Assembly: GCA_022649665.1 (NCBI GenBank) | Contig: JALCOL010000002.1 | Span: 62,001-126,000, forward strand | Direction of reading: 5' to 3' | Length of the DNA stretch: 64,000 nucleotides | Origin: Enterococcaceae bacterium | Lineage (GTDB): Bacteria > Bacillota > Bacilli > Lactobacillales > Enterococcaceae | Shown: positions 1 to 64,000 of the stretch, one piece after another | Layout: the number at the start of each line of letters is the position of its first letter | How positions within the stretch are numbered: the first letter of the stretch is position 1 | Made by a program: the position numbers and the translations under genes | The notes under the pieces: generated by a model | Database searches by the model: none | Told to the model about the DNA's origin: nothing | Seen by the model: the letters and a program-made list of their open reading frames with translations, nothing else

Positions 1-786
1 CTGGGACATGCCGGCTTTATGGCGATCGGCGCTTATGGGACTAGTTTGGTCCTTATGAATAATCCAACGATGGGCGGCTTGTTTACCGGGCTTTTCATCA
101 GTATGATCCTTTCAGGGTTTGTTGCGCTGGTCGTCGGGATCCCGACACTGCGGCTGAAAGGCGATTATTTAGCGATCGCGACCCTTGGGATCTCTGAGAT
201 CATTCGGATCGTGATCATCAATATGCCGAAACTGACGAATGGGCCGGCCGGGCTCTTCGGTATTCCTAATATGGCCAGCTGGTCGTTGGTGTATATTTTG
301 ATGGTTCTTTCAACGGTCTTGATCTACAACTTTATTCATAGCGGGCCGGGACGCGCTGTCATGTCGGTCCGCGAAGATGAGATCGCGGCAGAAGCGATGG
401 GCGTCAACACTACGAAATATAAAGTCATGGCATTCGTGTTCGGCGCAATGACCGCGGCGATCGCCGGCGGCTTGCATGCCAGCTATATCCAAACGATCGC
501 GCCGAAAGACTTTACCTTTAATAAATCGATCGATATCCTGATCATCGTGGTCTTTGGCGGGATCGGCAGTTTGACAGGGACATTCGTCGCTTCGATCGCG
601 CTCGGGATCTTGAATATGGTCCTGCAAGACTTCGGTCAATTGCGGATGATCATTTATGCGCTGGCTTTGATCATTATCATGATCTTTAAACCGAACGGTC
701 TTTTGGGCAATTGGGAGTTCTCGCTGGCGCGCTTGATGAACCGCAAAAAGAAGGGAGGCGTCAAAGATGGCTCTGCTGCAAATTGA
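1..786 (+). CDS. livM: Branched-chain amino acid ABC transporter permease LivM (5' truncated by window edge)
   Basis: Membrane permease of the LIV (leucine/isoleucine/valine) ABC importer. The reading frame is open from base 1 and begins in the family segment GHAGFMAIGAY, so the N-terminus lies outside the window; 261 residues are visible. Several hydrophobic helices follow, with the cytoplasmic coupling segment LRLKGDYLAIATLG near visible residue 50 and a Lys-rich C-terminus. The stop lies 20 bases inside livG, so the two are translationally coupled. The partner permease livH and binding protein livJ are expected upstream but not seen. Family assignment is firm; exact substrate (amino acids or a related small solute) is inferred. 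Confidence 0.93.
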   Translation: MGHAGFMAIGAYGTSLVLMNNPTMGGLFTGLFISMILSGFVALVVGIPTLRLKGDYLAIATLGISEIIRIVIINMPKLTNGPAGLFGIPNMASWSLVYILMVLSTVLIYNFIHSGPGRAVMSVREDEIAAEAMGVNTTKYKVMAFVFGAMTAAIAGGLHASYIQTIAPKDFTFNKSIDILIIVVFGGIGSLTGTFVASIALGILNMVLQDFGQLRMIIYALALIIIMIFKPNGLLGNWEFSLARLMNRKKKGGVKDGSAAN

Positions 787-1546
787 AAATTTGACGAAAA
801 ACTTCGGCGGCTTGGCAGCTGTTTCCAACGTTTCAATGACGATCGATGCCAATGAACTGGTCGGTTTGATCGGTCCAAACGGTGCCGGGAAGACGACACT
901 GTTCAATTTGATCACCGGCGTCTACGAGCCTTCCAGCGGCAAAGTCCTGCTTGCTGACGACAATGGCGATATGGAGCTTTTGAACGGCAAAAAGACCTAT
1001 GTGATCGCAAAAAAAGGTTTGAGCCGCACCTTCCAAAATATTCGGCTGTTCAAAGATCTGAGTGTTCTCGATAATGTGTTGATCGCGATGAACGCCAAAC
1101 ATAAAGAAGGCTTCCCGACGGCAGTATTGCGGCTGCCGAAGTTTTACAAAGATGAAGAGGTCATGAAAAAAGAAGCATTCGACTTGCTGAAGATTTTTGA
1201 AATGGAAGACAAAGCCGATACGTTGGCAAAAAATCTGCCGTATGGCGAACAGCGCCGGCTTGAGATCGTGCGGGCACTCGCGACTGAACCGAAGATCTTG
1301 TTTTTGGACGAACCGGCCGCCGGCATGAATCCGCAGGAAACGGCAGAACTGACTGATTTGATCCGTCAGATCCAAGAACAGTTCAAAATGACGATCCTCT
1401 TGATCGAACATGATATGTCCTTAGTCATGAAAGTCTGCGAGCGTATTTATGTGTTGGAATACGGCCGTGTTTTAGCGGAGGGGACTCCTGCAGAGATCCG
1501 CGAAAACCCTGAAGTGATCAAAGCATATTTGGGAGGCGAGGCTTGA
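767..1546 (+). CDS. livG: Branched-chain amino acid ABC transporter ATP-binding protein LivG
   Basis: First ATPase of the LIV importer, 259 residues, the usual LivG length. Walker A GPNGAGKT is at residues 36-43, the signature is the LivG-type variant YGEQRRLEI, and Walker B ILFLDEPAAG follows, with the PAAGMN stretch typical of this subfamily and a switch His in LIEHD. Start chosen at the ATG preceded by GGGAGG, overlapping livM by 20 bases. The stop overlaps the start of livF. It should act at the inner face of the membrane with LivF, hydrolysing ATP for uptake. Confidence 0.95.
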   Translation: MALLQIENLTKNFGGLAAVSNVSMTIDANELVGLIGPNGAGKTTLFNLITGVYEPSSGKVLLADDNGDMELLNGKKTYVIAKKGLSRTFQNIRLFKDLSVLDNVLIAMNAKHKEGFPTAVLRLPKFYKDEEVMKKEAFDLLKIFEMEDKADTLAKNLPYGEQRRLEIVRALATEPKILFLDEPAAGMNPQETAELTDLIRQIQEQFKMTILLIEHDMSLVMKVCERIYVLEYGRVLAEGTPAEIRENPEVIKAYLGGEA

Positions 1547-2253
1547 TGCTGTTAGATGTCAAAAACTTATCGGTCCATTACGGGATGATCCAAGCCGTGA
1601 AAGACGTCAGCTTCTACGTCGATCCCGGTGAGATCGTTTCTTTGATCGGGGCCAACGGTGCCGGGAAGACGACGATTTTGCATACGATCTCGGGTTTGAT
1701 CCGGCCGAGCGCCGGCGAGATCGACTTCAACGGCGACAATATCACGAAAGATTCACCGCAGAAAATCGTTGAAAAAGGGCTGGTCCAAGTTCCCGAAGGC
1801 CGCCATGTTTTTCCGGGGATGTCGGTCAAAGAAAATCTTGAAATGGGCGCGTTTGTGCAAAAAGACAAAGAAACGATCAAAAAAAATCGCAAAATGGTCT
1901 TTGAGCGTTTTCCGATCTTGAAAGAGCGGCTGAACCAAGATGCCGCGACCTTGTCCGGCGGGGAGCAGCAGATGCTCGCGATGGGGCGCGCTTTGATGGC
2001 GCAGCCAAAGCTTTTGCTGTTGGATGAACCGTCGATGGGACTTGCGCCGATTTTCATTCAAGAGATCTTCAACATCATCCAAGAGATCCAGCGGCAAGGG
2101 ACAACCGTGCTTTTGATCGAGCAAAATGCTAAAATGGCGTTGAGCATCGCTGATCGCGGCTACGTATTGGAAACCGGCCGCATCATTTTGAGCGGGACCG
2201 GAAAAGAGTTGTTGGCAAGTGATGCCGTCCAAAAAGCATATTTAGGAGGGTAA
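1546..2253 (+). CDS. livF: Branched-chain amino acid ABC transporter ATP-binding protein LivF
   Basis: Second ATPase of the LIV importer, 235 residues. Walker A GANGAGKT at residues 35-42, signature LSGGEQQML, Walker B LLLLDEPSMGL and the LivF-typical LVQVPEGRHVFPGMSV segment. The ATG at 1546 overlaps the livG stop as TGATG with GGAGG nine bases upstream; a TTG one codon earlier (1543) is an alternative. Works as a heterodimer with LivG. The operon continues four bases downstream into the CBS/ACT gene. Confidence 0.94.
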   Translation: MLLDVKNLSVHYGMIQAVKDVSFYVDPGEIVSLIGANGAGKTTILHTISGLIRPSAGEIDFNGDNITKDSPQKIVEKGLVQVPEGRHVFPGMSVKENLEMGAFVQKDKETIKKNRKMVFERFPILKERLNQDAATLSGGEQQMLAMGRALMAQPKLLLLDEPSMGLAPIFIQEIFNIIQEIQRQGTTVLLIEQNAKMALSIADRGYVLETGRIILSGTGKELLASDAVQKAYLGG

Positions 2254-2256
2254 AAG

Positions 2257-2907
2257 ATGAGTGTAAGAGATTTTATGTCGGAAAAGTTGATCACCGTTAC
2301 GCCGGAAACACCGATTTTTGACGCGGTCGATCTGATGAAAAAAAATAATATCCACCGGCTGCCAGTCGTCACTGACGGGAAATTGGTTGGGCTGATCACC
2401 GAGGGTGTGATCGCTGAAGCGATGCCAAGTACTGCGACAAGTCTCAGCGTATTTGAAGTCAATTACCTGCTGAACAAAACGACTGTTAAAGATATCATGG
2501 TCAAAAAAGTCGTAACGATCGCAGAGGACGCGCTGCTGGAAGATGCGATCTATCGGATGCGCCAGCATCAGATCGGTGTCTTGCCGGTGTTGGCAGGCGA
2601 CAAATTAGTCGGGATCATCACGAACAACGATATCTTTGATGCCTTTTTGGAAATCACCGGCTATAAAGAAAACGGGATCCGCGTCACGCTTGAGATCGGC
2701 GAAAATCACAAGGGGATCTTGGCGGATATCGCCAAACGGCTGGCAGATGCCGATTACGATATTTTAACGGTGATCGTTTTGCCGCGCCCCAACAAGATCA
2801 CGCTCGAGCTCCAAGTCGCGACCGATGACGGCGCCGCGGTGAAAAAATTGTTGAGCGATGCCGGTTATAAAGTGATCCAGGCAGTCCCGACACGTGTCAG
2901 AGATTAA
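2257..2907 (+). CDS. CBS-pair plus ACT domain protein (AcuB-like)
   Basis: 216 residues. Two CBS motifs occupy about residues 1-55 and 75-135 (each with the SVRDFMSEKLITV or TVKDIMVKKVVTI type start), followed by an ACT-like domain with GENHKGILADIAKRL from about residue 147. CBS pairs bind adenosyl ligands and ACT domains bind amino acids, so it is plausibly a nucleotide/amino-acid sensor of the adjacent LIV importer; that link is inferred from its position four bases after livF with its own AGGAGG site. AcuB-like proteins often sit with liv operons in Lactobacillales and streptococci. No catalytic domain is visible. Confidence 0.88.
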   Translation: MSVRDFMSEKLITVTPETPIFDAVDLMKKNNIHRLPVVTDGKLVGLITEGVIAEAMPSTATSLSVFEVNYLLNKTTVKDIMVKKVVTIAEDALLEDAIYRMRQHQIGVLPVLAGDKLVGIITNNDIFDAFLEITGYKENGIRVTLEIGENHKGILADIAKRLADADYDILTVIVLPRPNKITLELQVATDDGAAVKKLLSDAGYKVIQAVPTRVRD

Positions 2908-2975
2908 AATCAGCAGCTCGTCTTCACAAAAGCGCTGAATTATGATACGCTTCCTGTGGTCAGGAGGCGCAGAAA

Positions 2976-3209
2976 ATGGCGAAAAAAAATCATGATATCC
3001 AAATCGATACCCGCGAGATCAAAGCGGACTATCAGGGAATGCAAGTTGAAGGGATCGCGTTGAGTTCCGGGAAAAAAGAAATCGGCAAAGTACTTGAAAT
3101 CAGCGAGAAGAAATTCATCGTTCAAATTCCGGAAGAATCTGAACAAACGGTCCATTCGCAAAATGAAGGGATCGAGATGATCATCCGCTTTGTCAATTTG
3201 CACAACTGA
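2976..3209 (+). CDS. DUF2969 family small protein
   Basis: 77 residues, charged, without signal peptide or membrane segment. Matches the small conserved lactobacillar DUF2969 family in length and in its pattern: Lys-rich N-terminus, GKKEIGKVLEI in the middle and MIIRFVNLHN-type C-terminus. No function is known. ATG preceded by AGGAGG at 2961-2966. It sits alone between the liv operon and the tRNA pair. Confidence 0.75.
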   Translation: MAKKNHDIQIDTREIKADYQGMQVEGIALSSGKKEIGKVLEISEKKFIVQIPEESEQTVHSQNEGIEMIIRFVNLHN

Positions 3210-3225
3210 AATCAGGAAAAAAGAC

Positions 3226-3254
3226 TTGAAATAATAAAAAGAATGCTTTATGAT
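3226..3254 (+). promoter_or_regulatory. Promoter of the tRNA-Tyr/tRNA-Gln unit
   Basis: TTGAAA (3226-3231), 17-base spacer, TATGAT (3249-3254), ending 26 bases before the first tRNA base. Good sigma-A match and spacing. Confidence 0.65.
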
Positions 3255-3280
3255 AAAAAAGTCGCTGATTGCGGCTTTTT

Positions 3281-3364
3281 GGAGGAGTAGCGAAGTGGCT
3301 AAACGCGACGGACTGTAAATCCGTTCCTTCGGGTTCAGTGGTTCGAATCCACTCTCCTCCACCA
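3281..3364 (+). tRNA. tRNA-Tyr (GTA)
   Basis: Class II tRNA with long variable arm. Acceptor GGAGGAG pairs with CTCCTCC, anticodon GTA in loop CTGTAAA, T-loop TTCGAAT, discriminator A and encoded CCA at 3362-3364. Followed one base later by tRNA-Gln. Confidence 0.96.
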
Positions 3365-3365
3365 T

Positions 3366-3437
3366 TGGGGTATAGCCAAGCGGTAAGGCAAGGGACTTTG
3401 ACTCCCTCATGCGTTGGTTCGAATCCAGCTACCCCAG
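3366..3437 (+). tRNA. tRNA-Gln (TTG)
   Basis: Acceptor TGGGGTA pairs with TACCCCA, anticodon TTG in loop CTTTGAC, T-loop TTCGAAT, discriminator G at 3437. The next bases are TCA, so unlike the preceding tRNA-Tyr the CCA end is not encoded and must be added by nucleotidyltransferase. Confidence 0.95.
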
Positions 3438-3451
3438 TCATTCATAAGTGC

Positions 3452-3490
3452 GAGTCCGGCAGATCCTTGGCCGGACTCTTCTGTTCTTTC
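3452..3490 (+). terminator. Terminator of the tRNA unit
   Basis: Nine-base stem GAGTCCGGC / GCCGGACTC with a 9-base loop, followed by a moderately T-rich tail, 14 bases after tRNA-Gln. Confidence 0.7.
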
Positions 3491-3912
3491 GCCGCTTTCT
3501 TCTTATTTCTCGAAGCTTACCGCTTTTGTCATGACCTTTCGTGATAAACGGCATTCCAAAAGCAGCTTCTCGGAAATAATCTGCAAGCGCACGAAAATAA
3601 GAAAAACTATTTTCGCCGCCTTCTTCTTATTTCTCGAAGCTTACCGCTTTTGTCATGACCTTTCGTGATAAACGGCATTCTAAAAGCAGCTTCTCGGAAA
3701 TAATCCGCAAGCGCACGAAAATAAGAAAAACTATTTTCGCTGCTTTCTTCTTATTTCTCGAAGCTTACCGCTTTTGTCATGACCTTTCGTGATAAACGGC
3801 ATTCTAAAAGCAGCTTCTCGGAAATAATCCGCAAGCGCACGAAAATAAGAAAAACTATTTTCGCTGCTTTCTTCTTATTTCTCGAAGCTTACCGCTTTTG
3901 TCATGACCTTTC
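3487..3912. repeat. Tandem array, 124-bp unit, about 3.4 copies
   Basis: Near-identical units start at 3487, 3611, 3735 and 3859, exactly 124 bases apart; the fourth copy ends at 3912. Copies differ at only a few positions. Each full unit can fold: AGCTTC and GAAATAA pair with downstream TTATTTC and GAAGCT, and inside that loop CGAAAATA pairs with TATTTTCG. Reading frames through it are not convincing as genes. It fills most of the 547 bases between tRNA-Gln and the next gene. Related single copies of the AAAAGCAGCTTCT core occur after ftsX and near 62150 in the opposite orientation. Confidence 0.93.
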
Positions 3913-3984
3913 CTTTTAGTTTACAAAGTTTTTCTTTTGGGCTACATTAGAGAAAAGGTATCCTATTGGGAGAGGGGATTTATC

Positions 3985-4167
3985 ATGAAATTGAAAGATC
4001 GTCTGAAAGAGATCTCGATCGATGTCTACAATTTAACGCATCATCAAAATATGAAGGTGAAGATCGGTATCGAGAAAAATCGCAAAGGTTTGCCGAAATT
4101 GGCGAAGAAAGTGACGTATGAACGCCCGACAGCCCATACAAAAAAATGGCATGCTAAGAACCGCTGA
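3985..4167 (+). CDS. Small basic protein, 60 residues, unknown function
   Basis: Not recognised. 60 residues, strongly basic (many Lys/Arg/His), no membrane segment, ending HTKKWHAKNR. The ATG at 3985 follows GAGAGGGG; an upstream in-frame ATG at 3937 lacks a ribosome site. A clear terminator follows. The clean start, terminator and lack of overlap with another gene support it being expressed, perhaps as a nucleic-acid binding protein; that role is a guess from charge only. Confidence 0.6.
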   Translation: MKLKDRLKEISIDVYNLTHHQNMKVKIGIEKNRKGLPKLAKKVTYERPTAHTKKWHAKNR

Positions 4168-4202
4168 TTTTATTTTTGCAAAATATCAATAACAATCGAG
4201 TG

Positions 4203-4238
4203 AGCTGCATCCGGGAATATCCGGATACAGCTTTTTTT
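4203..4238 (+). terminator. Terminator after the 60-residue protein gene
   Basis: Stem AGCTG.ATCCGG / CCGGAT.CAGCT followed by seven Ts. Confidence 0.8.
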
Positions 4239-4352
4239 ATGCAGAGCTTGCACTCCTACATTTTCACAAGAAAATCAAAAAGATATATCCGTTTCAGCAG
4301 CTGAATATGATAAGATGAAAAGGGGGTAAATCAAAGGAGGGAAAGTTTTTTT

Positions 4353-5372
4353 ATGAAAGCGAAAAAAGGAATCATCTGGTTGTTGGGCATTTTGCTTATT
4401 TGCGGGGGCGGAGCAGTCTATGCTTATACAGCATCGGCAGTCCCGCAAAATTCCAGAAAAAAAATCAAAGCGGAAAAAAGAAAAATCGATCAGCTGATGA
4501 AAGAAACCCAAGCGTTTTACGCTGAACGTGATTACGATCTATTGGCAGCGAATACGGATACTGCGCATGCTGAAGATCTGCAAGCAAAATATGATGAACA
4601 GGAAAAACGATTGACGGCACTGAAAAACAGCGGCGTCAACGGTCAGGACTTCGATTATTTGAGGTCCAGCTGCAAAGCCGGCGAAACGCTTTTGAACGAT
4701 GCGAAAGATAAAATCGAAATTCAGACGGCTGTCAATGCGCTTTTTGAAAGTGATACGAAGGCGCTGAATGGTCCTGAGATCGATCAGAGTCTGCCGCTCA
4801 GCAGTGCGGCCGATGCTGCAACGATCAATAAAATCTCTGAACAGGCCGCTGATAAGTCTGCAAAATTCAAAAAAGTAGTCGGCAAACTTTTGAACGTGGC
4901 AAAACAAGGGGCCCCAGCTGCCCCTGCAAGTTCTTCAACTGAAAAGAGCAGCGGAAAAACCATAACCGATGCGGATACGGCCGCCCTTTCGATCGCGAAG
5001 CAGCTGCCGCAAGTCGGCGGCGCCGAAGGGTTGACGTACCTTGGCCAAAACTCGAATGGTTCGTACAGCTTCCAATATCAAGCCGGCAGCACGGCAAACG
5101 GCACGACTATCAATCGAGTGACGATCTCGCAAAAAGGCCAGATCTTGGAAGACGTCTACTTGAAGACCGCAGCTGCCCAAAATACGAACACTGTCAGTGC
5201 AAATGAAGCGGCAAACTTGGCAGCGGAGTATCACTATCAGCTCAATCAGCCGCATGCGAATCTGGCCGGGACTTCTTCGAACGGCAACGGCTATGATGTC
5301 CAGTTCATCGATCCCGATACACAGATCAGCTATTGGTATCACGTTTCGCCAAATGGGAATGTTTCAGGCTGA
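4353..5372 (+). CDS. Membrane-anchored or exported protein of unknown function
   Basis: 339 residues. A short basic N-terminus (MKAKKG) and one hydrophobic segment at about residues 6-26 give a signal/anchor with no lipobox Cys. A helical Lys/Glu-rich region (to about 190) is followed by an Ala/Ser linker near residues 192-205 and a C-terminal half with two similar parts, each a short helix (DADTAALSIAKQL, SANEAANLAAEY) then beta-rich Gly/Asn/Tyr sequence. This layout resembles PepSY-type repeats, but that is tentative. AAAGGAGGG precedes the ATG. It converges on the TetR gene across a shared terminator. Confidence 0.7.
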   Translation: MKAKKGIIWLLGILLICGGGAVYAYTASAVPQNSRKKIKAEKRKIDQLMKETQAFYAERDYDLLAANTDTAHAEDLQAKYDEQEKRLTALKNSGVNGQDFDYLRSSCKAGETLLNDAKDKIEIQTAVNALFESDTKALNGPEIDQSLPLSSAADAATINKISEQAADKSAKFKKVVGKLLNVAKQGAPAAPASSSTEKSSGKTITDADTAALSIAKQLPQVGGAEGLTYLGQNSNGSYSFQYQAGSTANGTTINRVTISQKGQILEDVYLKTAAAQNTNTVSANEAANLAAEYHYQLNQPHANLAGTSSNGNGYDVQFIDPDTQISYWYHVSPNGNVSG

Positions 5373-5383
5373 TGATTTTCACA

Positions 5384-5430
5384 AAAAAAGAGTACGGCCG
5401 GGCAAAATTGCCTTACCGTGCTCTTTTTGT
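5384..5430. terminator. Bidirectional terminator between the exported protein and TetR genes
   Basis: Imperfect stem AAAGAGTACGG / CCGTGCTCTTT with T-rich flank on both strands, placed between convergent genes. Confidence 0.7.
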
Positions 5431-5436
5431 CTGTAT

Positions 5437-6057
5437 TCAATTATTTTGCCGGTCGATCTCAAGACCCATCACGGTCAAGTGGCCGTTGCCGACCAGTTTG
5501 ATCACTAGCTGTGCTAGGTGTTTCGGGGTCATATCCGAGTCAGTATGGATCCACCAGTGAAGCGTGCCGATGAAAATCGACGTCATATATTCGATGATAA
5601 AGTCGATCGGCACTTCGATCTCATTTTCGGTGATCCGCAACTGGGCAAAGATATTGGCATATTTTTCGGCGATCAGCTGTGCAAGACGTTGGCGCAAAAG
5701 CTCCAGCGAACTGCTCTGAGTCAGCGTCAGAAAAAATTCGCGGTTTTCATGGATATTTTGATAAATATTTGTCAGCACCCGCTCGATCCGCTTGACGCGG
5801 ATCCGATTTTTTTCCATCAGCGGCGCCGCTTCGATAATATCCGAAAACGTAGTAAAGGCATATTCGAAGATCTGATCGTAAAGATCTTGTTTATCTTTAT
5901 AATGAGCGTAAAAGGTCGCGCGGTTGATCATTGCCCGGCTGGCAATGTCTTGGACGGTCACTTGGTCCAGCCCTTTTTCTTCGACGAGTTTAATAAACGC
6001 TTCCATGATCATCTTTTTGGTACGCAGCACGCGCAGATCAGTTTTCTTTTTTTTCAT
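5437..6057 (-). CDS. TetR/AcrR family regulator
   Basis: 206 residues. The N-terminal helix-turn-helix lies at about residues 10-60, including KKMIMEAFIKLVEEKGLDQVTVQDIASRA-type TetR_N sequence and INRATFYAHYKDKQDLYD. The C-terminal ligand-binding half has the fold seen in the TetR_C subgroup of small Firmicutes regulators. The start at 6057 has AAAGGAGC upstream; the longer open frame to 6150 has no such site. Divergent from the giant activase gene with 214 bases between them, so regulation of that gene is the simplest inference. No ligand can be predicted. Confidence 0.88.
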   Translation of the reverse strand: MKKKKTDLRVLRTKKMIMEAFIKLVEEKGLDQVTVQDIASRAMINRATFYAHYKDKQDLYDQIFEYAFTTFSDIIEAAPLMEKNRIRVKRIERVLTNIYQNIHENREFFLTLTQSSSLELLRQRLAQLIAEKYANIFAQLRITENEIEVPIDFIIEYMTSIFIGTLHWWIHTDSDMTPKHLAQLVIKLVGNGHLTVMGLEIDRQNN

Positions 6058-6271
6058 AAAAAAGCTCCTTTGAAGATTAGAATGATTCTTTAAACAAAAT
6101 AACTTTCCAAATAAACGACATTTTGATTTGATATGTTGTTTATCCCACAATTTTTGATTTTTGCTGATTGATATTTTTGTGATTTCTTTTTAAAATGAAC
6201 AGTAGTATTATATCAGACAGTTAGTATCTTATTCAACATTGTGTTGCTTTACATAAGTGGGAGGAAAACAA

Positions 6272-9200
6272 ATGACTTACCAAGCAGGAATCGACGTTGG
6301 CTCTACCACCGTGAAACTAGTGATCCTGGATGAACAGCAAACCCCGCTTTTTTCTAAATATGAACGGCATTTTTCTGACGTAAAAGAAGCGAGCCGCAAG
6401 ATTTTGAAAGAGGCTCAAGCAGTTGTCGGCGATCATCCGCTCCAAATGATGATCACCGGCTCAGGCGGGATGGGACTGGCAGAAACGCTTGCGATCCCTT
6501 TTGTCCAAGAAGTGATCGCCTGCACGCGGACCGTCGAGGAACTGATCCCGGAGACGGATGTCGTGATCGAGCTCGGCGGGGAAGACGCGAAGATCACTTT
6601 TTTTGACGGCGCGCTCGAACAACGCATGAACGGGACTTGTGCCGGCGGGACTGGTGCTTTTATCGATCAAATGGCCTCGCTTCTAAAGACAGATGCCAAT
6701 GGTGTCAATGAACTGGCTAAAAATTATCAGACGATCTATCCGATCGCCTCGCGCTGCGGAGTGTTTGCGAAAACCGATGTCCAGCCGCTGATCAATGAAG
6801 GGGCTGCCAAAGAAGATATCGCTGCCAGCATTTTTCAAGCGGTCGTCAATCAAACGATCGCCGGACTGGCGGCCGGCCGCAAGATCAAAGGAAAAGTCGC
6901 CTTTTTGGGCGGCCCGCTCTATTTCATGTCGGAGCTCCGTCAGCGTTTTATTGAAACGCTCGATCTGGCGCCTGACGAAGTGATCTTTCCGGAAAATCCG
7001 CAATTGTTCGTTGCGCTTGGTGCAGCTTTTTATGCTGAAGAAGCTGCGGAAACAACGCTCGGGACCTTGCTCAAAAACCTTTTGGAGAACAGCCAGACGC
7101 ACTTGACGCCGGCGGATACGCTGCCGCCGCTTTTTTCAAGCGATGCTGAGCTGGCAGAATTTCGCAAACGCCATAACGAAGCGCAAGTTGCCCGCAAACC
7201 GCTCGCTGAGCACCACGGGGCTGCTTATTTAGGGATCGATGCCGGCTCGACGACGACGAAAGTCTGCTTGATCGATGAAGCGGGCAATCTTTTGTTTGAC
7301 TATTACGGCAATAACGAAGGACAGCCGCTGGAAACCACGATGGGCGTTTTAGCGAGTCTTTATGACGAGATGCCAAAAGACGTTTATATCGCCAAAACAT
7401 GTGTCACCGGTTACGGGGAACAATTGATCAAACATGCACTCAAGATCGATCTGGGTGAAGTCGAAACGATGGCCCACTATAAAGCAGCCGAATTTTTCCA
7501 GCCGGGTGTCGATTTCATTTTAGATATCGGCGGACAGGACATGAAAGCCATGACGATCAAAGGCGGCGCGCTGTCTTCGATCCAGTTGAATGAAGCCTGT
7601 TCTTCAGGCTGCGGTTCCTTTATCGAAACATTTGCCCAGTCGCTGAAATATTCAGTCGAAGATTTCGCGGAAGCTGCACTCCATTCAGCACATCCGGTCG
7701 ATCTGGGATCGCGCTGCACGGTCTTCATGAACTCCAAAGTCAAACAAGTGCAAAAGGAAGGCGCGCAAGTCGGTGATATCTCAGCCGGGTTATCCTATTC
7801 TGTCATTAAAAATGCGATCTATAAAGTCATCAAGATCCGCCGCCCGGAAGAGCTGGGCGAGAAGATCGTCTGCCAAGGCGGCACATTTTACAATGAAGCG
7901 GTTCTGCGGGCTTTTGAGCTGGTCAGCGGTCGCGAAGTGGTCCGTCCTTCGATCGCGGGTTTGATGGGAGCGTTCGGGGCAGCCTTGATCTCTTTGGATC
8001 ATGCGGAACTGGGCGACACGACGACTCTTTTGGATCAAGGCGAATTAGAGAATTTCGACAGCGAAAAAGAATTCACTCACTGCGGAAAATGCGAAAATAA
8101 TTGCATGCTGACAGTGACGATTTTTTCCGACGGCCGCAAATTCATTACCGGCAACCGCTGCGAACGCGGGGCGGATATCAAGATCGACAAGCAGAACCGC
8201 AAGATCAATCTGGTCGATTACAAATATAATCGCCTCTACAAATACCGTCCGCTTGCTAAAAACAAAGCGATCCGCGGCGAGATCGGGATCCCGCGGGTCC
8301 TCAATATGTATGAGAATTATCCGCTGTGGTTCACTTTCTTTACGGAACTGGGATTTCGGGTCGTTTTGAGTCCGCGTTCCAATAAAGATCTTTATGAACA
8401 CGGGATGGATACGATCCCGAGCGATACCGCCTGCTATCCGGCGAAGATCACGCACGGTCATATCCAAGCGTTGATCGACGAAGGCGTGCCGCTGATTTTT
8501 TATCCGGGCGTTGTTTTTGAACGAGTCGAATCTTCCGGCGCGGATAACCATTTCAATTGTCCGATCGTGCAGAGCTATCCGGATGTCATCAAGAACAACG
8601 TCGATGATATCCGTGCCGGCAAAGTCGACTACCGCAATCCGTATATCAATTTGGCAGATGAAGTGTCAGTCGCACGCGTGCTGAGCGAAACGTTCGCTGA
8701 TCTGGAGATCCCGCAAGAAGAGATCGCTAAGGCGCTTCATCACGGGTACGCGGAGTTGGACAGTTTCAAGGATAAGATCCGCAAAAAAGGCGAAGAGACG
8801 TTGGCACGGATCCAAGAGACCGGCCAGCGCGGGATCGTTTTATCCGGCCGCCCGTATCATTTGGATCCTGAGATCAATCACGGGATCGCTGACGTGATCG
8901 TGCAGGAAGGCTTCCATGTTTTGACAGAAGACTCGATCTCGCATTTGGAAAATGTCGGCGACTTGCGGGTCGTCAATCAATGGGTCTATCATTCACGGTT
9001 ATATGCGGCGGCACGTGTCGTTGCAAAAATGAAGAATTTGGAACTGGTCCAGCTGAATTCGTTCGGCTGCGGCTTGGACGCCGTCACGACGGACCAAGTC
9101 GAAGAGATCATGGAACAATACGGCAAGATCTATACAGTCCTCAAGATCGATGAAGGCTCGAATTTGGGCGCGATCCGGATCCGGCTGCGCTCGCTAAAAG

Positions 9201-10522
9201 CCGCGGTTGATGAACGGGCGAAAAAAGATTTCATACCGGCAAAGCGTTTTGACGAACCGGCCAAGATCATTTTCACTAAAGAAATGCGGAAAAAACATAC
9301 GCTTTTGATCCCGATGCTGAGCCCGATCCACCAAGACCGGCTGCTTGACACCGCACTGAAAGCTTCCGGCTACAATGTCGTCAATCTGGCGACGATGGAC
9401 CGGGAAGCCGTCAACGTCGGCTTAAAATTCGTCAATAACGATGCATGCTACCCGGCGATCATCTCGATCGGCCAATTGATCGAGGCGCTCCAAAGCGGGA
9501 AGTATGATCCGCGCAATACCTCGGTCATGATGACTCAGACTGGCGGCGGCTGCCGGGCGACCAATTATATCCCGCTCCTGCGCAAAGCGCTCCAAGATGC
9601 CGGCTTCGGCAAGATCCCAGTCGTCAGCATCTCACTGGGCAACAAAGGAGTCGAACAAAACCCGGGATTCAAATTTACTTTGCCGCTGGCGAAACGTGCG
9701 GCTTTGGCATTTATCTACGGCGACTTGTTTGAGCGCGTCGTTTACCGGACGCGCCCGTACGAAGTGGAAAAAGGGGCTGTCGATCGCTTGCATGACAAGT
9801 GGCTCGAGCGGATTCAGCCGAGTATCAAAAAGGGTTCTTATACACAGTTTGTCCGCAACATGAAAAAAATCATCGCAGATTTTGATACAATCCCGCTGCG
9901 CGACATTCAAAAGCCGAAAGTCGGCGTAGTCGGCGAGATCTTAGTAAAATACTCGCCAACTGCTAATAATGACATCGTGCGTCTGCTGGAAGAAGAAGGC
10001 GCCGAGGCGGTCGTGCCGGACATCGTCGGCTTCATGAACTATTCGCTTTACAATCAGATCTGGAAATATGAAAATCTGGGAATGCCGAAAAAGAGCAAAA
10101 TGCTGGCCGAATTCGCGATCAAAATGATCGAACTGCTTGAAAAACCGATGGATAATGCGCTGCGCGCTTCGAAGCGTTTCAACGGGATCCATTCGATCTA
10201 TGAGCTGGCGGACGGGGCGAGCAAAGTGCTTTCGATCGGGAACCATACCGGTGAAGGCTGGTTTTTGACCGGCGAGATGATCGCGCTCCTGAAAGAAGAT
10301 GTCCACAACATCGTCTGCATGCAGCCGTTTGGTTGCCTGCCGAATCACGTTGTCGGCAAAGGAGTGATCAAAGAATTGCGTCATCAATATCCAAAAGCAA
10401 ATATTTCACCGATCGACTATGATCCGGGGGCTTCGCTAGTCAATCAGCTGAACCGGATCCGCTTGATGATGGCGACCGCGAAAAAAGAATTGAAAGCATC
10501 CGAAATGCTGCTTGAGAAATAA
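6272..10522 (+). CDS. Fused 2-hydroxyacyl-CoA dehydratase activase-like protein (two BcrA/BadF ATPase domains, DUF2229 and dehydratase-like C-terminus)
   Basis: 1416 residues, the usual size of this large fused family. Domain 1 (about 4-255) and domain 2 (about 318-570) are ASKHA-type ATPases of the BadF/BcrA/HgdC kind, with phosphate loops [10 protein letters not shown] and [10 protein letters not shown] and the cluster-binding Cys signatures [28 protein letters not shown] and [15 protein letters not shown] motif follows near residue 595, then the DUF2229 region and a C-terminal part with NNDACYPA and GGGCRATN, resembling dehydratase subunits. Family members use ATP to drive one-electron activation of radical dehydratases. 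No separate HgdA/HgdB genes are nearby, so substrate is unknown. ATG at 6272 follows GGGAGG; an upstream GTG at 6257 is less likely. Confidence 0.88.
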
Positions 10523-10524
10523 AA

Positions 10525-10560
10525 AAATGGCCTTGAATCTGTCGATTCAGGCCATTTTTC
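10525..10560 (+). terminator. Terminator after the activase gene
   Basis: Stem AAAATGGCCT.GAATC / GATTC.AGGCCATTTTT with a four-base loop, one bulge and a T run. Confidence 0.8.
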
Positions 10561-10564
10561 ATAA

Positions 10565-10593
10565 TTGAAATTATGGTATATACCAGTTATAAT
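10565..10593 (+). promoter_or_regulatory. Promoter of the GntR/UTRA gene with a palindromic operator in the spacer
   Basis: TTGAAA (10565-10570), 17-base spacer, TATAAT (10588-10593). The perfect palindrome TGGTATATACCA occupies 10574-10585 between the two boxes; this is the form of operators bound by HutC/NagR-type GntR proteins. Binding there would block RNA polymerase, so autorepression is likely. Confidence 0.75.
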
Positions 10594-10616
10594 ATGGACG
10601 ATAAGAGGTGAAAAAG

Positions 10617-11327
10617 ATGGCCGCAAATACGCCACCGATCTATATCCAGATCCATGACCAATTAAAAAAACAAATCGCCGCCGGGATTTATAAAATCGGC
10701 GACCGCCTGCCTTCGGAGCGTGAGCTGAGTGTTCAATTCGGGGTCAGCCGCATGACCTTGCGCCAAGCAGTTCAGCTGCTGGCGGATGAAGGGATCCTCG
10801 AGCGCAAAGTTGGCTCGGGAACATACATCGCTAATAAAAAAGTGCAGGAAAAGATGAGCGGCGTGACCAGTTTTACTGAGATCATGAAGGCTCAAGGAAA
10901 ACATCCTTCGAGTCGGACGCTTTCCTACTATACGACCCTGCCCAGCTCAAGCGAACAAGAAGAGCTCCAGCTGGCACCGGATGAGACGATCCTCAAGATG
11001 GAGCGGATCCGCTATGCAGATAACGTTCCGATCTGTTTTGAAGTCGCGAGTCTTCCGGCTGCTCTTGTTCAAGGCTTTACGAAGCATGAGATCACGACCT
11101 CGCTTTACCACACGCTTGAAACGAAAGGAAAGCAAGAAATCAAACATGCCGAGCAGACGATCACAGCGCAGCTCGCCTCGGAGCAGACCGCGGATTATCT
11201 GCGAGTCAAGCGCGGCGACGCGATCCTAAAGCTGCGGCAAGTCAGCTATTTGAATAATGGCAAGCCGTTTGAATATGTTCGTACACAATATGCCGGCAAC
11301 CGTTTTGAATTTTATCTGGAAAAATGA
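10617..11327 (+). CDS. GntR family regulator, HutC/UTRA type
   Basis: 236 residues. N-terminal winged helix (residues 1-70) has the GntR pattern PIYIQIHDQLKKQI, RLPSERELS and SRMTLRQAVQLLADEG; the C-terminal UTRA effector domain runs from about 85 to the end with the RIRYADNVPICFE and NGKPFEYVRTQYAG segments. UTRA domains bind sugar phosphates or small acids. ATG at 10617 follows AGAGGTG. Its own promoter holds a matching operator. No sugar or amino-acid transport gene is adjacent, so its regulon is elsewhere. The 3' end overlaps the convergent yigZ by 16 bases. Confidence 0.92.
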   Translation: MAANTPPIYIQIHDQLKKQIAAGIYKIGDRLPSERELSVQFGVSRMTLRQAVQLLADEGILERKVGSGTYIANKKVQEKMSGVTSFTEIMKAQGKHPSSRTLSYYTTLPSSSEQEELQLAPDETILKMERIRYADNVPICFEVASLPAALVQGFTKHEITTSLYHTLETKGKQEIKHAEQTITAQLASEQTADYLRVKRGDAILKLRQVSYLNNGKPFEYVRTQYAGNRFEFYLEK

Positions 11328-11962
11328 TTTTTGACCGGGATCTCGCGGTAGCCTTTTTCACCGAGTGTGATTTGGACTTTGCCGCTCAAAAGGTCAATGA
11401 TCTTTGCACGAAAATCAGGGATCTCGGCTTCATCAATGCTCAAAACATAATCGATTTTTTCAGTGTAGCGCGTCTCTTTCAGCACGTCGGGAAACTCCGC
11501 GAGAAAATGTTCGAAAGTCCGCTGCTGCGAGTAGTCGATCGTGAGCAAAAGCTCCTGCTGCAGTTTTGCTTCGACGATCCCGAGCGTTTCAAGTGCGGTG
11601 CTCGTTGCGTTGCTGTAAGCGCGGATCAAACCGCCGGCCCCCAGCTTGATCCCGCCGAAGTAGCGGGTGACGACTGCTAAGACATCGACCAGCTGGTTTT
11701 TCCGCAATACTTCAAGGATCGGCATGCCGGCCGTTCCGCTCGGTTCGCCGTCATCGCTCGATCGCTGGACTTCGGCTTTTTTTCCTAAAATAAAGGCCGA
11801 ACAATTATGGTTTGCGCGGTAATGCTCTTTTTTCAGCGCATGAATAGCTTCTTTTGCTTCTTCTTCCGTCTGCAGCCGCTTCAGCGTACAAAGAAAACGA
11901 GACTTTTTGATCTCGAGCTCGTGCTGGCCGTCTTTTGCCAGGGTAAAATAATGATCGATCAA
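11312..11962 (-). CDS. yigZ: YigZ/IMPACT family protein
   Basis: 216 residues. The N-terminal UPF0029/Impact domain (about 1-125) includes KKSRFLCTL, HNCSAF, the SSDDGEPSGTAGMPIL signature and TRYFGGIKLGAGGLIRAY; the C-terminal DUF1949 domain covers the rest. The family is conserved and associated with translation or nucleotide binding, with no settled activity in bacteria. In lactobacilli it is normally divergent from comFA; here about 1.5 kb of scar DNA separates the two. Confidence 0.93.
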   Translation of the reverse strand: MIDHYFTLAKDGQHELEIKKSRFLCTLKRLQTEEEAKEAIHALKKEHYRANHNCSAFILGKKAEVQRSSDDGEPSGTAGMPILEVLRKNQLVDVLAVVTRYFGGIKLGAGGLIRAYSNATSTALETLGIVEAKLQQELLLTIDYSQQRTFEHFLAEFPDVLKETRYTEKIDYVLSIDEAEIPDFRAKIIDLLSGKVQITLGEKGYREIPVKNHFSR

Positions 11963-12004
11963 TTTCGCACCTTCTCTCTATCTTGTAGTTTACCATAGTC
12001 TGCT

Positions 12005-12157
12005 GCCTTCACCGGTAAAAAGCAGTCCTACACCCACCAGTGCGCCAGCCAGTGTATTGACTTAGCTGACTTAGCAAGGACGCCTTACCGCCATGCAGAT
12101 GCGCGTCAGCCACCGATTATGTGAAAATACTGCGAAGCCATATTTAGTATGGGCCGC
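12005..12157 (+). pseudogene. Duplicated internal fragment of comFA
   Basis: About 153 bases that closely match comFA positions 13793-13938 (codons roughly 86-134, up to just before the Walker A loop). Differences include a 9-base duplication and a small deletion that break the frame, and the fragment lacks both a start and the rest of the gene. Its right end joins directly to a tRNA 3' fragment. It shows that this locus was rearranged, probably during insertion or decay of a mobile element. Confidence 0.85.
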
Positions 12158-12182
12158 TGGTTCAAATCCAGCCGGGGCAGTT
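12157..12182 (+). pseudogene. tRNA 3' fragment (T-arm and acceptor strand)
   Basis: T-stem GCTGG / CCAGC around loop TTCAAAT, then acceptor-like CGGGGCA and G. No anticodon or D-arm precedes it; the sequence instead runs into the comFA fragment. The remaining bases to 12380 show no gene or clear signal. Confidence 0.7.
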
Positions 12183-12380
12183 GTGATGATGCGTTTTGAT
12201 TTCGGATTCATTGGTGCAGATGTGCAGTCAGTAGCAGCGTATGGAACGACTGTTAAATATAAATAATATCAGCAATGACACTTAAAAGAACGACTGAACA
12301 AGAGTAGAAATACCTTTTGTTCAGCCGCTTTTGATGTCTATTAGAAGGATTAAAGCAGTAACTAGCGCATGGATTTTGCC

Positions 12381-13094
12381 TCACTTGGTGCCACTGATGA
12401 CAAACGACCCCATCCATGGTCCTCCCCACCATCCATTAATGCCAGTCCTAGTAACAACAACATTTGAAAGACCATTTTGCTCCAAGATACTTTTATACTC
12501 TTTGAATTTATTTTCCATATCAACAATGATCAAACGTCCGCCCGGTTTGAGCACTCGAACTGCTTCCTTCAATGCCTGATCACGCTTGGAAGCTGGCTTA
12601 ATGTTATGAAAAGCATAACTGGATACCACATAATCATAATCATGATCATGCACTGGGAGATCAGCCATATCAGCTGTGATTAATGTCGTTCGATCACCAA
12701 CATGATTGTAATCGATGTTAGTCTGAGTTTTTGCAGCAGAATTGTTTGATTGATCTCGACTCAACCAGAGATCAACACCATCTGCGGACCCACCTTTTGT
12801 AAGTAATTTTGCAAATAAAATCAAAACTGCACCACTACCACAACCTAAATCCAGTACTTTTTCATTTCCGTTAATCTTCAATTTACTCAGGATGGTTTGC
12901 CAAATAGCAAGCTTTCCCCAAAGTGAGGTATGAATAAAAATCATTCCAGAAGTCAGCATACTCAATCCAAAGATCAGCGAAATGATCGATCCAACATATT
13001 GATGATTAAAATCGAGATTGACCAAAGTGATGATTCCAACTCCTATGAACATAATCGGCACTAATGGCGCATCCAATCCATATCTTAGCTTCAT
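12381..13094 (-). CDS. Class I SAM-dependent methyltransferase with two N-terminal membrane segments
   Basis: 237 residues. Two hydrophobic stretches at about residues 10-27 and 33-53 precede a Rossmann methyltransferase domain with motif I VLDLGCGSGAVL near residue 80, an acidic residue at GVDLW, and the motif AVRVLKPGGRLIIVDME. The conserved tail GWWGGPWMGSFVISGTK is characteristic of a small membrane-linked methyltransferase group. AAGGAGG lies upstream of the ATG. Its DNA is AT-richer than the flanking housekeeping genes and it lies inside the comFA scar, so it was probably acquired. Substrate unknown. Confidence 0.85.
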   Translation of the reverse strand: MKLRYGLDAPLVPIMFIGVGIITLVNLDFNHQYVGSIISLIFGLSMLTSGMIFIHTSLWGKLAIWQTILSKLKINGNEKVLDLGCGSGAVLILFAKLLTKGGSADGVDLWLSRDQSNNSAAKTQTNIDYNHVGDRTTLITADMADLPVHDHDYDYVVSSYAFHNIKPASKRDQALKEAVRVLKPGGRLIIVDMENKFKEYKSILEQNGLSNVVVTRTGINGWWGGPWMGSFVISGTK

Positions 13095-13260
13095 ATATAA
13101 ATCCTCCTTATAACATAATTGATTATGCTAATCTTACCAATTTAGATTTGATTATAATAATTACAATTATTATTATTGAAAGTCTACTACGATTCTGGCA
13201 GTGATACAAATGTTGGTCATGGTGACGATTGTTTTTTTGATTAAGCTAAATTTTTAATAA

Positions 13261-13331
13261 AGCGGATAATGAGAATTGAAGTCATATCATCGGTTTGGAA
13301 GACCGAAGTTTTACCATTAAACTACATCCGC
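13261..13331 (-). tRNA. tRNA-Gly (TCC), divergent, possibly degenerate
   Basis: Acceptor GCGGATG pairs with TATCCGC, D-stem GTTT/AAAC, perfect anticodon stem TCGGT/ACCGA with anticodon TCC. The T-stem has a C-C mismatch at the normally invariant 53-61 pair and no CCA is encoded. AT-rich and phage-like. It could be a weakly functional or decaying gene. Confidence 0.65.
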
Positions 13332-13345
13332 AAGAACATCAACAC

Positions 13346-13416
13346 CCAGCTCTGGATTTGAACCAACGGCTTCTAGCTTATGGATCTAACAAGCTACCAG
13401 GCTGCTCTATCTCGCG
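13346..13416 (-). pseudogene. Degenerate tRNA-Met-like (CAT)
   Basis: D-arm and anticodon region resemble tRNA-Met, with CAT in loop TCCATAA, and the T-loop TTCAAAT is present. The anticodon stem is imperfect and the two acceptor strands do not pair, so it is scored as a pseudogene. Confidence 0.6.
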
Positions 13417-13417
13417 A

Positions 13418-13484
13418 CTGTCCCGGCTGGATTCGAACTAGCGACCTATTGATTAACAGTCAAGCATTCTATCGAAGTTGGACA
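13418..13484 (-). pseudogene. tRNA-Asn (GTT) remnant with shortened D-arm
   Basis: Anticodon arm TTGACTGTTAATCAA with GTT, T-arm GCTAGTTCGAATCCAGC and acceptor GGGACA are close to normal tRNA-Asn, but about six bases are missing from the D-arm and only part of the acceptor pairs. Together with the two preceding tRNAs it fills most of the 441 bases between the methyltransferase and comFA. Confidence 0.7.
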
Positions 13485-13535
13485 CTTTTGTCACAATCTT
13501 TTCTTTTGCGTATCTAGTTACAGGAGGGGAAGCCT

Positions 13536-14909
13536 GTGGAAGAACTTTGGGGACGGCATGTCGCACTCAGCGAATTGTCCGAGCATGCGCGCCGGCAACT
13601 GAAAAAAGAAATGATCAAAAGCGAACAAGCGGTCTTTCTTCGCGGTAATCATGTTCACTGCCGCCGCTGCGGGAGCGTGACGACCGCAAAAGTTGCGCAT
13701 CTTCCGCTTTCAGCAGATGCGAAGCCGCGCTATTTTTGTCCTGCTTGTTTGATCATGGGGAGAATGTGCACACAGACTGCGCTGTTTCATTTGCCCTCAC
13801 CGGTAAAAAGCAGTCCCGCACCCGCCACCAGTGCACCAGCCAGTGTATTGTCTTGGCAAGGACGCCTTACTGCCGCGCAGATGCGCGTCAGCCGCCAATT
13901 ATGTGAAAATACTGTGAAGCCGCATTTAGTATGGGCCGTTACGGGGGCGGGAAAAACAGAAATGCTGTTTCCGCTGATCGATGAAGTTCTTTCTAAAGGC
14001 GGGAGAGTTGCTTTTGTCTCGCCGCGCGTCGATGTCTGCCGTGAGATCGCTCCGCGCTTAAAAGATGCATTTGAAAAGGTGCCGCAGCTCCTGCTTCACG
14101 GCGGCAGCGAAGAAAAATATCGCTTTACGCCGCTCATAGTGTGTACGACGCATCAGCTCCTGCGCTTTAAAGATGCGTTTGAGTTGGTGATCGTGGATGA
14201 AGTCGATGCGTTTCCGTTTGCCGGCGATGAAATGCTGGCATTCGGTGTCAAGAAAGCTGTCAAATCAGCTGGGCGCATCGTTTACTTGTCAGCGACGCCG
14301 TCAAAAGAAATGCTGCAGCAAACGAAAAGCGGCGAGCTGGCATTATCTCTTTTGCCGGCACGGTTTCACCGCAAACCCCTGCCGCAGCCGCAATTTATTT
14401 GGCTGAACAAGTGGGAAGCAGCAATTGAAAAAGCTAAACTTCCGCAGCGGCTGCAGAAAAGAATCAAAAAACTCGTCGAAAATGGACCGCTCTTGATTTT
14501 TTGTCCCGAAATCCGTCATTTGGAAGCGGTCGCTCACTGGATCAAACGGAAGCTTCCTGATTATAAAAGCGCTTGGGTCTACAGCGGTGATGCAAAACGG
14601 AAAGAAAAAGTCGCCGCGCTGCGCCGGGGAGAGCTGGAGATCCTTATCACAACGACGATCCTAGAGCGTGGGGTCACATTTAGCGGGGTCAGTGTGCTCG
14701 TGCTGGGTGCGAACCACCGAGTATTCAATACGGCCAGCCTGCTGCAGATCCTGGGGCGGGTCGGGCGCAAAGTGGAAAATCTGGCGGGGGAAGTTATATT
14801 CGTGCATGATGGTCAGACACGTGCGATGACAGAAGTGAAAGGGCAAGTGCGTTATTTGAACCAAAAAGCCGGCGAGGAGGGACTGTTGGATGAGCTGTCC
14901 GATGTGTAG
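13536..14909 (+). CDS. comFA: Competence DNA translocase ComFA
   Basis: 457 residues, full family length. The N-terminal zinc region has CRRCGS and CPAC pairs (about residues 43-75), then a DEAD-type helicase core: Walker A TGAGKTEM near residue 137, DEVD box in VIVDEVDAF, SATP motif in YLSATPSKEM, and a C-terminal helicase half with ILITTTILERGVTF and QILGRVGRK. ComFA is the cytoplasmic ATPase that drives DNA uptake during transformation. GTG start follows AGGAGGGG. The gene is intact although a duplicate of its codons 86-134 lies 1.6 kb upstream. It overlaps comFC by 20 bases. Confidence 0.94.
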   Translation: MEELWGRHVALSELSEHARRQLKKEMIKSEQAVFLRGNHVHCRRCGSVTTAKVAHLPLSADAKPRYFCPACLIMGRMCTQTALFHLPSPVKSSPAPATSAPASVLSWQGRLTAAQMRVSRQLCENTVKPHLVWAVTGAGKTEMLFPLIDEVLSKGGRVAFVSPRVDVCREIAPRLKDAFEKVPQLLLHGGSEEKYRFTPLIVCTTHQLLRFKDAFELVIVDEVDAFPFAGDEMLAFGVKKAVKSAGRIVYLSATPSKEMLQQTKSGELALSLLPARFHRKPLPQPQFIWLNKWEAAIEKAKLPQRLQKRIKKLVENGPLLIFCPEIRHLEAVAHWIKRKLPDYKSAWVYSGDAKRKEKVAALRRGELEILITTTILERGVTFSGVSVLVLGANHRVFNTASLLQILGRVGRKVENLAGEVIFVHDGQTRAMTEVKGQVRYLNQKAGEEGLLDELSDV

Positions 14910-15585
14910 GACGCGGAGCCATCCGCGTTTAACGTGCCGCAGCTTTTTTGGCTTGGCGCCGCTCGCGCGCGACCAGCTTTGTCCGAGCTGCCGCGCGGCT
15001 TTTGTTTTTTATGCGAGCGGAAATTGTCCCGGCTGCGGCAAAAGCGGTGTTGCAGAAGACGCTTGTCCGGAGTGTGCGTATTGGCATATGGTTTATCCCG
15101 AAAAGACTTTTGCCCACCGCGGCTTGATCCATTATGAAGGTGCAATGAAAGAAGTACTGCAGCAATACAAATATGGTGGCGATTACCGTTTGCGGCAAGT
15201 GTTTTCAGAGATAATCGCCGCGGCGCTCGGGCCGCTCAGCAAAAAGGGCTGGCAGATCGTGCCGATCCCAAGCGTGGCGGCGAAAAATCAGCAGCGCGGC
15301 TTCGATCCAGTCAATGCGCTGCTGGAAGCTGCTGGGATCCCGCAAACGCCCCTTTTGGAAAAAATGACAGCGACTGCCCCGCAAGCCGGGAAAAGCCGCC
15401 AAGAGCGATTGAGATTAGTGCAGCCTTTTCAGCTGCGCGCGACATTGCGCGAGCAGCCGATCTGCTTGTTCGATGACGTCTATACGACTGGGCGGACATT
15501 GTTCCACGCAAAAGATCTTTTCTGGCGCTCCGGCCCTTTCTGGCAAGGAACAGAGAATCTTATCAGCATTTCCTTGGCCCGCTGA
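14890..15585 (+). CDS. comFC: ComF family protein ComFC (phosphoribosyltransferase-like)
   Basis: 231 residues. The N-terminal zinc-ribbon has several CxxC pairs (CPMC, CPSC, CPGCGKSG, CPEC). The C-terminal phosphoribosyltransferase fold carries the PRPP loop CLFDDVYTTGRT near residue 195 and the ComF motif VPIPSVAAKNQQRGFD. Needed with ComFA for DNA uptake in related bacteria. GAGGAGG precedes the ATG, and the 20-base overlap with comFA implies coupled translation. Confidence 0.92.
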   Translation: MSCPMCRTRSHPRLTCRSFFGLAPLARDQLCPSCRAAFVFYASGNCPGCGKSGVAEDACPECAYWHMVYPEKTFAHRGLIHYEGAMKEVLQQYKYGGDYRLRQVFSEIIAAALGPLSKKGWQIVPIPSVAAKNQQRGFDPVNALLEAAGIPQTPLLEKMTATAPQAGKSRQERLRLVQPFQLRATLREQPICLFDDVYTTGRTLFHAKDLFWRSGPFWQGTENLISISLAR

Positions 15586-15598
15586 GAGAGGAATCTCT

Positions 15599-15626
15599 TT
15601 GCAAATGCGCTTTCATTAGCTATAAT
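15599..15626 (+). promoter_or_regulatory. Promoter of hpf
   Basis: TTGCAA (15599-15604), 16-base spacer, TATAAT (15621-15626), about 70 bases before the hpf start. Confidence 0.7.
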
Positions 15627-15697
15627 AATGGTAAGGGAGAAAGCCGAAGAGTGGTCCTTCAGTTTTCTTTTGATGGTAGATGAAAGGGGTAGGTAAT

Positions 15698-16240
15698 ATG
15701 TTTAGATATAACGTTCGTGGTGAAAATATCGAAGTAACGCCGGCAATTCGCGATTATGTCGAGAAAAAGGTCGGCAAGCTGGAACGATACTTTACTGATG
15801 TGCCTGAAGCAACTGCACATGTAAATTTAAAAGTTTACACAGAAAAAACAGCGAAAGTAGAAGTAACGATTCCGCTTCCTTATATCATTTTACGGGCTGA
15901 AGAAACTTCACCTGATCTCTATGCCAGCATCGATTTGGTTGTCGACAAGCTTGAGCGGCAAATCCGCAAATACAAAACCAAAATCCATCGCAAATCACGT
16001 GAAACTGGGGTTCCAACGGAAGTGGTGGCAAGTATTGCCGACGAAGAAGAAGGCAATAACTCGCTTGACATCGTCCGCACGAAACGTGTTTCGCTTAAAC
16101 CGATGGACAGCGAAGAAGCTGTTCTGCAAATGAATATGCTCGGGCACAACTTCTTTATTTTTGAAGATGCCGAAACAAACGGCACGAGCATTGTTTATCG
16201 GCGGAAAGACGGCAAGTACGGCTTGATCGAAACCGATTAG
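15698..16240 (+). CDS. hpf: Long-form ribosome hibernation promoting factor
   Basis: 180 residues, the long type found in Firmicutes. The N-terminal S30AE domain (1-100) begins [20 protein letters not shown] and would bind the 30S decoding site; a linker leads to the C-terminal dimerisation domain (about 122-180) with [17 protein letters not shown] and [12 protein letters not shown]. It dimerises ribosomes into inactive 100S particles in stationary phase. ATG at 15698 follows AAAGGGGTAGG. Located between the com operon and secA as usual in lactobacilli. Confidence 0.95.
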
Positions 16241-16269
16241 AGGCATTTTTCATTTAACATGAATATGTG

Positions 16270-16307
16270 AAAGGTCCGGAAGAGAGGCACTCTTTTCCGG
16301 ACCTTTT
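16270..16307 (+). terminator. Terminator after hpf
   Basis: Long stem AAGGTCCGGAAGAG / CTCTTTTCCGGACCTT with short loop and T-rich tail. Confidence 0.85.
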
Positions 16308-16501
16308 CCGTTCAGATAACTATTTCAATTTGATTGTGAAAATGCTACTATAGAAGATAGCGGAATACATATTGATACGCGAGAGGCCCGCATTTTACTG
16401 TTGTTTATTGACGGTCGGAATGCGTTCAGGCAAAATGGAACAAACATTTGAATGAGGCAATGAAAACTTGACAGAATAGACGAATTCGAAAGGAAATGGC
16501 A

Positions 16502-19018
16502 ATGGCGAATCTTTTAAAGAAAATCGTTGAAAGCGATAAAAAAGAATTAAAACGGTTGAGCGATACGGCGGATAAAGTCGAAGCGCTGGCTGAGCAGATG
16601 GAAGCTCTCACAGATGATGAAATGCGCGCGAAAACCGAAGAATATAAAAATCGGGTAAAACAAGGTGAAGAGCTGGACGATCTTTTAGTCGAAGCATTCG
16701 CGCTCGTCCGTGAAGGAGCGCGGCGTGTTTTAGGACTGTATCCGTTTCACGTTCAGATCATGGGCGGGATCGTACTGCACCATGGGGATATCGCCGAGAT
16801 GAAAACCGGTGAAGGGAAAACGTTGACGTCGACGATGCCGCTTTATTTGAATGCGTTGAGCAGCGAAGGGGTCCACGTTGTTACCGTCAATGAATATTTG
16901 GCAACTCGTGATGCACAGGAAATGGGCGAGCTGTTCCGCTTTTTAGGACTTACGGTCGGCTTGAACTTGAATGCTATGTCGCCAGAAGAAAAGCGGGAAG
17001 CGTATTTATGCGATATTACTTACAATACGAATAATGAACTCGGCTTTGATTATCTGCGCGACAACATGGTCGTTTACCGCGACCAAATGGTGCAGCGTCC
17101 TTTGAACTATGCGATCGTCGATGAAGTCGATTCGATCTTGATCGATGAAGCGCGGACCCCGCTGATCATTTCCGGGCAGGCTGAAAAATCGACAGCTTTT
17201 TATACGCGAGCTGATAATTTTGTCAAACGGCTCAAAGAAGAAGTCGATTACAAGATCGACGTCCAGTCGAAGACGATCTCATTGACAGAAGAAGGGATCG
17301 AAAAAGCCGAAGAAAATTTCGGTGTTGAAAACTTATATGATGTCGAAAATACGGCGCTGACTCATTACTTGGATCAAAGTTTACGTGCCAACTACATCAT
17401 GATCCGCGATATCGACTATGTCGTCCAAGAAGGCAAAGTTTTGATCGTTGATCAATTCACCGGGCGCATTATGGACGGCCGCCGCTATTCTGACGGGCTC
17501 CATCAAGCGATCGAAGCTAAAGAAGGCGTTGAAGTCGAAGATGAAACGCAAACGATGGCGACGATTACCTTCCAGAACTACTTCCGGATGTATAAGAAGC
17601 TGGCCGGGATGACCGGGACGGCGAAAACTGAAGAAGAAGAGTTCCGCGAAATCTACAATATGCAAGTGATTCAGATCCCGACGAACCGGCCGATCATCCG
17701 GATCGACCAGGCGGATCTTTTATATCCAACGTTGAAATCAAAATTCAAGGCAGTCGTGAAAGACATCAAAGAACGCCACTTGAAAGGGCAGCCGGTCCTT
17801 GTCGGGACAGTGGCAGTCGAAACTTCCGAACTGTTGAGCGATATGCTGAATAAAGAAAAAATCCCGCATGAAGTGCTGAACGCTAAAAATCACTTTAAAG
17901 AAGCTGAGATCATCATGAACGCCGGTCAAAAAGGTGCGGTCACGATCGCGACCAACATGGCTGGACGCGGGACCGACATCAAGCTCGGACTGGGCGTCAT
18001 CGAACTCGGCGGTTTAGCGGTGATCGGGACCGAACGCCACGAATCGCGGCGGATCGATAACCAGCTGCGCGGACGTTCCGGGCGCCAAGGAGATCCAGGC
18101 TGGACACAGTTTTATCTTTCGCTGCAAGACGATTTGATGAAGCGTTTCGGCTCTGAACGGGTGACGGCTTTCTTGGAACGCTTGAATATCGGCGAAGAAG
18201 ATGCCGTGATCCAGAGCAAGATGCTCAGCAAACAAGTGGAAGCCGCGCAGCGGCGTGTTGAAGGGAACAACTATGATTCCCGGAAAAATGTCCTGCAATA
18301 TGATGATGTCATCCGCGAACAGCGCGAGATCATTTACAATCAGCGCCAGCAAGTGATCATGGAAGACAAGACATTGACCGACGTCTTGATGAATATGGTG
18401 CGCCGGACGGTTGACCGGGTCGTTGACGATCATACCTTGATGGATCCGAAAAATCCGAAATATGAAGGCATTTTAGATTTTGCCAGAAATGCGGTCGTGC
18501 ACGAAGACGAAATCAATTTGGATGATCTGGAAGGCAAGACGCCGGAAGAAATGAAAGCTTATTTGTACCGGCTTGCCGATGATGTGCTCCATGAAAAAGA
18601 GAAGCACTTGAACGGACCAGAACAAATGCTTGAATTTCAAAAAGTCGTGATCTTGCGAGTCGTCGACAGCAAATGGACGGATCACATCGATGCGATGGAT
18701 CAGCTGCGCCAATCGATCGGCCTGCGCTCTTATGGGCAGAACAATCCGCTTGTCGAATATCAAACAGAAGGCTATCAAATGTTTGAAGATATGGTCGGAG
18801 CGATCGAATTTGAAGTAACGCGGCTCTTCATGAAAGCCGAGATCCGCCAAAATGTACAGCGCGAACAAGTTGCTCAAGGCAGCGCTCAAGGCGGCAATAC
18901 CGAAGAAGCGAATACCGCCAGCGCGAAAAAACCAGCACACGTCAAAAAAGTCGGCCGCAATGATCCATGTCCATGCGGCAGCGGAAAAAAATATAAAAAT
19001 TGCCACGGCAAAAAATAA
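16502..19018 (+). CDS. secA: Preprotein translocase ATPase SecA
   Basis: 838 residues. DEAD motor with Walker [11 protein letters not shown] near residue 100 and Walker [17 protein letters not shown] near 205, the preprotein cross-linking region, second nucleotide-binding fold with [12 protein letters not shown] and [14 protein letters not shown], helical scaffold/wing, and a C-terminal SEC-C zinc motif [13 protein letters not shown]. It pushes secretory proteins through SecYEG. ATG at 16502 has AAAGGA at good spacing; the ATG two codons earlier is too close to it. Single housekeeping SecA1 type. Confidence 0.97.
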
Positions 19019-19027
19019 CTGGCATAG

Positions 19028-19075
19028 GCTGGAACATGATGCTTTCAGATGATCATCGTTCCAGCTTTTTGCCGT
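19028..19075 (+). terminator. Terminator between secA and prfB
   Basis: GCTGGAAC...TGATG pairs with CATCGTTCCAGC around a short loop, followed by TTTTTG. It would end much of the secA transcript before prfB. Confidence 0.65.
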
Positions 19076-19098
19076 CATCAAAAAAGGGGAGATTTATT

Positions 19099-20215
19099 AT
19101 GGAAAATGCGGAGATCCGCAACAAATTAGACGAAATGCAGACTACTATCAACTCATTCAGGAGGTCTCTTTGACTTAGATCAATTGGAAGAAGATATCGC
19201 ACAAAATGAATCGATGATGGCCCAGCCTGATTTTTGGGATGACCAAGCGCGGGCACAGGCGATCATCAATGAAACCAACAGCAAAAAAAGCGAATTCGAC
19301 CAGTTCCACGAGCTCGACGAACAAGTTTCCGAGTTGGAACTTTTGTTTGAGATGCTGCAAGATGAGCCGGATGCGGAACTGCAAACGGAACTTGAAAATA
19401 AACTGACGGCAACGAAAACGCATTTGGATCAATATGAATTAGGGATGCTCCTCCAAGGACCGTATGACCACAACAATGCGATCTTGGAACTTCATCCGGG
19501 TGCCGGCGGGACGGAATCGCAAGATTGGGGCAGCATGCTGCTGCGAATGTACACCCGCTGGGCCGAACAGCACGACTTTGCAGTGGAAGTCGTCGATTAT
19601 CAAGCTGGTGACGAAGCGGGGATCAAAAGTGTGACGCTGTTGATCAAAGGCTATAACGCTTTCGGATATTTGAAGAGCGAACGCGGCGTGCACCGGCTTG
19701 TGCGGATCTCGCCGTTCGACTCTGCCAAGCGGCGTCATACGTCATTTTGTTCGGCCGAAGTCATGCCGGAACTTGATGATACGATCGAAGTCGATATCAA
19801 CCCGGATGACTTGAAGATCGATGTCTACCGTGCGTCAGGCGCCGGCGGGCAGCATATCAACAAGACGTCCTCGGCGGTCCGGATCACCCACTTGCCGACC
19901 GGGATCGTTGTCGCTTCGCAAGCGCAGCGCTCGCAGCTGCAAAACCGCGAACAAGCGATGAAGATGCTGAAAGCGAAACTTTATCAGCTGGAAGAAGAGA
20001 AAAAAGCCGAAGAAGCTGCGAAATTGCGCGGCGACCAAATGGATATCGGCTGGGGCTCGCAGATCCGCTCGTACGTTTTCCATCCTTATTCGATGGTCAA
20101 AGATCACCGGACCAATCACGAGACCGGCAATGTCCAGGCTGTGATGGACGGCGACTTGGACGGCTTCATCGATGCCTATCTGAAATGGCATCTTTCACAG
20201 GAAGAGGCAAAGTAG
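19099..20215 (+). CDS. prfB: Peptide chain release factor 2, programmed +1 frameshift
   Basis: 371 residues after recoding. The zero frame runs from ATG 19099 through 24 codons to an in-frame TGA at 19171-19173, preceded by AGGAGG and slippery CTT; shifting +1 at CTT-T-GAC continues to 20215. This is the classic autoregulatory site at which low RF2 promotes frameshifting. The main frame contains the RF2 specificity motif SPF (RISPFDS) and the peptidyl hydrolysis motif GGQ ([15 protein letters not shown]). Recognises UGA and UAA. Usual position after secA. Confidence 0.97.
19160..19174 (+). promoter_or_regulatory. prfB recoding site
   Basis: AGGAGG internal Shine-Dalgarno, TCT, then CTTTGAC with TGA at 19171-19173. 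Spacing matches the conserved bacterial prfB frameshift signal. Confidence 0.95.
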
Positions 20216-20266
20216 CAGAATTGCAATCTGTTTGTAAACTTGTGAAAGTCGTTTGCAATCTTCATT

Positions 20267-20275
20267 TGGTATAAT
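20267..20275 (+). promoter_or_regulatory. Extended -10 promoter element before ftsE
   Basis: TGGTATAAT gives an extended -10 (TGN plus TATAAT at 20270-20275), 34 bases before the ftsE start; no good -35 box is seen. Confidence 0.5.
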
Positions 20276-20309
20276 GAATCCCGATCGTTATGGAAGGAAA
20301 GAGGAATTC

Positions 20310-21011
20310 ATGATTGAGTTAAAAGAAGTCAGTAAAAAATATCCGCATGGCATCACGGCGCTCGATACGCTCAACCTCGAGATCCAGCCGGATGAATTCG
20401 TATATCTCATCGGACCGAGCGGCGCGGGGAAATCGACTTTTATCAAGCTGTTGTACCGCGAAGAAAAAGCGAGCCGCGGCGAAGTCATCGTGGCCGGTTA
20501 CAATTTGCGCAAAATCAAACGGCGGCAGATCCCGCTGTTGCGCCGCAAGATCAGTGTCGTTTTTCAAGACTATAAACTGCTGCCGAAAAAAAATGTGTAT
20601 GAAAATGTCGCTTTTGCCCTCGAAGTGATCAAAACGAAAAAGCGCGAAATCAAGCCGCGGGTGTTGGAAGCCTTGAAAAAAGTCGGGTTGGAAAACAAGC
20701 TAAAAGCTTTTCCCGATGAACTATCCGGCGGTGAACAGCAGCGGCTTTCGATCGCCCGGGCGATCGTTGACCGGCCGAGCATCTTGATCGCTGATGAACC
20801 GACCGGCAACCTCGACGCACAAACAGCCGAAGAGATCATGCAGATCTTGGAAAAGATCCATGCTGAAGGGACGCTGGTCATCATGGCGACCCATAATCAT
20901 GCACTGATCAAAGCTCATCCCCATCGGGTGATCACGATCGAACACGGAAAGATCACTGATGACCGGAAGGAGGATGAATATGCTGCGCCACTTGAAAGAA
21001 AGTTTGATTAG
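20310..21011 (+). CDS. ftsE: Cell division ABC ATPase FtsE
   Basis: 233 residues. Walker [10 protein letters not shown] near residue 36, Q-loop in VVFQDYKLL, signature [14 protein letters not shown] and Walker [13 protein letters not shown]. With FtsX it forms a membrane complex that activates peptidoglycan hydrolases at division or elongation. The start at 20310 follows AAGAGGAA; upstream in-frame ATGs lack a site. Overlaps ftsX by 32 bases. Confidence 0.95.
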
Positions 21012-21852
21012 TTTAAAACGAAACGGCTGGATGACTTTCGGCGCTGCGCTGGCGGTGTCGATCTCGCTGATCCTCGTCAGCATTTTTGCCCTCTTGATCC
21101 TCAACTTGGGGAAAATCACGCAAGAAGTCGAAAAAAGCGTGAATGTATCGGTCTTTGTTTCGATCGGAACGGAACAAAAAGATCTTGATACGCTGAAAGA
21201 AGAGCTGAAAGGTCTGAACGATGTCCAAAAAGTGACCTTCTCCAGCAAAGATGAACAGCTCGAAAAGGTCCAAAAAGAAATGGGCGATGCCTTCGATCCG
21301 ATCAAAGGCGATGAGAATCCGCTGTATGATGTATATATCGTACAGGCCAAAAGTCCGGAAGATACGAAACAAATCCAGCAAGCTGCCCAGAAGCTCGCGC
21401 ATGTTGAGTACGCCGAATATGGCGGGAAAGCAGCTGACCGCTTGATCAAAGGCAGCAAAAATGCGCGTCTTTGGGCATTGATCGCTGGCGCGGTGCTGAT
21501 TTTGGTAGCGATCCTTTTGATCGCCAATACGATCCGGCTGACGATCTTCTCCAGAAGCGAAGAGATCCAGATCATGCGGCTCGTCGGCGCTAAAAACAGC
21601 TATATCCGTGCGCCGTTCTTTTTAGAAGGCGCATGGATCGGCATACTTGGTGCGATCTTGCCGGTGGCATTGATCGTTTTCGGCTATCCGTTTTTTTATC
21701 AGAAGTTCAATCCAGAAGTATTGAAGCTCGGCTATGCGCTTGTTCAGCCGCATGAACTCGCACTGCCGCTCAGTCTGGGGATCCTCGCGATCGGCATCGT
21801 GATCGGTTCGCTTGGTTCAGTTTTCTCAATGAGACGATTTCTTAAAGTATAA
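20980..21852 (+). CDS. ftsX: Cell division protein FtsX
   Basis: 290 residues. Cytoplasmic N-terminus [17 protein letters not shown], first membrane helix about 21-45, an extracellular loop of about 120 residues that in this family binds hydrolases or their partners, then three C-terminal helices with the FtsX domain sequence RSEEIQIMRLVGAKNSYIR. ATG at 20980 is six bases after AAGGAGG; ATG 20974 is an alternative. A strong terminator follows. Confidence 0.94.
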   Translation: MLRHLKESLISLKRNGWMTFGAALAVSISLILVSIFALLILNLGKITQEVEKSVNVSVFVSIGTEQKDLDTLKEELKGLNDVQKVTFSSKDEQLEKVQKEMGDAFDPIKGDENPLYDVYIVQAKSPEDTKQIQQAAQKLAHVEYAEYGGKAADRLIKGSKNARLWALIAGAVLILVAILLIANTIRLTIFSRSEEIQIMRLVGAKNSYIRAPFFLEGAWIGILGAILPVALIVFGYPFFYQKFNPEVLKLGYALVQPHELALPLSLGILAIGIVIGSLGSVFSMRRFLKV

Positions 21853-21871
21853 GAAGCTGCTTTTAGAGTCC

Positions 21872-21911
21872 AAAAAAGGATCCGTGACTTGTCGCGGATC
21901 CTTTTTTGGAC
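21872..21911 (+). terminator. Terminator after ftsX
   Basis: CAAAAAAGGATCCG pairs with CGGATCCTTTTTTG around a short loop. A copy of the AAGAAGCTGCTTTTAGA motif (21851-21867) lies just before it. Confidence 0.88.
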
Positions 21912-22117
21912 AAATGGAAAAGCAGACCGCCAGGGAGACGATCTGCTTTTCGTAAGGGATGATGTTTCCTGGACAATCTTTTGGGGAAAAAATTGTCAGG
22001 AGGAAGGCTTGCTGTCATGTAATCCATGAATAAAGCATTCCACTAAGAGTATAACATAGAACAAAAAAGGTGGGAACCACTTTTTCCATCTGAAAATACT
22101 GAAAATCGCTGCGGGAC

Positions 22118-22134
22118 TTTACGTGAAATTAACT
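22118..22134 (+). promoter_or_regulatory. Possible Pho box upstream of pstS
   Basis: TTTACG, five bases, TTAACT: an 11-base-period direct repeat resembling PhoP TTAACA-type half sites. It lies in the 358-base gap after ftsX, which also contains an inverted repeat GTTTCCTT / AAGGAAAC (22150-22178) and no gene. Match is imperfect, so tentative. Confidence 0.4.
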
Positions 22135-22210
22135 TGCTTTTTTTAGAAAGTTTCCTTAATGTTAAGAATGAAGGAAACTGAATCGGGGCAGGTAATGGAG
22201 GGAACGATCA

Positions 22211-23080
22211 ATGAAAAAAAGGCCGCTTTACGGGGTCATAATCGGAATCGCGCTGTTGTTCTTTTTAGGCGGATGCAGCAAATGGATCGATCGCGGCGAG
22301 TCGATCACCGCAGTCGGCTCGAGTGCGCTTCAGCCGCTGGTCGAAACGGTCAGCGAAGACTATAGCAGTAAGTATCCTGGCAGATTTATCAATGTGCAGG
22401 GCGGCGGCAGCGGGACCGGACTTTCGCAAGTCCAAAACGGCGCGGTGCAGATCGGCAACAGTGATTTATTCGCCGAAGAGAAAAAGGGGATCGATGCGTC
22501 CAAACTGGTCGATCACAAAGTCGCGGTCGTCGGGATCACGCCGATCACGAATAAAAAGGTCGGGGTCCAAAATATCTCCATGGAAAATCTGGCGAAAATT
22601 TTCACCGGTGAGATCACAAATTGGCAAGCGCTCGGCGGAAAAGATCAAAAGATCGTTCTCCTCAACCGCGCAAACGGCAGCGGGACCCGCGCGACATTCG
22701 AGCATTGGGTCTTGAAGGGCAAAACGGCCAAAGAAGCCCAAGAACAAGATTCGAGCGGGATGGTCCGCCAAATCGTTTCCGATACACCGGGAGCGATCAG
22801 TTATGTGGCTTTTTCTTATGTGGATAAGTCCGTCCAGACACTTTCGGTCGACGATGTTCAGCCGACTGAAGAGAATGTCAAAAGCAATCAATGGACGATT
22901 TGGAGCTATGAGCATATGTATACGAAAGGTGCACCAACGAAATTGACCAAAAGCTTTTTGGATTACATGCTCTCGAAAAAAGTCCAAGAAGAGATCGTTC
23001 CCCAATTGGGATACATTCCTGTGTCGCAGATGAAAGTCGAACGCGACTGGCAGGGTAATTTAATAGGGAACCGGCAATAA
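22211..23080 (+). CDS. pstS: Phosphate ABC transporter substrate-binding lipoprotein PstS
   Basis: 289 residues. Signal peptide with lipobox LGGC (Cys at about residue 22) marks a membrane-anchored lipoprotein. Phosphate-binding features include ITAVGSSALQPL, GGGSGTGLSQV and NRANGSGTRATFE. Captures phosphate for PstCAB. First gene of pstSCAB1B2-phoU, which follows ftsEX as in other lactobacilli and enterococci. GGAGGGA ribosome site. Confidence 0.96.
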   Translation: MKKRPLYGVIIGIALLFFLGGCSKWIDRGESITAVGSSALQPLVETVSEDYSSKYPGRFINVQGGGSGTGLSQVQNGAVQIGNSDLFAEEKKGIDASKLVDHKVAVVGITPITNKKVGVQNISMENLAKIFTGEITNWQALGGKDQKIVLLNRANGSGTRATFEHWVLKGKTAKEAQEQDSSGMVRQIVSDTPGAISYVAFSYVDKSVQTLSVDDVQPTEENVKSNQWTIWSYEHMYTKGAPTKLTKSFLDYMLSKKVQEEIVPQLGYIPVSQMKVERDWQGNLIGNRQ

Positions 23081-23093
23081 GGAGGATTCGGCT

Positions 23094-24032
23094 TTGGAAA
23101 AGCTAACCGATAAAGAGATCCAACAGAAGCTGCTGACTGTTTCAAAAAAGTCGAAAACGGAGAAGCGCGGGCGCTTTTTGAGCCTCTTGTGCATTGCGCT
23201 GATTCTTGTCGTTGTTTTGGCGATTTTTCTTTTCGTTGCGAGCAAAGGGCTTGCGACGTTTTTTAAAGACGGCATCAATGTCTTTTCTTTTTTATTCGGT
23301 GAAACGTGGAACCCGAGCGGGACCGGTCCAGATGGCAAACCGCTCGTTGGCGCGCTGCCGATGATCATCGGCAGTTTTCTGGTCACCTTTTTGGCCGCTC
23401 TCGTGGCGACGCCGTTCGCAGTCGGTGCGGCAGTCTTTATGGCAGAAATCTCACCGAAACGCGGCGCGAAATATCTGCAGCCGGTCATCGAGCTTTTGGT
23501 CGGGATCCCCTCCGTCGTATATGGTTTTATCGGCTTATCGGTGATCGTTCCGGTGATCCGCCGCTTTTTCGGCGGAACGGGTTTTGGGATCTTGGCGGGG
23601 ACATTTGTGCTGTTTATCATGATCTTGCCGACCGTGACGACGATGGCGACCGATAGTTTGAAAGCTGTCCCGCGCTACTACCGGGAAGCGGCACTGGCAC
23701 TGGGAGCAACGCGCTGGCAGACGATCTACAAAGTCGTTCTGCGCGCTGCGATCCCGGGGATCCTGACGGCGATCGTTTTTGGGATGGCGCGTGCGTTCGG
23801 CGAAGCGCTGGCGATCCAGATGGTGATCGGCAATGCCGCGATCATGCCGACGAGTTTGACGACACCTGCCGCCACACTTACGAGTATTTTAACAATGGGG
23901 ATCGGCAACACGGTGATGGGGACAGTCGAAAACGACGTACTCTGGTCGCTGGCATTGATCCTGCTTTTGATGTCGCTGGTGTTCAACGTTTTGATTCGCT
24001 GGATCGGGCGAAGGGGGGCAATGAATAAATGA
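23094..24032 (+). CDS. pstC: Phosphate ABC transporter permease PstC
   Basis: 312 residues with about six membrane helices. The binding-protein-dependent permease loop appears as REAALALGATRWQTIYKVVLRAAIPG near residues 198-223. The TTG start at 23094 is eight bases after AAGGAGG, which itself overlaps the pstS stop. The end overlaps pstA by four bases (ATGA). Confidence 0.95.
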   Translation: MEKLTDKEIQQKLLTVSKKSKTEKRGRFLSLLCIALILVVVLAIFLFVASKGLATFFKDGINVFSFLFGETWNPSGTGPDGKPLVGALPMIIGSFLVTFLAALVATPFAVGAAVFMAEISPKRGAKYLQPVIELLVGIPSVVYGFIGLSVIVPVIRRFFGGTGFGILAGTFVLFIMILPTVTTMATDSLKAVPRYYREAALALGATRWQTIYKVVLRAAIPGILTAIVFGMARAFGEALAIQMVIGNAAIMPTSLTTPAATLTSILTMGIGNTVMGTVENDVLWSLALILLLMSLVFNVLIRWIGRRGAMNK

Positions 24033-24913
24033 AAGCCAAACGAAATGATAAGATCGCGACCGGCGTCCTTTATACCGTTGCCGGTCTGATCGTTCTTCTT
24101 TTAGTCGCGCTTTTAGGTTACATTCTGGTTCGCGGGGTACCCTACATCTCCTGGCACTTTTTGACTTCACCGTCAAAAGCGTATCAAGCCGGCGGAGGGA
24201 TCGGGATCCAGCTTTTCAACTCGCTCTATCTTTTGCTGATCACAATGGTGATCTCGATCCCGATCTCGATGGGGGCCGGGATCTATCTATCGGAATACGC
24301 ACCGAAAAACCGCGTCACCGATCTTGTCCGCACCTCGATCGAGATCTTGAGTTCACTGCCGTCAGTCGTTGTCGGCTTGTTCGGCTTTCTGGTGTTTGTT
24401 ATCCAATTTGATTATGGTTTTTCGATCATTTCAGGCGCATTTGCTTTGACTTTCTTCAATTTACCGCTTTTGACGCGCAATGTTGAAGAGAGTTTGCAAA
24501 GTGTTGCTTATTCACAGCGGGAAGCGGGGCTCGCTTTAGGGCTTTCACGCTGGGAAACGGTCGGCAAGATCGTTGTTCCGGACGCACTGCCGGGAATTTT
24601 GACCGGTGTGATCCTTTCTTCAGGCCGGATCTTCGGCGAAGCAGCGGCACTGATCTATACTGCAGGCCAATCCGCACCGGCACTCAATTTCTCGGATTGG
24701 AATCCGCTCAGCATCACCAGTCCGATCGGGCTTTTCCGCCAAGCCGAAACACTTGCGGTACATATTTGGAAGATCAATACCGAAGGCACGATGCCGGATG
24801 GAGCGCAAGTTTCTGCCGGAGCTTCCGCTGTTTTGATCTTAGTCGTGCTGCTCTTTAACTTTGGGGCCCGCATCATTGGTGCACGGCTGCATAAACGGAT
24901 GACTTCGAGCTAA
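24029..24913 (+). CDS. pstA: Phosphate ABC transporter permease PstA
   Basis: 294 residues, about six helices, EAA-type loop EAGLALGLSRWETVGKIVVPDALPG near residues 167-191. Pairs with PstC to form the phosphate channel. Start overlaps the pstC stop as ATGA. Confidence 0.95.
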   Translation: MKAKRNDKIATGVLYTVAGLIVLLLVALLGYILVRGVPYISWHFLTSPSKAYQAGGGIGIQLFNSLYLLLITMVISIPISMGAGIYLSEYAPKNRVTDLVRTSIEILSSLPSVVVGLFGFLVFVIQFDYGFSIISGAFALTFFNLPLLTRNVEESLQSVAYSQREAGLALGLSRWETVGKIVVPDALPGILTGVILSSGRIFGEAAALIYTAGQSAPALNFSDWNPLSITSPIGLFRQAETLAVHIWKINTEGTMPDGAQVSAGASAVLILVVLLFNFGARIIGARLHKRMTSS

Positions 24914-24924
24914 AGGAGATACAA

Positions 24925-25734
24925 ATGGAAAATTTCGATTTAGATCAAACGTTTTTCATCGATTTAAATAAAGCGAACCATCAAATCGCGATCGATACCG
25001 AAGATCTTCATGTCTATTATGGCGCCAATGAAGCGATCAAAGGCGTTACACTGCCGTTTGAAAAGAATCGGATCACAGCGCTGATCGGCGCTTCCGGCTC
25101 GGGCAAGTCGACCTATCTGCGTTCTTTGAACCGGATGAATGACGGCATCGCCGGGACACGCGTGACCGGCAAGATCATGTATAAAGGGGTCGACATCAAC
25201 CGCAAAGATGTCGATGTCTATGAGATGCGCAAGCGGATCGGGATGGTCTTCCAGCGTCCGAATCCGTTCAGCAAATCGATCTATGACAATATCACATTTG
25301 CTTTGAAGCAGTATGGCGTGAAAGATAAGGCGAAACTGGACGAGATCGTCGAAACGACTCTTAAACAAGCGGCCCTTTGGGATCAAGTCAAAGACAGCCT
25401 TGACAAAAGCGCACTGGCGCTTTCCGGCGGGCAGGCCCAGCGTTTATGCATCGCGCGCGCGATCGCAATGAAGCCTGATATCCTGCTGCTGGACGAACCG
25501 GCCAGTGCGCTGGATCCGATCTCGACCAGCAAACTGGAAGAGACATTGATCCAGCTGCGAAATGAATATACGCTGATCATCGTGACCCACAATATGCAGC
25601 AGGCGGCGCGGATCAGTGATTATACCGCTTTTTTCTACAGCGGGAAAGCTTTGGAGTACGACGTGACGCGGCACATCTTTACGCGGCCGAAAATCAAAGC
25701 GACGGAAGCCTATGTTTCCGGGCACTTTGGGTGA
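24925..25734 (+). CDS. pstB: Phosphate ABC transporter ATP-binding protein PstB (copy 1)
   Basis: 269 residues. Walker [10 protein letters not shown] near residue 57, the PstB-typical RSLNRMND after it, signature [16 protein letters not shown] and Walker [17 protein letters not shown]. The N-terminal extension ([20 protein letters not shown]) distinguishes it from copy 2. Tandem pstB copies are common in lactic acid bacteria. AAAGGAGA upstream. Confidence 0.95.
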
Positions 25735-25744
25735 GGAGGAGCTT

Positions 25745-26506
25745 ATGAAATCAAAAGAAATCATCGCCTCCAAAGATCTGCACTTATATTATGGAAAAAA
25801 AGAAGCGCTGAAAGGCGTCACGCTGGCGATGAACAAAGGCGAGATCACCAGTCTGATCGGGCCTTCCGGCTGCGGCAAGTCGACATTTCTGCGTTCGCTG
25901 AACCGCATGAACGATTTGATCCCGGATGTGACGATCACCGGCAGCGTTGTTTATGAAGGAAAAGACATCTATGCTCCCGGCGTTGATACCGTTGAACTGC
26001 GCAAAGAGATCGGGATGGTCTTCCAGCAGCCAAATCCTTTTCCCTTTTCCATTTACGACAACGTCATCTTTGGGTTAAGATTGAATGGAGAGAAGAATAA
26101 GAAAGTATTGGATCAAGTGGTCGAAGAAAGTTTGCGGGCGGCGGCCGTTTGGAACGATGTCAAAGATAAACTGCGGCAAAGCGCGTTGTCGCTTTCCGGC
26201 GGTCAGCAGCAGCGCGTCTGCATCGCACGTGTTTTGGCAGTCAAACCGCAAGTGATCTTGCTGGATGAGCCGACCAGTGCGCTGGATCCGATCTCGACCG
26301 GCAAGATCGAGGACATGCTTTTCAACCTGAAACATCAATATTCCATGATCATCGTGACACACTCGATGGCGCAAGCATCGCGGATCAGCGACCGGACAGC
26401 GTTTTTCCTGGACGGGACATTGATCGAACACAATAAGACGAAGAAGATCTTTTTGAATCCAAGCGAAAAAGAGACCGAAGATTACATTTCAGGGAAATTC
26501 GGTTAA
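25745..26506 (+). CDS. pstB: Phosphate ABC transporter ATP-binding protein PstB (copy 2)
   Basis: 253 residues. Walker [23 protein letters not shown], signature [16 protein letters not shown] and Walker [17 protein letters not shown]. Start at 25745 follows GAGGAGG; the open frame 11 codons longer has no site. Possibly forms a heterodimer with copy 1 or serves under different phosphate levels; not decidable here. Confidence 0.95.
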
Positions 26507-26518
26507 GGAGGAGATTCA

Positions 26519-27226
26519 ATGTTAAGGACAAGGTTTGAAGAAGATTTGCAAGATCTCCATACACGTTTTTACGAAATGGGGCTCGATGTCAGCAATGCAG
26601 TCCACAAAGCCGTCCGTGCATTTGTGCAGCACGACAAGAAGCTGGCGCAGGAAGTCATTCTTCATGATGCGAAAATCAACGAGGACGAAGTGAAGCTCGA
26701 GAAAAAAAGTTTTGAGATGATCGCACTCCAGCAGCCGGTCACGACCGACTTGCGGCGGATCGTCACGATCATGAAAGCATCGAGCGACTTGGAGCGGATG
26801 GGGGACCACGCGGTGTCGATCGCCAAAGCAACGATCCGCGTCAAGGGGCATACGCGTATTTTGGAAGTCGAAGATTTGATCTCGCAAATGAGCGACCGCG
26901 TCAAACGAATGGTCGATGCCGTCATGAAAGCATATATCAATGAAGATGACGAGCGCGCCCGCGAGATCGCCAAGGCGGACCGCGATGTCAATCAGTTTTT
27001 CAATGATATTTATAATCTTTCGATCAAAAAAATGGAAAAAGATCCGTCGACCGTCGTCAGCGGCAATGATTACCTGCATGTTGCCAATTATTTGGAGCGG
27101 CTGGGTGATTACGTCACGAATATTTGTGAATGGATCATTTATTTGCGGACCGGAAAATTGACGGAATTGAATACCAATCATACACTGGAAGATGTCGAAG
27201 ACAGTTCGCTCGAAAGCCATAATTGA
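26519..27226 (+). CDS. phoU: Phosphate signalling protein PhoU
   Basis: 235 residues, all-helical, two PhoU repeats. Repeat 1 contains the metal-binding EVILHDAKINEDEVKLE and QQPVTTDLRRIVTIMKASSDLERMGDHA; repeat 2 contains NYLERLGDYVTNICEWIIY. It couples Pst activity to phosphate sensing. AAGGAGG precedes the ATG. Last gene of the pst operon. Confidence 0.95.
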   Translation: MLRTRFEEDLQDLHTRFYEMGLDVSNAVHKAVRAFVQHDKKLAQEVILHDAKINEDEVKLEKKSFEMIALQQPVTTDLRRIVTIMKASSDLERMGDHAVSIAKATIRVKGHTRILEVEDLISQMSDRVKRMVDAVMKAYINEDDERAREIAKADRDVNQFFNDIYNLSIKKMEKDPSTVVSGNDYLHVANYLERLGDYVTNICEWIIYLRTGKLTELNTNHTLEDVEDSSLESHN

Positions 27227-27244
27227 TCATGCATCTGAATCTCC

Positions 27245-27291
27245 GAAAGCCTTTGGGAAAATCAAATCGATTTTTCTGAAGGCTTTTTAAA
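27245..27291 (+). terminator. Terminator of the pst operon
   Basis: AAAGCCT..GGGAAAATC pairs imperfectly with CGATTTTTC..AGGCTTT, then a T run. Confidence 0.75.
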
Positions 27292-27422
27292 AAATCGCAG
27301 CACTTCAGCTGAATTCCCAGCCGAAATTCCGACTTTGGACCTATGACAAACGCGGGAAACTTTTGCATAATAAGGATGTAGTCAGAAAAGCAAGTTTTGG
27401 AGACTCAAAGGAGGCACTTTCC

Positions 27423-28949
27423 ATGAACGATAAAGAACGAATTTTGGATTTAGTCAAAAAAGGCGTCATCTCAAGCGATGAGGCATTGATCCTGTTAGAA
27501 AATCTTGCGAAAGAAAAAGATGAAAAACAACTGCAAAAAATCGCTGAGAAAGTCGAAACGAAAAAAGAAGAAAAAAGCGCGGAAGAGTTGAAAGCCGAAA
27601 AAGAAGCTGCTGAAAAAGCCGCGGCTGAAAAAGCTGCCGAACGCGCAGAACAAGAAAAAAAAGCTGCACAGCTAGATGCTGAAAGTGATGAATTGCGTGA
27701 AAAGCTGCGCGAACTGGCGCAAACGATCCAAGCGAAAGAAGAGCAGCTGCAAGTCTATGAAACGATGGAAGAGCTCGGTACGCTGACCCCGTCAAAAGAA
27801 AAAGAACGTGATGCGCTCGCCAAAGAACTAAAGGGCGTTCAGGAAGAGTACGAAAAAACCGATGCCGAGAAGATCGCGATCGATCTTGAATTAAAGGCGC
27901 TCCAGCGCAAGCTTCATCAAGATCTGCGCAGCAAGATCGAAGAAAAATTTGATATGCCGGACGATTGGAAAGAACAAACACAAGATGCATTCAACCAATT
28001 CGGCAAACAAATGGGACAAGCGGGCAGCCAGCTCGGTTCGCTCTTCAAAAAAACGGTCAAAGACATCACAAAGACGGTCAATGAAAATGTCGATTGGAAG
28101 GATGTCAATTTGAAAGTCCCAGGGATCGCCACGACAAAATTCGATCACACTTTCTGCTATCCAGAAACAAAAGCTACCTTGATCGATGTCAAGCTTGCCA
28201 ATGGATCGCTGAAATTTTTGCCCAGCGAAACAGAAGAGTTGAAAGTCGAAGCGGCGATCAAGCTGTATGGCAAAATGGATGCGGCAACGCCGATGGAGGC
28301 TTTTCTGGAAAGAAGTCAGATCGATGTCGATGATGAAACGATCTCTTTTCAGATCCCGAATAAACGCGTCAAAGCGGACTTGGTTTTTTACTTGCCGCGT
28401 CGCACGTATGATCATGTTTCTTTGAAAGTTTTGAACGGCAGCATCGAGCTCGATGCGCTTGATGTGCGCGACGTCTATATCAAAGCGACGAACGGGGATG
28501 TTTTGATCCAAGGGACCAGCGGCACGATGCTCGAGCTGAACGCCGTGAATGGTAAAATGACTGTCAATAAGGGCAGTTGGAAAGACTTGTGGCTGGAAGG
28601 CATGAACGGCCTGATCACCGTGAAAACGAACGTTGAAGCATTGAAAGCGAATTTGATCAACGGTGAGATCCGCTTGACTTTGCCGGCGGAAAACACCCGC
28701 CAGATCGACGCCACGACGATGAACGGCAACGTGAAGATCGCCTTGGCCAAAGCGCTGGGTGTCGAAGGGCAAGCTTCGACGAATTTAGGCTCGATCCACT
28801 CCCGCTTGGCAAATATCGAAGTGATCCGTGAAAAGCGCGGACGCTCGGAAAGAAGTCTTGACTTCCGCCGGGTCGGGGAGGACGCTTATGTCCAGCTGAA
28901 AGCGAATACCAAGACCGGAAATGTTTACTTGAAAGATGCGGAAGAGTAA
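27423..28949 (+). CDS. liaX: LiaX/YvlB-like DUF4097 protein
   Basis: 508 residues. An N-terminal SHOCT-like short helix domain (LDLVKKGVISSDEALILLENL), a long Lys/Glu/Ala coiled coil (about 35-180), then a C-terminal DUF4097 beta-helix domain (about 235-500) of repeating G-x-V/I strands with polar turns. No signal peptide. In enterococci LiaX is released or surface exposed and senses antimicrobial peptides and daptomycin; here the role is inferred from architecture and from the following PspC and holin-like genes. Start at 27423 follows GGAGG. Upstream codons to 27363 are unlikely. Confidence 0.85.
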   Translation: MNDKERILDLVKKGVISSDEALILLENLAKEKDEKQLQKIAEKVETKKEEKSAEELKAEKEAAEKAAAEKAAERAEQEKKAAQLDAESDELREKLRELAQTIQAKEEQLQVYETMEELGTLTPSKEKERDALAKELKGVQEEYEKTDAEKIAIDLELKALQRKLHQDLRSKIEEKFDMPDDWKEQTQDAFNQFGKQMGQAGSQLGSLFKKTVKDITKTVNENVDWKDVNLKVPGIATTKFDHTFCYPETKATLIDVKLANGSLKFLPSETEELKVEAAIKLYGKMDAATPMEAFLERSQIDVDDETISFQIPNKRVKADLVFYLPRRTYDHVSLKVLNGSIELDALDVRDVYIKATNGDVLIQGTSGTMLELNAVNGKMTVNKGSWKDLWLEGMNGLITVKTNVEALKANLINGEIRLTLPAENTRQIDATTMNGNVKIALAKALGVEGQASTNLGSIHSRLANIEVIREKRGRSERSLDFRRVGEDAYVQLKANTKTGNVYLKDAEE

Positions 28950-28979
28950 AATAGAAATGTGCAAAGGAGATGTTGCATC

Positions 28980-29315
28980 ATGACACAAAGACGTTTAACA
29001 AAATCGCGCAGCAACATCGTTTTGACCGGTACTTTAGGCGGGATCGGCGAGTACTTCGGCGTTGATCCAACGATTCTGCGTGTGATATATGTGATTTTGA
29101 CTTTTGCGACCGGCGGCGGCTTGATCTTGCTTTATCTTTTGCTTTCTTGGATCATTCCAAGCGGCCGGGATGATCATTACCGCGGTCCGGACAGCAATAT
29201 GAACCGCGGCCGCCAAGCGCGCGGGCAGTTCTTTTCCAACGGCTCGCAAAGTACGCACAGCGGACGCAAATCAGCTGAAAAAGCGGATGATGATGACGAA
29301 TGGAGTGATTTCTAG
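28980..29315 (+). CDS. liaY: PspC domain membrane protein (LiaY/YvlC-like)
   Basis: 111 residues. The PspC domain covers residues 4-62: basic N-terminus, GTLGGIGEYFGVDPTILRVIYVILTF and a membrane helix ending in SWIIPS. The tail is hydrophilic and acidic. ATG at 28980 follows AAAGGAGA; the end overlaps the next start. Part of a liaXYZ/yvlBCD-type envelope stress operon. Confidence 0.88.
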   Translation: MTQRRLTKSRSNIVLTGTLGGIGEYFGVDPTILRVIYVILTFATGGGLILLYLLLSWIIPSGRDDHYRGPDSNMNRGRQARGQFFSNGSQSTHSGRKSAEKADDDDEWSDF

Positions 29316-29674
29316 TGACGTATCTCCAGCGGATCATTGCGAATACATTGACATTCCTTGTTTTAGCGATGATTATTCCTGGAAGATTTCATGTCGCAGG
29401 CTTGTGGATGGCACTGATCGCCAGCTTGATCCTATCGCTTTTGAATATGATCGTGAAACCGATCCTGTCGCTGTTGTCTTTGCCGCTGACGCTTTTGACG
29501 TTCGGGTTGTTCAGCTTCGTGATCAATGCTGCGATGCTGACCTTGACCTCGAGTTTGATCGGCGATACGTATTTCGGTTTCAGCAGCTTCGGCTCGGCTT
29601 TGATCGTAGCGGTCTGTCTTTCGATCATCAACGCACTGGTCTCGGATTATAATGTGAAAAAATATAATCCTTAA
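29315..29674 (+). CDS. liaZ: Phage holin family 4 / YvlD-like membrane protein (LiaZ)
   Basis: 119 residues with four hydrophobic segments, ending ALVSDYNVKKYNP, as in the YvlD/holin-4 superfamily. GTG start overlaps the stop of the preceding PspC gene by one base. Despite the family name, it is a chromosomal envelope stress protein rather than a lysis protein. Confidence 0.87.
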   Translation: MTYLQRIIANTLTFLVLAMIIPGRFHVAGLWMALIASLILSLLNMIVKPILSLLSLPLTLLTFGLFSFVINAAMLTLTSSLIGDTYFGFSSFGSALIVAVCLSIINALVSDYNVKKYNP

Positions 29675-29687
29675 TAATCGAGCAGCC

Positions 29688-29738
29688 TAAAAGGATGCGG
29701 ACGGAAATCAAAGTTTCCGTTTCCGTGTCCTTTTTTTG
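29688..29738 (+). terminator. Terminator after liaXYZ
   Basis: AAAAGGATGCGGACGGAAA pairs imperfectly with TTTCCGTTTCCGTGTCCTTTT around a six-base loop, followed by a T run. Confidence 0.8.
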
Positions 29739-29807
29739 CGGAACAGTAGCCCAGGCGTCTGCTGCATGCTAAAATGGAAGTGCTAGAACGGCAAAAAGGA
29801 GAAAATT

Positions 29808-30764
29808 ATGACGGAAAACTGTATCGTAAAAGATCTGATCGTTCCTTTAAAACTGCAAGTCGTGACTGGCGATGCCGAAGCATTGGCGCGCGAGATCACG
29901 ACCAGTGATATTTCACGTCCCGGTTTGGAATTGACGGGATATTTCAGCTACTATTCGCATGACCGCATCCAGCTTTTCGGGCGTAAAGAGATCACTTTTT
30001 CGCAAAAGATGACCCCGGAAGAGCGTCTTGTGATCATGCGCCGGCTGGTGACAAAAGATACGCCGGCTTTTATCGTTTCCCGCGAGCTCGAGGTGCCTGA
30101 GGAGATGATCAAAGCTGCCAGTGAAGGACATTTGGCGATCTTGCGTTCATCGGTTTCGACATCGCGCCTATTGGGACGCTTGACGAATTTGCTGGAAGAG
30201 AAATTGGCGGTCCGGACCAGCATCCACGGGGTCCTCGTCGAGGTCTATGGTTTGGGTGTTTTGATCCAAGGCGACAGCGGGATCGGCAAATCAGAGACTG
30301 CGCTTGAGTTGATCAAACGCGGCCACCGGCTGATCGCTGACGACCGGGTCGATGTTTACCGGCAGGATGAGCTGACGGTGGTCGGCGAAGCGCCGGCGAT
30401 CCTGCAGCACTTGATCGAGATCCGCGGCGTCGGGATCATCGACGTGATGAGTCTTTTCGGAGCGAGCGCGGTCCGTCAGCAAATGCAGATCCAGCTCGAT
30501 GTCTATTTGGAATCGTGGGACCGCGAGAAAAATTATGACCGTTTAGGCTCGAATGAACACATGATCTCGATTTCCGACGTGGATGTGCCGCAGATCAAGA
30601 TCCCAGTCAAGACCGGGCGGAATGTTGCGATCATTATCGAAGTCGCGGCGATGAATTTCCGTGCGAAAACGATGGGCTACGACGCCACGAAGACGTTTGA
30701 ACAGCGCTTGACGCGCCTCATTGAAGCAAACTCTGAAGAAGACGAAAAAGAGGTCAGCAAATGA
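29808..30764 (+). CDS. hprK: HPr kinase/phosphorylase
   Basis: 318 residues. Walker A GDSGIGKS at 155-162 and the family signature [20 protein letters not shown] near residues 205-224. Phosphorylates HPr at Ser46 in response to glycolytic intermediates; P-Ser-HPr is the corepressor of CcpA, which is also encoded in this window. AAAAAGGAG upstream. Overlaps lgt by four bases. Confidence 0.97.
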
Positions 30765-31579
30765 AGCATTTTGATCCGATCGCATTTCACTTCTTAGGGC
30801 TTGAGATCCATTGGTATGCGCTGATCATCGTGACCGGGGTGATTTTGGCGGTTGTACTGGCAACTCGCGAAGGCGAACGTGTCGGCATCAAAGCTGATGA
30901 TGTCACGGATTTTATGTTGTACGGTCTGCCGATCGGGATCATTGGCGCCCGCATTTATTATGTGTTGTTCGAGTGGCCATATTATGCCGCGAATCCGGGC
31001 GAGATCATCAAGATCTGGCACGGCGGGCTCGCGATCTACGGCGGGTTGATCGCCGGGGCGATCACGCTGGTCATCTTCTGCCGCCACCGGTTTATTTCGG
31101 TCTGGAAGTTTTTGGATATCGCGGCTCCCGGGATCATTTTGGCGCAAGCGATCGGCCGCTGGGGCAATTTCATGAATCACGAAGCATTCGGGCCGAAGAC
31201 GACGCGGGCGTTTTTGGAGCAGTTTCATTTACCGCAGTGGCTGATCGACAATATGTATATCGAAGGCTTTTACCGCCAGCCGACTTTTTTGTATGAAAGC
31301 AGCTGGAATCTTTTAGGTTTTCTGCTCTTGATCCTGCTGCGGCGGGTGCCGCATTTCTTCCGGCAAGGCGAGATCTTTTTGGCGTATTTGATGTGGTATA
31401 GTGTCGGGCGCTTCTTTATCGAAGGCTTGCGGACCGACAGTTTGTACTTGTTCAGCAATATCCGCATTTCACAGCTTTTATCAGTGATCTTATTTGCCGG
31501 GGCGCTTTTGGTGATCCTTTACCGCCGGCACAAGAAAGTCCCATATTATGAAAGAAACGCTAAATCTGGGCAAAAATAG
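30761..31579 (+). CDS. lgt: Prolipoprotein diacylglyceryl transferase
   Basis: 272 residues, about seven membrane helices. Conserved Lgt segments include [58 protein letters not shown] and QPTFLYES. Adds the diacylglyceryl group to lipobox Cys residues, for example that of PstS. ATGA overlap with hprK. Confidence 0.96.
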
Positions 31580-31651
31580 TCTGGAAAGCGGTTTTTTTCT
31601 AGTTTTCTGTTAGAATAGTATCAATAAGATTTTTAGGAGGGGTTTGTTGAG

Positions 31652-32665
31652 ATGCAGCAAAAAGTGGCAGTATTGGGACCAGGTTCTTGGGGAAGCGCCT
31701 TGTCGCAAGTGCTCGCTGAAAATGGACATGAAGTCCATCTTTGGGGAAACAATCCAGCACAAATCGAAGAAATCCAAAGTGCGCACACAAATAAACACTA
31801 TTTGAAAGATGTCGTTTTGCCGCAGTCGATCCAAGCAACGCTTGACTTGAAAGAAGCGGTCAAAGACGCAGACGCAGTGCTTTTCGTTGTCCCAACGAAT
31901 GCGATGCGCGCGGTTGCCCGCCAGTTCAATGAAGTTTGCGAAAACAAACCGACGATCATTCAAGCCAGCAAAGGGCTTGAGCTGGGGACGCATAAACGGC
32001 TGTCGCAAGTCTTGGGCGAAGAAATTTCTCCAGAACACCGCAAAGCAGTCGTGGTTCTTTCTGGTCCGAGCCATGCGGAAGAAGTCGTTCGGCATGACTT
32101 GACGACGATCACGGCCGCAAGCACTGATTTGAAAGCGGCGGAATATGTTCAGCATTTATTCATGAATCACTATTTCCGTGTTTATACGAATGATGACGTG
32201 ATCGGGGTCGAAACCGGGGCGGCTTTGAAAAACATCATTGCACTCGGTGCCGGGGCGATCCACGGATTAGGATACGGCGACAATGCCAAAGCGGCGATCA
32301 TGACGCGCGGCTTGGCAGAAATCACGCGCTTAGGAGTGGCGATGGGGGCCAATCCGATGACGTTCATCGGACTGAGCGGGGTCGGCGACTTGATCGTGAC
32401 CGCGACCAGTAAATTTTCACGCAACTGGCGCGCCGGCAATCAGATCGGCCAAGGGAAACCGATCCAAGAAGTGCTGGACAATATGGGAATGGTCGTTGAA
32501 GGCGTTTCGACGACCAAAGCTGCTTATGAACTCTCGCAGCAGATGCATGTCGATATGCCGATCACCAAAGCGATCTATGAAGTCTTATATGACGGGATGC
32601 CGGTAAAAGAAGCCGCTGAGAAGATCATGCTGCGCGACCCGAAAACCGAAGTGGAATATAATTGA
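31652..32665 (+). CDS. gpsA: Glycerol-3-phosphate dehydrogenase [NAD(P)+]
   Basis: 337 residues. N-terminal nucleotide loop [11 protein letters not shown], then [45 protein letters not shown] and catalytic Lys region [18 protein letters not shown]. Makes sn-glycerol-3-phosphate for phospholipids. AGGAGGGG precedes the ATG. Confidence 0.96.
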
Positions 32666-32685
32666 GCATGAGGAGCAAACGAGGA

Positions 32686-33606
32686 ATGAGAAAAGTCAAA
32701 AAAGCAGTCATTCCGGCAGCTGGCTTGGGAACACGTTTTTTGCCTGCCACCAAAGCAATGGCAAAAGAAATGCTGCCGATCGTCGACAAACCGGTGATCC
32801 AGTTTATCGTTGAAGAAGCGCTCGCCAGCGGGATCGAAGATATTTTGATCGTGACCGGCAAAGGCAAGCGCCCGATCGAAGACCATTTCGATGCGAATAT
32901 CGAATTGGAGCAGAATTTGAAAGAAAAGGGGAAGACAGAGCTTTTAAAAGCGGTCGAGGAAACGACGAATGTCAATCTGCATTTTATCCGTCAATCCCAT
33001 CCGAAAGGACTCGGTCATGCAGTTCTTCAGGCGCGCGCTTTTGTCGGTGATGAACCGTTCATCGTGATGCTGGGCGACGACTTGATGGTCGACAAAGTAC
33101 CGCTGAGCAAACAGCTGATCAATGATTACGAGAAAACTTCCGCGTCCAAACTGGCGGTGATGAGAGTGCCTCACGAAGACACGAAAAAGTACGGGATCAT
33201 CGCACCTGATCAGGAAGTCGAACCGGGACTTTTCAGCGTGAAACATTTCGTTGAAAAACCATCCCCGGAAAAAGCGCCGAGCGATTTGGCGATCATCGGC
33301 CGCTACTTATTGACGCCTGAGATCTTCGAGATCTTGGAGGTCCAGCAGCCGGGTGCCGGGGAAGAGATCCAGTTGACCGACGCGATCGATACGCTCAATA
33401 AAACGCAGAGAGTCTTCGCGCGCGAGTTCAAGGGGATCCGCTATGATGTCGGCGATAAATTGGGCTTTGTCAAGACCAATATCGAATACGGCCTCAAGCA
33501 TCCCCAAATCAAAACAGAATTGCGCGAATATATTTTGGGACTTGAAGAACGTTTGAAAGCCGAAGAAACACCAAGTGAAAAGAACCAGAAACAACCGAAA
33601 AAATGA
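32686..33606 (+). CDS. galU: UTP-glucose-1-phosphate uridylyltransferase
   Basis: 306 residues. Nucleotide-binding start [19 protein letters not shown], then [34 protein letters not shown] and [18 protein letters not shown]. Makes UDP-glucose for wall and glycolipid polymers. Start at 32686 chosen by alignment with the family N-terminus ([12 protein letters not shown]) and AGGAG ten bases upstream; 32668 is an alternative. Close behind gpsA. Confidence 0.95.
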
Positions 33607-33618
33607 GGAGGCGGCCGA

Positions 33619-34032
33619 ATGAGCGGTGGAGAACTGGCAGCTTTGATCGCAGCAGTTGCGTTCGTTGTGCTTGTCGTGTTTGCAGTGATCTTGATCCACA
33701 AGGTCGCTAAAACAGTCGATCAGGCAACAAAGACTGTTGGCGAGGTCAATCAGACGATCGAGATCTTGACGAAAGATGTCAACGTGCTGACTTCGCAGGT
33801 CGAAGGACTTTTAGTTAAAAGCAATGAATTGCTTGAAGATGTCAATCACAAAGTGGAGATCATCGATCCTGTTTTTGTCGCCTTGAGCGATCTGGGAGAA
33901 AGTATCTCCGATTTGAACGAGAGCGGACGCAGCGCCGCCCGGAAAGTTTCCGGATTTACCAAGTCAGCAGCGGGCACGGGGATCGCCGCGAAAATCGGCA
34001 AGACAGTCTACCGGCTCGTTCGAAATAAATAA
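33619..34032 (+). CDS. DUF948 family membrane-anchored protein
   Basis: 137 residues. One N-terminal membrane helix (about 5-28) followed by a coiled coil (VAKTVDQATKTVGEVNQTIEIL onward) typical of DUF948 (YtxG-like). Function unknown; often paired with YtxH, as here. GGAGGCGG upstream. Confidence 0.88.
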   Translation: MSGGELAALIAAVAFVVLVVFAVILIHKVAKTVDQATKTVGEVNQTIEILTKDVNVLTSQVEGLLVKSNELLEDVNHKVEIIDPVFVALSDLGESISDLNESGRSAARKVSGFTKSAAGTGIAAKIGKTVYRLVRNK

Positions 34033-34047
34033 TGGAGGATGATCGAT

Positions 34048-34677
34048 ATGAGTAAGAAAAATGGCGGATTGTTCGCAGGACTTTTGATCGGAGCTGCCGC
34101 GGGGTTTGCAGCTGGGATCTTTTTAGCACCGAAAGACGGCAAAAATCTGCGAAAAGATCTTTCTCATCAAGCGGATGATTTATTGAATTCACTTGGCGAT
34201 GTAGGTCAAACGGTCAAAGAGAAGCAAGCTGATTTGGCACAGCTCGCAAAGCAAAAAATGGAAAAATTCAATGGCCATCCGGAAGATCTGAAAGAAAAAG
34301 TTCTCCATCCCAAAGAAACAGCAGAAGGAACCAAACGCTTCTATAAAGTAACTGATGACTTGGAAGATCAATACAAAGCAAGTGTTGAAGAAAAAGCGCA
34401 AGCTGCTAAAAAAGCGGCTGCTAAAGAAGCAGCGAATGACGACATTATTATTGATTTGAAAGACACGCCGGAAGGCAAAAAAACCGAAGAAAGCATCGCT
34501 AAAAAAGCGGAAAAAGAAGTAGTGAAAGCTCCGCCAGCCAAAGAAAAAACGGAGAAACCGATCGATTCGGAAAAAGACTTAGTAAAAACGGTCGAAAAAG
34601 CCGGAAAAGATGTCGGCGACACGCCTGTAGCGCACGCGGCCAAAGCAGCGGTCGAAGAGAAAAAAGAAGAAAAATAA
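34048..34677 (+). CDS. YtxH domain protein
   Basis: 209 residues. Gly/Ala-rich N-terminal membrane helix GGLFAGLLIGAAAGFAAGIFLAPKDG is the YtxH signature, followed by Lys/Glu/Ala-rich helical sequence (longer than the roughly 130-residue minimal form) with a repetitive acidic-basic tail. Stress-associated in Bacillus. Start at 34048 is nine bases after TGGAGGA. Confidence 0.87.
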   Translation: MSKKNGGLFAGLLIGAAAGFAAGIFLAPKDGKNLRKDLSHQADDLLNSLGDVGQTVKEKQADLAQLAKQKMEKFNGHPEDLKEKVLHPKETAEGTKRFYKVTDDLEDQYKASVEEKAQAAKKAAAKEAANDDIIIDLKDTPEGKKTEESIAKKAEKEVVKAPPAKEKTEKPIDSEKDLVKTVEKAGKDVGDTPVAHAAKAAVEEKKEEK

Positions 34678-34718
34678 AAAAATCACGGAGAGCAAAGCCT
34701 CTCCGTGATTTTTTTATT
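34677..34718. terminator. Bidirectional terminator between the YtxH gene and pepQ
   Basis: AAAAAATCACGGAGAG pairs with CTCTCCGTGATTTTTT around a short loop, between convergent genes. Confidence 0.9.
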
Positions 34719-35808
34719 TCAAGATCGTTAATTCTTTTGGTGTATGTGTGAACGGCAATGCGCCGTCTTTTGTGACGCAGACGCAATCTTCGATGCGCAC
34801 ACCGACTTTTTCGGGGATATAGATCCCGGGTTCGATCGAGAAGCACATTCCTTCTTTGAGGACCATATCATTACCTTCCATGATAGAAGGAAATTCATGG
34901 ACCGTCGTGCCGATCCCGTGGCCGAGCCGGTGATTGAAATATTCACCGTAACCGGCATCTTCGATCACTTCGCGCGCGATATGATCAAGTTCCGAAGCGG
35001 TGATCCCCGGACGGACGGCATTGAAGGCGGCCATATGCGCCTCTAAGACTAAATGATAGATCTTGCGGTCGAAATCATTCGGTTCTTTGAACGCGACGGT
35101 CCGCGAAACATCACTGCAATAGCCTTTCCAGATCACACCCAGATCGAACAGAACGAATTTGTGTTCTTCTAACGGACGCAATCCCGGTTCGCCGTGCGGA
35201 TTAGCCGCATTCGCACCAGTTTGGACCAAGGTATCAAAGCTCATCGCGGCAACACCTTGTTTTTTCAATTGATATTCGATTTCAGCCACGACGTCCATTT
35301 CAGTCGCGCCTGTTTGGATCGCTTGGAAGCCGATCGAAAGTGCTTGATCAGCCCATTTCCCGGCTTCTTTCAATTTTTCGATCTCATCAGGCGTTTTGAT
35401 CAAAAGCTGCTGCTCGATGAATGAAGTCAGATCGGTACCATAGTCGCCTGGCAGGACGTGTTTGATCGCGGCGTAGCGGTCGACAGTCAAATGATTTTTT
35501 TCGATCGCAAAGCGGTTGCCGCCGCCTAAGCGCTCGATCATTTGCGCGATCAGCGTCCAAGGATCTTCATTGTCCAGATATCCTTGCACAAGACCTTCCC
35601 AGCCGGTCGCTGCAGCGGCTTCGGTTTCCATTGCCGGCGTGAAAAGAAAAGGAGTTCCGCCCGCTTGCGGAATGAACAGCGCCAGTACCCGTTCATGCGG
35701 CTCGGAGTGGAAATTAGCGTAGTATGCGATGTGTTCGGGATTACTGATATAAGCCCAATCCGCTTCTTGATCCTTCAGCCATTTCTGCAATTTTTCGATT
35801 TTTGTCAT
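34714..35808 (-). CDS. pepQ: Xaa-Pro dipeptidase PepQ
   Basis: 364 residues. N-terminal creatinase-like domain (1-125) and C-terminal pita-bread metallopeptidase domain. Metal ligands lie in FDLGVIWKGYCSDVSRT (two Asp), NHRLGHGIGTTVHEFP (His), FSIEPGIY (Glu) and GVRIEDCV (Glu). Splits Xaa-Pro dipeptides. Divergent from ccpA, the standard lactobacillar arrangement in which CcpA binds between them. Confidence 0.95.
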   Translation of the reverse strand: MTKIEKLQKWLKDQEADWAYISNPEHIAYYANFHSEPHERVLALFIPQAGGTPFLFTPAMETEAAAATGWEGLVQGYLDNEDPWTLIAQMIERLGGGNRFAIEKNHLTVDRYAAIKHVLPGDYGTDLTSFIEQQLLIKTPDEIEKLKEAGKWADQALSIGFQAIQTGATEMDVVAEIEYQLKKQGVAAMSFDTLVQTGANAANPHGEPGLRPLEEHKFVLFDLGVIWKGYCSDVSRTVAFKEPNDFDRKIYHLVLEAHMAAFNAVRPGITASELDHIAREVIEDAGYGEYFNHRLGHGIGTTVHEFPSIMEGNDMVLKEGMCFSIEPGIYIPEKVGVRIEDCVCVTKDGALPFTHTPKELTILK

Positions 35809-35936
35809 ATCGTCAGCTCCTTAAGGATGGCGTGAAAAAATAGTTTCCGCTTAAAGTGTACCACAAATGCGGAGAGTGACAATTATTAACTATAAATCCG
35901 CGAATCGCCGGGCTTGTAATGAAAAAAATATTTTCA

Positions 35937-35950
35937 TGAAAACGATAATA
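35937..35950 (+). promoter_or_regulatory. cre-like site between pepQ and ccpA
   Basis: TGAAAACGATAATA matches the catabolite-responsive consensus TGWAANCGNTNWCA at all but one informative position (T for C at 13). It lies upstream of the likely ccpA promoter, consistent with the known pepQ-ccpA regulation in lactobacilli. Confidence 0.6.
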
Positions 35951-36057
35951 AAACGCTTGCATTATTGACAGCACTCTGATATTCTAATGAAGAAATGTAA
36001 ATCAGTTTTTCAGAAAATCAGTTCATCATAAATGATTAGATCAAGGGGGATGCATCA

Positions 36058-37059
36058 ATGGATAAGCAAACAATTACGATTTACGATGTTGCCCGTGAAG
36101 CGAACGTTTCAATGGCAACGGTTTCACGTGTCGTCAACGGCAATCCGAACGTCAAGCCGGCGACGCGCAAAAAAGTGCTGGAGGTCATCGACCGCTTGGA
36201 TTATCGGCCGAATGCGGTCGCGCGCGGGTTAGCAAGCAAGAAAACCACAACGGTCGGGGTCATTATCCCGGACATCAGCAATCTATACTTCTCTTCATTG
36301 GCGCGCGGGATCGATGATGTGGCGACGATGTATAAATACAATATCATTTTAGCCAACAGCGACGGCGATGATCAAAAAGAAGTTCAAGTTTTGAATACGC
36401 TTTTAGCGAAACAAGTCGATGGGGTGATTTTTATGGGGCACCATATCACCGATGAGATCCGCGGCGAGTTTTCGCGTTCGAAAACACCGATCGTATTGGC
36501 GGGGACGATCGATCCCGATAATCAAGTCGGCAGCGTCAACATCGATTATTTGAAAGCGACGCAAGACGCAGTCGATCTCTTGATCAAAGACGGGAATAAG
36601 AAAATCGCCTTTATTTCCGGGGCATTGATCGATCCGATCAACGGCCAAGAGCGGCTGGAAGGGTATAAAAACGCTTTAGAAGCGAATAAACTCCACTACA
36701 GCGAAGCATTGATCTTTGAATCGAAATACACGTTCAAAGATGGACAGAAATTGACCGAGCGCGTGATGAACAGCGGAGCGGATGCTGCATTCGTTGTTGA
36801 TGATGAACTGGCACTCGGACTTTTGGATGGTTTATTGGATGCGGGTGTAAAGATTCCGGAAGACTTCGAGATCATTGCCGGCAATCATTCGATCTTGACA
36901 GAGATCGCGCGTCCTGAGATCGCCAGCATCAAGCAGCCCCTTTATGATATCGGTGCCGTTGCAATGCGTTTATTGACAAAATTGATGAATAAAGAAGACA
37001 TCGAAGAAAAAGATGTGATCTTGCCGTACAGTATCGATCGCGGCGAATCAACCAAATAA
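36058..37059 (+). CDS. ccpA: Catabolite control protein A
   Basis: 333 residues, LacI/GalR family. N-terminal HTH TIYDVAREANVSMATVSRVVNGNPNVKPATRKKV and hinge RPNAVARGLASKKTTTVGVIIPD; periplasmic-binding-like core, CcpA-type. Bound to P-Ser-HPr, it controls carbon catabolite genes via cre sites. CAAGGGGG before the ATG. Confidence 0.96.
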   Translation: MDKQTITIYDVAREANVSMATVSRVVNGNPNVKPATRKKVLEVIDRLDYRPNAVARGLASKKTTTVGVIIPDISNLYFSSLARGIDDVATMYKYNIILANSDGDDQKEVQVLNTLLAKQVDGVIFMGHHITDEIRGEFSRSKTPIVLAGTIDPDNQVGSVNIDYLKATQDAVDLLIKDGNKKIAFISGALIDPINGQERLEGYKNALEANKLHYSEALIFESKYTFKDGQKLTERVMNSGADAAFVVDDELALGLLDGLLDAGVKIPEDFEIIAGNHSILTEIARPEIASIKQPLYDIGAVAMRLLTKLMNKEDIEEKDVILPYSIDRGESTK

Positions 37060-37064
37060 AATGA

Positions 37065-37101
37065 ACCAGCGGCTGTGACGATTTTTTGTCACAGCCGTTT
37101 T
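37065..37101 (+). terminator. Terminator after ccpA
   Basis: CGGCTGTGAC pairs with GTCACAGCCG, with TTTTCG following. Confidence 0.85.
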
Positions 37102-37109
37102 CGTTTTTC

Positions 37110-37139
37110 TTGACAAGCGCGCGCATCGGGGAATAGAAT
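37110..37139 (+). promoter_or_regulatory. Promoter of the copper ATPase gene
   Basis: TTGACA (37110-37115), 18-base spacer, TAGAAT (37134-37139). The cop box lies just downstream. Confidence 0.7.
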
Positions 37140-37156
37140 GAGTAAGAAATAAAGTT

Positions 37157-37166
37157 TACAAATGTA
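37157..37166 (+). promoter_or_regulatory. cop box (CopY-type operator)
   Basis: TACAAATGTA matches TACANNTGTA exactly, embedded in a longer palindrome GTTTACAAATGTAAAC, 18 bases after the -10 box and so covering the transcription start region. No copY gene is present in the window. Confidence 0.8.
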
Positions 37167-37263
37167 AACGAAATTGTTTTTCCGCAAATGAGCGTTTCAG
37201 TGGAAAAATCAGCGGTTTTCGCGACAATGAAGATAAGCAGTTTGAAGAAGGGCGGGAGTTATT

Positions 37264-39411
37264 GTGAAAGAAGATCAGAAAGAGATGAAAATGGATCACT
37301 CTTCGATGGATCATTCTTCTCATGAAGGAATGAAAATGAGCGGGATGGACCACAGCAATCATTCAGGAGATATGAAGAACATGGAAGGCATGGATCACGG
37401 CAGTCACGGCGGTCATGGGGATCATCCAGGCGAGATGGGCGGCATGGACCATTCGATGCACATGGGGAATTTCAAACAAAAATTTTGGCTGTCGCTGATT
37501 CTAGCGATCCCGATCATTATCCTCTCACCGATGATGGGAATCCATTTGCCGTTTCAATTCACGTTCCCCGGCTCCAATTGGGTCGTTTTGATTTTAGCAA
37601 CGGTTTTATTCATATATGGCGGCCAGCCGTTTTTGAGCGGCGCGAAGATGGAACTGAAAATGCGGAATCCCGGGATGATGACCTTGATCGCGATGGGGAT
37701 CACAGTTTCATATGTTTACAGCTTATATGCTTTTGTGCTGCGCCTGCTTCATCCAAATGCGCAGACGATGGATTTCTTCTGGGAACTGGCGACCTTGATC
37801 GTGATCATGCTTCTCGGGCATTGGATCGAAATGTCAGCGATCAGCAATGCCTCAAGTGCTTTGAAGCAGCTGGCGGAACTTTTGCCGGATCAGGTCGTGC
37901 GGATCGATGCTAATGGCAAAGAAGAAACGGTTTCGCTGCAAGATGTGAAAAAGGGCGACCATTTGATGGTCAAAGCCGGCGATAAGATGCCGGCTGACGG
38001 GGTCATTTTAGCCGGCAGCAGTATAGTCGATGAATCCGCGGTAACCGGCGAATCGCGCGGTGTCGAAAAGAAAAAGGGCGATAAAGTCATCGGCGGATCT
38101 GTTAACGGATCCGGAACGATGACGATCCAAGTTTCCGCGACCGGCCAAGAAGGATATTTGGCACAAGTCATGGAAATGGTCAAAAAGGCGCAAAGCGAAA
38201 AGTCGCGTTTGGAGTCTTTATCAGATCGCGTCGCCAAATGGTTGTTCTATGTCGCATTGAGCGCCGGCATTTTGGCCTTTGTCATCTGGTTGTTCGTCGC
38301 TGATCTTTCCAGCGCTTTAGAGCGCATGGTGACGGTCTTCGTGATTGCCTGCCCGCATGCTTTAGGATTGGCGATCCCGCTGGTCGTTGCCCGCTCGACT
38401 TCGATCGCAGCCAAAAATGGTTTGCTGCTGAAAAACCGCAACGCTTTGGAAAACGGCGAAGCGATCAATATGGTGATGCTTGACAAGACCGGGACATTGA
38501 CAGAAGGGAATTTCAAACTGCAAGCGTTCGAGATGCTGAGCGATGAATATCCTGAAAAAACTGCTTTGCAATATGTTGGGGCGCTGGAGTCCAGCGGGAA
38601 CCATCCGATCGCTGTTGGGATCATGAAAGCTTTGAAAGAGAAAAATATCACACCGTTTACGGCGAGCGATGTGAAGAATCTTTCCGGGGTCGGCTTGCAA
38701 GGGACCGTCGAAGGGAAAGAAACCTTGATCGTAAATGAAAAGTATTTGAAAGAACATCAATTGGCTGTTGATCCAAATAAATTGAAAACATTTGAGGAAA
38801 AAGGAAATACACTCAGTTTCCTGATCATTGATAGCGAACTGATCGCTTTGCTGGCGTTGGGTGATGAGATCAAGCCGGAAGCGAAGAGCTTTATCCATGA
38901 ATTGAAAGCCCGCGGCGTTACGCCGGTGATGCTGACCGGTGACAATCCGAAAGCTGCGGAAGTCGTGGCCAAGTATCTCGGGATCGATGATTTTCACGGC
39001 GGACTTTTACCGGATGATAAAGAAAAAATCGTTTCCTCTTATTTAGCCAAAGGCAAAAAAGTCATGATGGTCGGCGACGGGATCAATGACGCCCCAAGTC
39101 TTGCGAAAGCAACGATCGGAATGGCGATCGGCGCCGGGACTGATATCGCGATCGAATCGGCGGACGTCGTGTTGACGAACAGTGACCCGAAAGATATTTT
39201 GCATTTTCTGAATTTAGCGAAACAAACGAAACGCAAGATGGTGCAGAACCTCTGGTGGGGGGCGGGCTACAATATCGTAACGATCCCGCTTGCTGCGGGG
39301 ATCTTAGCACCGATCGGCTTTATCTTGAGCCCAGCAGTCGGTGCGATCTTGATGTCGCTGTCGACAGTCGTCGTGGCGATCAATGCGATGACACTGCATT
39401 TGAATAAATAA
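37264..39411 (+). CDS. copB: Copper-translocating P-type ATPase, CopB type
   Basis: 715 residues. The His/Met-rich N-terminus (about residues 1-70, many MDH and HSS groups) takes the place of CxxC metal domains. Phosphorylation motif DKTGT with Asp407, TGES actuator loop, hinge GDGINDAPS, and the transport motif Cys363-Pro-His365 in VIACPHALG mark the CPH (P1B-3-like) class. Exports copper or silver. GTG start with GGGCGGGAG upstream. Regulation by a CopY-type repressor is indicated by the cop box. Confidence 0.94.
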   Translation: MKEDQKEMKMDHSSMDHSSHEGMKMSGMDHSNHSGDMKNMEGMDHGSHGGHGDHPGEMGGMDHSMHMGNFKQKFWLSLILAIPIIILSPMMGIHLPFQFTFPGSNWVVLILATVLFIYGGQPFLSGAKMELKMRNPGMMTLIAMGITVSYVYSLYAFVLRLLHPNAQTMDFFWELATLIVIMLLGHWIEMSAISNASSALKQLAELLPDQVVRIDANGKEETVSLQDVKKGDHLMVKAGDKMPADGVILAGSSIVDESAVTGESRGVEKKKGDKVIGGSVNGSGTMTIQVSATGQEGYLAQVMEMVKKAQSEKSRLESLSDRVAKWLFYVALSAGILAFVIWLFVADLSSALERMVTVFVIACPHALGLAIPLVVARSTSIAAKNGLLLKNRNALENGEAINMVMLDKTGTLTEGNFKLQAFEMLSDEYPEKTALQYVGALESSGNHPIAVGIMKALKEKNITPFTASDVKNLSGVGLQGTVEGKETLIVNEKYLKEHQLAVDPNKLKTFEEKGNTLSFLIIDSELIALLALGDEIKPEAKSFIHELKARGVTPVMLTGDNPKAAEVVAKYLGIDDFHGGLLPDDKEKIVSSYLAKGKKVMMVGDGINDAPSLAKATIGMAIGAGTDIAIESADVVLTNSDPKDILHFLNLAKQTKRKMVQNLWWGAGYNIVTIPLAAGILAPIGFILSPAVGAILMSLSTVVVAINAMTLHLNK

Positions 39412-39460
39412 AAAAATACGGAAAGCCGATCTGTTTTCGTCGGCTTTCCGTATTTTTATT
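39411..39460. terminator. Bidirectional terminator after copB
   Basis: AAAAATACGGAAAGCCGA pairs with TCGGCTTTCCGTATTTTT, shared with the convergent DUF5808 gene. Confidence 0.9.
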
Positions 39461-39465
39461 TGTAT

Positions 39466-40830
39466 TTATATTTTCGCCTGCAGTTCTTGGTAAAGTGCCT
39501 TGGTTTTTGCAGGCTCTTTATTTGTATAGTAATAGTCGCGCCCTGCCGTTTTGATCACTAAGATCGGTTTAGAGTGCCGATCAAGATACAAATTTGCGGA
39601 CTTGCCGCTGACACGGAAGTCGCCGGTTGCATAATTATCAGTACTGAGGCCATTGGTCCGCGTGATGTCATTCGGCATTTTCTCGATCAGTGCGACCGAT
39701 TTTACTTTCGTCAGCGGAATATCCGCGCTCGGTGTGAGCGGGGCTTTGATCGCGATCGAATGGCCGACTTCCATCGTGAAAGGATCACTGGTGAAATCAA
39801 AAAGATATACTGGCACAAGCGAGAAGAAGAAAGCGCCGACTAAAAGAAGCCCAACGAGTCCCATAATGATTTTGCCGCTTGTTCGTCCGAGGTTGATCCC
39901 TAGTTTGGTATTCAACCGATTCGGCACCATCAAGCGCGGATCATCGGGATTCATGTAGAAAACATAGCGCCAAAATGGATCATCGCCGTAATAGCGCGGC
40001 GCAGCAGCTTGGCTGATCAATTGATCTTGTTTTTTGCGCAAGTCAAACGAGTAATAGATCGGGAAGATCAACATGCCCAAAAGCAAAAGGACGAATACAA
40101 CGATCAAAGCTTTTCCGCCCGCGCCGGCCTTATTGAAACTTAGGAGCGGCAGGAGGAGAAGCGGGGCTGTGAACCAGCTGGAAACCACGACGATCAGCGA
40201 CCAGTGATGCTTTGTCAGATCGTTGTAGCGCTGGTTGACCGATGCGTCATCGGTCAACGGCCGCACCGGCAAGCGTGCAATGAAATACCAGCCGGCAGCG
40301 AATATCAACCAGACGAACAGACTCATCAAGGTGGCGAAAACAATGCCGTCTAAAGCGTGCCGGCCGATCAAAAAGCCCGCGATGATAAAAGCAAGCGGCG
40401 GCAAAAGCCAAAGCCACGAAACCATTTTGACGTTTTTCAGCGGGATCAGTTTTGTATCAATAAGGACTGGTTTGACTTGCGGTGTCCAGTTGTTTTCTGT
40501 GATCAAGCGGTGCATTTTGCGGATGTACAAGATCTCGCAACCGTAAAATGCTGCGGTCGATCCCATGATGATGATCCAAAAGCCGGTCATGAGCAGTGAA
40601 TCATATTTCAAAAACAAAGCAGCCAGTGCGAGCACTATGAAAACCAGCGCGATCTGCCACAATTTTCTTTTATACTTATTCGCCAGATCAACGACTTGCG
40701 GATCATTTATTTTATCTGCTGGTAAAGTATTTTCCAAAATAATATTTTTGTGGGGGTTTCCAGCGATGCGCATGATGAACGCCATAAAAACTGTCAGAAA
40801 CAACGAGATTCCGATAATGGTCATTCCCAT
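39466..40830 (-). CDS. DUF1648/DUF5808 multi-pass membrane protein
   Basis: 454 residues with about nine hydrophobic segments. The DUF5808 motif DPFWRYVFYMNPDDPRLMVP lies near residue 287, followed by a PH-like C-terminal domain (about 370-454) ending in YYYTNKEPAKTKALYQEL. Paired and overlapping by 10 bases with a YtrA-type GntR gene, the usual arrangement for this family, suggesting an envelope stress or immunity-like membrane function. No catalytic motif. Confidence 0.85.
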   Translation of the reverse strand: MGMTIIGISLFLTVFMAFIMRIAGNPHKNIILENTLPADKINDPQVVDLANKYKRKLWQIALVFIVLALAALFLKYDSLLMTGFWIIIMGSTAAFYGCEILYIRKMHRLITENNWTPQVKPVLIDTKLIPLKNVKMVSWLWLLPPLAFIIAGFLIGRHALDGIVFATLMSLFVWLIFAAGWYFIARLPVRPLTDDASVNQRYNDLTKHHWSLIVVVSSWFTAPLLLLPLLSFNKAGAGGKALIVVFVLLLLGMLIFPIYYSFDLRKKQDQLISQAAAPRYYGDDPFWRYVFYMNPDDPRLMVPNRLNTKLGINLGRTSGKIIMGLVGLLLVGAFFFSLVPVYLFDFTSDPFTMEVGHSIAIKAPLTPSADIPLTKVKSVALIEKMPNDITRTNGLSTDNYATGDFRVSGKSANLYLDRHSKPILVIKTAGRDYYYTNKEPAKTKALYQELQAKI

Positions 40831-41216
40831 GATAGATCAGTCCTTTCTGCTAGAGGTTCTAAAAGCTGCACAGTTTTGCTGGCGATCATTTCTTTTGAAA
40901 AGCCGTTTGCCAAGGCTTCTGAAAGCAATAAAGTCAGCTCGCGCTCGAAGTGTTTCGCGAATGTTGGCGTGATTTTCTCCGGTAGCGTAATGACGGTGCC
41001 GCGGCGGCGGTCAGTGATCAAATAGCCTTCTTCTTTCAAAAGATTGTACACTTTGGAGATCGTCATCGTGTTGACACCCAATTCGTCAGCTAATTGCCGA
41101 ATCGACGGAAGCTGTTCGCCATTTTGCAATTCGCCTTTTGCGATCCCTAAAATGATTTGGCGCCGCATCTGCAAATAAATGGGTTCTTGGCCTGCTGGAT
41201 CGATTTCAATAAACAT
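40821..41216 (-). CDS. GntR family regulator, YtrA subfamily
   Basis: 131 residues. Winged-helix domain with PIYLQMRRQIILGIAKGEL, QLPSIRQLADELGVNTMTISKVYNLLKEEGYLITDRRRGT, followed by a short helical dimerisation tail rather than a UTRA or FCD domain. GGAGGG before the ATG. A perfect palindrome sits directly upstream, so it probably represses itself and the downstream DUF5808 gene. Confidence 0.92.
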   Translation of the reverse strand: MFIEIDPAGQEPIYLQMRRQIILGIAKGELQNGEQLPSIRQLADELGVNTMTISKVYNLLKEEGYLITDRRRGTVITLPEKITPTFAKHFERELTLLLSEALANGFSKEMIASKTVQLLEPLAERTDLSWE

Positions 41217-41230
41217 ATTCCGTCCCTCCT

Positions 41231-41253
41231 ATGTATTATATATTATAATACAT
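41231..41253 (-). promoter_or_regulatory. Operator of the YtrA-type GntR gene
   Basis: Perfect 23-base inverted repeat with arms ATGTATTATA and TATAATACAT around TAT. It includes the TATAAT -10 box of the minus-strand promoter (TGGCAC, 17 bases, TATAAT) and abuts the ribosome site. Confidence 0.78.
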
Positions 41254-41333
41254 ATAATACAAAAGTGCCATTTTTTTCCAAAAAAAACCTCTGCCATTTT
41301 GATTGGCAGAGGTCTTTTAAAAAGCGCGATCGA

Positions 41334-42644
41334 TTATTCACTGGTACTTGTTTGATCTTGTTTCGTTTTGCTTTGTTTCAGGCTGCTGGCATCAAGCGAG
41401 AGCTTCAGGCTCACCGTTTTTTTGTCTTTGCCGCGGTAGAAAGTCACCTCGACGGTATCGCCGACTTTGTGTTTGTAAAGTGCCGAAGTCAAATCGGAAG
41501 TCGTGTCGGTCGAGTCATCGCCGAGTTTCGTGATGACATCCCCCTGCTTCAGACCAGCGGTTTCGGCGGGTGTGCCGGATTGGACTTCACTGACGACGAC
41601 GCCGTTCGTCAAGTCGTCTGGAACACCCAAGACGCTGCTGCGCTGCTCACTTGAAACATCGGAAAGATTAAGCATGTAGATCCCGAGTGCGGGCCGTGAA
41701 ACTTTGCCGTTCGTTTCCAACTGATTAATGATATTGACGACATCATTGCTTGGGATCGCAAAGCCCATTCCTTCAACGGAAACTCCGCTGCTGCTGCCGG
41801 TGGTCTGTGTCAGTTTGATCGAGTTGATCCCGATCACTTGGCCGGCAATGTTCAAGAGCGGACCGCCGGAATTTCCCGGATTGATCGCGGCATCTGTCTG
41901 GATCGCATTCAAGCTGACCGTTTCGCCGGATTCATTCGTGCTTTCGATGCGGCGATTGACGGAAGAAACGATTCCTTCGGTGACTGAGTTGGCATATTCT
42001 GAGCCGAGCGGCGAGCCGATCGCAATTGCCGGTTCGCCGACCTTGATCTTATCGGAATTGCCGAATTCAGCGACAGCTTTCACGTTGGCTGAGCTGATCT
42101 TGATCACTGCTAAGTCGGAATAACTATCAGAGCCGACCAATTCGCCCTTGACGCGTGTGCCGTCTTCCAAAAGAACTTCCAAACCATCTGAACCGTCAAC
42201 GACGTGATTATTCGTGACGATATACGCAGTGTTGCCGTCTTTTTTGTAAATGACGCCGCTGCCTTCGCTCGCGGCAGTCAAATCGTTGTTGCTTTTTTCC
42301 GACGAACTGCTTTCGCTGCCGCCGAAAAGACCGCCAAAAAGATCATCCGATCCGCTGCTGGATTTCTGCTTTTGAAGATTGATGACAGAAACGACTGCGC
42401 CATCTACTTTTTGAACAGCACTGGTGACATCGGTCGTGACGTTTGCCGTCACATCAGCAGTCTTGGTCGTACCTGAATTATTTTTCAGCGCAGTTGACGA
42501 GCCGTTGTTTGAAAGTGCAAGGCTTCCGCCGGCAAGAAAATAATAGGCGCTGAATACCAGCGCGCCGCCGATCAGACCCCCGAGCAGGCCAGTCAAAAAG
42601 CGTTTAAAAAATGAACCATTTGATTTTTTTGGACGTTTTTCCAT
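41334..42644 (-). CDS. htrA: Serine protease HtrA (DegP-like)
   Basis: 436 residues. Basic N-terminus and one membrane anchor (about 14-38), a Ser/Thr/Asn-rich linker, trypsin-like domain with His in IVTNNHVVDG, Asp in SYSDLAVIKI and Ser in NPGNSGGPLL, then a C-terminal PDZ domain (about 330-415) with GTPAETAGLKQGDVI. Degrades misfolded secreted proteins at the cell surface. A TTTAAG direct repeat lies about 160 bases upstream. Confidence 0.95.
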   Translation of the reverse strand: MEKRPKKSNGSFFKRFLTGLLGGLIGGALVFSAYYFLAGGSLALSNNGSSTALKNNSGTTKTADVTANVTTDVTSAVQKVDGAVVSVINLQKQKSSSGSDDLFGGLFGGSESSSSEKSNNDLTAASEGSGVIYKKDGNTAYIVTNNHVVDGSDGLEVLLEDGTRVKGELVGSDSYSDLAVIKISSANVKAVAEFGNSDKIKVGEPAIAIGSPLGSEYANSVTEGIVSSVNRRIESTNESGETVSLNAIQTDAAINPGNSGGPLLNIAGQVIGINSIKLTQTTGSSSGVSVEGMGFAIPSNDVVNIINQLETNGKVSRPALGIYMLNLSDVSSEQRSSVLGVPDDLTNGVVVSEVQSGTPAETAGLKQGDVITKLGDDSTDTTSDLTSALYKHKVGDTVEVTFYRGKDKKTVSLKLSLDASSLKQSKTKQDQTSTSE

Positions 42645-42799
42645 TTTTCCGGTTAAAAACCGTTCCCCCCCTTAACAATCATAAAGAACTTACTTAAAGT
42701 ATAAGCTTTTTCAATAAGTTAAGTCTACCGAAGACGTTTGAAAAAAGGATGAAACTCCTCTTAACAAAAGCCGATTTAGGATAATCTTAAAAGTAGCAA

Positions 42800-42816
42800 C
42801 TTAAAGCAAGCTTAAA
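42800..42816 (-). promoter_or_regulatory. CiaR-type direct repeat upstream of htrA
   Basis: On the minus strand the sequence reads TTTAAG, five bases, TTTAAG, an exact match to the CiaR site known from streptococci, where htrA is a main target. A third TTTAAG-like half lies at 42786-42791. It is 156 bases from the htrA start in the 279-base htrA/DUF554 divergent gap. Confidence 0.55.
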
Positions 42817-42923
42817 GAGCGGCTGGATTTTTACGGGATATCTGAAACGACTAGAATATCGCTTACGATTAGAGTAGAATGAGAAACAATGCGACACTTA
42901 AACCATCGATGGAGGAACACAAC

Positions 42924-43601
42924 ATGTGGGGAACTTTATTTAATACGTTTACGATCCTGATCGGCAGTGCGCTTGGCAGCATCTTCAAAAAAGGGATCAA
43001 AGAGGAATACAAGCAGATTTTAATGCAGGCGCTCGGGCTCGCAGTTCTGGCACTGGGAACAAGTACCTTTTTCAAAAATATGGAGAAGAGCCAATATCCG
43101 GTCCTTTTTATTGTCAGTCTGGTGCTGGGCGGATTGCTCGGGCAAAAGCTTGATTTGGAAAGCCGCTTTGATCGCTTGTTGGCCGCAAGCTCTGACAGTG
43201 ATTTGGCGGAAGGGCTGTCGACCGCGATCTTGTTGTTTTGTATCGGCTCTTTGTCGATCATGGGGCCGGTCGAAGCCGCCTTGCATCATGAATATACATT
43301 TTTGATCACGAATGGTTTGTTGGACGGGATCACTTCGATCATTCTCGGCTCGACTTTTGGGATCGGGATCGCTCTTGCGAGTGCGGTGCTGTTCGTCTGG
43401 CAAGGCAGCATTTATTTGATCGCTTTTCTTTTGAAAGGGGCGATCAGTGCGCCGCTCGTCGCTGAGATCTCGATCGTCGGGGGGATCTTGATCTTCGCAT
43501 CAGGATTGGGGATCTTGAATATCAAGAAGATCAGCATCGTCAACTTGCTGCCGGCGCTCGCGATCCCGATCATATTTTTTATCATTATTTCATTTTTGTG
43601 A
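42924..43601 (+). CDS. DUF554 family membrane protein (YdfK/YqgA-like)
   Basis: 225 residues, about six or seven membrane segments, with the family N-terminus MWGTLFNTFTILIGSALGS and the central CIGSLSIMGPVEA and DGITSIILGSTFGIG segments. Putative transporter of unknown substrate. ATG at 42924 follows TGGAGGAA. Confidence 0.9.
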   Translation: MWGTLFNTFTILIGSALGSIFKKGIKEEYKQILMQALGLAVLALGTSTFFKNMEKSQYPVLFIVSLVLGGLLGQKLDLESRFDRLLAASSDSDLAEGLSTAILLFCIGSLSIMGPVEAALHHEYTFLITNGLLDGITSIILGSTFGIGIALASAVLFVWQGSIYLIAFLLKGAISAPLVAEISIVGGILIFASGLGILNIKKISIVNLLPALAIPIIFFIIISFL

Positions 43602-43607
43602 TGAATA

Positions 43608-43660
43608 TAAAAACAGCGAATTTCTTTTGTCTGAGTGCAAGAGAAGTTCGCTGTTTTTTA
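43608..43660. terminator. Terminator between DUF554 and LysR genes
   Basis: AAACAGCGAA.TTCTTTT pairs with AAGAGAA.TTCGCTGTTT followed by a T run; shared by convergent genes. Confidence 0.8.
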
Positions 43661-44602
43661 TTGCAGGCTGGTTTTTATTTGATCTTTTGCTGAAAGGCTG
43701 GAACCGCCCACTGAAGCTTTGACGATCTTGATAAAATTGAGGACTGCAGGATCATAATCGTTTTTCCAAATACAATCGATTTTGAAGTAATTTTCAAAGC
43801 CGTTCAGCTTGATAAACACAATATCATCGGAAATGTAGCGGCGCAAGTGACCGGCAAAGATCGATACGCCGATGCCGCTTTTGATCATCAAAAGAATCGT
43901 ATTCAAAGTAGAATTCGGTTCATAAGTGATTTTAGGAGTGATCTTTTTCTTTGCAAAGATATCGGTCAAGATCGTAACATCAGGGACAATAAAATTCTGA
44001 CCAGCAGCCTCTTCGAGATCGATTGTCTTGCGTTTGCACAATGGATTTTCTTTATTGACTGCCAAGTACATGCTGTCGCGCGAAAAGACAAGTTTATCGA
44101 GTTCGGGATAGCCTTTGACATCATCTTCTGGGAAAAAAGCGATATCCACGCTGTTGTCGATCAATAGATCATTGATATTGACTAATGGATAATCGGTCAT
44201 ATGGAGTGTGACGCTCGGATAAAGCGACTTAAACTGTTTGATGATCGCCGGAAGTTGATTTAAAACTGCTGTTCCGAGCATTGCGATGCTGAGAGAGGCC
44301 TGCTTTTTTGTGCTGATCTGCTGGGCATCCTCAATGATCGTGAGCAGATCGACCGTATTCGCATGGACCTTCTCCTGCAAAAAGGCACCCGCTGGTGTTA
44401 AACTGACTTTTCTTTTATTTCGGACGAATAACTTGACTTGGATCTCATCTTCAAGGCGAGCGATCAATTTACTCAAATTCGGCTGTGTGGTATGCAGCTT
44501 TGCTGCGGCATTCGTAAAATTAAGTGTTTCAGCTAATGTCAGAAAAGCGATCGCTTGATTGGTGTTGATGTTTGGAACGGCATTTAATTCCAACGTTTGC
44601 AT
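43658..44602 (-). CDS. LysR family regulator of the oxidoreductase/Ptb-Buk cluster
   Basis: 314 residues. N-terminal winged HTH (about 15-75) with FLTLAETLNFTNAAAKLHTTQPNLSKLIARLEDEI, followed by a substrate-binding domain of the usual LysR size. AGAGGAG precedes the ATG. Transcribed away from the flavoprotein/oxidoreductase cluster across a 430-base gap that holds two matching dyads near its own promoter, so control of that cluster is likely. The inducer would be the pathway substrate or an intermediate. Confidence 0.9.
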   Translation of the reverse strand: MQTLELNAVPNINTNQAIAFLTLAETLNFTNAAAKLHTTQPNLSKLIARLEDEIQVKLFVRNKRKVSLTPAGAFLQEKVHANTVDLLTIIEDAQQISTKKQASLSIAMLGTAVLNQLPAIIKQFKSLYPSVTLHMTDYPLVNINDLLIDNSVDIAFFPEDDVKGYPELDKLVFSRDSMYLAVNKENPLCKRKTIDLEEAAGQNFIVPDVTILTDIFAKKKITPKITYEPNSTLNTILLMIKSGIGVSIFAGHLRRYISDDIVFIKLNGFENYFKIDCIWKNDYDPAVLNFIKIVKASVGGSSLSAKDQIKTSLQ

Positions 44603-44663
44603 GGTATTTTCTCCTCTTTTTAGAAAGTCTTTGCCTTCGATTTTTCAAATAAAGACCATTTTG

Positions 44664-44711
44664 TGAAATAATGAACTTTCGGCATGATTGTTATGAAAAT
44701 AATGAATTTCA
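44664..44711. promoter_or_regulatory. Two tandem LysR-type dyads
   Basis: TGAAA-N8-TTTC occurs at 44664-44680 and again at 44694-44711, 30 bases apart (about three helical turns), with shared core AATAATGAA. This spacing fits paired recognition and activation sites of a LysR tetramer. The remaining gap to 45032 contains another inverted repeat AGAAC-AAAC-GTTCT (44958-44971) and AAAGGAGG without a convincing gene after it. Confidence 0.55.
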
Positions 44712-45032
44712 CTTCGCGCATCAGCGGGACTAAGATAAAGATAGATAAAAGGAACCGGCGGGCAGCCGGGACCAGAAGGAGGATGCGGGCGGCAAGGACG
44801 AATTTTTACCAGGAAATGACAGCGCATACATTTTTTGATCAAAACAAAGACAAAGGAGGAAATAAAATTGAAAGATTAGAATTTTATATAGATTTGTGCA
44901 AAGATAAACGATTTCAAGATAACTATAACACAAAAAAAATAAAAGTAAACAAAAAAGAGAACAAACGTTCTTGACTAAATCAAAGTTTGAAAAGAGCAGC
45001 TGGACTTATAAAAATGAAAGGAATGGATAGAG

Positions 45033-45983
45033 ATGAAGGTGCTTGGGATTTCTTTTGGAACAAAAAATGGAACGAATGATTCACTATGCATCGAAGCGTT
45101 GATGGGAGCACAAGAAGCCGGGGCAGAGATAGAGTTTATCCAGATGTCGAAATTGAATATCCAACATTGTACGGGCTGCTGCACTTGTTCCAAAACACTG
45201 CTATCAGGAAAAGGGAATATGTGTATTTTGAAAGATGATTTCGAGTGGCTGCTGGATAAAATGTTGGATGCGGATGGCATCATCATTTGCGATCCGATAT
45301 TTGAAGAAGGGGCTTCGGGATTGTTCCATACGATCACCGATCGCTTTGGACCACGGATGGATCGCGGCAATAATATCATCGGACAAAAGATCGCTGCGGC
45401 GACTGGCGGAAAAATGAGCGATCCGCGGATCATCCAAGATCGGGTGATTTCCTACATGGGGATTGGCGGATCCGATTGGGGGACCCGAGTCCAGTGTGAG
45501 CACGCGATGCAAGCATTGACACCGATGTGGAAAGTGATCGATAACAAATGGTTCCCATGGGCAAAAAGCGTCATCATGGATGATACGCGGCTGGCAGAAG
45601 TCCACCAAGTCGGTGTGAATATCGCCGCAGCGGCAAAAGATGTGAATGCAGCAGAATATCAGGGCGAGGCCGGTTTTTGTCCGCATTGCCATAACAAGTT
45701 ATTTTATCTTGACGCGGCACACAATCAAGCGACCTGTGCACAGTGCGGGATCGTTGGAAAAATCGTATTTGAAAATGGGAAAATGACTTTCAAATTCGCA
45801 GAAGAAGAATTGCAAAAAGCTCATGATACACTTCCAGGAAAATTTATTCACGGAAACGATATCAAAAACCGCATTGAAGGCGAATTTGCAAAAGTAGCCA
45901 AAACGCCGGAGTTCAAGGCGCGAAAGAAACAATATAAAGATTTTATCAAAGCCGTGAACCCAAAAAAGAAAGTAACAGCATGA
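45033..45983 (+). CDS. Iron-sulfur-flavoprotein-like reductase with C-terminal zinc ribbon
   Basis: 316 residues. N-terminal flavodoxin-like NAD(P)H:FMN reductase domain (1-190) with ISFGTKNGTNDSLCIEAL as FMN loop. A Cys cluster HCTGCCTCSK then NMC near residues 47-67 resembles the Isf [4Fe-4S] motif, but with a longer final spacing. The C-terminal region (about 210-245) has CPHC and CAQC pairs forming a rubredoxin-like zinc ribbon, unusual for the family. Likely a cytoplasmic electron-transfer flavoprotein; partner ferredoxin and oxidoreductase are encoded downstream. First gene of the cluster. The specific reaction is unknown. Confidence 0.8.
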   Translation: MKVLGISFGTKNGTNDSLCIEALMGAQEAGAEIEFIQMSKLNIQHCTGCCTCSKTLLSGKGNMCILKDDFEWLLDKMLDADGIIICDPIFEEGASGLFHTITDRFGPRMDRGNNIIGQKIAAATGGKMSDPRIIQDRVISYMGIGGSDWGTRVQCEHAMQALTPMWKVIDNKWFPWAKSVIMDDTRLAEVHQVGVNIAAAAKDVNAAEYQGEAGFCPHCHNKLFYLDAAHNQATCAQCGIVGKIVFENGKMTFKFAEEELQKAHDTLPGKFIHGNDIKNRIEGEFAKVAKTPEFKARKKQYKDFIKAVNPKKKVTA

Positions 45984-45993
45984 GGTGAAAAAA

Positions 45994-46449
45994 ATGGAAT
46001 TGCGCAAAGAGCAGATCATTATTTTGAATGTGGTCAACAATCTTCCGCTGGCGATCGCGATCACAACAGTCGCCCCGGCATTGGCAAATATCAAAATCGG
46101 GCTCGCAGGATGGCTTATCAATGTTGCGATCGCATTCTTCGTCGCTTGTTTGGTCAATTTCGTATTTCCGATTCCGCAGATTGCTGAGCGTTTCCCGCGG
46201 ATCTTTCACTTGGATCCAAAAAAATTCAGCGGGAGACTGGTTGCCAATCTTCCAATCAATTTGTTGTTTGTTTTAACGATCGGGCTTATTTCCAATCTGT
46301 ACAATGTAAGGGCTTTCCCGGACTTTGTATTTGCTTTTCTAGCTACTTTCCTGCCGATTTATGTAATTACGTTCGTTCTCTCGATGATTACCAATCCGAT
46401 CGCGCAAAAACTGGCCTTTCGCGAATTGGACTCATCCGAGGCTAAATAA
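45994..46449 (+). CDS. Four-helix membrane protein, DUF2798-like
   Basis: 151 residues, four membrane helices in two similar halves (NNLPLAIAITTVAPALANIK and VANLPINLLFVLTIGLISNL begin each half), as in DUF2798. ATG at 45994 follows GAGGTGA; GTG 45985 is an alternative. No known activity. Lies 10 bases after the flavoprotein gene, so co-transcribed. Confidence 0.65.
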   Translation: MELRKEQIIILNVVNNLPLAIAITTVAPALANIKIGLAGWLINVAIAFFVACLVNFVFPIPQIAERFPRIFHLDPKKFSGRLVANLPINLLFVLTIGLISNLYNVRAFPDFVFAFLATFLPIYVITFVLSMITNPIAQKLAFRELDSSEAK

Positions 46450-46491
46450 AACAGCAATCGCGATCAAATTTTTGAAAAGAGGAGAAAAAAA

Positions 46492-47331
46492 TTGACGTAC
46501 GAATTTCGGCCAATGCGAAGCGTCATTTATGTCGATGTAATAAAAGAAAAATATCGTCACAAACTTCTTCATTGGCTTTATGGACATCATGTCCCTGACA
46601 GTATCTCGAAATTTGGACCTTATGTAACAAAATATGCTTTTTATGCAGCTTTTCCAGTTCCGCCAGACGGCGAGCGATTCGGTACGCGAAAAATGCAGAT
46701 GACAGAACATTATTGGCTGATCAATGAAATGACGCCTGAAATGCGGAACAATGCATTAACGGAATATATGCCGAAAAATGTGCTGCGCTGGCAAGGAAAC
46801 CTTCCCGATGTCGATGAAGCTTGCGAAGGGAACGTCGACGGGGATGAGGGCCGCAGCTGCAGCGGCGAAGAAGGCTGCGAACCGTTCATCTTTGCACATG
46901 TGCCGATTTGCTGGGAAGAAGATTACAAAGGGAAAGGACGGACCGTCAATGATGGACCGAATTATCGCTGGCAGTTCGTGCTTCGTTATCCTGAAGGGAT
47001 CTCGGTCGAAGAAGGCGAGAAGTGGTTTCACGAGGTGATCGTGCCGTATTTTATGAACCGCAAAGAAGTCATCCGCTTTATGTCGAGCCGGATCATGAAT
47101 GATGTGGTCGGCTGTCCTTATCACCGCTTAGTCGAGATGTGGTTTGACTCCCCTGACGAGTGGCATGCGGCGGCTGTCGAAGGAACAAAAGAAATGAAAG
47201 CTCCGTCTTGGGCACAAGAAAAAGAATTTCCGTTCTTGAAGCCGCAGTTCAATATTGCCGGAATGTTTCTTCCAGATATCCCGACAAGCGACAACCTTGC
47301 GCAGTATCGCGGATATATCACCATGCGTTGA
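46492..47331 (+). CDS. EthD-like dimeric alpha/beta-barrel protein with two halves
   Basis: 279 residues. Two ferredoxin-like (dimeric alpha/beta barrel) halves appear: residues about 5-100 (SVIYVDVIKEKYRHKLLHWLYGHHVPDSI) and about 155-245 (QFVLRYPEGISVEEGEKWFHEVIVPYF, then MSSRIMNDV and VEMWFDSPDEWHAAAVEG, as in EthD/muconolactone isomerase-like folds). Between them is an acidic Cys-bearing insert (CEGN...CSGEEGC). TTG start follows AGAGGAG. Family members are small catabolic enzymes or lyases; the reaction here is unknown. Confidence 0.6.
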   Translation: MTYEFRPMRSVIYVDVIKEKYRHKLLHWLYGHHVPDSISKFGPYVTKYAFYAAFPVPPDGERFGTRKMQMTEHYWLINEMTPEMRNNALTEYMPKNVLRWQGNLPDVDEACEGNVDGDEGRSCSGEEGCEPFIFAHVPICWEEDYKGKGRTVNDGPNYRWQFVLRYPEGISVEEGEKWFHEVIVPYFMNRKEVIRFMSSRIMNDVVGCPYHRLVEMWFDSPDEWHAAAVEGTKEMKAPSWAQEKEFPFLKPQFNIAGMFLPDIPTSDNLAQYRGYITMR

Positions 47332-47421
47332 AAGTGCAAGCCGGCTGGACGTGCTGACCAAAGCAAACAGCCGGCATTTTTGCAAAAATAGAGGTCGACC
47401 TAAGAAAAGAGGGGGGTTCCG

Positions 47422-48117
47422 GTGGATGTCGTCAAATCATTTCATTTAGAAGAAAAACGCTGCTTTACATTTATCGGTGAAGCTGGTTCGGGAAAAAGTG
47501 AGATCGCGATCAATTTTGCAAAAATATTGAGAAAAAAAACAAAAAAAGAAATCCACTTTTTTGATTTCGATATGTCAAAACCGTTATTTCGTGCTCGCGA
47601 AGCGCAAAAAGAGTTAGAGTCTGCGGGGATCAGCGTTCATTTCGAAAAACAATTCATGGATGCACCGACACAAGTTGGCGGGCTTATCAGCTGTCTCAAA
47701 GAGAAAAATCATTTGGTTGTTTTGGATGTCGGCGGCGACGCGGTCGGTTCCCGCGCGATCGGCGGCTTTGCAAAATGGCTGAATGCGGAATATTCGCTCG
47801 TTTACTTTGTCATCAATCCTTACCGCCCCTGGTCAAGTGATCTCCGGCACATCGATGAAACACTTGGCTCGATCTTGCGCGTGACCCATCTTCAGTTTGA
47901 AAAGCTGCATCTCATCAGCAATCCGAACTTGGGGATCACGACCCGTATCGGGGACGTTGTCAGCGGTCACCGCAAATTGAAAAAGAATCTTGAAAGTCAT
48001 CTGCCGATCGATTTTTTATGTGTAAAAGAGGAATTGGCAGGTCAGCTGGAAGACGTCGGAACGGTGCCGATCTTACCCTTGAAATTGGCACTTTCTTATG
48101 AATGGACAGCAAAATGA
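47422..48117 (+). CDS. P-loop ATPase associated with the 2-oxoacid oxidoreductase
   Basis: 231 residues. Walker A GEAGSGKSE near residues 19-27 (no deviant Lys of the MinD type), Walker B LVVLDVGGDAVGS near residue 97, and CINPYRPWSSD-like segment VINPYRPWSSDLRHID. Not assigned to a characterised family; its position directly before ferredoxin and oxidoreductase genes suggests a maturation, activation or regulatory role. GTG start after AGAGGGGGG. Confidence 0.6.
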   Translation: MDVVKSFHLEEKRCFTFIGEAGSGKSEIAINFAKILRKKTKKEIHFFDFDMSKPLFRAREAQKELESAGISVHFEKQFMDAPTQVGGLISCLKEKNHLVVLDVGGDAVGSRAIGGFAKWLNAEYSLVYFVINPYRPWSSDLRHIDETLGSILRVTHLQFEKLHLISNPNLGITTRIGDVVSGHRKLKKNLESHLPIDFLCVKEELAGQLEDVGTVPILPLKLALSYEWTAK

Positions 48118-48133
48118 AACGGAGATGGATCAA

Positions 48134-48337
48134 ATGCCAGAAATAAAAATTATTCCCGAAAGATGCAAAAGCTGCGGCTACTGCATCAAATATTGTCCTA
48201 AAAATGTAATCGCGATGGGACACGCTGTGAATCAAAAAGGCTACGAATATGTCGAAGCCCTCCGGCAGCAAGACTGTACAGGCTGCTGTTTCTGCGGCTA
48301 CATATGCCCAGAAGGGGCAATCGAAGTTTATAAATAA
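48134..48337 (+). CDS. 2-oxoacid:ferredoxin oxidoreductase delta subunit (2x[4Fe-4S] ferredoxin)
   Basis: 67 residues. Two cluster motifs CKSCGYCIKYCP and CTGCCFCGYICP, each C-x2-C-x2-C-x3-C-P, separated by about 30 residues. This is the small electron-carrying subunit of Kor/Vor enzymes. ATG at 48134 has GGAG nine bases upstream; ATG 48125 and 48098 are alternatives, the last inside the preceding gene. Confidence 0.88.
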   Translation: MPEIKIIPERCKSCGYCIKYCPKNVIAMGHAVNQKGYEYVEALRQQDCTGCCFCGYICPEGAIEVYK

Positions 48338-48381
48338 AAAGCGAGCAGGTCGTTTGAATGAATTTAGGAGGCACAATGATT

Positions 48382-49485
48382 ATGGCAAGAGTATTTATGA
48401 AAGGCTGCGAGGCGATCGCGGAGTCCGCTGTGCGCGCAGGATGCCGATTTTTTGCCGGGTATCCGATCACACCGCAAAATGAAATTCCGGAATATTTTGC
48501 ACGGCGGCTTCCTGAAGTGGGCGGAAGCTTTGTACAAGGAGAATCGGAAATCGCATCAGTCAATATGGTGTACGGCGCTTCATCAGCCGGGGTGCGCGCA
48601 ATGACTTCTTCCTCGAGCCCCGGGATCTCGTTAAAAAGCGAAGGGATCTCATATTGTGCTGCAGCACGGATCCCAATCGTCTATGCGAATATCTCTCGCG
48701 GCGGACCAGGGGTAGGATCGATCCAGCCCGCGCAGATGGATTATCTGCAGGCAACGAAAGCTTCAGGGAACGGCGGCTTTGAAATGATGGTTTTTGCGCC
48801 GTCTTCCGTTCAAGAAGCCGTCGATCTGACATATCAAGCATTTGAATATGCTGATCGAGATCGTAATCCGGTTTTGATTTTGGCGGACGGGGTCATCGGT
48901 ACGATGATGGAGCCGGTGGTTCTTCCCGAGATGATCGCGGAAGACAAAATCAAGAAAATTCAAGAAGATAAAAAGAAATGGGCATGTGTCGGGCATCCGC
49001 TAGATTATCAAAAGCGTTCATGGATCCAGCCGGGACAATGGCAAACCAGTGAAATGCAGAAAGTCAACGAAGAAGCCGAAAAGCTTTATGATTCGTGGAA
49101 AAATGACGAAAAGTGGGAAAGTTATTTAGCAGATGATGCCGAGATCATCTGTACCGCTTATGGGATCAGTGCACGGATCGCTAAATCGGTCGTGCGGGAA
49201 CTTCGCAGTCAAGGGATCAAAGCCGGACTGATCCGGCCGATCACGGTTCATCCATTTCCAAATGAAGCATATGAGCAGTTGAATTATGATCAGGTGAAGG
49301 CTGTTTTGGATATCGAAATGTCGATCCCGGCTCAATTTGTTCAGGATGTCCGTTCTGCAGTCAAGGGCCGTTGTCCGGTTGAGACGTGTCTTTGTTCAGG
49401 CGGGAATATCATGAAAAAAGAAGAGATCGTCCGGGCAATCAAAAATTTAAGCGGAAAGGAAGAAAACCATGAAACAACTATATAA
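48382..49485 (+). CDS. 2-oxoacid:ferredoxin oxidoreductase alpha subunit
   Basis: 367 residues. Starts MARVFMKGCEAIAESAVRAGCRFFAGYPITPQNEIPEY, the hallmark of the VorB/KorA alpha subunit; then SEIASVNMVYGASSAGVRAMTSSSSPGISLK, and a C-terminal transketolase-like domain II from about residue 240. Oxidatively decarboxylates a 2-oxoacid with CoA, passing electrons to ferredoxin. ATG 48382 fits the family start and AGGAGG at 48366-48371; 48376 is possible. Substrate class (branched-chain, 2-oxoglutarate, aryl) cannot be set from sequence alone. Confidence 0.9.
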   Translation: MARVFMKGCEAIAESAVRAGCRFFAGYPITPQNEIPEYFARRLPEVGGSFVQGESEIASVNMVYGASSAGVRAMTSSSSPGISLKSEGISYCAAARIPIVYANISRGGPGVGSIQPAQMDYLQATKASGNGGFEMMVFAPSSVQEAVDLTYQAFEYADRDRNPVLILADGVIGTMMEPVVLPEMIAEDKIKKIQEDKKKWACVGHPLDYQKRSWIQPGQWQTSEMQKVNEEAEKLYDSWKNDEKWESYLADDAEIICTAYGISARIAKSVVRELRSQGIKAGLIRPITVHPFPNEAYEQLNYDQVKAVLDIEMSIPAQFVQDVRSAVKGRCPVETCLCSGGNIMKKEEIVRAIKNLSGKEENHETTI

Positions 49486-50221
49486 ACGGACTGAAACGAT
49501 CCAAGAAGACAAAGTTTCAGGTTTTTGCCCGGGATGCATGCACAGTACGGCAATCAAATTGATCGGTGAAGTGTTGGAGGAGCTCCATCAAGTCGATAAG
49601 GCAGTCTGTGTCTTGGGGATCGGCTGCTGCGGGCTTCATATGGATTATATCGCCTACGATAATATCACCGCACCGCATGGACGAGCCTGCGCAGTTGCGA
49701 CTGGGATCAAAAAAGCCAGCAAAGATTCACTGGTCTTCACTTATCAAGGAGATGGGGATTTTGCGTCGATCGGTTTAGCGGAATCGGTCTTTGCAGCAAA
49801 CCGCGGGGAAAATATTACGGTGATTTTTATCAACAATGGGATCTACGGAATGACCGGCGGACAAATGGCGCCGACGACTTTGATGGGAATGAAAGCAACC
49901 ACCGCGCCGAACGGCAGAAACGCTGCAGAACACGGATATCCGATGCACATGTGCGAAATATTGAATCAGCTCACTGCGCCGGCCTATCTGGTAAGAACGA
50001 GCTGCGATACGCCGCAAAATGTTTTGAAAACAAAACGTGCGATCAAAAAAGCTTTTAAAAATCAAATCCAAGGAAAAGGCTTCTCGATGGTTGAGATCGT
50101 TTCAAATTGCCCGACAAACTGGGGAATGGATCCGCTCGCCTCACTAAAATTCGTCGAGGATAAAATGATGAAGGAATATCCTTTAGGAACGATTCGCGAC
50201 AAAAAGAAAGAAGGGGCTTGA
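49469..50221 (+). CDS. 2-oxoacid:ferredoxin oxidoreductase beta subunit (TPP-binding)
   Basis: 250 residues. CPGCMHSTAIKLIGEVLEEL near residue 20, thiamine diphosphate motif GDGDFASIG ... NNGIYGMTGGQMAPTT, and a cluster-type Cys region GIGCCGLHMDY. Binds TPP and forms the active site with the alpha subunit. Overlaps alpha by 17 bases and gamma by one base, indicating tight coupling. Lacks the long C-terminal domain of pyruvate:ferredoxin oxidoreductase. Confidence 0.9.
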   Translation: MKQLYKRTETIQEDKVSGFCPGCMHSTAIKLIGEVLEELHQVDKAVCVLGIGCCGLHMDYIAYDNITAPHGRACAVATGIKKASKDSLVFTYQGDGDFASIGLAESVFAANRGENITVIFINNGIYGMTGGQMAPTTLMGMKATTAPNGRNAAEHGYPMHMCEILNQLTAPAYLVRTSCDTPQNVLKTKRAIKKAFKNQIQGKGFSMVEIVSNCPTNWGMDPLASLKFVEDKMMKEYPLGTIRDKKKEGA

Positions 50222-50793
50222 TGATGGAGACCAATATTTGTATCGCGGGATTCGGCGGTCAAGGAGTAATGTCATTCGGCAAATTTTTGGCGATCGCGAC
50301 TTGCGACTCGACAGACAAAAAAGTTACCTTTTTTCCGTCTTATGGTGCAGAACAACGTGGCGGAACCGCGAACTGTTTTGTCGTGATCTCGGATGAAGAA
50401 ATCGGGGCGCCGCTGGGGGATTCGATGGATGCTTTGGTGGCACTGAATGAACCTTCTTATCATAAATTTGAAAAAATCGTCAAGCCGCGCGGCACGATCT
50501 TTATCAACAGTTCGATCATCAAAGATATCGAAAACCGCGAGGACATCACGCTGATCGGCGCACCAGTTACTGAAATGGCCCTTGCATTGGGAAATCTGAA
50601 GGTGCTGAACGTGATCATGCTTGGCGTATACATCGGCTATACACGCGTGATCGATCCTGTGATCATCTGGCAGACGATCGAACATAAACTGGCCAAAAAA
50701 CCAAAGCTGCTTCCTTTAAATAAAAAAGCATTTGAAGAAGGCTTGAAGTTTGGGATGAAAAGCCGGGAGGAAATCAAAAATGAAATCGTTTAA
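50221..50793 (+). CDS. 2-oxoacid:ferredoxin oxidoreductase gamma subunit
   Basis: 190 residues. GFGGQGVMSFGKFLAIA at the N-terminus and SYGAEQRGGTANCFVVISDEEIGAP mark the gamma (domain III) subunit. ATG at 50221 overlaps the beta stop (TGATG) with AAGGGG upstream; ATG 50224 is an alternative. It completes a four-subunit enzyme (delta-alpha-beta-gamma order). Confidence 0.9.
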   Translation: MMETNICIAGFGGQGVMSFGKFLAIATCDSTDKKVTFFPSYGAEQRGGTANCFVVISDEEIGAPLGDSMDALVALNEPSYHKFEKIVKPRGTIFINSSIIKDIENREDITLIGAPVTEMALALGNLKVLNVIMLGVYIGYTRVIDPVIIWQTIEHKLAKKPKLLPLNKKAFEEGLKFGMKSREEIKNEIV

Positions 50794-51706
50794 AAATTTT
50801 GAAGATTTGATCCGGCAAGTGAAAACCAAACCGCAAAAGAAAAGAATGGCGATCGCAGCAGCTGCTGATCAGCATATCATCGAAGCGGCAGTCCGTGCGC
50901 AGCAAGAACAAGTCGCAGAGCCGATCCTTGTGGGCAATAGAGAAAAAATCACAGCGCTTTTCAAAGAGAACCGGCTTGCTTCCTCCGCTTTTCCAATAAT
51001 TGACGCAGAAAAACCCTCCGAAGCAGCCGAAAAAGCGGTGGCATTGGTGAAGAGTGGGGAAGCTGACTTTTTGATGAAAGGGATGCTCGATACCAAAGTC
51101 TTTTTAAAGGCAGTCGTCAATAAAACAGATGGTTTGGGACAAAAGCGGACAATGTCGCATTTTGCATGGTTCGAAGTCCCCGGATATCCAAAATTACTGT
51201 CGGTGGTCGATGGCGGGATGGTCATGTATCCAGATTTAGAGCAGAAAAAAGAGATCATTGAAAATACTGTCAATACTTTGCGGACACTTGGCTATGGCGA
51301 GCCGAAAGTCGGCGTGCTGGCATGTGTCGAAAAAGTAAATCCGAAGATGCCGGAAACACTCGAAGCGGCTGCTCTTGCCGCAATGAACCAAAATGGCCAG
51401 CTCGCACATTGCATTGTCGAAGGACCGATTTCATTTGATTGTGCTTATAGTGCGGAAATCGCCGCGATCAAACACTATAAAAGCCGAATTGCCGGCGATG
51501 TCGATATTTTGCTGGCTCCGAATATCCATGCGGGCAATATCATGGGAAAAATGCTGACATGCATCAGCAAAGCAAAAATGGCCGGCTTTGTCGTTGGCGC
51601 TGCATGTCCGATTATTTTGACTTCGCGCGGAGCGACCAGTGAAGAAAAATATCTCTCGATCGTAGTCGCGGCGGCAGCAAGCAAAGGGGAAGGTGAAGCG
51701 AAATGA
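50780..51706 (+). CDS. ptb: Phosphate acyltransferase (phosphate butyryltransferase family)
   Basis: 308 residues. Family features include MAIAAAADQHIIEAAVRAQ near residue 23, ADFLMKGMLDTKVFLKAVVNK, HFAWFEVPGYPKLLSVVDGGM and the C-terminal VGAACPIILTSRGATSEEKYLSIVVA. Converts acyl-CoA plus phosphate to acyl phosphate. Overlaps the gamma gene start-to-end and the kinase gene by four bases. Its acyl-CoA would come from the oxidoreductase. Confidence 0.93.
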   Translation: MKSFKNFEDLIRQVKTKPQKKRMAIAAAADQHIIEAAVRAQQEQVAEPILVGNREKITALFKENRLASSAFPIIDAEKPSEAAEKAVALVKSGEADFLMKGMLDTKVFLKAVVNKTDGLGQKRTMSHFAWFEVPGYPKLLSVVDGGMVMYPDLEQKKEIIENTVNTLRTLGYGEPKVGVLACVEKVNPKMPETLEAAALAAMNQNGQLAHCIVEGPISFDCAYSAEIAAIKHYKSRIAGDVDILLAPNIHAGNIMGKMLTCISKAKMAGFVVGAACPIILTSRGATSEEKYLSIVVAAAASKGEGEAK

Positions 51707-52797
51707 CTTACAAGATTCTGGCGATCAATCCGGGTTCGACTTCAACAAAAATCGCGGTCTTTGCCGATGAAGAGCTGCTCTTTTCAGCGAACGTCACCCA
51801 TTCTGATCAAGATCTGGAAAAATATCCGCGGATCAGCGACCAATTTGCGATGCGAAAGAAGTATGTTCTGCATGCGCTAGCGGCTCATAAGATCCCCTTG
51901 AAAAGTCTCTCAGCGATCGTTGGAAGAGGTGGACAATTAGTCAACATTCACGGGGGCGGTTATCTGGTGACAGAAGCAATGAAAAAAAGGCTCGGAGATC
52001 CGGCAACGGTGGAGCATGCTTCCAATTTAGGAGCACTGATCGCCGCTGCGATCGCTGAACCGCTGGGAATACCAGCTTATATTTATGATGCTGTCGGTGC
52101 AGATGAAATGGAGCCGATCGCCAAAGTCACCGGGTTTCCGGAGATCGTCCGCGAAAGCTTCTGCCACGTCTTGAACTCGAAAGCGATGGCGCGAAAAGCA
52201 GCGCTTCAACTGGGGAAAACCTATCAAACAGCGGATTTCATCGTCGCCCATCTGGGAGGCGGTATTTCCATCAGCGCTCATCAGCACGGTCGGATCATCG
52301 ATGTGATCACCGCTGACGGCGGACCATTTTCACCGGAAAGATCGGGGAGCCTCCCGCTGCATTATCTGGCAGATATGTGTTTCAGCGGAAAATATTCCTC
52401 TGGTGAAATCAAGCAGAAAATTTCAGGAAACGGCGGTGTAAAAGCTTATTTTGGAACCGCTGATCTGCGCAAGATCGAGCAACTGATCGAGACGGGGGAC
52501 CAAAAAGCGCAATTGGTGTTCGACGCTTTAGCTTACCAAGTAGCGAAAGGGATCGGCGAACTTTCCCCGGTATTAAAAGGAAAGATCGATGCCATCATTT
52601 TAACGGGGGGAGCAGCTTACTCAAAGAGGCTGGTTGATAAAATTGAACGATCTGTGCATTTTCTGGCACCGGTGACCGTTCTTCCAGGAGAAAACGAACT
52701 GGAGTCATTAGCACAAGGCGCTTTGCGGATCTTGCGCGGGGAAGAGACTGTAGAACCGTATCAAGAAAAGAAAAAGGAGGAAAAGGCATATGCCTGA
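51703..52797 (+). CDS. buk: Butyrate/branched-chain acyl kinase
   Basis: 364 residues, acetokinase fold. ATP-binding NPGSTSTK near residue 10, VGRGGQLVNIHGGGYLV, IVAHLGGGISISAH and DGGPFSPERSGSLPL, with Buk-type C-terminus ITGGAAYSKRLV-like LTGGAAYSKRLV. Transfers phosphate from acyl phosphate to ADP, giving ATP and a short acid. ATGA overlap with ptb. With the oxidoreductase it makes a substrate-level phosphorylation route. Confidence 0.93.
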   Translation: MTYKILAINPGSTSTKIAVFADEELLFSANVTHSDQDLEKYPRISDQFAMRKKYVLHALAAHKIPLKSLSAIVGRGGQLVNIHGGGYLVTEAMKKRLGDPATVEHASNLGALIAAAIAEPLGIPAYIYDAVGADEMEPIAKVTGFPEIVRESFCHVLNSKAMARKAALQLGKTYQTADFIVAHLGGGISISAHQHGRIIDVITADGGPFSPERSGSLPLHYLADMCFSGKYSSGEIKQKISGNGGVKAYFGTADLRKIEQLIETGDQKAQLVFDALAYQVAKGIGELSPVLKGKIDAIILTGGAAYSKRLVDKIERSVHFLAPVTVLPGENELESLAQGALRILRGEETVEPYQEKKKEEKAYA

Positions 52798-54178
52798 AGA
52801 TACTTTTTATGCGAAAGGAAAAGGCAATAACGGGTTTATCAAAAACCTTGACGTTTGCGATTTCAATCAGCTGGATGGCGAATGCGGCATGTTCCAAATG
52901 GCGCTTTACCGGACAACGAGCGGAAAATATTATTTGTACGGCTGCTGCTTTGGCGGTACCAAAAGCGGTGTGATGATCACTGATGTCAGTGATCCCTACC
53001 ATACAAAATTTGTGAAGTACTTCCAATTAGTCGACCCGCAAGAATATCCGACAACGACATCACCGAAGCTTCAGATCGCTGATGACTTGATGATCGTCGC
53101 GATGAGTGCCGGAAGCGGACCAGATGCTTTAGTCGGCAATCAAGATCTGACCAATGTCAAATGCGAAACGGGGATTCGCATCTATAGTTTGAAAAAAGAT
53201 CCGGAAAATCCTGAATTTTTGAGTTATTGGGATTGCGGTGTGCCGCATTCGATCGGGGTTCACCGCTTCATGTACAACGGCGGCCGATATGTCCATTTGT
53301 CCGCAGAATGCCGCGGTTTTGAAGGGATGATCTATCGAATCATCGATATTATCGATCCAAAGAACCCCAAAGAAATCGGCCGCTGGTGGGCACCGCATCA
53401 ATATGCGGATGGCTTTCCGGGACGCACTTTCGATCCATCTGCGCCGCATGTTCCGGCATTTATGGATAAAGGGTGGATGCACGGGCCGCCATTTGTGGTC
53501 GGCGACAAAGCCTATTTAGGGTATTCCGGCGATGGATTATATGTTTTGGACGTTTCTGACGTGACACGGCCGAAGTGCCTGGGAAATCTCCATTTGCATC
53601 CGCCATTCGGCAGTGAATTAGCCGGCGCACGTACGCACACTGCCTTGCCGCTTCCTGGTCGCGATCTGGTAGTCGTTACAAATGAAGGCGAACGATTCCA
53701 ATTTTTCGGCAAAGGACAGATCCAGCATCCGCAAGCGATGAACAATCTGCATATGGTGGATGTCAGTGATCCAACGCGACCGACGCTGATCGCCGAATTT
53801 CCGTATCCAGAAGTCCCGAAAGATTTTCCATATCCGAATTTCAATGTGATGCAGCTTGACGCTGCCGGTCCATTTGGTCCGCATAATGTGCATGAACCGA
53901 TGAGCGGCAAACCTTGGCTCGAACAGCGCGGCGACCGGGTCTATTGCTGCTACTTCCATGCGGGGCTAAGGATCTACGATGTCTCTGATCAGTATTATCT
54001 GAAAGAGATCGCTTATTTCATTCCGCCAAATCCGAATAAGAAACCCGAAGACTCCTTTTTCCCAGATTTTAAAGGACCGCGCAATGCAACAACGGAGGAT
54101 TGCATCGTTGATGACCGGGGGTTTATCTTTATCGATGCGCTGGATGATGGCTTTTATGTTTTGAAAATGAAGAATTAA
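52790..54178 (+). CDS. LVIVD-repeat beta-propeller protein
   Basis: 462 residues, no signal peptide. Repeats of the LVIVD type: V-x-I-T-DVSDPYHTKFV, RIIDIIDPKNPKEIG, LYVLDVSDVTRPKCLG, LHMVDVSDPTRPTLI and LRIYDVSDQYYLKEI, each a D-V/I-S-D blade edge, so a beta-propeller is expected. Several Cys, His, Asp residues lie in the loops (HTALPLPGRDLVVVTNEG and GPHNVHEP). Function unknown; in other bacteria such genes occur near degradative genes, which fits here, but the reaction is not known. Overlaps buk by eight bases. Confidence 0.8.
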   Translation: MPEDTFYAKGKGNNGFIKNLDVCDFNQLDGECGMFQMALYRTTSGKYYLYGCCFGGTKSGVMITDVSDPYHTKFVKYFQLVDPQEYPTTTSPKLQIADDLMIVAMSAGSGPDALVGNQDLTNVKCETGIRIYSLKKDPENPEFLSYWDCGVPHSIGVHRFMYNGGRYVHLSAECRGFEGMIYRIIDIIDPKNPKEIGRWWAPHQYADGFPGRTFDPSAPHVPAFMDKGWMHGPPFVVGDKAYLGYSGDGLYVLDVSDVTRPKCLGNLHLHPPFGSELAGARTHTALPLPGRDLVVVTNEGERFQFFGKGQIQHPQAMNNLHMVDVSDPTRPTLIAEFPYPEVPKDFPYPNFNVMQLDAAGPFGPHNVHEPMSGKPWLEQRGDRVYCCYFHAGLRIYDVSDQYYLKEIAYFIPPNPNKKPEDSFFPDFKGPRNATTEDCIVDDRGFIFIDALDDGFYVLKMKN

Positions 54179-54179
54179 C

Positions 54180-54238
54180 TGAAAACTGCCAAGAGGCCGG
54201 CAATTCAAAAAACCGGCTTCTTATCTGCAGTTTTTTTC
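54180..54238 (+). terminator. Terminator after the LVIVD gene
   Basis: Outer stem AAAACTGC / GCAGTTTT with an inner GAGGCCGG / CCGGCTTC hairpin and a T run. It could leave the transporter gene partly independent. Confidence 0.75.
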
Positions 54239-54264
54239 ATCCTTAACGAAATGGAGAACATATC

Positions 54265-55494
54265 ATGAAATTCAACAGATGGGTCTATGCATCTATTGGT
54301 GTAATCATTCTGCTCTTTTCTGGTCTCGTCTATGCATGGAGTGTGATCGCGATCCCGATCAAAGCATATTTTTCAAATTGGACAAATGCGCAGCTTTCCT
54401 TGACCTTTACGCTTTGCATGATCTTCTTTTGTATTTCGGGAGTATTTTCGGGCCTGCTGTCGCATAAGATCAGTCCGCAAAAAAAATTATTATCGGCAGC
54501 GGTACTTTTTTTGGTCGGCTTTTGGATCAGTTCACAAGCGGAATCGTTGCCCGCACTATATTTGGGCTACGGTGTTTTGGCGGGGACAGCTTCAGGGGTC
54601 GCTTATAACACGACGATCAGTACGGTCACGGCCTTGTTTCCAGATAAGCCGGGCATTATTTCTGGAATTCTTTTGATGGGATTTGGATTGGGAAGTTTTT
54701 TGATCGGCAAAATTTACCAGCGCTTCACTTTGCCCGGTGCCGGATTTCGCCGATCGCTCTTGATTTTTGGAATCGTGCTGTTTATCGTGATCGCTCTCAG
54801 CAGTTTCTTGCTGCCGAAAGAAACGATTCAAAAAAACCAGCTGCAAGCCGGAAAAAATACTGAGAAGGGATTTACTCCTCAGCAAATGCTGAGAACAAAA
54901 ACTTTTTGGTACTATTTTGTTTGGGCAACACTTTTAAGCGGTGCCGGATTGATCCTGATCTCTCAAGCTGCGAATATTGCGGCCCAAGTTTCGGCAGGGA
55001 TATCTGCGGGGCTCTTAAGCACGATCGTTGGTTTGATTTCTATTGCTAATGGAGCTGGCAGAGTTTTTTTTGGATACTTATTTGATCAAGTCGGCCAAGA
55101 ACGAACGATACGGATCATTGAACTCATATTTGCAGTCGGCATTCTGTTCTTGATGATCACGCTGAGGAGTCATCACGATAGTTTGATGATCGCCAGCTTT
55201 ATCTTTGGCGGATTTGCTTATGGAGGGATCACACCTACTAATGCTGCTTTTATCGAATCCGCATTTGGAAGAAGATCTTTTCCGATCAATTTTTCCTTAA
55301 TTAATTTAAATTTAGTCATCTCGTCTTTTTCAAGTACATTTTCAGGAAAATTAGCCGATGCGACTGGATCATATTTTTTGATATTAGTATGTATGGCAGG
55401 AATGGTTTTGATTGGAAGTTTCTTTGGGCAAGGCGTTAAAAAGCGTGCTGCAGCGGTAGATATGTCTCCTCAGGCGAATGAATATAAAGGATGA
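54265..55494 (+). CDS. OFA-family MFS transporter (oxalate/formate antiporter type)
   Basis: 409 residues, 12 predicted membrane helices. N-terminus NRWVYASIGVIILLFSGLVYAWSVIAIPIK and GFGLGSFLIGKIYQ and the second-half GAGRVFFGYLFDQVGQERT are typical of OFA transporters of small carboxylates. Likely imports the pathway substrate or exports its acid product. ATG preceded by a weak site. Downstream of the terminator but co-directional with the cluster. Confidence 0.87.
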   Translation: MKFNRWVYASIGVIILLFSGLVYAWSVIAIPIKAYFSNWTNAQLSLTFTLCMIFFCISGVFSGLLSHKISPQKKLLSAAVLFLVGFWISSQAESLPALYLGYGVLAGTASGVAYNTTISTVTALFPDKPGIISGILLMGFGLGSFLIGKIYQRFTLPGAGFRRSLLIFGIVLFIVIALSSFLLPKETIQKNQLQAGKNTEKGFTPQQMLRTKTFWYYFVWATLLSGAGLILISQAANIAAQVSAGISAGLLSTIVGLISIANGAGRVFFGYLFDQVGQERTIRIIELIFAVGILFLMITLRSHHDSLMIASFIFGGFAYGGITPTNAAFIESAFGRRSFPINFSLINLNLVISSFSSTFSGKLADATGSYFLILVCMAGMVLIGSFFGQGVKKRAAAVDMSPQANEYKG

Positions 55495-55508
55495 AAGGAG
55501 TGTTATCC

Positions 55509-55802
55509 ATGGACCAACAGGCAGGCACGAACGTATATTTTGAAGCGGGAAAAAATTTGGGGATGCATTTGGACCGAATCGAACAAGTAGTCGAGTTGCG
55601 GTTGAAAAAGCCTGGGGATAATTCACTTTGTTTTGAAGAACAACTAGCTGATTTTCTTACACGTTATCGCGAATTATGTCTGGGATATAAAATCCCTTGT
55701 TTTGCCGGATTTTCAAAAGAAGCGGGCAAAAAAGGAGTAGAGGAGAGATTACTAGCTTTTTTAGCCGGTGCGGAGTTTGGGATCCGCGAAAAAGCTGGAT
55801 GA
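55509..55802 (+). CDS. Small cluster protein, 97 residues, unknown
   Basis: Not recognised. 97 residues, no membrane segment, with a helical LDRIEQVVELRLK region and two or three Cys (NSLCFEEQL, ELCLGYKIPCFAGF). ATG at 55509 follows AAAGGAG within the end of the transporter gene. Probably translated with the cluster; possible accessory or sensor. Confidence 0.55.
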   Translation: MDQQAGTNVYFEAGKNLGMHLDRIEQVVELRLKKPGDNSLCFEEQLADFLTRYRELCLGYKIPCFAGFSKEAGKKGVEERLLAFLAGAEFGIREKAG

Positions 55803-55957
55803 TCAAAAGCGAGCCCTGCTGTTGCTGTAAAACCGAATAAACGGTGACGATCGCTATAACCAATTGCACAGCAATTTAATGACGTCTGCTGGGGAGACTT
55901 TTTTATGTCGAAGCAGCAGCTGTTTTTCGATTGCCGAAAAGGAAAAGGAAAGTTACA

Positions 55958-56107
55958 ATGGCAGTATTCATTAAATTTGTCAAAGCACGAGAAGTTTTTG
56001 ATTCGCGCGGGGATCCGACCCTTGAGGCAGATCTCTCTTGTTTTCAGACGGCACGTTTTTCGTGCATTTTCCAGGCGATGCGGTCTATGATTGATCAAAA
56101 ATATTGA
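55958..56107 (+). pseudogene. eno: Enolase 5' fragment
   Basis: ATG with AGGAAAG upstream opens 49 codons whose residues 8-25 (VKAREVFDSRGDPTLEAD) match the enolase N-terminus. It then departs from enolase sequence and stops at 56107. No further enolase coding follows; gpmA-type phosphoglycerate mutase begins 72 bases later. A truncated copy left by deletion or transfer. The 376-base gap 55803-56178 shows no other gene. Confidence 0.8.
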
Positions 56108-56178
56108 AGGGGCAAAAGACTGTTTTTATCTTGTGAGAAAATTTCACAAATGAATCTGCTGATTTTCAGGAGGAAAGT

Positions 56179-56871
56179 ATGAAACTGGCGTTGATCAGGC
56201 ATGGCGAGAGTGAAACGAACAATCAAAATATCTTTACCGGCTGGCTTGATCCACCGCTGACGCAAATTGGCGAACAGGAAGCTTTTCGCGCCGGAGAATG
56301 GATCGCAGCGCGTGAAATCGAGTTTGATCGTGTCTTTACTTCGCTGCAAACACGGGCGATCAAATCTGCAAATCTTTTATTGGACGCCGCGGATCGCGCT
56401 TTTTTGCCGGTCGTGAAAACGTGGCGGCTGAATGAACGCCATTACGGGGCAGTGCAGGGAGCGGAGAAACAAAAAATTGCCGACAAACTTGGAAAAATGC
56501 AAGTAAATGCATGGCGGCGCGGATATGTGGTTTCTCCGCCAGCGATCAAACACCAAAAATTTGATCGCCGCTATCAAGATCTTGATCCGCACCTTTTGCC
56601 GGCAAGTGAAAGTCTGGCAGATACTTTGCAGCGTGTGCTGCCGGTTTGGGAAAATGCGATCGCTCCGGCACTAAAAAATCGCCAAAATATTCTGGTCGTT
56701 TCGCACGGAAATACTTTGCGCGCCCTCGTCAAGTATCTTGAAGAAATCCCAGGTGAAAAAATCAGCAAATTGATCATTTACAGCGGGGAAATGATTCTGT
56801 ATGAGATCGATAGCGATCTTGAAATCAAGGCAAAACTCAGCAAACGCTTTGATCGACCTGTTGATCAATAG
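56179..56871 (+). CDS. gpmA: 2,3-bisphosphoglycerate-dependent phosphoglycerate mutase
   Basis: 230 residues. Catalytic histidine loop LIRHGESETNNQNIFTGWLD with phospho-His at residue 8, TSLQTRAIKSANLLLD, TWRLNERHYGAVQGAEK and second His in VVSHGNTLRALVKYLE. Interconverts 3- and 2-phosphoglycerate in glycolysis. AGGAGGAAA upstream. Next to an enolase fragment, its glycolytic neighbour in function, hinting at a lost cassette. Confidence 0.9.
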   Translation: MKLALIRHGESETNNQNIFTGWLDPPLTQIGEQEAFRAGEWIAAREIEFDRVFTSLQTRAIKSANLLLDAADRAFLPVVKTWRLNERHYGAVQGAEKQKIADKLGKMQVNAWRRGYVVSPPAIKHQKFDRRYQDLDPHLLPASESLADTLQRVLPVWENAIAPALKNRQNILVVSHGNTLRALVKYLEEIPGEKISKLIIYSGEMILYEIDSDLEIKAKLSKRFDRPVDQ

Positions 56872-56885
56872 ACTTGCAAGCAAAA

Positions 56886-56931
56886 AAGCTAAAGCATGAG
56901 GAAACCGCTCATGCTTTAGCTTTTTCTTTGA
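56886..56931. terminator. Bidirectional terminator between gpmA and LacI genes
   Basis: AAGCTAAAGCATGAG pairs perfectly with CTCATGCTTTAGCTT, then TTTTC; its 3' arm covers the end of the lacI-type gene. Confidence 0.85.
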
Positions 56932-57925
56932 CCGAGTCGCGAATGACCAGCCAGCTGTTGAGCTGCTGTTTGGGAAAGGCGACCGTTTCGTTTGCGAGCA
57001 GCGCCAGCAGCAACTTCATCGCGGCTTTTGCCATTTCGCGGTAAGGTTTGTGGATCGTTGTCAAAGCTGGGGAGAAAAACCTGGCATATTTTGTGTCATC
57101 AAAACCGATCAATGACAAATCAGCGGGTATCCGAATCCCTTGTTCAGCACAAGCTTTTGCTGCGCCGATCGCCATGTCGTCATTTCCGCAGAAGAGCGCG
57201 TCCGGCAGCGTGTCATTAGCCGCAAGGAGCCGCTTCATCGCGTGATAGCCGCTGCTTGTCGTATATTTGCCGGTATCAGTGGCGGTCGCTGTAATTTGGA
57301 TTTCAAGGCGTGCGCATTCCTCCTGAAAAATGCGATCGCGGAGTTCGCTCGAGAAAAAGCCGGGGATCCCCCTGATCATTCCCGCTGTTTTGATCCCCTG
57401 CGTCTTCAGATAACCGACCATTTCTTTGATCCCGAGACTTTCATCGATCGAGATATTGCAGATCGCCGGGTTTTTGAGCAAACGATTCATCACGACGAGC
57501 GGGATCTTTAATTCATGGATCAATTCAATGAACGGGTCATCACGTTCAGATTGGGTCGCAACAATGATCCCATCAAAACGGCCAAAGATCGAATCCATCA
57601 AATGATCTTTATCCGAAGTTAATTGATCGATACTGTTGACCGCCAGCAAATAATTTTTCGGCAAAAAGCGGTAGACCTCGCTGACCAGATCACCCAGAAA
57701 GTCTTCTGAAGTGCCGACCATCGAAGAGAAGAACAAACCGATCGAATCATTTTGACGCATCACGAGATTTTTGGCATTGTAGTTTGGGATATAGTGCAAG
57801 TTTCGCGCAGCTTGCAGCACTCTTTCACGCGTTTCTTGTCGAATATTTTTATTGCCTTGCAGTGCCCTGGAAACAGTCATGGTCGAAACGTTAGCCGCTT
57901 TGGCGATGTCTTTTATGGTGACCAT
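56909..57925 (-). CDS. LacI/GalR family regulator
   Basis: 338 residues. HTH TIKDIAKAANVSTMTVSRALQGNKNIRQETRERVLQ and hinge IPNYNAKNLVMRQNDSIGL, followed by a sugar-binding-like core. No sugar genes are next to it; target and ligand unknown. Minus-strand extended -10 TGGTATAAT lies near 57971. Confidence 0.9.
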   Translation of the reverse strand: MVTIKDIAKAANVSTMTVSRALQGNKNIRQETRERVLQAARNLHYIPNYNAKNLVMRQNDSIGLFFSSMVGTSEDFLGDLVSEVYRFLPKNYLLAVNSIDQLTSDKDHLMDSIFGRFDGIIVATQSERDDPFIELIHELKIPLVVMNRLLKNPAICNISIDESLGIKEMVGYLKTQGIKTAGMIRGIPGFFSSELRDRIFQEECARLEIQITATATDTGKYTTSSGYHAMKRLLAANDTLPDALFCGNDDMAIGAAKACAEQGIRIPADLSLIGFDDTKYARFFSPALTTIHKPYREMAKAAMKLLLALLANETVAFPKQQLNSWLVIRDSVKEKAKA

Positions 57926-58073
57926 CGGAAATCTCCGCCTTCGTATAAAAGCTGTATTGAAATCCTATTATACCAGACTTCATTTGTATTTTGGGCCGTT
58001 TCTTAGGGCGGGCTTCCTAAAAATTATTTTGATTTATTTCCCGCCGCTGAGTTCTTTTGGCGGGCCTCCTTTT

Positions 58074-58940
58074 TTAAAGCAGTTTTTTTAAAATAGCTTT
58101 GAGTTCTGGATTTTTTTCGATCGCAACGGAATAGTCTGTATCTTGTGCGAAGAGTTTGACGAGGACTTCCGGGTTTTCTTTTAGAAAGGCAGGAATCTCG
58201 GGATGGATCTTCAAAAAGTCAGCGAGCTTTTTCGGATCATTGGTCAGATCCAGGATCTCCCGCAAAATGTCCGTTCTTTCGATATTGCGATCCGGATAAA
58301 TGATCTCGCGGTCTTTGCGGGCGTGTGCAGCATCCACATAGACTTGCGCGACTTGAGCAGGCTCCATGGCGTCGCTCAATCCTTGGATATCATCGATCGT
58401 GAGCAGCCCGACATAAATATTTCTTTCCTTCAGCGCATCATATAAAGAAAAAGCATAATTTCGCAGAGCAGCTTTCGTAAGCGAAAGGCTGACCGCAAAT
58501 GGGACCGGATCGATCGCCGCACCGCCGCCCGTCAGCAAAATATTTTTGGGGTGAATGATCTCATCGCCAAGTTTTGCGCATTGCTGAGTAGCAGTGATCG
58601 CGCCAATGACGTTGGCTTTGAATAATTTTGAGATCTTTTCAGGATCCAAATTCGCTAAAGTATCGAGCGACATGTCAGTCACATTATAAATGAAGGTTTC
58701 CGGGATCCCGTATTTCGTGATCGAAAACTCAAACATTTTCGCAGTCTGGTCGGATTTCGTGGCATCCGCTACAAAATAATCCGCTCGGATCGCTTCTTGT
58801 TTTAAGGCAGCAGTCATTTCCTGCAGTTCTTTTTGTTTTTTGGAAACGATAATCGGAAATTTCCCGGCTTTGCCGAAAGCTTCAGCAAGTGCGAATCCCA
58901 GTCCTTTTCCAGCGCCAAGAATCACGACAACATTGTCCAT
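58074..58940 (-). CDS. SDR-fold protein lacking the catalytic tyrosine
   Basis: 288 residues. Rossmann N-terminus VVVILGAGKGLGFALAEAFGKAG (Gly-rich loop GAGKGLG) and NVIGAITATQQC (N-rich active helix). At the usual Y-x3-K site the sequence is SLSLTKAALRNY: the Lys is kept but Tyr is replaced by Leu, and the catalytic Ser segment is LLTGGGAA. The C-terminal 60 residues extend beyond a minimal SDR. Probably a binding or altered-activity member. Reads toward a weak hairpin region at 58040-58065. Confidence 0.85.
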   Translation of the reverse strand: MDNVVVILGAGKGLGFALAEAFGKAGKFPIIVSKKQKELQEMTAALKQEAIRADYFVADATKSDQTAKMFEFSITKYGIPETFIYNVTDMSLDTLANLDPEKISKLFKANVIGAITATQQCAKLGDEIIHPKNILLTGGGAAIDPVPFAVSLSLTKAALRNYAFSLYDALKERNIYVGLLTIDDIQGLSDAMEPAQVAQVYVDAAHARKDREIIYPDRNIERTDILREILDLTNDPKKLADFLKIHPEIPAFLKENPEVLVKLFAQDTDYSVAIEKNPELKAILKKLL

Positions 58941-59064
58941 ATCGACCGTCTCCTTCTGTTTCTTCTATTTACTGAAGTTTACCACGGGCGAAAGATATAG
59001 TGAATTAAAAGCGCCGACCGGAATGGAAATGAATAAGAAATTTTCAAAAAAGACTCCTTTGTAG

Positions 59065-59093
59065 ATGACAAGCTGTCATTTTCTGAGTATAAT
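59065..59093 (+). promoter_or_regulatory. Promoter of the DHA2 pump gene with palindromic operator
   Basis: ATGACA (59065-59070), 17-base spacer, TATAAT (59088-59093). The -35 box is one arm of a perfect inverted repeat ATGACA-AGC-TGTCAT (59065-59079), a plausible repressor site. Confidence 0.65.
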
Positions 59094-59146
59094 CACTCTT
59101 GCGTATCCAAAATAAGCAGTACAAAAAACAAGAGGTGATCGATGGA

Positions 59147-60640
59147 ATGAATGTACAAGATAAAAATGGCAAATCGGTCAATGTGCCGATGCTGGTCGTG
59201 ACTTTGATCGCTGGCGTCTTTTTGACGATCCTGAATCAAACGATTTTGACGACGGCATTTCCGACACTGATGAAAACATTCGATATTACGACAGATACCG
59301 TTCAGTGGCTGACGACCGGCTTTTTGATGGTCAATGGGATCATGATCCCAGTCTCAGCGTATCTGTCGGCAAAGTTTCCGACGAAATGGCTGTATATCGG
59401 GGCAATGACGATTTTTGAGGTGGGGACGATCCTCGCCTTTAAAGCAAATTCTTTCAGCGTGCTCTTAGCCGCACGACTGATCCAAGCGACCGGGGTCGGG
59501 GTGACGATGCCGCTTTTGCAAAACATCATGCTGACAGTCTTTCCGCCTTCTCAGCGCGGCCGCGCCATGGGACTTGCGGGGATCGCAGTCGGGGTGGCAC
59601 CGGCGATCGGACCGACGCTTTCAGGATTTGTGATCGATCACTTCGGCTGGCGCGTTCTTTTCGGCATGCTGATCATTCCTGTCGCGCTGGTGCTGCTCCT
59701 TTCTTTTTTCTTTATGCGCGATGTTCTGCCGAATACAAATCCGACGATCGATTTTCCTTCGCTGATCGAATCGACCCTTGGTTTCGGGGCGCTGCTCTAC
59801 GGCTTTTCTGAAGTCGGCAGCCGCGGCTGGACCGATCCTGTCGTCTTTTCCAGCATGATCATCGGTGTTTTGATCATTGCGGTGTTTGTTCGGCGGCAGC
59901 TTCATTTGGAAAATCCGTTCGTTCAAGTCCGCGTTTTTAGCAACCGGATCTTCACACTTTCGACGATCTTGGCTTCGATCGCCAATATGGCGATGGTCGG
60001 TGCTGAAATGGTGATCCCGCTTTATCTGCAGATCATTCACGGCAAGTCGGCTTTTGAATCGGGATTGACGCTTTTGCCTGGGGCTCTTTTGATTGGGTTG
60101 ATGAGTCCGATCACCGGCACTGTCTTCGACCGGATCGGCGCGAAACGTTTAGCGCAGCTCGGGCTCTTTATTTTGACGGTCTCCACGATCCCTTACGCTT
60201 TTGTGACGCAAACGACACCTTCGTTATACATTACCGTTCTTTATGCCGTGCGGATGTTCGGGATCTCGATGGTCACGATGCCGCTGACGACGAATGGAAT
60301 GAATGCGCTCGATTTGAAAATGATCCGCCACGGCACGGCAGCGAACAATACTGTCCGCCAAATCGCTACTTCAATGACGACTGCGATCATGATCTCAGTT
60401 TTGACGAATGTCACGAATAATGCGAAGCCTGCTGCGAGTCTTTTAAAAGCAGACCCGCTGGCTTATAAAAATGATTTTCTCCATGCGACGTTGTCTGGCT
60501 ATCACGCGGCATTTTGGATCGCGGTCGCCTTCAGCGCCGCCGGCTGGATCTTGACATTCTTCTTGAATCAGAAGCGCACCGGCTTGACGGTTTCGGAGAC
60601 GAGCAGTGCACAAGAGAAAGATTTGGAGGCGGTCAAATGA
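59147..60640 (+). CDS. DHA2-family 14-helix MFS drug transporter
   Basis: 497 residues, about 14 helices. MFS motif-like ILNQTILTTAFPTLMKTF (motif D1), VQWLTTGFLMVNGIMIP, and antiporter motif C GIAVGVAPAIGPTLSGFVID. LmrB/EmrB-like pumps export drugs or toxic compounds. Start at 59147 follows AAGAGGTGA; the longer frame from TTG 59099 begins inside the promoter. ATGA overlap with the DUF4811 gene. Confidence 0.9.
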   Translation: MNVQDKNGKSVNVPMLVVTLIAGVFLTILNQTILTTAFPTLMKTFDITTDTVQWLTTGFLMVNGIMIPVSAYLSAKFPTKWLYIGAMTIFEVGTILAFKANSFSVLLAARLIQATGVGVTMPLLQNIMLTVFPPSQRGRAMGLAGIAVGVAPAIGPTLSGFVIDHFGWRVLFGMLIIPVALVLLLSFFFMRDVLPNTNPTIDFPSLIESTLGFGALLYGFSEVGSRGWTDPVVFSSMIIGVLIIAVFVRRQLHLENPFVQVRVFSNRIFTLSTILASIANMAMVGAEMVIPLYLQIIHGKSAFESGLTLLPGALLIGLMSPITGTVFDRIGAKRLAQLGLFILTVSTIPYAFVTQTTPSLYITVLYAVRMFGISMVTMPLTTNGMNALDLKMIRHGTAANNTVRQIATSMTTAIMISVLTNVTNNAKPAASLLKADPLAYKNDFLHATLSGYHAAFWIAVAFSAAGWILTFFLNQKRTGLTVSETSSAQEKDLEAVK

Positions 60641-61365
60641 TCTTGCTGATTTTGGGAATCGGATTTCTCGGGCTGTACATTTCATTTATCACGATGCACC
60701 GCAGCACACCGCGCAGCATTTGTGTCGCGATCTTCGGCGCGGTCGCGCTCGGAGCGCTTCTTTTGGTGACGCTGAACGATACGCGCCACTTCGGCATGGA
60801 AGAGCAGACCATCACAACGAAACAAAAAATCTATTCGCCGTCGCCGAGCGGAAAAGTTCCGCTCCTTTTGTATCAAAAGACCGGAACGAATGGGAAACAT
60901 GCAGTATACATTTATCAGACGAAGGCAAAGGGCAAAACGGTCCACACGAAAGCAGACGTTGCCGTCCAAAATAAAATCAAGCAAACGACCACCAAAAATC
61001 CGCTTTTGATCGAAAAGCGGACAGAATGGAGATATAAGAGTGATTTTTACCGGATCCTTTTTGCCGGTGAGAACGAACGAGAATTCATTCGGCAGACGAA
61101 TACTTTTGTGCTGCCGGACAATTGGTCCGTGCTCACAACGGCACAAGCGAAAAAACTCGCTCAAAAGTTGAAAGCTCTTCAAAAACCGACCGCTGCCCAG
61201 CAGCAAGCACTGCAAGAAGCAGTTGCTGCCAGATTAAGTGAAGCGAAGGCTGCTGAGCCGGCGATGAGCGCTGCTGAAGAAAGTCAGCTGACGAAAAAAA
61301 TCACTGCTGAAATCGAGACACAAATGATCGAAGCGGCCATCAAAGAGGTCAAAGAAGCGCACTAG
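60637..61365 (+). CDS. DUF4811 membrane protein, pump partner
   Basis: 242 residues. Two N-terminal membrane helices (ILLILGIGFLGLYISFI and ICVAIFGAVALGALLL), a beta-rich middle, and an Ala/Gln/Lys-rich helical C-terminus from about residue 165. DUF4811 proteins are encoded with DHA2 pumps in lactobacilli and may form an accessory subunit. Start overlaps the pump stop. Confidence 0.87.
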   Translation: MILLILGIGFLGLYISFITMHRSTPRSICVAIFGAVALGALLLVTLNDTRHFGMEEQTITTKQKIYSPSPSGKVPLLLYQKTGTNGKHAVYIYQTKAKGKTVHTKADVAVQNKIKQTTTKNPLLIEKRTEWRYKSDFYRILFAGENEREFIRQTNTFVLPDNWSVLTTAQAKKLAQKLKALQKPTAAQQQALQEAVAARLSEAKAAEPAMSAAEESQLTKKITAEIETQMIEAAIKEVKEAH

Positions 61366-61746
61366 CTACTCGTGGATCTCCAGCGGCAGGCCGTCCGGAT
61401 CAAAAAAGAAGGTCATCTTTTGACCAGTATAATCATCGGTCCGGATCGGTTCGGTCGCGATCCCGGCTTCGTTCAGCGCTTCGACAGTTTCCACAACGCT
61501 TTCGACTTGGAAAGCCAAGTGCCGCAAGCCGCATGCTTCCGGATAGCTGGGGCGCGCCGGAGCGTTTTTTTCGATAAAAAGCTCCAGCGTGATCTCACCG
61601 CTCACCAGATCGATTTTATAGTCATCGCGTGCACTGCGATAATTTTCGCGAATGACAGAAAAGCCCAGCAGATCGACATAAAAATGTTTTGATTTTGTGT
61701 AATCGCGGCCGATGATCGCAAAATGATGGATCTTTTTGAAGTTCAT
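61366..61746 (-). CDS. VOC/glyoxalase-fold protein (GloA2-like)
   Basis: 126 residues. Begins KKIHHFAIIGRDYTKSKHFYVDLLGF, with His and Glu metal-ligand candidates in that segment, GEITLELF, ACGLRHLAFQVE and FFFDPDGLPLEIHE. Possible metal-dependent lyase/isomerase or bleomycin-resistance-fold protein. AGGAGGAAATTC precedes the ATG at 61746; the longer open frame is not supported. Confidence 0.88.
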   Translation of the reverse strand: MNFKKIHHFAIIGRDYTKSKHFYVDLLGFSVIRENYRSARDDYKIDLVSGEITLELFIEKNAPARPSYPEACGLRHLAFQVESVVETVEALNEAGIATEPIRTDDYTGQKMTFFFDPDGLPLEIHE

Positions 61747-61894
61747 TGAATTTCCTCCTGACAGCTTTTCTTCAGGATAGGTGAAAAGCGGGGTTTTGTA
61801 AAAGAGAATCCACTGAAAGTTTTCAAGCCTTGTTGCGTGACAAAATCCCTTTTTCGACCTACGATAAGTATGTAATCGAAAGGGGATTATAAAA

Positions 61895-62122
61895 ATGTTA
61901 CTCAAATTCAATGGTGAACAAAATGCTGAGATCCAAGAAAAAATCAATGCGGCTGATCCCAAGGACGAATACGTAGTTGCTTTGATCGAAACTTATCCAT
62001 ATGGTCAACAATTAGATGCAATTTTAAATGCTTTTGCACCGAAAGGCTATGCGCCATGTGCGATCACACCATTCAAGAACGTTAAGGGCGATCGGTCGAT
62101 GGTCGTAACGCTTAAAAAATAA
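61895..62122 (+). CDS. Small conserved-looking protein, 75 residues
   Basis: Not recognised. 75 residues, no membrane segment, balanced charge, with EYVVALIETYPYGQQLDAILNAF and GDRSMVVTLKK. GAAAGGGGA precedes the ATG. A terminator follows. Probably a real cytoplasmic protein. Confidence 0.65.
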   Translation: MLLKFNGEQNAEIQEKINAADPKDEYVVALIETYPYGQQLDAILNAFAPKGYAPCAITPFKNVKGDRSMVVTLKK

Positions 62123-62138
62123 TTGAAGAGCGGTTTTT

Positions 62139-62190
62139 CCGAAGAAGCTGCTTTTGAAACACCGTATCTTCGGATATCAAGGCCATGACA
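62139..62190 (-). repeat. Dispersed relative of the 124-bp repeat
   Basis: On the minus strand the segment reads TTGTCATGGCCTT ... ACGGTGTTTCAAAAGCAG then CTTCTTCGG, closely resembling the repeat unit core (TTTGTCATGACCTT ... ACGGCATTCTAAAAGCAG then CTTCTCGG). Only this part is shared; spacing differs slightly. Confidence 0.6.
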
Positions 62191-62217
62191 AGACTTATTG
62201 TCATGGCCTTTTTTTCG
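62179..62217 (+). terminator. Terminator after the 75-residue protein gene
   Basis: AAGGCCATGACAA pairs with TTGTCATGGCCTT, then a run of Ts. Confidence 0.88.
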
Positions 62218-62257
62218 GTCGTTAAAAGAATTTTTTCAATTACCATGACGATAGTTA

Positions 62258-62271
62258 TGGCAACGTTTGCA
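62258..62271 (+). promoter_or_regulatory. LacI-type operator upstream of the second LacI gene
   Basis: TGGCAACGTTTGCA, centred on CG with near-palindromic arms, 35 bases before the -35 box. A similar site precedes the FAD-reductase gene. Confidence 0.6.
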
Positions 62272-62305
62272 GCAGATCAGACGGGTTTATTTGTGCAAAA
62301 GCGGC

Positions 62306-62334
62306 TTGACAGCGCACATAAATGGGACTATTTT
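62306..62334 (+). promoter_or_regulatory. Promoter of the second LacI gene
   Basis: TTGACA (62306-62311), 17-base spacer, TATTTT (62329-62334); start codon 59 bases downstream. Confidence 0.65.
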
Positions 62335-62392
62335 GAACTTAAGAAACCGGTTCCCAATTTTTATTGGCAATCGACAGCAAGGAGCGGATCAA

Positions 62393-63391
62393 ATGGTAAC
62401 GATGCGCGATGTGGCTCAAAAAGTCGGGGTTTCAGTCAGTACGGTTTCGCGTGCGCTCAGCCGGCCTGAGGTGGTTGATCAAGCAACAAAAGAAAAAATC
62501 TTTAAGGCGATCGATGAGTTGGGCTACAGCCCGAATATCTTGGCACGCGGGCTAAAAACCGGAAAAATGAAAACGATTGCATTTATTATCCCGAATTTAG
62601 AAAATCTGATTTATCCAACGCTTGCAACTGTCGTTGAGGAAGAAGCAGAAAAAAGAGGCTATTTCGTAGTTTTTAGTAATACGTATGAAAAGCAGGAAAT
62701 CGAACAAGAATATGTTCAAAAACTGAAGGGGCAGACAGTTGATGGATTTATTTTTTCAACGGGCATGGTCGGCGAGCGTTCAAAAACGATCTTGCAATTG
62801 AAAAAAGAGAAGTATCCTTTCGTTTGCCTAATGCGCGACTTGGGTACGCAGATCGACAGTTTCGTTTCGAACAATGTCAAAGGCGGATACTTGGCGACAA
62901 AATATCTGCTGGACAAAGGCTACCGGAATATCTGCACGGTGACCGGCCGCGATCAGCTTCACTTGTATCAGCAGCGGACAGCCGGCTACCGGCAAGCGCT
63001 TGAAGAATACGGGGTACCGTTCCGCTCCGAAAATGTCTGGTCCAGTGTTGAACAGGGGATCGAACGCGCTGGAAAATTAATGGAGAAGAAGCTTGCGGCC
63101 GGAAAGTTGCCGGACGCGATCTTTGCCCAAAGTGATCCGCTGGCGTTTGATGTGATCATCGCAATGAATCAAAAAGGTCTCAAGATTCCAGAAGACATCG
63201 GCGTGATCGGTTTTGATAATACGTATCTTTCCAGCAATTTTAATTTAACAACTGTCGCGCAGCCGCTGCGCCGGCTTGCAAAAGACGCAACGAATTATTT
63301 GATCGATATGATCGAAGGCCTTGCGAGGCCGCAGAATAAAATTCATGAATATGATGTCGAAATCGTCGAACGGGGGACAACGCGATCCTAG
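62393..63391 (+). CDS. LacI/GalR family regulator (second)
   Basis: 332 residues. HTH VTMRDVAQKVGVSVSTVSRALSRPEVVDQATKEKI and hinge SPNILARGLKTGKMKTIAFIIPN, then a periplasmic-binding-like core with FVSNNVKGGYLATKYLLDKGYRNI. ATG at 62393 follows GGAGCGG; the longer open frame reads through the promoter. It precedes the partial FAD reductase gene, and both have matching operators. Confidence 0.9.
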   Translation: MVTMRDVAQKVGVSVSTVSRALSRPEVVDQATKEKIFKAIDELGYSPNILARGLKTGKMKTIAFIIPNLENLIYPTLATVVEEEAEKRGYFVVFSNTYEKQEIEQEYVQKLKGQTVDGFIFSTGMVGERSKTILQLKKEKYPFVCLMRDLGTQIDSFVSNNVKGGYLATKYLLDKGYRNICTVTGRDQLHLYQQRTAGYRQALEEYGVPFRSENVWSSVEQGIERAGKLMEKKLAAGKLPDAIFAQSDPLAFDVIIAMNQKGLKIPEDIGVIGFDNTYLSSNFNLTTVAQPLRRLAKDATNYLIDMIEGLARPQNKIHEYDVEIVERGTTRS

Positions 63392-63456
63392 CATCATCTG
63401 CTTGGATTTTTTCAAGTCAATATTTGTGAACAGCTGAACTTGGCTGTTCGGATAAA

Positions 63457-63470
63457 TGCAAACGTATGCA
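63457..63470 (+). promoter_or_regulatory. LacI-type operator upstream of the FAD reductase gene
   Basis: TGCAAACGTATGCA, near-perfect palindrome around CG with one mismatch, sharing GCAA.CGT.TGCA with the operator before the LacI gene. A hairpin GAACAGC / GCTGTTC (63428-63449) just upstream may end lacI transcripts. Confidence 0.65.
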
Positions 63471-63520
63471 CCGGTGATTTAAAAGGATTTTTAAAATTAT
63501 CAATTGATCGAGGAGGGCGC

Positions 63521-64000
63521 ATGATGAACAAAGAAATCGCGGAATATGCAACTGAATATTATGAATGCAATACATTGATCGTTGGCAGCGGCTGCGCGGC
63601 TTACAACGCAGCCGATAGTTTGTATGATCTCGGCCAGCACGATCTTTTGATCGCAACAGAAGGCCGCAAGATGGGGACTTCGCGCAATACCGGCTCAGAT
63701 AAACAAACATATTATAAATTGTCGCTAGCCGATGACAAACCGGATTCGATTTATGAAATGGCGAAAACGCTGTTTGGGGGAGGAGCAGTCGATGGCGATA
63801 CTGCGCTGGTCGAAGCCGCCAATTCCGTCCGCAGCTTTTTCAAACTGGTCAATCTCGGGGTGCCGTTCCCGCATGACGAATACGGTCAGTATGTCGGCTA
63901 CCAAACTGATCACGACGCGACGCAGCGAGCGACTTCTTGCGGGCCGCTCACCTCAAAATATATGACCGAAAAATTAGAAGCTTCCATAAAGAAAAAAGAA
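63521..64000 (+). CDS. FAD-binding (fumarate reductase/succinate dehydrogenase-like) oxidoreductase, 3' end outside window
   Basis: The visible 160 residues begin with an N-terminal FAD-binding loop LIVGSGCAAYNAADSL (GxGxxA type, one Gly replaced by Cys), then GRKMGTSRNTGSDKQTYYKL as seen in flavoprotein subunits and related keto- or enoate reductases. AGGAGGG precedes tandem ATGs at 63521 and 63524; the latter has better spacing. The catalytic domain is outside the window. Likely controlled by the upstream LacI regulator. Electron donor and acceptor unknown. Confidence 0.8.
   Translation, partial: MMNKEIAEYATEYYECNTLIVGSGCAAYNAADSLYDLGQHDLLIATEGRKMGTSRNTGSDKQTYYKLSLADDKPDSIYEMAKTLFGGGAVDGDTALVEAANSVRSFFKLVNLGVPFPHDEYGQYVGYQTDHDATQRATSCGPLTSKYMTEKLEASIKKKE

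Follow-up and report, generated by a model that had tools for sequence, protein, structure and literature searches.

A chalcone isomerase operon with a candidate auronol-cleaving beta-propeller protein in a bacterium of the family Enterococcaceae

The window analysed here, a stretch of 64,000 nucleotides from an Enterococcaceae genome, carries a gene that almost certainly encodes a bacterial chalcone isomerase (CHI), a type of enzyme known for opening plant flavonoids. It was identified by homology and has a predicted catalytic activity. The operon around it proved more interesting than the gene itself. We propose, with a probability of about 0.5-0.55, that the operon encodes an energy-conserving flavonol pathway in which a beta-propeller protein of the LVIVD family would be the cleaving enzyme.

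Chalcone isomerase and its lid segment

The CHI reading frame codes for 279 amino acids and begins with a TTG codon downstream of an AGGAG-like site. It aligned with its closest homologues from the first residue onward. Chalcone_N was the sole Pfam family listed at E<=1 (E 1.4e-56, 189.6 bits against a curated cut-off of 25). In a sequence search of the PDB the only strong relatives were chalcone isomerase entries from E. ramulus (4d06, 3zph, 4d4f and 8b7u), with E values of 1e-89 to 1e-91 over residues 3-279. An AlphaFold2 model built with 24 sequences (pLDDT 88.2, pTM 0.87) had E. ramulus CHI as its top Foldseek match (TMq 0.92, 46% identity), followed by monooxygenase-like proteins, chlorite dismutases and coproheme decarboxylases at E 7e-7 or weaker. 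The catalytic residues His33, Asp36 and His73, whose roles are discussed for E. ramulus CHI in the part of PMC9694015 covered, were all kept in the alignment. Membership in the family is thus indicated by the Chalcone_N score, by full-length homology and fold, by the catalytic residues and by the position of the lid.

According to excerpts of PMC9694015, E. ramulus CHI is built of two ferredoxin-like domains, and residues 106-130 form its lid. The window protein, homologous to it over the full length and with about 46% of residues identical when the structures are aligned (3zph, 4d06, 8b7r), has the same two domains, lid and catalytic residues. It differs in a more acidic lid with two extra cysteines and, unlike the E. 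ramulus entry, it lies in an operon with genes for a 2-oxoacid:ferredoxin oxidoreductase (KOR), a phosphate acyltransferase (PTB), an acyl kinase (BUK) and the LVIVD protein. It is a fresh member of a known family and ordinary in itself.

A preliminary description of this DNA had read the protein as EthD-like, with an acidic, cysteine-containing insert that may bind a metal or a cluster, and had suggested that it produces a 2-oxoacid. Part of that reading stood. The reading frame is real, the insert with three cysteines is present at residues 105-131, and structure prediction with a fold search returned the two ferredoxin-like halves. The fold was right and the family wrong, because homology, fold and the three catalytic residues are those of CHI and EthD was absent from the Pfam matches. 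The insert corresponds to the known CHI lid. It contained three cysteines and ten Asp or Glu residues, and the same segment in seven compared homologues contained none or one cysteine and four to seven acidic residues. Across the 24 aligned sequences Cys111 and Cys123 occurred in the window CHI alone (1/24 each) and Cys129 in 9/24, so that a conserved metal or Fe-S cluster site in the lid is not supported. The candidate of an EthD-like protein that makes the 2-oxoacid through such an insert was rejected: its fold halves and its insert do exist, but Chalcone_N as the only family, the solved structures of chalcone isomerases as relatives and the poorly kept lid cysteines leave it next to no credibility. 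The protein itself is not expected to form a 2-oxoacid. Should the operon yield one, its release would fall to an enzyme acting further along, for which the LVIVD protein is the most likely candidate.

Operon layout

The features are listed in Table 1. On the plus strand the genes follow each other in the order FLR, membrane protein, CHI, P-loop protein, KOR alpha, beta and gamma, PTB, BUK and LVIVD, and the MFS gene follows after 86 bp. From KOR alpha through LVIVD, consecutive genes overlap by 4-17 bases. Judged by this spacing, the operon genes probably form one transcript. A scan for promoters and terminators was uninformative (19 and 20 sites against 16.3 and 15.1 in shuffled sequences). 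The preliminary description had placed the CHI gene between a flavoprotein (45033-45983) and an oxidoreductase (48358-50793); both are real, with the small membrane protein and the P-loop protein as the immediate neighbours of CHI.

Table 1. Features of the chalcone isomerase operon, with positions in the window.
Feature	Position	Strand	Basis
LysR-type regulator, divergent, candidate operon regulator	43658..44602	-	ORF; named by sequence appearance
Flavone reductase (FLR) homologue, FMN enzyme	45033..45983	+	PDB 7d38, Pfam FMN_red
Small predicted membrane protein	45985..46449	+	ORF
Bacterial chalcone isomerase (CHI)	46492..47331	+	Chalcone_N, PDB homology, Foldseek
Acidic Cys-containing segment, CHI lid, residues 105-131	46804..46884	+	Alignment to homologues, E. 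ramulus lid 106-130
P-loop ATPase-like protein, KOR companion	47422..48117	+	CbiA-like 4.9e-05, below cut-off
2-oxoacid:ferredoxin oxidoreductase alpha (VorB-type), candidate arylpyruvate oxidoreductase	48358..49485	+	NF005507
2-oxoacid:ferredoxin oxidoreductase beta	49469..50221	+	TPP_enzyme_C 2.8e-21
2-oxoacid:ferredoxin oxidoreductase gamma	50218..50793	+	POR 1.3e-33
Phosphate acyl-(butyryl-type) transferase PTB	50780..51706	+	PTA_PTB 1.5e-46
Butyrate-kinase-family acyl kinase BUK	51703..52797	+	TIGR02707
LVIVD beta-propeller protein, candidate auronol (alphitonin)/diketone hydrolase	52790..54178	+	LVIVD, AlphaFold2, co-occurrence
MFS transporter, lactate / oxalate-formate type, candidate product exporter or substrate importer	54265..55494	+	NF049980

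The FLR homologue matched PDB 7d38 over its full length (E 1.8e-133, residues 1-312), sequence divergence being the sole difference compared. We take this entry, titled Cd1, to be the flavone reductase FLR of PMC7862272. KOR alpha passed the model of the VorB subfamily (NF005507, 439.3 bits, cut-off 399) and BUK that of butyrate kinase (TIGR02707, 471.5 bits, cut-off 289.1). PTB fell below the phosphate butyryltransferase equivalog TIGR02706 (E 1e-95, 320.3 against 410.5) and scored above NF006045 (295.9, cut-off 282); by its sequence it is clearly a member of the PTA_PTB family. The MFS protein remained below the cut-off of NF049980 (E 1.7e-73, 247.5 against 320), and its homologues occurred in 6 of the 70 CHI loci described below. 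A LysR-type homologue 50% identical to the window regulator lies near CHI in locus L001, with weaker matches near other CHI loci. The small membrane protein had no Pfam match above cut-off and had homologues near CHI in 11/70 loci. Searches of NCBIfam, Pfam and the PDB yielded weak matches only for the P-loop protein. Its homologue was found in all eight of the 70 loci with KOR alpha and also in the longer stretches L101 and L103, and none was seen in the three loci with an indolepyruvate-type oxidoreductase (L002, L004, L005). It may be a maturation or activation factor of KOR. Elsewhere in the window, at 6257-10522, a 1421-aa protein resembles by sequence a fused acyl-CoA dehydratase activase/dehydratase.

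LVIVD protein and chalcone isomerase loci in other genomes

The protein encoded downstream of BUK scored 38.6 bits against the Pfam family LVIVD (E 6.7e-10, cut-off 20.2). Its AlphaFold2 model was mostly beta (pLDDT 87.2, pTM 0.90), and the best Foldseek E value was to a phosphotriesterase, the haloalkylphosphorus hydrolase of Sphingobium TCM1 (5hrm, E 2.4e-16, TMq 0.62). A VIA-align comparison with 5hrm gave Z 28.4 over 361 residues at 3.0 Å rmsd. Because many WD40 proteins, among them non-enzymatic propellers, tied with 5hrm in that comparison, assigning a function from the fold alone was dropped. The PDB sequence search returned weak matches only. His158, His231, His283, His365 and Glu299 were invariant over 32 family members. 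Four distant LVIVD proteins, 22-30% identical, all retained His158, His231, His283 and Glu299, and one of them retained His365. One histidine of 5hrm fell on the invariant His231 in the PDB profile alignment, and the two proteins share the beta-propeller, but they are only 15-18% identical and 5hrm acts on another substrate. The conserved histidines and glutamate may form a metal centre in the LVIVD propeller.

Seventy CHI loci were collected by a genome scan with patterns of the window CHI; distant CHIs are under-sampled because the patterns were built from that protein. Neighbours were counted at thresholds of at least 35% identity and 20% coverage for LVIVD, 35% and 45% for FLR, and 55% identity for KOR alpha. 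An FLR homologue was present in 53/70 loci (54 in an earlier count with other thresholds) and an LVIVD homologue in the locus stretch of 52/70. LVIVD was on the same strand as CHI in 50 of these 52 loci, and the gap between the two genes had a median of 78.5 bp. Where at least 4.5 kb was available on both sides (42 loci), LVIVD and FLR were each found 34 times. Grouped at 85% identity, the CHIs fell into 13 clusters, 10 with LVIVD, 11 with FLR and 5 with KOR or the indolepyruvate-type enzyme (IOR). No LVIVD gene was seen in the stretches of the other 18 loci, eight of which have at least 4.5 kb on each side. For four of the eight (L033, L035, L036 and L065) the genome carries an LVIVD gene elsewhere, L036 being counted through a species record in common with L017; L007, L008, L016 and L028 lay outside the genome search.

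At the level of genomes, an LVIVD homologue was found in 26/26 CHI genomes searched (25 chosen for variety from the 70 loci, and the window genome), the best copy being 40-77% identical outside the window genome itself. A sample of 391 genomes was drawn from the class of the CHI carrier G102, on which it was centred and which is in it by construction. LVIVD occurred there in four genomes and CHI in six, and all four LVIVD carriers had CHI (Fisher p 1.6e-8; 1.0e-6 without G102). Two of the six CHI carriers, G284 (59% CHI) and G347 (32% CHI), were without any LVIVD homologue. Among 299 Bacilli genomes an LVIVD match at E<=0.001 was found in 15, and the close LVIVD subfamily in the window genome only. 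The proteins of the 14 other carriers were 25-35% identical and their genomes gave no Chalcone_N match, which indicates that CHI is accompanied by the close subfamily and not by LVIVD at large. As side observations, the Flavonifractor genome G102 has three LVIVD copies (L081, L084 and L085), two of them in tandem. Small-protein clusters also recurred near CHI, one (e.g. L046:12441-12974) in 27/70 loci with a scanned member assigned to DUF1097, and a second, of proteins of about 166 aa, in 28/70; both are possibly membrane proteins for transport.

Within a set of 97 genomes around and including the window genome, a set that holds no second genome of its genus and no Agrilactobacillus yilanensis, CHI was found in the window genome only. 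Lateral acquisition of CHI by this lineage is therefore likely, as an interpretation of this distribution. The closest CHI, 78% identical, is that of A. yilanensis. Two MAGs titled Leptolinea (L004, L005) carry CHI, FLR, LVIVD, IorA, PTB and BUK, with CHIs 71-72% identical to that of the window. Leptolinea is a genus of Chloroflexota, and this gene set seems to cross phyla.

The link to a 2-oxoacid oxidoreductase, pointed out in the preliminary description, recurred near the homologues when these were collected with their neighbours: KOR or IOR was present in 11/70 CHI loci, eight of which also had PTB or BUK, and in two longer stretches. Copies of KOR alpha 75-77% identical to that of the window lie 3-11 kb from CHI in G102, G103, G104, G107, G121 and G242 (L010, L011, L013, L020, L103 and L101). 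The longer stretches, L103 (G121) and L101 (G242), hold FLR, CHI, LVIVD, PTB, BUK, the P-loop protein and KOR together, with KOR alpha 11.0 kb and 5.7 kb from CHI, respectively. A PorA-like upstream gene in L067 (22%) was left out of the KOR count; the KOR of that locus lies beyond the flank and was seen in L103. Three loci (L002, L004 and L005) had IorA in the place of KOR, between LVIVD and PTB/BUK. KOR alpha matches of 29-30% in these loci were not counted as KOR, and IorA was searched for instead. Against TIGR03336 (cut-off 650.9) the IorA of L004 passed with 674.2 and that of L002 was just below with 640.2; that of L005 was assigned by its similarity to L002 alone (77%). KOR of the window clade (E<=1e-110) was found in 5 of the 391 class genomes, three of the five being CHI carriers (p 2.0e-5; 7.8e-4 without G102). 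Nine of 30 CHI genomes gave no KOR match at 60% identity or more, and A. yilanensis (G097) had none at E<=1e-60. In A. yilanensis the second gene after CHI (L001:12275-13246) belongs to the lactate dehydrogenase family (267.8 against TIGR01771, below its cut-off of 303.55) and could be a candidate arylpyruvate reductase that forms an aryllactate.

Proposed flavonol route and its alternatives

In the proposed route a flavonol such as quercetin would be reduced by FLR to the dihydroflavonol, which CHI would open by means of His33 to an alpha-hydroxychalcone or diketone that closes to the auronol alphitonin. The auronol or the diketone would then be hydrolysed by the LVIVD protein. In this hydrolysis a metal bound by the conserved His and Glu residues of the protein would activate a water molecule to attack the carbonyl adjacent to the phloroglucinol ring, and phloroglucinol and an arylpyruvate would be released. 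KOR would decarboxylate the arylpyruvate oxidatively to arylacetyl-CoA with reduction of ferredoxin, PTB and BUK would convert arylacetyl-CoA to the arylacetate with formation of ATP, and the acid may leave the cell through the MFS protein. The enzyme identities of the first two steps have strong homology to characterised enzymes behind them, and the cleavage by LVIVD and the substrate of KOR, PTB and BUK are our extrapolation from gene content and conserved residues.

Published work bears on several of these steps. CHI converts taxifolin to alphitonin (the part of PMC9694015 covered). In the portions of PMC11170127 covered, Goris and Braune report that quercetin is converted to 3,4-dihydroxyphenylacetate by Catenibacillus decagia and to 3,4-dihydroxyphenyllactate by Catenibacillus scindens, and they give 3,4-dihydroxyphenylpyruvate, released together with phloroglucinol from alphitonin, as the hypothetical common intermediate. 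For E. ramulus and C. decagia, this quercetin/taxifolin/alphitonin route has been proposed with the same intermediates and products as here; the same portions of that paper assign no enzyme to the cleavage or to the conversion of arylpyruvate to arylacetate, steps for which the window gives named candidates. C. scindens is described there as degrading flavonols although it lacks a CHI of the E. ramulus kind, and a flavonol route may thus also operate where this CHI is missing. This weighs against the proposed role of CHI, as do, for LVIVD, the 18/70 loci in whose stretches it was not seen and the two of six CHI carriers of the class sample without a homologue. In the open-access literature searched we found no assignment of an alphitonin-cleaving enzyme and nothing relevant that links LVIVD to flavonoids, and as far as that literature shows the arrangement of the operon is undescribed.

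The neighbourhoods with KOR and IOR fit an arylpyruvate intermediate. Indolepyruvate oxidoreductases act on arylpyruvates, and the IorAB route, which turns aromatic amino acids into arylacetates, includes the oxidative decarboxylation of arylpyruvates. IorA genes lie beside LVIVD, PTB and BUK in L002, L004 and L005; the window differs in having a three-subunit KOR of the VorB type, whose arylpyruvate would come from a flavonol. Against an arylpyruvate as substrate stand the scores of KOR alpha for VorB, a branched-chain 2-oxoacid enzyme, and of BUK for butyrate kinase, the fact that most loci have neither KOR nor IOR near CHI, and the 9 of 30 CHI genomes that lack a KOR copy reaching 60% identity.

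The same two scores suit a different arrangement, in which CHI belongs to the classic route for flavanones, with FLR, CHI and an enoate reductase acting in turn before the dihydrochalcone is hydrolysed, and KOR, PTB and BUK form an unrelated, co-transcribed module for fermentation of branched-chain keto acids. CHI is indeed called the first step of flavanone degradation in the text of PMC9694015 covered. The window genome contains two OYE-family frames, of 718 aa (G000:C1:137004-138044) and 704 aa (G000:C4:81390-82547), which could be enoate or flavanone-cleaving reductases and make a second, flavanone route possible. However, phloretin hydrolase (PHY, PF18089), which was found in 9/26 CHI genomes including F. 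plautii (G099) as a positive control, had no match in the window genome (G000). Moreover, C. butyricum needs no CHI to cleave flavanones, and the authors of that study connect bacterial CHI with the conversion of flavanonols to auronols (PMC11868195, in the part covered). Taken together, the missing hydrolase and the CHI-free flavanone cleavage of C. butyricum make CHI with LVIVD point to flavonols. The recurrence of the same KOR clade, or of IorA in other lineages, beside CHI and LVIVD also speaks against an unrelated module, and we regard that arrangement as rather unlikely.

The LVIVD protein might instead bind or isomerise flavonoids, for example as an auronol or dihydroflavonol epimerase, with another enzyme cleaving alphitonin. 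Beta-propellers are versatile, many non-enzymatic ones match the model equally well, and the CHI neighbourhoods of other genomes include numerous unannotated gene clusters. The retention of His158, His231, His283 and Glu299 in LVIVD proteins of 22-30% identity nevertheless fits a metal-dependent enzyme, the best Foldseek E value was to a hydrolase, and no other protein of the window operon resembles a C-C hydrolase; a non-cleaving LVIVD protein is accordingly unlikely. A further reading would have PTB and BUK use butyryl-CoA derived from the phloroglucinol ring, with KOR supplying or consuming ferredoxin for that branch. It would agree with the family names of PTB and BUK and with phloroglucinol as a product of quercetin C-ring fission (according to the section of PMC7710108 covered), but none of the ten scanned operon proteins was recognised as a phloroglucinol-ring enzyme. 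By established chemistry KOR requires a 2-oxoacid, which degradation of the ring does not obviously supply. We consider this use of the ring quite improbable.

For the flavonol pathway as a whole, we see roughly an even chance that LVIVD is the missing auronol (alphitonin) or diketone hydrolase, a propeller metallohydrolase of new specificity, and that the operon is a complete, horizontally spread module for gaining ATP from flavonols. In this module KOR, IOR or, perhaps in A. yilanensis, a reductase of the lactate dehydrogenase type would be interchangeable as the last enzymes. Such exchange would explain why dihydroxyphenylacetate is excreted by some bacteria and possibly dihydroxyphenyllactate by others.

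In the parts of PMC11170127 covered, C. decagia ends its breakdown of quercetin, which follows the route known from E. ramulus, with 3,4-dihydroxyphenylacetate, and the intermediate that follows alphitonin was still termed hypothetical in 2024. The unassigned propeller and the energy genes of the operon may jointly account for the conversion of quercetin and other flavonols to phenylacetic acids by anaerobes. The operon names candidate genes for every remaining step and predicts an ATP yield from flavonols. It could also supply a gene that marks flavonol degraders in metagenomic data, a purpose for which CHI by itself may not suffice.
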